The position numbers and the translations under genes were made by a program. From the NCBI GenBank assembly GCA_030616165.1, contig JAUWXV010000060.1:1-16532 (forward strand): DNA of 16,532 nt, in the 5' to 3' direction. Each line of letters starts with the position of its first letter. Positions within the stretch are counted from its first letter, which is position 1. The notes beneath the pieces were generated by a model. It was not told the DNA's origin, did no database searches, and was given only the letters and a program-made list of their open reading frames with translations. The DNA comes from a bacterium. Its GTDB lineage: Bacteria; SM23-31; JAUVVT01. Positions 1-16,532 of the stretch are shown here, one piece after another.

Positions 1-32
1 GTTTACCCCCGTTGTGTGCTTGCCGTTATTTT

Positions 33-56
33 GTAGGGGCGGTTCGCGAACCGCCC
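33..56 (+). repeat. REP-like hairpin (GTAG + stem)
   Basis: A GTAG tetranucleotide (33-36) is followed directly by a perfect 20-bp palindrome (37-56) whose arms start GGGC and end GCCC. The same GTAG-GGGC...GCCC layout recurs at 119, 2979, 10122, 14044 and 16105. GTAG followed by a hairpin is the published hallmark of REP elements recognised by REP-associated tyrosine transposases (RAYTs). Confidence 0.7.
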
Positions 57-117
57 TCATATAATCATCCAATTCCCATTCTAATAGATTTTAAAAATGT
101 ATTCATAAATTTTGTTT

Positions 118-148
118 TGTAGGGGCGAACGGACCGTTCGCCCCTACA
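118..148. repeat. REP-like palindrome
   Basis: A 31-base near-perfect palindrome has 15-base arms (118-132 and 134-148) around a single A. It contains GTAG-GGGCGAACGG on one side and the reverse complement on the other. It lies about 70 bases beyond the stop codon of the kinase-propeller gene and has a counterpart at 2979 beyond the second copy, so it belongs to the duplicated unit. It could also act as a transcript-end hairpin, although no T-run follows. Confidence 0.7.
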
Positions 149-216
149 TCTTTTCGATAATCTTATACGCTGCAGGTGGATAATGTAAAATTGTCTCACC
201 GGGCATAAATCCACCC

Positions 217-2298
217 TCAGCGTTTGTTTCCGGTATTAAAGAGACTTTTCAGTTCCTCGAACCAATTTAAAACCACATTGATTTGACTTGTGGTCGATTC
301 CTCCGCAGTCGCGGTCGTGACCATCAGGAACCTATCGCCATCGGGATGAACATCGTACTGTGGAGTATTCACACTAGAAAAGTACTGTCCTTCGAACAGT
401 ACCTGCGGCGTCCCCAATTTTAATATTGGCTTGGCCTGAAAAGAGACAGCCATCATCTTATCCCCATTTCGGTAGAAAAGTTCCTGTCCGTCTGGAGCCC
501 ACATCGCTTCTGTACCGCCAGCAGTTGAAACCTGCCACTCACGCTCCGGACCGGGATAGGATTTTATATATACTTCATTCTGACCTGATTTATTCGATAC
601 ATATGCGAGCCAGTGACCGTCAGGAGAAAACATCGCCGAACGTTCATCAGCGGATGTATCGAGGAAAGGCGATGCGGTGCTGTCCTGCATATTAAATACA
701 AATATGTCTCTCTGGGTAGTCGGATTTGTTTCATAGAATGCTATCTTATTATCTGGCGACCAGGAGCCGCCCCATAGAGGGTATTCACCTGACAGAATAA
801 GTTCCGCCTCTCCAATGCCGTCCGACCGTTTCCAGTAAAGATTATTAATTCCATCGCGGTTAGAAGAAAACGTCAGCCGCTCACCGTCTGTTGTCCAGCA
901 TTGGGAACTATTGATGGATCCTTTAAAGGTAAACGGGGTTTGCGTCCCACGCTCTACATCATAGATCCAGATGTTTGTGCCACTCTCATCAACAATGACA
1001 AAAGCCACCCATCTACCATCCGGAGATATGCGGGGAAACCGGTATGGGCGCTTATCAGCCGTCATAGGTTTGGCAATTCCCTTACGGTCTACCCAAACAA
1101 GGGCTCGTTCAACCATCCCCGCCCCACCGCCGGGGAAATAGACAAGCGAGCCGTTGTCAGAAAAACTAAAACTCGCAGCACCGCGCACCTGTACTGAGAC
1201 TCCTTCAATGAGTGGAATCGGAGAACCTGTTACCTTTAACTGCTGAAGATTAAACGGCACCGCCATTATTCTACCCGGCAGGGCATAGGCGATGTGGCCA
1301 GTTGATGTATAACGGGCATTGGCGCCTCCTTCGTTAAGAAGGACCCACCGCTCGTTTGTTTCTAAGGAAAGTACAGCGATGCGGGCATTATCAAGACTTA
1401 CTCCTTTCCAGATTGTGAAGAGCACTGTCTTACCACCCGGAAGCATCTCCGGCCAGAAATGCCCGCGCTCGCCTTTCTCAGCGTCGAGTGTTGATATGAC
1501 TTCTGGAATGCCCTCAGAAGCCGAAACCCGTGATAGCCCCGAACCCGACATTCCGAAAATTATATTGTCATCGGGTCCCCAGGTCGCACCACAGAAGTAA
1601 GTGCCTCCGACTTCGCAGATGGTCAGTGGACTTCCGCCCGTAAGCAGAACCTTCTTGAGTTTACCATCTGCATGGAAACCTACCCATCTATTATCGGGGG
1701 AGAAGAAAGGGTGTCTGGCACCCTCAGTCCCGGGGAGTGGGGTGGATTCGAACTGAGCCATTGGGTGCAGGTAGAGCTGACTGCCTTTTCCTTCGTCAGC
1801 AACATACACCATGTACCTGCTGTCAGGAGAGATGGCAATATTATTTCCATTACTAGAAAATACCAACCGTTCTGTGGTCGGGAGATTAATTACAGAACGG
1901 TTAACCTGCTGTGGCGGAAGTGTGGGTATAGGCTTTAGATACCATACGGCAATGACAGCTATGATTACAGCAATGACAATCATCAATGCTGCAATGCTCC
2001 ACGGCACAGCCCGGCGCCAGCGCGAAGGTTGTTGAGCAGCCTTTTCTGCGATCGTTGTAGTTAAAATTTTGGACGTATCAATCGACTTCAAATCAACCGC
2101 TTTTAAATCCACCGGCACCTCGTCCACGTGCTGGTAGCGAGCATCAGGCTCTTTCGCCATCGCTTTGGCAGCAATCCCATCCAATGCTATCGGCACACCG
2201 GTCCGCAGGGCAGTCAGGGGTTCAGGTTCCACGTTTAAGATTGAGTAAACCATTGCGGTCTCATATTCACCCTTGAAAGGCAGCTGCCCACTAACCAT
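217..2298 (-). CDS. C-terminal part of split kinase-propeller receptor
   Basis: This is the downstream fragment of a transmembrane serine/threonine kinase. It starts at the ATG two codons after the amber that ends the upstream fragment (2302-2895). By homology to the intact neighbour it begins inside the kinase C-lobe; residues 1-60 include the late conserved arginine in KEPDARYQ. An RRAVPW stop-transfer motif and one membrane segment (about 101-121) follow, then roughly 560 residues of TolB/PD40-type propeller repeats seen as ISPD, FSPDG and WAPDG motifs. The propeller would lie outside the cytoplasmic membrane and bind an unknown ligand. The frame is open throughout, so the lesion is recent, suppressed, or a sequencing error. 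No Shine-Dalgarno is evident at this ATG, so I doubt it is translated independently. Best read as part of a pseudogene of 217-2895. Confidence 0.7.
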   Translation of the reverse strand: MVSGQLPFKGEYETAMVYSILNVEPEPLTALRTGVPIALDGIAAKAMAKEPDARYQHVDEVPVDLKAVDLKSIDTSKILTTTIAEKAAQQPSRWRRAVPWSIAALMIVIAVIIAVIAVWYLKPIPTLPPQQVNRSVINLPTTERLVFSSNGNNIAISPDSRYMVYVADEGKGSQLYLHPMAQFESTPLPGTEGARHPFFSPDNRWVGFHADGKLKKVLLTGGSPLTICEVGGTYFCGATWGPDDNIIFGMSGSGLSRVSASEGIPEVISTLDAEKGERGHFWPEMLPGGKTVLFTIWKGVSLDNARIAVLSLETNERWVLLNEGGANARYTSTGHIAYALPGRIMAVPFNLQQLKVTGSPIPLIEGVSVQVRGAASFSFSDNGSLVYFPGGGAGMVERALVWVDRKGIAKPMTADKRPYRFPRISPDGRWVAFVIVDESGTNIWIYDVERGTQTPFTFKGSINSSQCWTTDGERLTFSSNRDGINNLYWKRSDGIGEAELILSGEYPLWGGSWSPDNKIAFYETNPTTQRDIFVFNMQDSTASPFLDTSADERSAMFSPDGHWLAYVSNKSGQNEVYIKSYPGPEREWQVSTAGGTEAMWAPDGQELFYRNGDKMMAVSFQAKPILKLGTPQVLFEGQYFSSVNTPQYDVHPDGDRFLMVTTATAEESTTSQINVVLNWFEELKSLFNTGNKR

Positions 2299-2301
2299 CT
2301 C

Positions 2302-2895
2302 CTACAACACCACACCCAGCGACCAGATGTCCGAGCGATGGTCCACGTGCTCTCCACGAGATTGCTCCGGTGACATATATGCGATGGTGCCTAACGTTGT
2401 TCCTTCTTTTGTCAATCCCGTCCTGGCTGCCATTTTTGCCAGACCAAAGTCCATGATTTTCGCCTGACCTTTCTCTGTCAGCATCACATTGGCGCTCTTG
2501 ATGTCCCGGTGTGTGATGCCTTTTTCATGTGCGGCATTTAGACCATCTGCAACCTGACAGGCAATTTTGACGGCTTCTTTTATTTTCAGCGGTCCAGAAT
2601 TTATCTTCTCCTTCAAAGTCTGACCTTCGATGTATTCCATCGCGATAAAGATTTCGCCCTCCACTTCATCGATTTCATAGATTGTGGCAATATTCGGATG
2701 GTTCAGGGAAGCCGCCGCCTGTGCCTCACGAATGAAACGCGCCTTTTCCTCCTCGGTACCCAGGGCATTTGAGGGCAGAAATTTCAGTGCGACGATGCGC
2801 TTGAGTTTAGTATCCTCGGCTTTATACACCACCCCCATCCCACCTTCACCGATTTTTTCGAGAATTTTATAATGGGATATAATTTCGCCTATCAT
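2302..2895 (-). CDS. N-terminal kinase part of split receptor (amber-truncated)
   Basis: This is a Hanks-type (PknB-like) serine/threonine kinase N-terminus of 197 residues. Visible are the glycine loop GEGGMG (16-21), the ATP lysine in VALKF (K38), the helix-C glutamate in REAQ (E57), the catalytic loop HRDIKSAN (129-136), DFG (149-151), SPE (175-177) and the subdomain IX aspartate in SDIW (D189). It stops at TAG (2302-2304), where the intact paralogue has TAT for Tyr198, so subdomains X-XI and everything after are lost. A GGAG about nine bases before the ATG is the ribosome site and is identical in both copies. It differs from the paralogue at only four of 197 residues (5, 22, 29 and 90). 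A truncated kinase lacking the end of the C-lobe would probably be unstable. Readthrough would restore an 892-residue receptor. Confidence 0.8.
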   Translation of the reverse strand: MIGEIISHYKILEKIGEGGMGVVYKAEDTKLKRIVALKFLPSNALGTEEEKARFIREAQAAASLNHPNIATIYEIDEVEGEIFIAMEYIEGQTLKEKINSGPLKIKEAVKIACQVADGLNAAHEKGITHRDIKSANVMLTEKGQAKIMDFGLAKMAARTGLTKEGTTLGTIAYMSPEQSRGEHVDHRSDIWSLGVVL

Positions 2896-2978
2896 ATATT
2901 ATTTCTCCAATTTTTTGGATTTTATTCATCCAATTCCCATTTTAATAGATTTTAAAATTTATTCATAAATTTTATTTT

Positions 2979-3006
2979 GTAGGGGCGAACGGTCGTTCGC
3001 CCATAC
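2979..3006 (+). repeat. REP-like hairpin
   Basis: GTAG (2979-2982) is followed by a 9-bp stem, GGGCGAACG (2983-2991) and CGTTCGCCC (2994-3002), with a two-base loop. It is the copy-2 counterpart of the palindrome at 118-148. Here the outer CTAC has decayed to ATAC while the stem is kept. Confidence 0.7.
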
Positions 3007-3075
3007 ATCTTTTCGATAATCTTATACGCCACAGGCGGATAATGTGAAATTGTCTCACAGGGCATAAATCTACCC

Positions 3076-5742
3076 TCAGCGTTTGTTTCCGGTATTAAAG
3101 AGACTTTTCAGTTCTTCAAACCAATTTAAAACGACATTGATTCTGTTTACTGTCGTCGATTCCCCCTCAGTCTTAATCATCAGGAACCGCTCGCCATCGG
3201 GATGAATGTCATATCCTGCTCTATATGTTGATGAAAGGTAGCGCCCTTCAAACAGGAGTTGAGGCGTTCCCTGTTTAAAAACTGGCCTGGTTTCAATTGC
3301 AACAACCATCATCTTATCCCCATTAAGGTAGAACAACTCACGTCCGTCCGGCGCCCACACCGGTCCAATTCCGCCATCATTCGAGATCCGGTATTTGGCA
3401 CCCGTTACCGGATACGGTTGTACAAATACTTCATACCTCCCAGTCTCATTCGACGTATATACTATCCACTCACCGTCAGGCGAAAATACGGGCGAAGTTT
3501 GGTTAGCATCTGTAGCAACAAATACCGATGTGGAGTCGTCCTTTATTGACAGAATACATATATCCCTTGAGGTCATTGGATTTATTTCATAGAAAGCAAA
3601 TGATTCCCCGTCCGGAGACCATGAGGCGGCACTAGTAAATTGATCTCTCTTCAATAACAGCATCTCCTCTCCACTGCCATCTGCCGGTTTCCAGCAAATG
3701 TTGTATGTTCCATCCTTGCTATATCTATACGCCACTCGCTTGCCCTCAGGATCCCAAACAGGTTCTCGGGTGCTATTATTATGGAAAGTCAATTGGCTAA
3801 GTGTACTGCTCTCTATATTATAAACCCAGATACTTATTAATTCCTCATCATCAGTGATCGCTAGGGCAACCTGCCTGCCATCGGGCGAGATGCGGGGGGT
3901 TGAATATCGATTCTGTTCCTTCGTCAGCGGTGTGGCATTTCCACTGCGATCTACCCACACCAGGGTTCTATCGGCAGTGCTCGCTGAGCCGCGGATATAC
4001 ACAAGTGACCCTTCGCCGGAAATGTTGAAGTTCGCAAAACCTAATATACTTATTACTACATTATCAATAATCGGAACAGGAGAATCTGTCACTATGAGAT
4101 TGCTAATATCAAACGGCACTGCCATGAGACCCCCAATTCTTGCATATACAATGTGGCCAGTTGATGCATAATGGGCACTGCTTCCTCCTTTAAGTAAACT
4201 TTGCCAATCTTTGGTCTCAAACGAGAATACTGCAATACGCGCATTTTTAAAAAAACTTGTTGAATGTAACCTTGAAGGCCATATTGTAAAGAGCACCCCC
4301 TTACCGCCTGGCAGTATTTCAGGCCAGCGATGCGTGGTAGCACCGTCCGGAGTGGTTAAGGGCTGCGGCGTACCCCCGGAAGCCGAGACTATCATAAGGC
4401 CGCTACCCTCTGATCCTAAAATTATGTTATCTTCATTTCCCCATGCTGCTCCTCCCCAATCAGTCCCTACTTCACAAATAATCACGGGATTGCCGCCCGT
4501 GAGCAGCACCTTCTTGAGTCTGCCACCTGCATGAAAACCCACCCACCGGCCATCGGGGGAGAAAAAGGGGTTGGCGGCGCCATCTGTGCCTGAGAGGGGG
4601 ACTGCATCGAGTTGATCCATATTGCGAAGATAGAGCTTCCTGCTGTCACCATCGTTTGCGACATACACTAATTGTGTACCATCAGGCGAGATGGCAAGTC
4701 CTTGGTTTACAAGGCGTATATTCACTGGAAAATTAATTGCAAATTCCTTAACGTGTTTAGGCGCAGGTGGACCCTGTTTTGTTATAAACCAGACAGCAAC
4801 AGCAGTAATTATGGTGCTAACAACCAACATCGGCACAACGATTTTCCACGGCACAGCCCTGCGCCAGCGCGAAGGTTGTGGAACAGTCTTTTCTGTAATC
4901 GTTGTAGTTAAAATTTTGGACGTATCAATCGACTTCAAATCAATTGCTTTTAAATCCACCGGCAGTTCGTCCACGTGCTGGTAACGAGCATCAGGCTCTT
5001 TCGCCATCGCCTTGGCAGCAATCCCATCCAATGCTATCGGCACACCGGTCCGCAGGGCAGTCAATGGCTCAGGGTCAACGCTCAAAATTGAGTAAACCAT
5101 CGCCGTCTCATATTCGCCTTTGAAAGGCAACTGCCCGCTAACCATCTCATAAAGGACTACACCCAGCGACCAGATGTCCGAGCGATGGTCCACGTGCTCA
5201 CCGCGAGATTGCTCAGGTGACATATATGCGATGGTGCCTAACGTTGTTCCTTCTTTTGTTAATCCCGTCCTGGCTGCCATCTTTGCCAGACCAAAGTCCA
5301 TTATTTTTGCCTGACCTTTCTCTGTCAGCATTACGTTGGCGCTCTTGATATCCCGGTGTGTGATGCCTTTTTCATGCGCTGCATTTAGACCATCTGCAAC
5401 CTGACAGGCAATTTTGACGGCTTCTTTTATTTTCAGCGGTCCAGAATTTATCTTCTCCTTCAAAGTCTGCCCATCGATATATTCCATCGCTATAAAGATT
5501 TCGCCTTCCACTTCATCGATTTCATAGATTGTGGCAATGTTCGGGTGGTTCAGGGAAGCCGCCGCCTGTGCTTCACGAATAAAACGCGCTTTTTCCTCCT
5601 CGGTACCCAGGGCATTTGAGGGTAGAAATTTCAGTGCGACGATGCGCTTGAGTTTCATGTCCTCGGCTTTATAAACAATGCCCATACCGCCTTCACCGAT
5701 TTTTTCGAGGATTTTATAATGGGATATAGTTTCGCCTATCAT
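3076..5742 (-). CDS. Transmembrane Ser/Thr kinase with TolB-like propeller
   Basis: An intact 888-residue receptor kinase. The cytoplasmic Hanks-type kinase (about 8-270) has GEGGMG (16-21), K38, E57, HRD (129-131), DFG (149-151), SPE (175-177), DIW (189-191) and the late arginine near R253. A basic patch, RWRRAVPW, precedes one membrane segment (about 299-320). Residues about 335-885 are repeated PD40/WD40-like blades (ISPDG, FSPDG, WSPDG, WAPDG), predicted to face the periplasm. The domain order suggests phosphorylation signalling in response to an external or envelope ligand; neither ligand nor substrate can be inferred. The ATG follows GGAG at a nine-base gap. Kinase and C-terminal tail (INVVLNWFEELKSLFNTGNKR) are nearly identical to the neighbour, while the propeller is much more diverged. 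Family assignment is secure; the role is not known. Confidence 0.92.
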   Translation of the reverse strand: MIGETISHYKILEKIGEGGMGIVYKAEDMKLKRIVALKFLPSNALGTEEEKARFIREAQAAASLNHPNIATIYEIDEVEGEIFIAMEYIDGQTLKEKINSGPLKIKEAVKIACQVADGLNAAHEKGITHRDIKSANVMLTEKGQAKIMDFGLAKMAARTGLTKEGTTLGTIAYMSPEQSRGEHVDHRSDIWSLGVVLYEMVSGQLPFKGEYETAMVYSILSVDPEPLTALRTGVPIALDGIAAKAMAKEPDARYQHVDELPVDLKAIDLKSIDTSKILTTTITEKTVPQPSRWRRAVPWKIVVPMLVVSTIITAVAVWFITKQGPPAPKHVKEFAINFPVNIRLVNQGLAISPDGTQLVYVANDGDSRKLYLRNMDQLDAVPLSGTDGAANPFFSPDGRWVGFHAGGRLKKVLLTGGNPVIICEVGTDWGGAAWGNEDNIILGSEGSGLMIVSASGGTPQPLTTPDGATTHRWPEILPGGKGVLFTIWPSRLHSTSFFKNARIAVFSFETKDWQSLLKGGSSAHYASTGHIVYARIGGLMAVPFDISNLIVTDSPVPIIDNVVISILGFANFNISGEGSLVYIRGSASTADRTLVWVDRSGNATPLTKEQNRYSTPRISPDGRQVALAITDDEELISIWVYNIESSTLSQLTFHNNSTREPVWDPEGKRVAYRYSKDGTYNICWKPADGSGEEMLLLKRDQFTSAASWSPDGESFAFYEINPMTSRDICILSIKDDSTSVFVATDANQTSPVFSPDGEWIVYTSNETGRYEVFVQPYPVTGAKYRISNDGGIGPVWAPDGRELFYLNGDKMMVVAIETRPVFKQGTPQLLFEGRYLSSTYRAGYDIHPDGERFLMIKTEGESTTVNRINVVLNWFEELKSLFNTGNKR

Positions 5743-5779
5743 ATATTATTTCTCCAATTTTTTGGATTTTATTCATCCA

Positions 5780-5852
5780 GTAAGGGCGAAGCATTTTTTT
5801 GTCTATGCTGTAAATTTTTCGAAAACTCTTTAGTCGAATGCTTCGCCCCTAC
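5780..5852. repeat. Inverted pair of REP-like half sites
   Basis: GTAA plus a 12-base arm GGGCGAAGCATT (5784-5795) faces its exact reverse complement AATGCTTCGCCC (5837-5848), followed by CTAC, with a 41-base spacer between them. This has the form of two REP-type ends in opposite orientation, as in BIME-like units or a small MITE. It lies immediately beyond the right edge of the kinase duplication. Confidence 0.6.
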
Positions 5853-6630
5853 GCCGCTTAACAGAAATATAATTATTCATCGCGAAATGCTGTCAATATA
5901 GAAGGGGGAACAACCGGACAAGAAGGATTATCCTTTAGAACATAAAATTCATTATAAAATATATTAAAAATAAATCATATATGCAAATTAAAAAAAGTTG
6001 ATTTTATTTATTTTATCTTAAAAACCAGGTCACTATATTTCAATGATTTTACTGTAGTTTCAACTATATTTCCTGCTTAAATCAATATGACTTTTATTGC
6101 TTTATAGGTAAAGAAACTTACATACATTTCATTACAGTCTCTTATTTACTTTATTCAAACTTATTTCCTGATGAACCATATTTAAATATAAAATATTAAT
6201 CGTTAGTGTCAATAGGAAAATAAATTCATAAGTTAACCTGTATTTTTCAGCAAATTTTCTTTTGATATTCCACCTGTATGGTCGATAATGAAAAATAGCC
6301 ATTCGATTTTTACCTTTCCGCATAATGCGGAACAGCCAATGGATGAAAGGGCGGATACCATCTACCTATATCATTTTTATATTGAATTGACACTAATTAT
6401 TTTTTATATATATCTTAAGGATTATACTTACTTTTTATTCTGAGTAATCTGGAAGAATTTTTTAATGTCAAAATCCAAATGCCAAAAAAATACATAATTA
6501 TACAAGTTTTGTCATTTAGGAATTTGGATTTAATTTTTTATTTGAGCTTTGAAATTTGGACTTAATAATATCAGATTTAGTTTAATATTACAACTATTTA
6601 ATTACATATAATCATTAAAATGATATTAGA
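5853..6630. other. AT-rich intergenic stretch, no gene recognised
   Basis: About 780 bases lie between the kinase gene start and the fucosidase stop. Short ORFs here lack a ribosome site and a plausible composition. The part around 6469-6566 is built of recurring words such as CAAATTT, TTTGGA and TTTGAG that resemble those at 10341-10440. I see no RNA gene, convincing terminator or promoter for a neighbour. Confidence 0.6.
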
Positions 6631-7950
6631 TCAGACATCTAACCTGATAACTATCACCGTATCATAGGAGTCTCTTTCTTTAGCCGGGATTCTCATAATT
6701 GTACCGAGTTTCGTATTGGTAAATTCAACAATTGTTCCGTTTAAGAGGGTTGCACTTTTTATATCTTTTCCCAGAACCGGAACTGCAATAACATTGTCGG
6801 TATCGGAAAGCACATGGAGAAAAACCATACCATCTTTCTGAGTAGTAACTCCCCAGCTTTGAGGCGGAATTGGTCCTCCACGTGTTCCATAGATGGATTC
6901 GCCGTTTGTGCGGAGCCATTTACCCATTTCAGCAAGACGCTTTTTGAATTCGGGCTGGATAGTCCCATCAGGTCTTGGTCCGACGTTTAGAAGAAAATTT
7001 GCGTTATTCCCTGCTGCCCTGACCAGGTACTGGATAAGTTCCTTCACACCCTTGAATCTTTTATCTTTTTCGTTGTATCCCCATGAATTATTAATAGTCT
7101 CGCAGGTTTCAAGGGGAAGCGCAGAGATAGCTTTCTCCTTGCTGAACGGGTCTTTTCCGGGGAGACCTTTTTCGAACATCTGGAAATCTTCACCAGGGAA
7201 TGGTGCACGATGGTGATTGCTCCCAATCATTGCCTGCGGCTGCAACTGGTGAATTAGCCGATACGTTTTACCAAGCCGCCAGTCTGCGGTTGGTTTATCC
7301 CACATTCCGTCAAACCAGATTCCGCCGATTTTTCCGTAATTGGTGCATAATTCCTTAAGCTGTCCGTCCATATAATCAAGGTACTTATACCAGTCGCCGC
7401 TGTCCGGGCGGCCGCTGGCGTAATTGCCGGTTCCTCCGCGGGGATAGTAGTCAGGGTGGTGCCAGTCGAGCTGTGAGTGATAGAAAAAGAGTTTGACCCC
7501 ATGTCGCTCGCAGGCGTCGGCAAGCATTTTCAATACGTCCTTACCGTATGGGGTGCGGTCAACAATGTCATAATCGCTTACCTTACTATCGAACATGGCA
7601 AAGCCGTCATGGTGCTTACTGGTGATGGTGATATAGTGCATACCGGCGTCTTTAACCATACGGCACCATTCATCGGGGTCAAACTTCACGGGATTGAACT
7701 TCGGGAGAAGTTTCTCATATTCGGCTATTGGAATCACATCTCTATACATAACCCACTCTCCTTTTGTTAAGAGGCAGTAAACTCCCCAATGGACAAACAA
7801 GCCAAACTTAGCGTCCTGAAACCATTCCCGCGCTTCTATATTAGCCTTAACCGGTTTATAACCAATGTCGCCCTGCTCAGCGGCATAAAGAATGTAAGCA
7901 AAAAATGTCATGAAGATTATTATTTTTGATATTTTGACAAATGGATTCAT
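6631..7950 (-). CDS. Secreted GH29 alpha-L-fucosidase
   Basis: A 439-residue glycoside hydrolase of family 29, which releases alpha-L-fucose from glycans by a retaining mechanism. Residues 1-24 form a Sec signal (Lys6 and Lys9, hydrophobic core, cleavage near YAA). The catalytic barrel shows family motifs: FGLFVHWGVY (49-58), TSKHHDGFAMF (110-120), YHSQLDWHHPDYYP (157-170) and GGIWFDGMWD (209-218), in which Asp214 is the expected nucleophile. ETCETINNSWGYN (281-293) and NFLLNVGPRPDGTI (318-331) are also typical. The remaining about 90 residues form a short C-terminal beta domain; no extra carbohydrate-binding module is present. AAAGGAG a few bases before the ATG supports the start. The acid/base residue cannot be assigned by eye. 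It diverges from the deacylase gene across a 269-base gap, consistent with extracytoplasmic glycan use. Confidence 0.92.
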   Translation of the reverse strand: MNPFVKISKIIIFMTFFAYILYAAEQGDIGYKPVKANIEAREWFQDAKFGLFVHWGVYCLLTKGEWVMYRDVIPIAEYEKLLPKFNPVKFDPDEWCRMVKDAGMHYITITSKHHDGFAMFDSKVSDYDIVDRTPYGKDVLKMLADACERHGVKLFFYHSQLDWHHPDYYPRGGTGNYASGRPDSGDWYKYLDYMDGQLKELCTNYGKIGGIWFDGMWDKPTADWRLGKTYRLIHQLQPQAMIGSNHHRAPFPGEDFQMFEKGLPGKDPFSKEKAISALPLETCETINNSWGYNEKDKRFKGVKELIQYLVRAAGNNANFLLNVGPRPDGTIQPEFKKRLAEMGKWLRTNGESIYGTRGGPIPPQSWGVTTQKDGMVFLHVLSDTDNVIAVPVLGKDIKSATLLNGTIVEFTNTKLGTIMRIPAKERDSYDTVIVIRLDV

Positions 7951-8219
7951 AGAATACTCCTTTCTTTTTAAATGTATAAATTGATAATTTATTTAATTAC
8001 CCTAAAATTGCAATAGAATAAAAAAAAATAATAAAAAAATTACCTCTGATTTATGACAGAATTGGTATCTCAATAATTATTGGAGAATTCCATATTCAAT
8101 TGGAATATAATAAGGTTTTAAAGAAAAATACAGTAAAAAATAAAAAAATATATTATTAAAACAAATTAATTGATTTTAATTAAAAGTCTATTAATTTACA
8201 ATTAAAAAATGGAGGGATT
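7951..8219. promoter_or_regulatory. Divergent promoter region, candidate operator
   Basis: This AT-rich gap separates the fucosidase and deacylase genes. Two overlapping inverted repeats, TGGA-GAAT-TCCA (8081-8092) and ATTCCA-8 bases-TGGAAT (8087-8092 and 8101-8106), run into a perfect TATAAT (8106-8111) on the plus strand. No good -35 lies 16-18 bases upstream of it, so if this is the deacylase promoter it may need an activator, or the repeats may be a repressor site. GGAGGG at 8211-8216 is the deacylase ribosome site, with a short three-base gap. Confidence 0.35.
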
Positions 8220-10037
8220 ATGAAAGATAGAATTTTATTTTTTAGCATTCTATTATGTATTGGAATATTTTTTCTAATAGGAACAAATTATGCTCAAAGC
8301 GGATTTTCATACGACTATGATATGCTCATCAAGAACGGGAAAGTTTTTGATGGGTCACTGAATCCTGCTTTCGAATCTGATGTAGCGGTTAAAAACGGGA
8401 AAATAGTCCTCGTGGCAAAATCAATTAATGGAACGGCAGCTCATGTCATTAATGCCGAGGGTCTTTATATCACGCCGGGTTTTATTGACCTCCATACCCA
8501 TGTTGATAGAGGTATGTATTTTCCGGAAAACAGGGCTTGTTTGAATTATTTAACTCAGGGTGTAACTACGGTAATTGTTGGTCAGTGCGGGTCAAGTGCC
8601 TGGAATATTTTTGAGAAGGCAGAAGACCAGATGAAACGCTGGTCACAAGAAGGAATTGGACCCAATGCTGCCTTGTTTGTGGGGCATGGAACTGTTCGTC
8701 GGCTTGTTATGGGAATGGAAGACAGAGAACCCACAACAGAAGAATTAGAAGAAATGAAAACACTGGTCAAAGAGGCTATGGAACAGGGTGCCTATGGACT
8801 TTCTACAGGCTTGATTTATACTCCGGGAAGCTTTAGTAAAACAGACGAGGTAATAGAACTGGCTAAGGTTATTGCTCCTTATAGTGGAATCTATCATACT
8901 CATGTCCGGGATGAAAGAGATGAACTCCTCGAAGCGGTTAAAGAAGTAATTGAAATTTCAGAAAAAACTGGAGTTCCTGCTCATATATCTCATTTCAAAG
9001 TTATTGGAAAGGATAATTGGGGACTTGTAAAAGAAGCCTGTGCTTTGATAGAGGAGGCACGAGCAAAAGGACTTAAGATAACCGCTGACCAGTATCCATA
9101 CAAGTTCACTGACAACTATCCATATATGAGGCTTATCCCGGGAAGAATCTGGACGGGTGAGGAGGATGTTGATAGACTGAGAACAGAAGACATTATAGGA
9201 ATTTTTGATTATCTCCGTGATTCACAACTTATTGAACTTTACACCAAGGTAACTCCCTATATACCCCTCTCTGAACATCATCAGCAGTATTTGAATGAAC
9301 TGCCTCGAAAGAGACTTGTCAGCCTTGTGGCTCGAACCTTGATTAGCCCGGGAAATTTTTACGGTCCAGGGAGTTCGAGGGAAAGGATGCTCTTTCATAA
9401 AAGAATGAATAATCCTTATGAAGCACAAAAGATTCGTCAGGAAGTTAAAGAATATTACGAGGAGAGATACACACCTGAGAATATTATTGTCGGCGTTTGT
9501 GTGGAGAAAGATTTGGAGGGGAAATCTCTGAAACAGATAGCAGATATAAAGGGGAAACCTATAGAGGACATTATTATTGAACTGGAACTAATGGGAGCCA
9601 GGGCAATTCCTCTCAATATGTGCGAAGAAGATATTGAATATATTATGAAAAAAGATTACGTTGGCACTGGAAGCGATGGAACTGCTCCTTATTATGGAAT
9701 GGGATTACCCCATATTCGTTCATATTCAACCTTTCTTCAAAAAATAAGGAAGTATGCTTTACAGAGAGAAACTGTTTCTCTGGCTCATGTTATCCGTTCT
9801 CAGACTTCTCTTCCGGCTCAGATTATGAACTGGGAAGATAAGGGATGGATAAAAGAATGCTGCAAAGCCGATATCGCAATTCTTGACCTGAACAACATTA
9901 AAATAAGAACTTCTATCTCCAATCCTCATCAATACTGCGAAGGGGTTAAATATTTACTTGTCAACGGAAAACTGGTTATTGATAATGGTAAATGGAATGG
10001 CATACTTGCCGGTGAAGTTATAAAACTGAAGAAATAG
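8220..10037 (+). CDS. Exported N-acyl-D-amino-acid deacylase (amidohydrolase)
   Basis: A 605-residue member of the D-aminoacylase branch of the amidohydrolase superfamily, which hydrolyses N-acyl-D-amino acids to free D-amino acid and carboxylate. Residues 1-26 are a Sec signal ending near NYAQS, so the enzyme is probably periplasmic. Metal-site motifs are complete: FIDLHTHVD (H92, H94), the branch-specific cysteine in VGQCGSS (C123), YHTHVRDE (H228), ISHFK (H258) and GTGSDGTA (D486). The start of the mature protein (DMLIKNGKVFDG) and its end (GVKYLLVNGKLVIDNGKW) form the usual small beta domain around the barrel. The ATG is fixed by GGAGGG and the signal peptide. The precise substrate (D-amino acid, D-Asp/Glu or another N-acyl compound) cannot be read from the sequence. 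Divergent from the fucosidase and upstream of the GH109-like gene. Confidence 0.9.
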   Translation: MKDRILFFSILLCIGIFFLIGTNYAQSGFSYDYDMLIKNGKVFDGSLNPAFESDVAVKNGKIVLVAKSINGTAAHVINAEGLYITPGFIDLHTHVDRGMYFPENRACLNYLTQGVTTVIVGQCGSSAWNIFEKAEDQMKRWSQEGIGPNAALFVGHGTVRRLVMGMEDREPTTEELEEMKTLVKEAMEQGAYGLSTGLIYTPGSFSKTDEVIELAKVIAPYSGIYHTHVRDERDELLEAVKEVIEISEKTGVPAHISHFKVIGKDNWGLVKEACALIEEARAKGLKITADQYPYKFTDNYPYMRLIPGRIWTGEEDVDRLRTEDIIGIFDYLRDSQLIELYTKVTPYIPLSEHHQQYLNELPRKRLVSLVARTLISPGNFYGPGSSRERMLFHKRMNNPYEAQKIRQEVKEYYEERYTPENIIVGVCVEKDLEGKSLKQIADIKGKPIEDIIIELELMGARAIPLNMCEEDIEYIMKKDYVGTGSDGTAPYYGMGLPHIRSYSTFLQKIRKYALQRETVSLAHVIRSQTSLPAQIMNWEDKGWIKECCKADIAILDLNNIKIRTSISNPHQYCEGVKYLLVNGKLVIDNGKWNGILAGEVIKLKK

Positions 10038-10068
10038 TTCTCTTTTCAATCTAAGATAATCGCATATA

Positions 10069-10097
10069 AAAACAAATAAGTATTCTGTCCACAAATT
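10069..10097 (+). repeat. Detached right end of the TIR-ended element
   Basis: AATAAGTATTCTGTCC (10075-10090), preceded by AAAAAC and followed by ACAAATTT, matches the right ends of the elements at 10194, 13872 and 15932. No left end or internal part lies directly upstream, so it is a solo or remnant end placed just after the deacylase gene. Confidence 0.6.
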
Positions 10098-10121
10098 TCA
10101 AGTTGTATTACAAAATATAAT

Positions 10122-10145
10122 GTAGGGGCACGCCATTCCGTGCCC
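10122..10145 (+). repeat. REP-like hairpin
   Basis: GTAG (10122-10125) precedes the stem GGGCACG (10126-10132) and CGTGCCC (10139-10145) with a six-base loop. The stem sequence differs from the GGGCGAAC type, but both arms changed together, so pairing is kept. Confidence 0.65.
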
Positions 10146-10193
10146 TTGCGATGAATATAAAATGAAACAAAATTTTTTAAAATAAAATTCAGC

Positions 10194-10556
10194 GCCACAA
10201 TACTTATTCCTTGACAATACTGTCAAAAAATCATACATTTTAATATAATACGATTACAGAAAATCCCCTGCATCACACACTCACATCGGAATTCCTATTG
10301 AAAACTCCCTGATGAAGAAATTATATCATTTTAATTTTTAACATTTGGACTTTTTTCCTAATCCGCCTTTGGAGGAGGATTTGATTTGGCTTTTGGATTT
10401 TGACATTTGAATTTAATATAGCATTTGACATTAAAAATTTGCAGTGAACAATTTATTTCGCATCTCCAACGGTTTATTTTCCGCACGCTTTCACCAAAAA
10501 AACGCGGAATAAAACCAAAAAATTAAAACAAATAAATATTCTGTCCCCCAATTTTC
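10194..10556 (+). mobile_element. Third, internally altered copy of the TIR-ended element
   Basis: The left part (GCCACAATACTTATT, 10194-10208, through CATACATTTT near 10240) matches the inner part of the elements at 13872 and 15932. The right part (about 10495-10556, ending AATAAATATTCTGTCCCCCAA) matches their right ends. The stretch between, about 10250-10495, is unrelated to theirs and replaces the REP hairpin. It contains the consensus-like pair TTGACA (10211-10216), 17 bases, TACATT (10234-10239), with a TTGACA-ATAC-TGTCAA inverted repeat on the -35. No transposase is encoded, so it is non-autonomous. Confidence 0.6.
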
Positions 10557-11149
10557 CGAATGTAATGCTACACTTTCTCATAATAACCGTTGGACATGTG
10601 TCTCCAGTTATCTTATTTTGAGGAAAAAACATCTTAATCAGATAGAAAAAGACAATATTAATTGAAATAGTAAGAAAAAATAGTTGCACTTAAATGAAAA
10701 ATTGTTAGTTTTCATTTAAAATATAACAAAAACTCAAACTAAAGTCATATTTGATTTTAATATGGGGAATATCGATTATAATACTTATGATAGAAATAAG
10801 TTGTCTTTTTTAAAGCATTTATAAAAAATCTTGACAAATAAAAAAAATAATAATAAATTTAAAATTAATTATTTTATTAAATTTGCAACTTTTTTAAATG
10901 TTACTTATTCCATCACGTTGATTCCCACAATATAAAAATTTTATTCGTACTTTTTAAAAATTTACCAAAGATTTAGTTTTGAATCAGAGTATATGCTTTT
11001 AATACATTAAAATCTTAATTTAAAAAGAGAAAGAAAAATTAAAGTTTGTTAATAAATTCCCAATGTATATGATGTTCTAACATTGGTAAAAAAGCAAGTT
11101 GAACCGTTAATGTAAACTTTCTGTTAATTATTAAAAAAGGAGAAAAATT
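10557..11149. other. AT-rich leader region upstream of the GH109-like gene
   Basis: About 590 bases contain no convincing coding region or RNA gene. The only notable site is the promoter-like sequence at 10831-10859. If that is used, the GH109-like mRNA would carry a leader of about 280 bases. I recognise no riboswitch fold in it. Confidence 0.5.
10831..10859 (+). promoter_or_regulatory. Candidate sigma70 promoter
   Basis: TTGACA (10831-10836), a 17-base spacer and TAAATT (10854-10859). The -35 is perfect and the -10 matches four of six positions. In such AT-rich DNA the -10 has little weight. Confidence 0.35.
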
Positions 11150-12514
11150 ATGAGTAATAATATAAACCGCAGAGATTTTTTTAAATTTGGTGCAGCTGCT
11201 GGTGCTAGTGTGGTTGCGAGCCGAATAGTTGCACCCAGCAAAACTAATGCTCAATTTAGCAGAAAAGTCAAGATAGGTTTTGTGGGCGTTGGCGACCAGG
11301 GGTCTTCCCATCTTGATATGGCTCTGGGTATGGAGGAAGTTGAAGTTCCAGCCCTTTGTGATATTAAAGATTCGTACCTTTATCGTGCAAACCGTTGGGG
11401 AGAGGAATCAGGAAGACCTTCACCCAGACTTTATGGAAAAACAAGAACCGACTTTGAAAGAATGATGGAGAACGAAGACCTTGATTTAGTCGTTTGTTGC
11501 ACCTCATGGGAATGGCATGCTCCGGTGCTTTTATCTGCAATGAGAAATGGCAAAAATGCAGTGAGTGAAGTTCCACTCATAATAAAGCTTGACGAAGCTT
11601 GGGAAATAGTTGAAACATATGAGAAAACCGGTAAATGGGGAACTCTGATAAGTAAAGGAGGTCCATCTGCTCTTGTAAATTTGGTACATCAAGGCGTTTT
11701 GGGTGATATTGTATTTAGTCGTAGTGGATATATTCACGATTTAAGACTGGTTAAGAATGACCCTGAGAGAGAACCATGGAGGCTGGCACATTCAAGAAAC
11801 CGTAACGGTAATCTATACCCGGACCACCCAGCTTCACGAATTATACCGATTATGGACATCAACCACGGAGACAGATTTGACTTTATTGTGTCTGTCAGTT
11901 CAAGTGCCAATATGCTTAATGCATACGCTGATTTAAACTACGGTCCAGATCATCCGTATGCAAAACAAAAAATGGCACAAGGTGATTATAATGCTTCAAT
12001 AATAAGAACAGTAAATGGAAAAGTATTTAATATTAACTTCGACACAAACACACCACATCCGCGAGGAATCACTAAAATACAGGGTACAAAAGGTGCTTAT
12101 ATATCAGGTCAGGGCGTAGCCAGCATGCGTGAGGGTGGTGGTGGAGGGAGAGGTCGAGGTGGATTGATATACCTCGATGGTATCAGTCCTGAAGCACATC
12201 AGTGGGAGGACGCGAGTCCATACCTTAAGGAGTATGAACACCCGATAACTAAGAATTACGTTCCCAGGAAGAGGAAAGAAGCAACCCGCGGGCATTCAGG
12301 TGGAAGTACGACTATTTCACTGACATGGCACAGACTGGTTCAAGCTGTTCTTAAAAATGATATAACCGACTTTGACGTTTATGATTCAGTTACATCAAGT
12401 GCTATTGGACCACTTTCGGAAATGTCCATAGCCAATGGCAGCAAACCAATTGAGTACCCTGATTTTACAAGAGGCAAATGGCAAAGACCAAGAACAGACC
12501 ATAGTAGATTATAA
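11150..12514 (+). CDS. Tat-exported GH109-like Gfo/Idh/MocA protein
   Basis: A 454-residue NAD-binding protein of the Gfo/Idh/MocA fold, resembling GH109 alpha-N-acetylgalactosaminidases, which cleave GalNAc by an NAD-dependent redox/elimination mechanism. Residues 1-34 are a Tat signal with NRRDFFKFG (R7, R8). Then come a Rossmann loop GFVGVGDQG (43-51), TSWEWHAP (118-125), SEVPL (139-143), GYIHDLR (193-199), NGNLYPDH (220-226, H226 at the place of the family histidine), DINHGDRF (236-243), FDTNTPHPRG (297-306), IQGTKGAY (310-317) and the family-like end YPDFTRGKWQ (436-445). Oddities: the ENVCY-type motif after the Rossmann domain is replaced by SKGGP (168-172), and there is a glycine-rich insert (329-338). 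GGAG seven bases before the ATG supports the start. Activity on GalNAc is therefore plausible but not certain. Confidence 0.82.
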   Translation: MSNNINRRDFFKFGAAAGASVVASRIVAPSKTNAQFSRKVKIGFVGVGDQGSSHLDMALGMEEVEVPALCDIKDSYLYRANRWGEESGRPSPRLYGKTRTDFERMMENEDLDLVVCCTSWEWHAPVLLSAMRNGKNAVSEVPLIIKLDEAWEIVETYEKTGKWGTLISKGGPSALVNLVHQGVLGDIVFSRSGYIHDLRLVKNDPEREPWRLAHSRNRNGNLYPDHPASRIIPIMDINHGDRFDFIVSVSSSANMLNAYADLNYGPDHPYAKQKMAQGDYNASIIRTVNGKVFNINFDTNTPHPRGITKIQGTKGAYISGQGVASMREGGGGGRGRGGLIYLDGISPEAHQWEDASPYLKEYEHPITKNYVPRKRKEATRGHSGGSTTISLTWHRLVQAVLKNDITDFDVYDSVTSSAIGPLSEMSIANGSKPIEYPDFTRGKWQRPRTDHSRL

Positions 12515-12577
12515 AAAGCTCAATTAAGAATTACTAAGGTTAAAGTCGTTAAGCGTTTATTTAATTAAAATAATTCC

Positions 12578-12600
12578 CTATCCTGATTTTAGCGGGATAG
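12578..12600. terminator. Weak hairpin after the GH109-like gene
   Basis: CTATCCTG (12578-12585) and CGGGATAG (12593-12600) form an eight-pair stem with one G-T pair and a seven-base loop, 64 bases after the stop codon. The following sequence is T-containing but not a clean T-run, so termination is uncertain. Confidence 0.3.
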
Positions 12601-12723
12601 ATAGTTATTTGTTTTAGCTTTCGGAGATTCAGATATTCTTTTTTTCAAACTCAGAAAGATATAACATTTATTAATAGAATTTAACTTCTACTTAAAATAT
12701 ATTGGTAAATTGGAGGATTTGAA

Positions 12724-13854
12724 ATGAGAACTAAAATTACCTATTTATTTACAGGAATACTAATTGGTATTTTTCTGGTTGCAGCAGTAATAGTATTAGG
12801 TCAAAACAATCAAAGATTAACTCAAGAGAGGGGCCAAAATGTAGAAAACGACCTTCTTTTAACGGATTTTGATCCTTATACTTGTATGGTTACTCCGGAT
12901 AATACCCCCGAAAAAGCAAAGTTTCCAGCGATTGATGCGCATATTCATATTGGAACGATGAATAGGGGACAGTCTCCAGAAGAATTTATAAAGATTATGG
13001 ATGCTACCGGCGTTCAAACATTAGTAAACGTGAGCGGATTAGATCCTGAGGGGATAAAAACATTCAACGAGAAAACAAAATCATATCCCGGCAGATTTGT
13101 TACTTATACAACTATAAACTGGAAAAATTTAAAAGAACCCGATTTCCTCGAAACGACTTTTAGGCAATTGGAAGAAGCAAAAAGGTTAGGAGCCAAGGGA
13201 GTTGGTGAATTTAAAGAAGCAGGATTTGGATTTGGAAGACATAAAGGCGTGTACACCAATCATAAAATTGTTGAAGCGATATGGAACAAATGCGGAGAGT
13301 TAGGTTTACCTGTTTCACTGCATGTTGGAGACCCGGTATCTTTTTACAGACCGCTTGATAGGTTCAATGAAAGATGGGATGAACTGATAGCTGTACCTCG
13401 ATTCCTTTTGTATGGAAAAGATGTTCCAAATCATGATGAATATCAAGAGTTAAGAAATCAAGCCCTTGCTAATTGTCCGAATACTATTTTTATTTGCTGT
13501 CATCAGGGAAACTATCCGGAGAACCTCGCTAAAGTAGCAGAGGTGTTTGATAAATATCCTAACTTTTATGTTGATATGTCTGAAAGACTTGGTGAATTAG
13601 GAAGACAGCCCTATACTGCCAGAAAGCATTTTATTAAGTATCAAGATAGAATCGTTTTTGGTTCAGATAGAAGAGCATCTGAATGGACATACAGAACCCA
13701 CTGGAGATTTTTTGAAACTCAGGATGAATATTTTAAATATCGTGCCGGCTCGATTGGTATGCAAGGAAGATGGGGATGCTACGGCATTTATTTACCGGAT
13801 GAAGTCCTTGAGAAGGTTTACAGAAAAAATATTATTAAACTTCTTAATTTGTAG
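12724..13854 (+). CDS. Membrane-anchored or exported amidohydrolase (Amidohydro_2 type)
   Basis: A 376-residue metal-dependent hydrolase of the amidohydrolase superfamily. Residues 5-26 form a hydrophobic signal or anchor (TYLFTGILIGIFLVAAVIVL). The barrel motifs are FPAIDAHIHIG (H73, H75), GVGEFKEAGFG (E162, K164), PVSLHVGDP (H200), FICCHQGNYPE (H260) and IVFGSD (D315), which give a metal centre like that of PF04909 enzymes. These act on varied substrates such as lactones, carboxylates and aromatic acids, so the substrate here is not known. GGAGG (12712-12716) seven bases before the ATG fixes the start. It lies 209 bases after the GH109-like gene, with a possible weak terminator between them, so co-transcription is possible but not shown. 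A mobile element begins 17 bases after its stop codon. Confidence 0.85.
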   Translation: MRTKITYLFTGILIGIFLVAAVIVLGQNNQRLTQERGQNVENDLLLTDFDPYTCMVTPDNTPEKAKFPAIDAHIHIGTMNRGQSPEEFIKIMDATGVQTLVNVSGLDPEGIKTFNEKTKSYPGRFVTYTTINWKNLKEPDFLETTFRQLEEAKRLGAKGVGEFKEAGFGFGRHKGVYTNHKIVEAIWNKCGELGLPVSLHVGDPVSFYRPLDRFNERWDELIAVPRFLLYGKDVPNHDEYQELRNQALANCPNTIFICCHQGNYPENLAKVAEVFDKYPNFYVDMSERLGELGRQPYTARKHFIKYQDRIVFGSDRRASEWTYRTHWRFFETQDEYFKYRAGSIGMQGRWGCYGIYLPDEVLEKVYRKNIIKLLNL

Positions 13855-13898
13855 TTTTTTAACTTTTTCAGACTAATTCGGGGACACAATACTAATTA

Positions 13899-13927
13899 TT
13901 GACAAAGGTAGTATATATGTGTATATT
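13899..13927 (+). promoter_or_regulatory. Element-borne sigma70 promoter
   Basis: TTGACA (13899-13904), a 17-base spacer and TATATT (13922-13927). The ATG of the transposase remnant follows at 13933, so a transcript starting seven or so bases after the -10 would be leaderless or nearly so. The identical arrangement occurs at 15959-15987 in the second element. The promoter reads toward the TIR gene. Confidence 0.55.
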
Positions 13928-13932
13928 TGACT

Positions 13933-13989
13933 ATGGCACGACTAGCTCGAGTTATAGCTCCCGGTTATTCGCAAATTCTGCGTCACAAT
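13933..13989 (+). pseudogene. RAYT/Y1 transposase N-terminal remnant
   Basis: The ATG opens with MARLARVIAPGY, the typical start of REP-associated Y1 (IS200-like) transposases, which continue with a PHHVTQRGN-like motif. Here the reading becomes SQILRHN and the frame ends at 14025 after 30 codons. The catalytic HUH and tyrosine motifs are absent. The matching remnant at 15993 differs by two synonymous substitutions over the first 12 codons. Confidence 0.65.
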
Positions 13990-14043
13990 ACCTATTTCTT
14001 GAAAATACAGTTAAAAAGTTATTAATTTTCTTATGCCACGATT

Positions 14044-14066
14044 GTAGGGGCGAACGGCGTTCGCCC
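14044..14066 (+). repeat. REP hairpin inside element A
   Basis: GTAG (14044-14047), GGGCGAACG (14048-14056), one G, CGTTCGCCC (14058-14066). The hairpin lies in the same 258-base element as the RAYT remnant, which directly links this REP family with its likely mobilising enzyme. Confidence 0.7.
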
Positions 14067-14198
14067 TCTAAAAAAATGTGTAGAAAAACAAAAAAATAAA
14101 AACAAATAAATATTGTATCCCCCAATTTCCTCACCGGGAAAATTATCATAACCCATTGTTATTATTAAATATTAATCTAAATAAAAAAAATAATTTAC

Positions 14199-14305
14199 TT
14201 GACTTTTAATAGATAAAACAGTAAGTTAGTGTTAAGTTATCACTCAATTCTTAATGAATAATAAACGTAATAAAGTTGAGTTACTTTATAGTTGGGTATC
14301 ATAAT
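14199..14305 (+). promoter_or_regulatory. Candidate promoters of the TIR gene
   Basis: Two candidates precede the TIR gene. The first is TTGACT (14199-14204), 17 bases, TAAGTT (14222-14227), with a weak -10. The second is TTGAGT (14276-14281), 18 bases, CATAAT (14300-14305), which would start transcription about 20 bases before the ATG and is the better placed. An imperfect hairpin with AAC and GTT ends (14264-14293) lies over the second -35. Confidence 0.4.
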
Positions 14306-14329
14306 AGAAACGATTTCAGGAGAATTTGA

Positions 14330-15418
14330 ATGAAGAAACAACTTTCCGCTTTCATTAGCTATTCGCACAGTGACCGAGACCGAATTGTTCCGATTGCGAG
14401 TTACTTGGGACGTCTCGGTGTGCGTGTTTGGATGGACACCAAGGAGTTGTCTGCTGGCCAAGCTATTGTCGAGCAGGTAAGCAAGGCAATTGCCAGTTCT
14501 GATCTATACATCGTTGCTATATCGCCATCTGCCTTAGCTTCCTCGTGGGTAAATCATGAGTTGAATACGGCTCTCTCGTTGGAAATTACCCAAGGTCATC
14601 CAAAGGTGCTGCCAATCATCGTCGCAAAAGCGGATATACCACTAGCAATTCAAAGTAGGCTCTATATTGACATGACCGGTACTTTGGATGCTAGCAAGGC
14701 TACTCTTCGGAAGGCTGTTAAGACGTATCTTCCGGATTTTAAAACTGAAGAAAAGGAGCTGCCGAAAAAAGAGAAGCCTGAGCTAATTCTCGCTAGCGTG
14801 GTTCTTCAATTGCGATCAGAAACAAGTAAGTACTTTGGAGGTATGCACGGATATGAGTATACAAAAGAGGAAGTTGAGGAGGAGGCGGTCCAATTAATCA
14901 AGACTCTAAGGAGAAAGGCCAACGGAATTCTTCTCAATTTCTCATCAGCTTCTGAAATGGATTTCAGTAGCTTTCGCCCCAAGTTTCCGAACGGAGAACT
15001 GTCCGAGTCTACTAGTGATTCAACAGGAGATTTAGTTGGCACTTTTACCAAAGAAGCTGTAATAGATGTGGAAATAGTTAACCCTGATGAGGAAAAACTC
15101 AATCAGCTCGTTTCTTCTAAGCTAGAAAGTCTAGGGGTATCTAAAGCGGTATATTCATTCCTTGTCTCACCTCCAATAGAAGGTCTCGCCCAACAAGCAC
15201 TTGAACGTCTGCAGAATGAATATGTCATCCTTGGGTGGGATCCAGATGACGGCGCTGATGTGGAACTCCCAGATGATTTGAAACTATCAGTAGCATGCAC
15301 AGAAGAAAGAATACGTCTTGGGATTGAGACAAAATATCGATTTCAATTTGAGAAACGAGCAAAAGAATTCTCTGTGCGACAATTTGTCGTTTGGTTAATA
15401 GGAATGGAGAAGAAGTAA
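14330..15418 (+). CDS. TIR-domain effector with unrecognised C-terminal domain
   Basis: A 362-residue protein with no signal peptide. Residues 4-135 form a TIR domain: FISYSHSDRDR (8-18), a strand with VWMDTKELSAGQ (33-44), DLYIVAISPSAL (58-69) and SSWVNHEL (71-78). The last has the W-x3-E arrangement, so Glu77 is a candidate NAD-cleaving residue as in bacterial TIR NADases. KVLPIIV (92-98) is a typical late strand. A charged linker with lysine and glutamate (138-150) leads to about 210 residues (150-362) that I do not recognise; a TIR fused to a sensing domain is common in antiphage defence. AGGAG (14318-14322) seven bases before the ATG fixes the start. Base composition is visibly richer in G+C than the flanks, which suggests transfer. 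An attC-like hairpin starts five bases after the stop. Defence is inferred, not shown. Confidence 0.85.
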   Translation: MKKQLSAFISYSHSDRDRIVPIASYLGRLGVRVWMDTKELSAGQAIVEQVSKAIASSDLYIVAISPSALASSWVNHELNTALSLEITQGHPKVLPIIVAKADIPLAIQSRLYIDMTGTLDASKATLRKAVKTYLPDFKTEEKELPKKEKPELILASVVLQLRSETSKYFGGMHGYEYTKEEVEEEAVQLIKTLRRKANGILLNFSSASEMDFSSFRPKFPNGELSESTSDSTGDLVGTFTKEAVIDVEIVNPDEEKLNQLVSSKLESLGVSKAVYSFLVSPPIEGLAQQALERLQNEYVILGWDPDDGADVELPDDLKLSVACTEERIRLGIETKYRFQFEKRAKEFSVRQFVVWLIGMEKK

Positions 15419-15422
15419 AAAT

Positions 15423-15495
15423 GCACAACAAAGCGCTCCACCTGACCGCTATTCTGCTGCCATCTATAACGGCAGGTGAGCTTGGAAGTTAGGGC
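15423..15495. other. attC-like imperfect hairpin (possible integron cassette site)
   Basis: Just after the TIR stop codon, GCACAAC (15423-15429) faces GTTAGGG(C) (15488-15495), like the outer R boxes of attC. Between them the arms pair as AAG-CTC-ACCTG-CC (within 15431-15447) with GG-CAGGT-GAG-CTT (15471-15483), with unpaired bases CG, C and A on one arm only. One-sided extrahelical bases are characteristic of attC sites folded for integrase IntI. No integrase lies in the window. It could instead be a terminator, but no T-run follows and the one-sided bulges favour attC. Confidence 0.5.
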
Positions 15496-15528
15496 ACATA
15501 ATTTTTATCACAACATTAACAAATATAC

Positions 15529-15557
15529 TTGACTTTTTTATCTTATTTTAATACAAT
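15529..15557 (+). promoter_or_regulatory. Sigma70 promoter of the MNT gene
   Basis: TTGACT (15529-15534), a 17-base spacer and TACAAT (15552-15557), five of six matches in each box. The predicted start lies near 15564, giving a leader of about 20 bases before the ATG at 15585. Confidence 0.6.
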
Positions 15558-15584
15558 ACAAATAAAATAAAGAGAGTGACTACG

Positions 15585-15878
15585 ATGAGACTAAATCAAA
15601 GTAACTTACAAAAGATAAAAAATTATTTTAAAGATAAACCAGTAAAAAAAGCTTATCTTTTTGGTTCCTACTCCCGAAATTCTGCAGACGAAGATAGTGA
15701 TTTAGACATTATTGTCGAATTAGACTATTCACAACATATCGGTTTAAAATTTGTTAAAATGCAACTTGATTTACAAGAAATACTTCAAACGAAAGTCGAC
15801 CTTCTTTCAGAAAAAGCGATTTCCAAATATATTCGCCCTTATATTGATAATGAAAAAGAATTAATTTATGAGAAATAA
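15585..15878 (+). CDS. MNT-type nucleotidyltransferase (HEPN/MNT antitoxin)
   Basis: A 97-residue minimal nucleotidyltransferase. Motifs: GSYSR (27-31), DSDLDI with Asp39 and Asp41 as metal ligands, and VDLL with Asp72 as the third acid. In HEPN/MNT toxin-antitoxin pairs this protein neutralises the HEPN ribonuclease, in a studied case by adding AMP to a toxin tyrosine. I chose the ATG at 15585 because AAAGAGAG lies eight bases upstream; an in-frame GTG at 15576 would add three residues. The start codon of its HEPN partner overlaps its end (15868), a usual sign of translational coupling, but the partner is truncated, so the antitoxin is orphaned. It has its own promoter, so it probably does not depend on the TIR gene. 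Confidence 0.85.
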   Translation: MRLNQSNLQKIKNYFKDKPVKKAYLFGSYSRNSADEDSDLDIIVELDYSQHIGLKFVKMQLDLQEILQTKVDLLSEKAISKYIRPYIDNEKELIYEK

Positions 15879-15936
15879 TATCGGTGACAAAGCAAGACTT
15901 CATCATATTCTTGATGCCATATCAGAAATTTACTAA
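15868..15936 (+). pseudogene. HEPN toxin gene remnant, cut by the mobile element
   Basis: An ATG overlapping the last 11 bases of the MNT gene opens MRNNIGDKARLHHILDAISE, the usual beginning of HEPN (DUF86-like) toxins. After GAA ATT the sequence becomes that of the mobile element at about 15931-15932, and a TAA created by the element (15934-15936) ends the frame at 22 codons. The R-x4-6-H catalytic motif of HEPN RNases, near the C-terminus in this family, is therefore missing. I do not see the rest of the gene after the element, so its 3' part is lost. Confidence 0.7.
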
Positions 15937-15992
15937 TTCGGGGACACAATACTAATTATTGACAAAGGTAGTATATATGTGTATATTTAATT

Positions 15993-16049
15993 ATGGCAAG
16001 ATTAGCTCGAGTTATAGCTCCCGGTTATTCGCAAATTCTGCGTCACAAT
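15993..16049 (+). pseudogene. RAYT/Y1 transposase N-terminal remnant
   Basis: MARLARVIAPGYSQILRHN is encoded, followed by an unrelated frame that ends at 16163. Identical in protein to the remnant at 13933, with codons for Arg3 and Leu4 changed synonymously. Confidence 0.65.
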
Positions 16050-16104
16050 ATTTATTTCTTGACAATATTGCTAAAAAAATCATACATTTTCGTATGCCAC
16101 GATT

Positions 16105-16130
16105 GTAGGGGCGAACCCCTGTGTTCGCCC
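16105..16130 (+). repeat. REP hairpin inside element B
   Basis: GTAG (16105-16108), stem GGGCGAAC (16109-16116) and GTTCGCCC (16123-16130) with a six-base loop. Same place in the element as the REP of copy A, but with a larger loop. Confidence 0.7.
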
Positions 16131-16263
16131 TCTAAAAAAACGTGTAGAAAAACTAAAAAATAAAAACAAATAAGTATTGTGTCCAAAAATTTTACACTCC
16201 AATAATACGGGTTTTCGTCGCCACAGTCAGGCGTAAATCATTTTCAAACAAGGAGAAACAGAT

Positions 16264-16368
16264 ATGGGCGATAAGGGAAAAAAAGATAAAAGCAAAAGGG
16301 AACAAAAGAAAAAGGCAAAGCTTAATCCAAAGGAAAAACGAAAATTGAAAAAAGAAAAGAAGAAATAA
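16264..16368 (+). CDS. Small lysine-rich protein
   Basis: A 34-residue protein beginning MGDKGKKDKSKREQKKKAKL, with lysine at nearly half the positions and no hydrophobic segment. AGGAG (16251-16255) sits eight bases before the ATG, which argues for real translation. Similar very short, highly basic MGDKG/MSDKG-type proteins of unknown function occur in many bacteria; a nucleic-acid-binding role is only a guess from charge. It begins about 70 bases after the mobile element and its stop codon directly abuts the next ATG. Confidence 0.6.
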   Translation: MGDKGKKDKSKREQKKKAKLNPKEKRKLKKEKKK

Positions 16369-16532
16369 ATGCCCAGTCCTGTTAAATCAAGGACGAAAGT
16401 TGTATGCCGGTTACCAGAAGAGACAATTCAAATCCTCGCAAATGGGGCGCGCCTGACAAAGCTTACTTGCTACAGCTTAGGGCCAGAGAGTTGTCGTTTA
16501 GTTGTTAATATTTGGTTGACGGAATTAGCTTT
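16369..16532 (+). CDS. Unrecognised ORF, runs off the window
   Basis: The ATG lies immediately after the TAA of the lysine-rich gene and the frame stays open for 54 codons to the window end (start MPSPVKSRTKVVCRLPEETI). The abutting stop and start would allow translational coupling. I see no recognisable domain, and no separate ribosome site beyond the A/G-rich end of the preceding gene. It could be a chance frame. Confidence 0.35.
   Translation, partial: MPSPVKSRTKVVCRLPEETIQILANGARLTKLTCYSLGPESCRLVVNIWLTELA

Follow-up and report, generated by a model that had tools for sequence, protein, structure and literature searches.

Three related receptor kinase genes with a common kinase part and very different propeller sensors in one bacterial genome

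The tandem kinase genes and their surroundings

The window, i.e. the whole stretch of 16,532 nucleotides that was analysed, carries a tandem pair of genes, A and B, arranged head to tail on the minus strand within its first 6 kb (Table 1). Both are Hanks-type Ser/Thr kinases with one transmembrane (TM) helix and two beta-propellers. The kinase motifs GEGGMG (P-loop), VALKF (the VAIK lysine), HRDIKSAN (HRD) and DFG are present in A and B as well as in a third copy, C, that is described below, and the Pfam profiles gave matches of 180.9 bits for Pkinase and 89.6 bits for PD40.

The AlphaFold model of gene B (mean pLDDT 80; 9 sequences) consists of a kinase, a helix at residues 302-321 and two runs of beta-strands. 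Structure comparison of its kinase part with PknB, Stk1 and PknA gave Z scores of 31-34, and the second propeller taken alone could be aligned with 2ojh over 254 residues, which places it with the six-bladed TolB/PD40 propellers. The sensor of B most likely consists of two consecutive propellers in this model, the first one being predicted from its strands only. The hydropathy peak of the TM helix starts at residue 299-302, the helix as a whole covering residues ~300-321, and we infer that the sensor is external to the membrane and the kinase cytoplasmic. PknB/Stk1-type kinases (PDB 9ymt, 5u94, 1o6y) have the same kinase fold, the same catalytic motifs and the same layout of kinase, TM segment and external sensor; however, they have PASTA repeats where A, B and C have two PD40 propellers. 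The PASTA kinase model NF033483 scored 335 bits, below its cut-off of 450, with a match that was confined to the kinase. A, B and C are not PASTA kinases.

Table 1. Features of the tandem kinase genes and their flanks (positions in the window).
Feature	Position	Strand	Remarks
Gene A, Hanks-type Ser/Thr receptor kinase	217-2895	-	892 codons; ORFs 2302-2895 and 217-2298 with in-frame TAG between; Pfam Pkinase and PD40
TAG, codon 198 of gene A	2299-2301	-	Tyr codon elsewhere (TAT in B, TAC in C)
Gene A, kinase and juxtamembrane module, codons 1-299	1999-2895	-	Near-identical across A, B and C
Gene A, TM helix and first propeller	1156-1998	-	dS saturated vs B and vs C
Gene A, second propeller	298-1155	-	dS 0.41 vs C, ~1.3 vs B
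Gene A, C-terminal tail (26 codons)	220-297	-	Alike in every copy
Gene B, intact 888-aa receptor kinase, architecture as gene A	3076-5742	-	ORF, Pfam, AlphaFold model
Gene B, kinase and juxtamembrane module, codons 1-299	4846-5742	-	Fold match to PknB, PknA, Stk1
Gene B, TM helix (residues ~302-321) and first propeller	4015-4845	-	Hydropathy, model
Gene B, second propeller	3157-4014	-	Residues 589-861 match TolB-like structure 2ojh, Z 29.7
Gene B, C-terminal tail	3079-3156	-	Final 21 residues as in gene A
GTAG-type REP palindrome of 29 nt, 3' of gene A	119-147		Repeat search
Intergenic REP palindrome (B/A) with one imperfect arm	2978-3007		Repeat search, alignment
Palindromic REP-like element (70 nt) preceding gene B; dispersed in genome	5779-5848		Genome search
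Gene A leader, in-frame remnant (NPKNWRNN) of RAYT transposase C-terminus	2896-2930	-	
Gene B leader, same RAYT C-terminal remnant	5743-5778	-	

Gene A with its in-frame TAG is either a pseudogene, a split gene or the product of a sequencing error. Recoding of TAG was considered and set aside; the kinase and propeller frames are nearly all open without recoding throughout the genome.

Repeats of the REP/RAYT type, a known class (PMC3733652), are found around the genes. GTAG-type REP palindromes adjoin A, B and C, and in-frame remnants of the RAYT C-terminus form the leaders of these three and of C211 and C118. An intact RAYT end, matching NF047646, is found at C316. There the end of the transposase ORF overlaps the start codon (ATGA) of a short 5' stub of the same kinase, and further stubs of this kind (23-75 codons) are found elsewhere in this and two related genomes (L079:17-470 in G000 C316, L080:1719-1800 in C159, L124 and L125). 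Several receptor kinase genes have a GTAG-type REP in the ~100 nt that precede them; besides the three in the window, the palindromes concerned are at C211:10841-10913 and C32:6480-6552. Copies with perfect arms number only three in the genome, all of them beside kinases, and the same 70-nt REP type lies ahead of the kinase of G001 C421.

At the other end of the window, positions 13872-16192 include genes for a TIR-domain protein (14330-15418) and for an MntA-like nucleotidyltransferase (15576-15878), bracketed by direct repeats of ~250 nt that are 88-93% alike in pieces. The region has the appearance of a repeat-flanked defence or toxin-antitoxin cassette.

Distribution of the divergence in the three copies

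Four substitutions (I5T, V22I, T29M and E90D) separate A and B over the first 197 residues, the final 21 residues are identical and the 76 nt past the stop codon contain 6 differing positions, as counted on the alignment. The propellers are ~50% identical, with several indels. In all this the preliminary description of the pair, made from the sequence alone, was accurate; its boundary at residue 197, however, is only the length of the ORF that precedes the TAG (2302-2895), and the near-identity extends to codon 299.

The synonymous divergence (dS) was calculated by the NG86 method, in which values above 1 are saturated. Between A and B it was 0.29 for codons 1-299 (bootstrap 0.22-0.38) vs 1.35 for the first propeller (1.00-2.11) and 1.33 for the second (0.96-1.99), i.e. 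the intervals of the kinase and propeller segments do not overlap. In 50-codon windows the values ran between 0.16 and 0.47 up to codon 300 and were then mostly above 0.9. The breakpoint was located at 299|300 on third positions (permutation p = 0.001) and, on codons for the same amino acid, best between 298 and 301 (p = 0.0005). As this coincides with the onset of the hydropathy maximum, the likeness of A and B stops where the TM helix starts. For B and C the break is at 306|307 on third positions (p = 0.001), the same-amino-acid codons giving p = 0.0005. The A/B pattern is thus confirmed as real and not due to chance by the permutations for A/B and B/C and by the separate dS intervals of the segments. 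Both synonymous and amino acid divergence jump at the domain borders, which simple ageing after duplication, as had been argued at the outset, cannot explain, and a uniform dS along the genes, named beforehand as the contrary outcome, was not found.

A separate observation concerns the juxtamembrane stretch, codons 228-299 (window 1999-2214 and 4846-5061), which has the lowest dS of all, 0.04-0.12 in every pair and below that of the kinase core. It directly precedes the break.

The search of the genome for further members, which had been proposed together with the pair, yielded copy C, intact and flanked by unrelated genes on another contig (G000 contig 261, 22227-24899). The kinase of C is 97-99% identical to those of A and B. 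Its first propeller resembles neither of theirs (dS 1.3-1.9), and its second propeller is near to that of A only (78% identity) and far from that of B. In numbers, the A/C dS was 0.35 in the kinase, 1.28 in the first propeller and 0.41 in the second (bootstrap 0.31-0.53); the B/C values were 0.23 for the kinase and 1.9 and 1.24 for the propellers. On third positions A and C have breaks at 299|300 and 586|587 (permutation p = 0.001). On same-residue codons the break inside the propellers falls at 563-572 (p = 0.001), i.e. at residues 553-577 in B numbering, just ahead of the start of propeller 2 at ~589, so the switch is close to the border between the two propellers. When A/C was scanned on same-residue codons for one tract of low divergence, significance was not reached (p 0.07). 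The informative sites favoured B+C in the kinase (32 vs 22 and 16) and A+C in the second propeller (98, 92 and 50 vs ~15-20).

Since the kinase of C is common to all three genes and its second propeller is common to A only, the exchange of modules can be seen directly. Such a mosaic is the result of recombination, and constraint or faster evolution does not produce it. In other words, three related genes have almost the same kinase part and very different sensors, and whole modules passed from gene to gene by exchange or copying, as opposed to plain drift. The likeness of the paralogues at synonymous sites within one sharp-edged tract fits partial concerted evolution by gene conversion. The preliminary description had left the choice between gene conversion, exchange of the sensor part and its fast evolution. 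The first two belong to the right class; for A/C, fast evolution by itself can be dismissed, because the second propeller is synonymously as similar as the kinase, with the first propeller saturated.

A history without recombination, i.e. a single old duplication after which the propellers could diverge freely and the kinase was held back by purifying selection or by constraints on codons or RNA, is very improbable and already refuted by the non-uniform dS and the A/C mosaic. The dN/dS of the kinase is indeed far below that of the propellers, and kinases of this class are normally more conserved than propellers. Yet the synonymous divergence shifts 4-fold at one codon, the second propeller of A/C has a low dS without being under strong constraint (dN 0.135), the 3' flank is alike although non-coding, and the kinase tree is in conflict with the propeller tree.

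Recurrence in related genomes

Trees were built for a set of 14 propeller kinases, six of them from genome G030. The six G030 kinases form one kinase clade (100/99) whereas their propellers do not, and the A, B and C propellers, which form a clade of their own (100/99), group with two of them. The kinase data reject a grouping of A, B and C with G030_L095 (AU p 1.7e-9) and the propeller data reject a single G030 clade (p 0.006); note that the propeller trees have long branches and that the groups were picked after viewing the trees. On same-residue codons alone the G030 pairs fell short of significance (p ~0.1), and the trees were relied on instead.

A related tandem pair in G006 (L099, C75) has an isolated conversion tract of ~140 nt at residues 58-104, both kinases being otherwise saturated; 3/41 same-residue codons differ inside the tract vs 118/187 outside (p 0.01, the lowest value that the test can give). 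In G011, the DNA of the kinases L104 and L105 is 90% identical as far as residue ~200-226, beyond which the two are unrelated, with the break inside the C-lobe of the kinase and not at a domain border. A second trio in the source genome (C38, C118 and C262), composed of a kinase, an FlgO-like domain and TPR, shows a weaker pattern in which the kinase is alike, the TPR middle is saturated and the last 36-45 codons are alike again. No near-identical kinase pair was found in G033, G034, G029, G014, G017, G025 and G013 (best 57%). The pattern is recurrent but not universal.

The source genome is a metagenome-assembled genome (MAG) of 343 contigs, ~90% complete, and the kinases share exact runs of up to 89 nt, so one may ask whether strain variants or paralogues were joined at shared k-mers. 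We consider such an artefact highly unlikely, as the exact runs at the A/B breakpoint are only 15-19 nt, a single contig carries both A and B in head-to-tail order, the kinases differ at ~7% of sites along their whole length, and like patterns occur in three other assemblies.

Probable recombination between resident paralogues

Homologous recombination between A, B and C, either as gene conversion or as module replacement, is probably what produced the pattern. The three genes would be resident paralogues of one receptor family, whose members combine a PknB-like kinase in the cytoplasm with a single TM helix and two propellers on the outside. Through ectopic gene conversion or a module-sized replacement, the kinase modules and 3' ends of the copies would have stayed alike or become so; their propellers would be either old and divergent or replaced. 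The kinase is presumably the part that is being overwritten. Exact runs of at least 25 nt are almost confined to it (11-14 per pair vs 0-1 per propeller half), so conversion can go on there and hardly elsewhere, and it may be self-maintaining in the kinase and halt at the domain border. The isolated tract of the G006 pair likewise favours gene conversion, as does the separate clade of the A, B and C propellers. As far as the sequences suggest, the outcome would be that different ligands are read by one common kinase output.

The order of the kinase dS values (B/C < A/B < A/C, with overlapping intervals) hints that the B kinase was copied from the C lineage. The similar dS of kinase and second propeller in A/C, on the other hand, is just as compatible with a recent duplication after which the first propeller was replaced. 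No sister species with orthologous A, B and C loci that could polarise the events was found among 6 genomes of the class and phylum.

A possible though rather less likely course is a recent whole-gene duplication (dS ~0.3-0.4) after which propellers were swapped in from divergent homologues, i.e. lost paralogues or transferred DNA, by crossing over within the conserved kinase and the conserved tail. Two replacement events suffice for it, the alike A/B segments (kinase, tail and 3' flank) appear equal in age, and both the A/C values and the G011 pair, with its kinase common up to residue 226, agree with it. However, a donor propeller was found neither in the genome nor in 40 relatives, and the propellers of A, B and C are a clade of their own, as resident descent predicts. 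Targeted hypermutation of the propeller by a diversity-generating retroelement (DGR) or similar would explain why the divergence is limited to the sensor part; it is extremely unlikely, given that the divergence affects all codon positions, with indels, over ~570 codons that include the TM helix, and that the window has no reverse transcriptase or template repeat. No recombinase was found in the window either.

A system for diversifying ligand sensing, to which the pair had been likened, is not borne out, as the family has no more than three copies, of which one is broken, and no silent cassettes, shared propellers or, in the window, recombinase were found. Extra propeller DNA and silent cassettes were absent from the genome, an absence that is not final at ~90% completeness, and no propeller of A, B or C was found on another kinase in it, contrary to the sharing between different kinases that had been envisaged; the most similar propeller kinase apart from these three has identities of 55% over the kinase and 21% over the propeller. 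A dedicated sensor-diversification system, be it cassette shuffling or a DGR, is not supported, and the case appears as ordinary recombination on a modular receptor. The REP/RAYT repeats may have helped to duplicate receptor units. The more far-reaching idea, that REP/RAYT-bracketed kinase units move and recombine as modules, repeatedly re-pairing one resident kinase output with new propellers, with transposase nicking at the kinase-adjacent REPs as the driving force, is speculative and in our opinion improbable.

Segmentally variable receptors and gene conversion between paralogues are already known kinds. The paralogous membrane receptors Tlp2, Tlp3 and Tlp4 of Campylobacter jejuni have identical signalling domains and ~30% identical sensory domains, and some are pseudogenes (PMC9769880). 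They resemble A, B and C in the constant signalling part, the divergent sensors and the broken copies, but they are methyl-accepting chemoreceptors with dCache sensors, not propeller Ser/Thr kinases, and were attributed to duplication and divergence (PMC9769880). Segmentally variable genes, such as sensor histidine kinases, combine a conserved kinase with a highly variable sensing segment, the two clustering differently (PMC387263); they are defined across genomes at the protein level, whereas A, B and C have synonymous breakpoints within one genome and form a three-module mosaic. Concerted evolution of prokaryotic genes by gene conversion makes paralogues within a genome alike at synonymous sites (PMC6053082), but the cases concern mostly genes of stable complexes, taken as whole genes, while here one module is kept alike. 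The open-access literature that was searched gave no earlier description of such a pattern for propeller-type Ser/Thr kinases.

The locus is a clean example of a bacterium that keeps one signalling output while the sensors diverge or get exchanged, with recombination edges on or near the domain borders. The wider pattern would be that kinases group by genome and propellers by type. The kinase-domain trees of bacterial receptor kinases do not track the sensor, and function transfer by kinase similarity can mislead.
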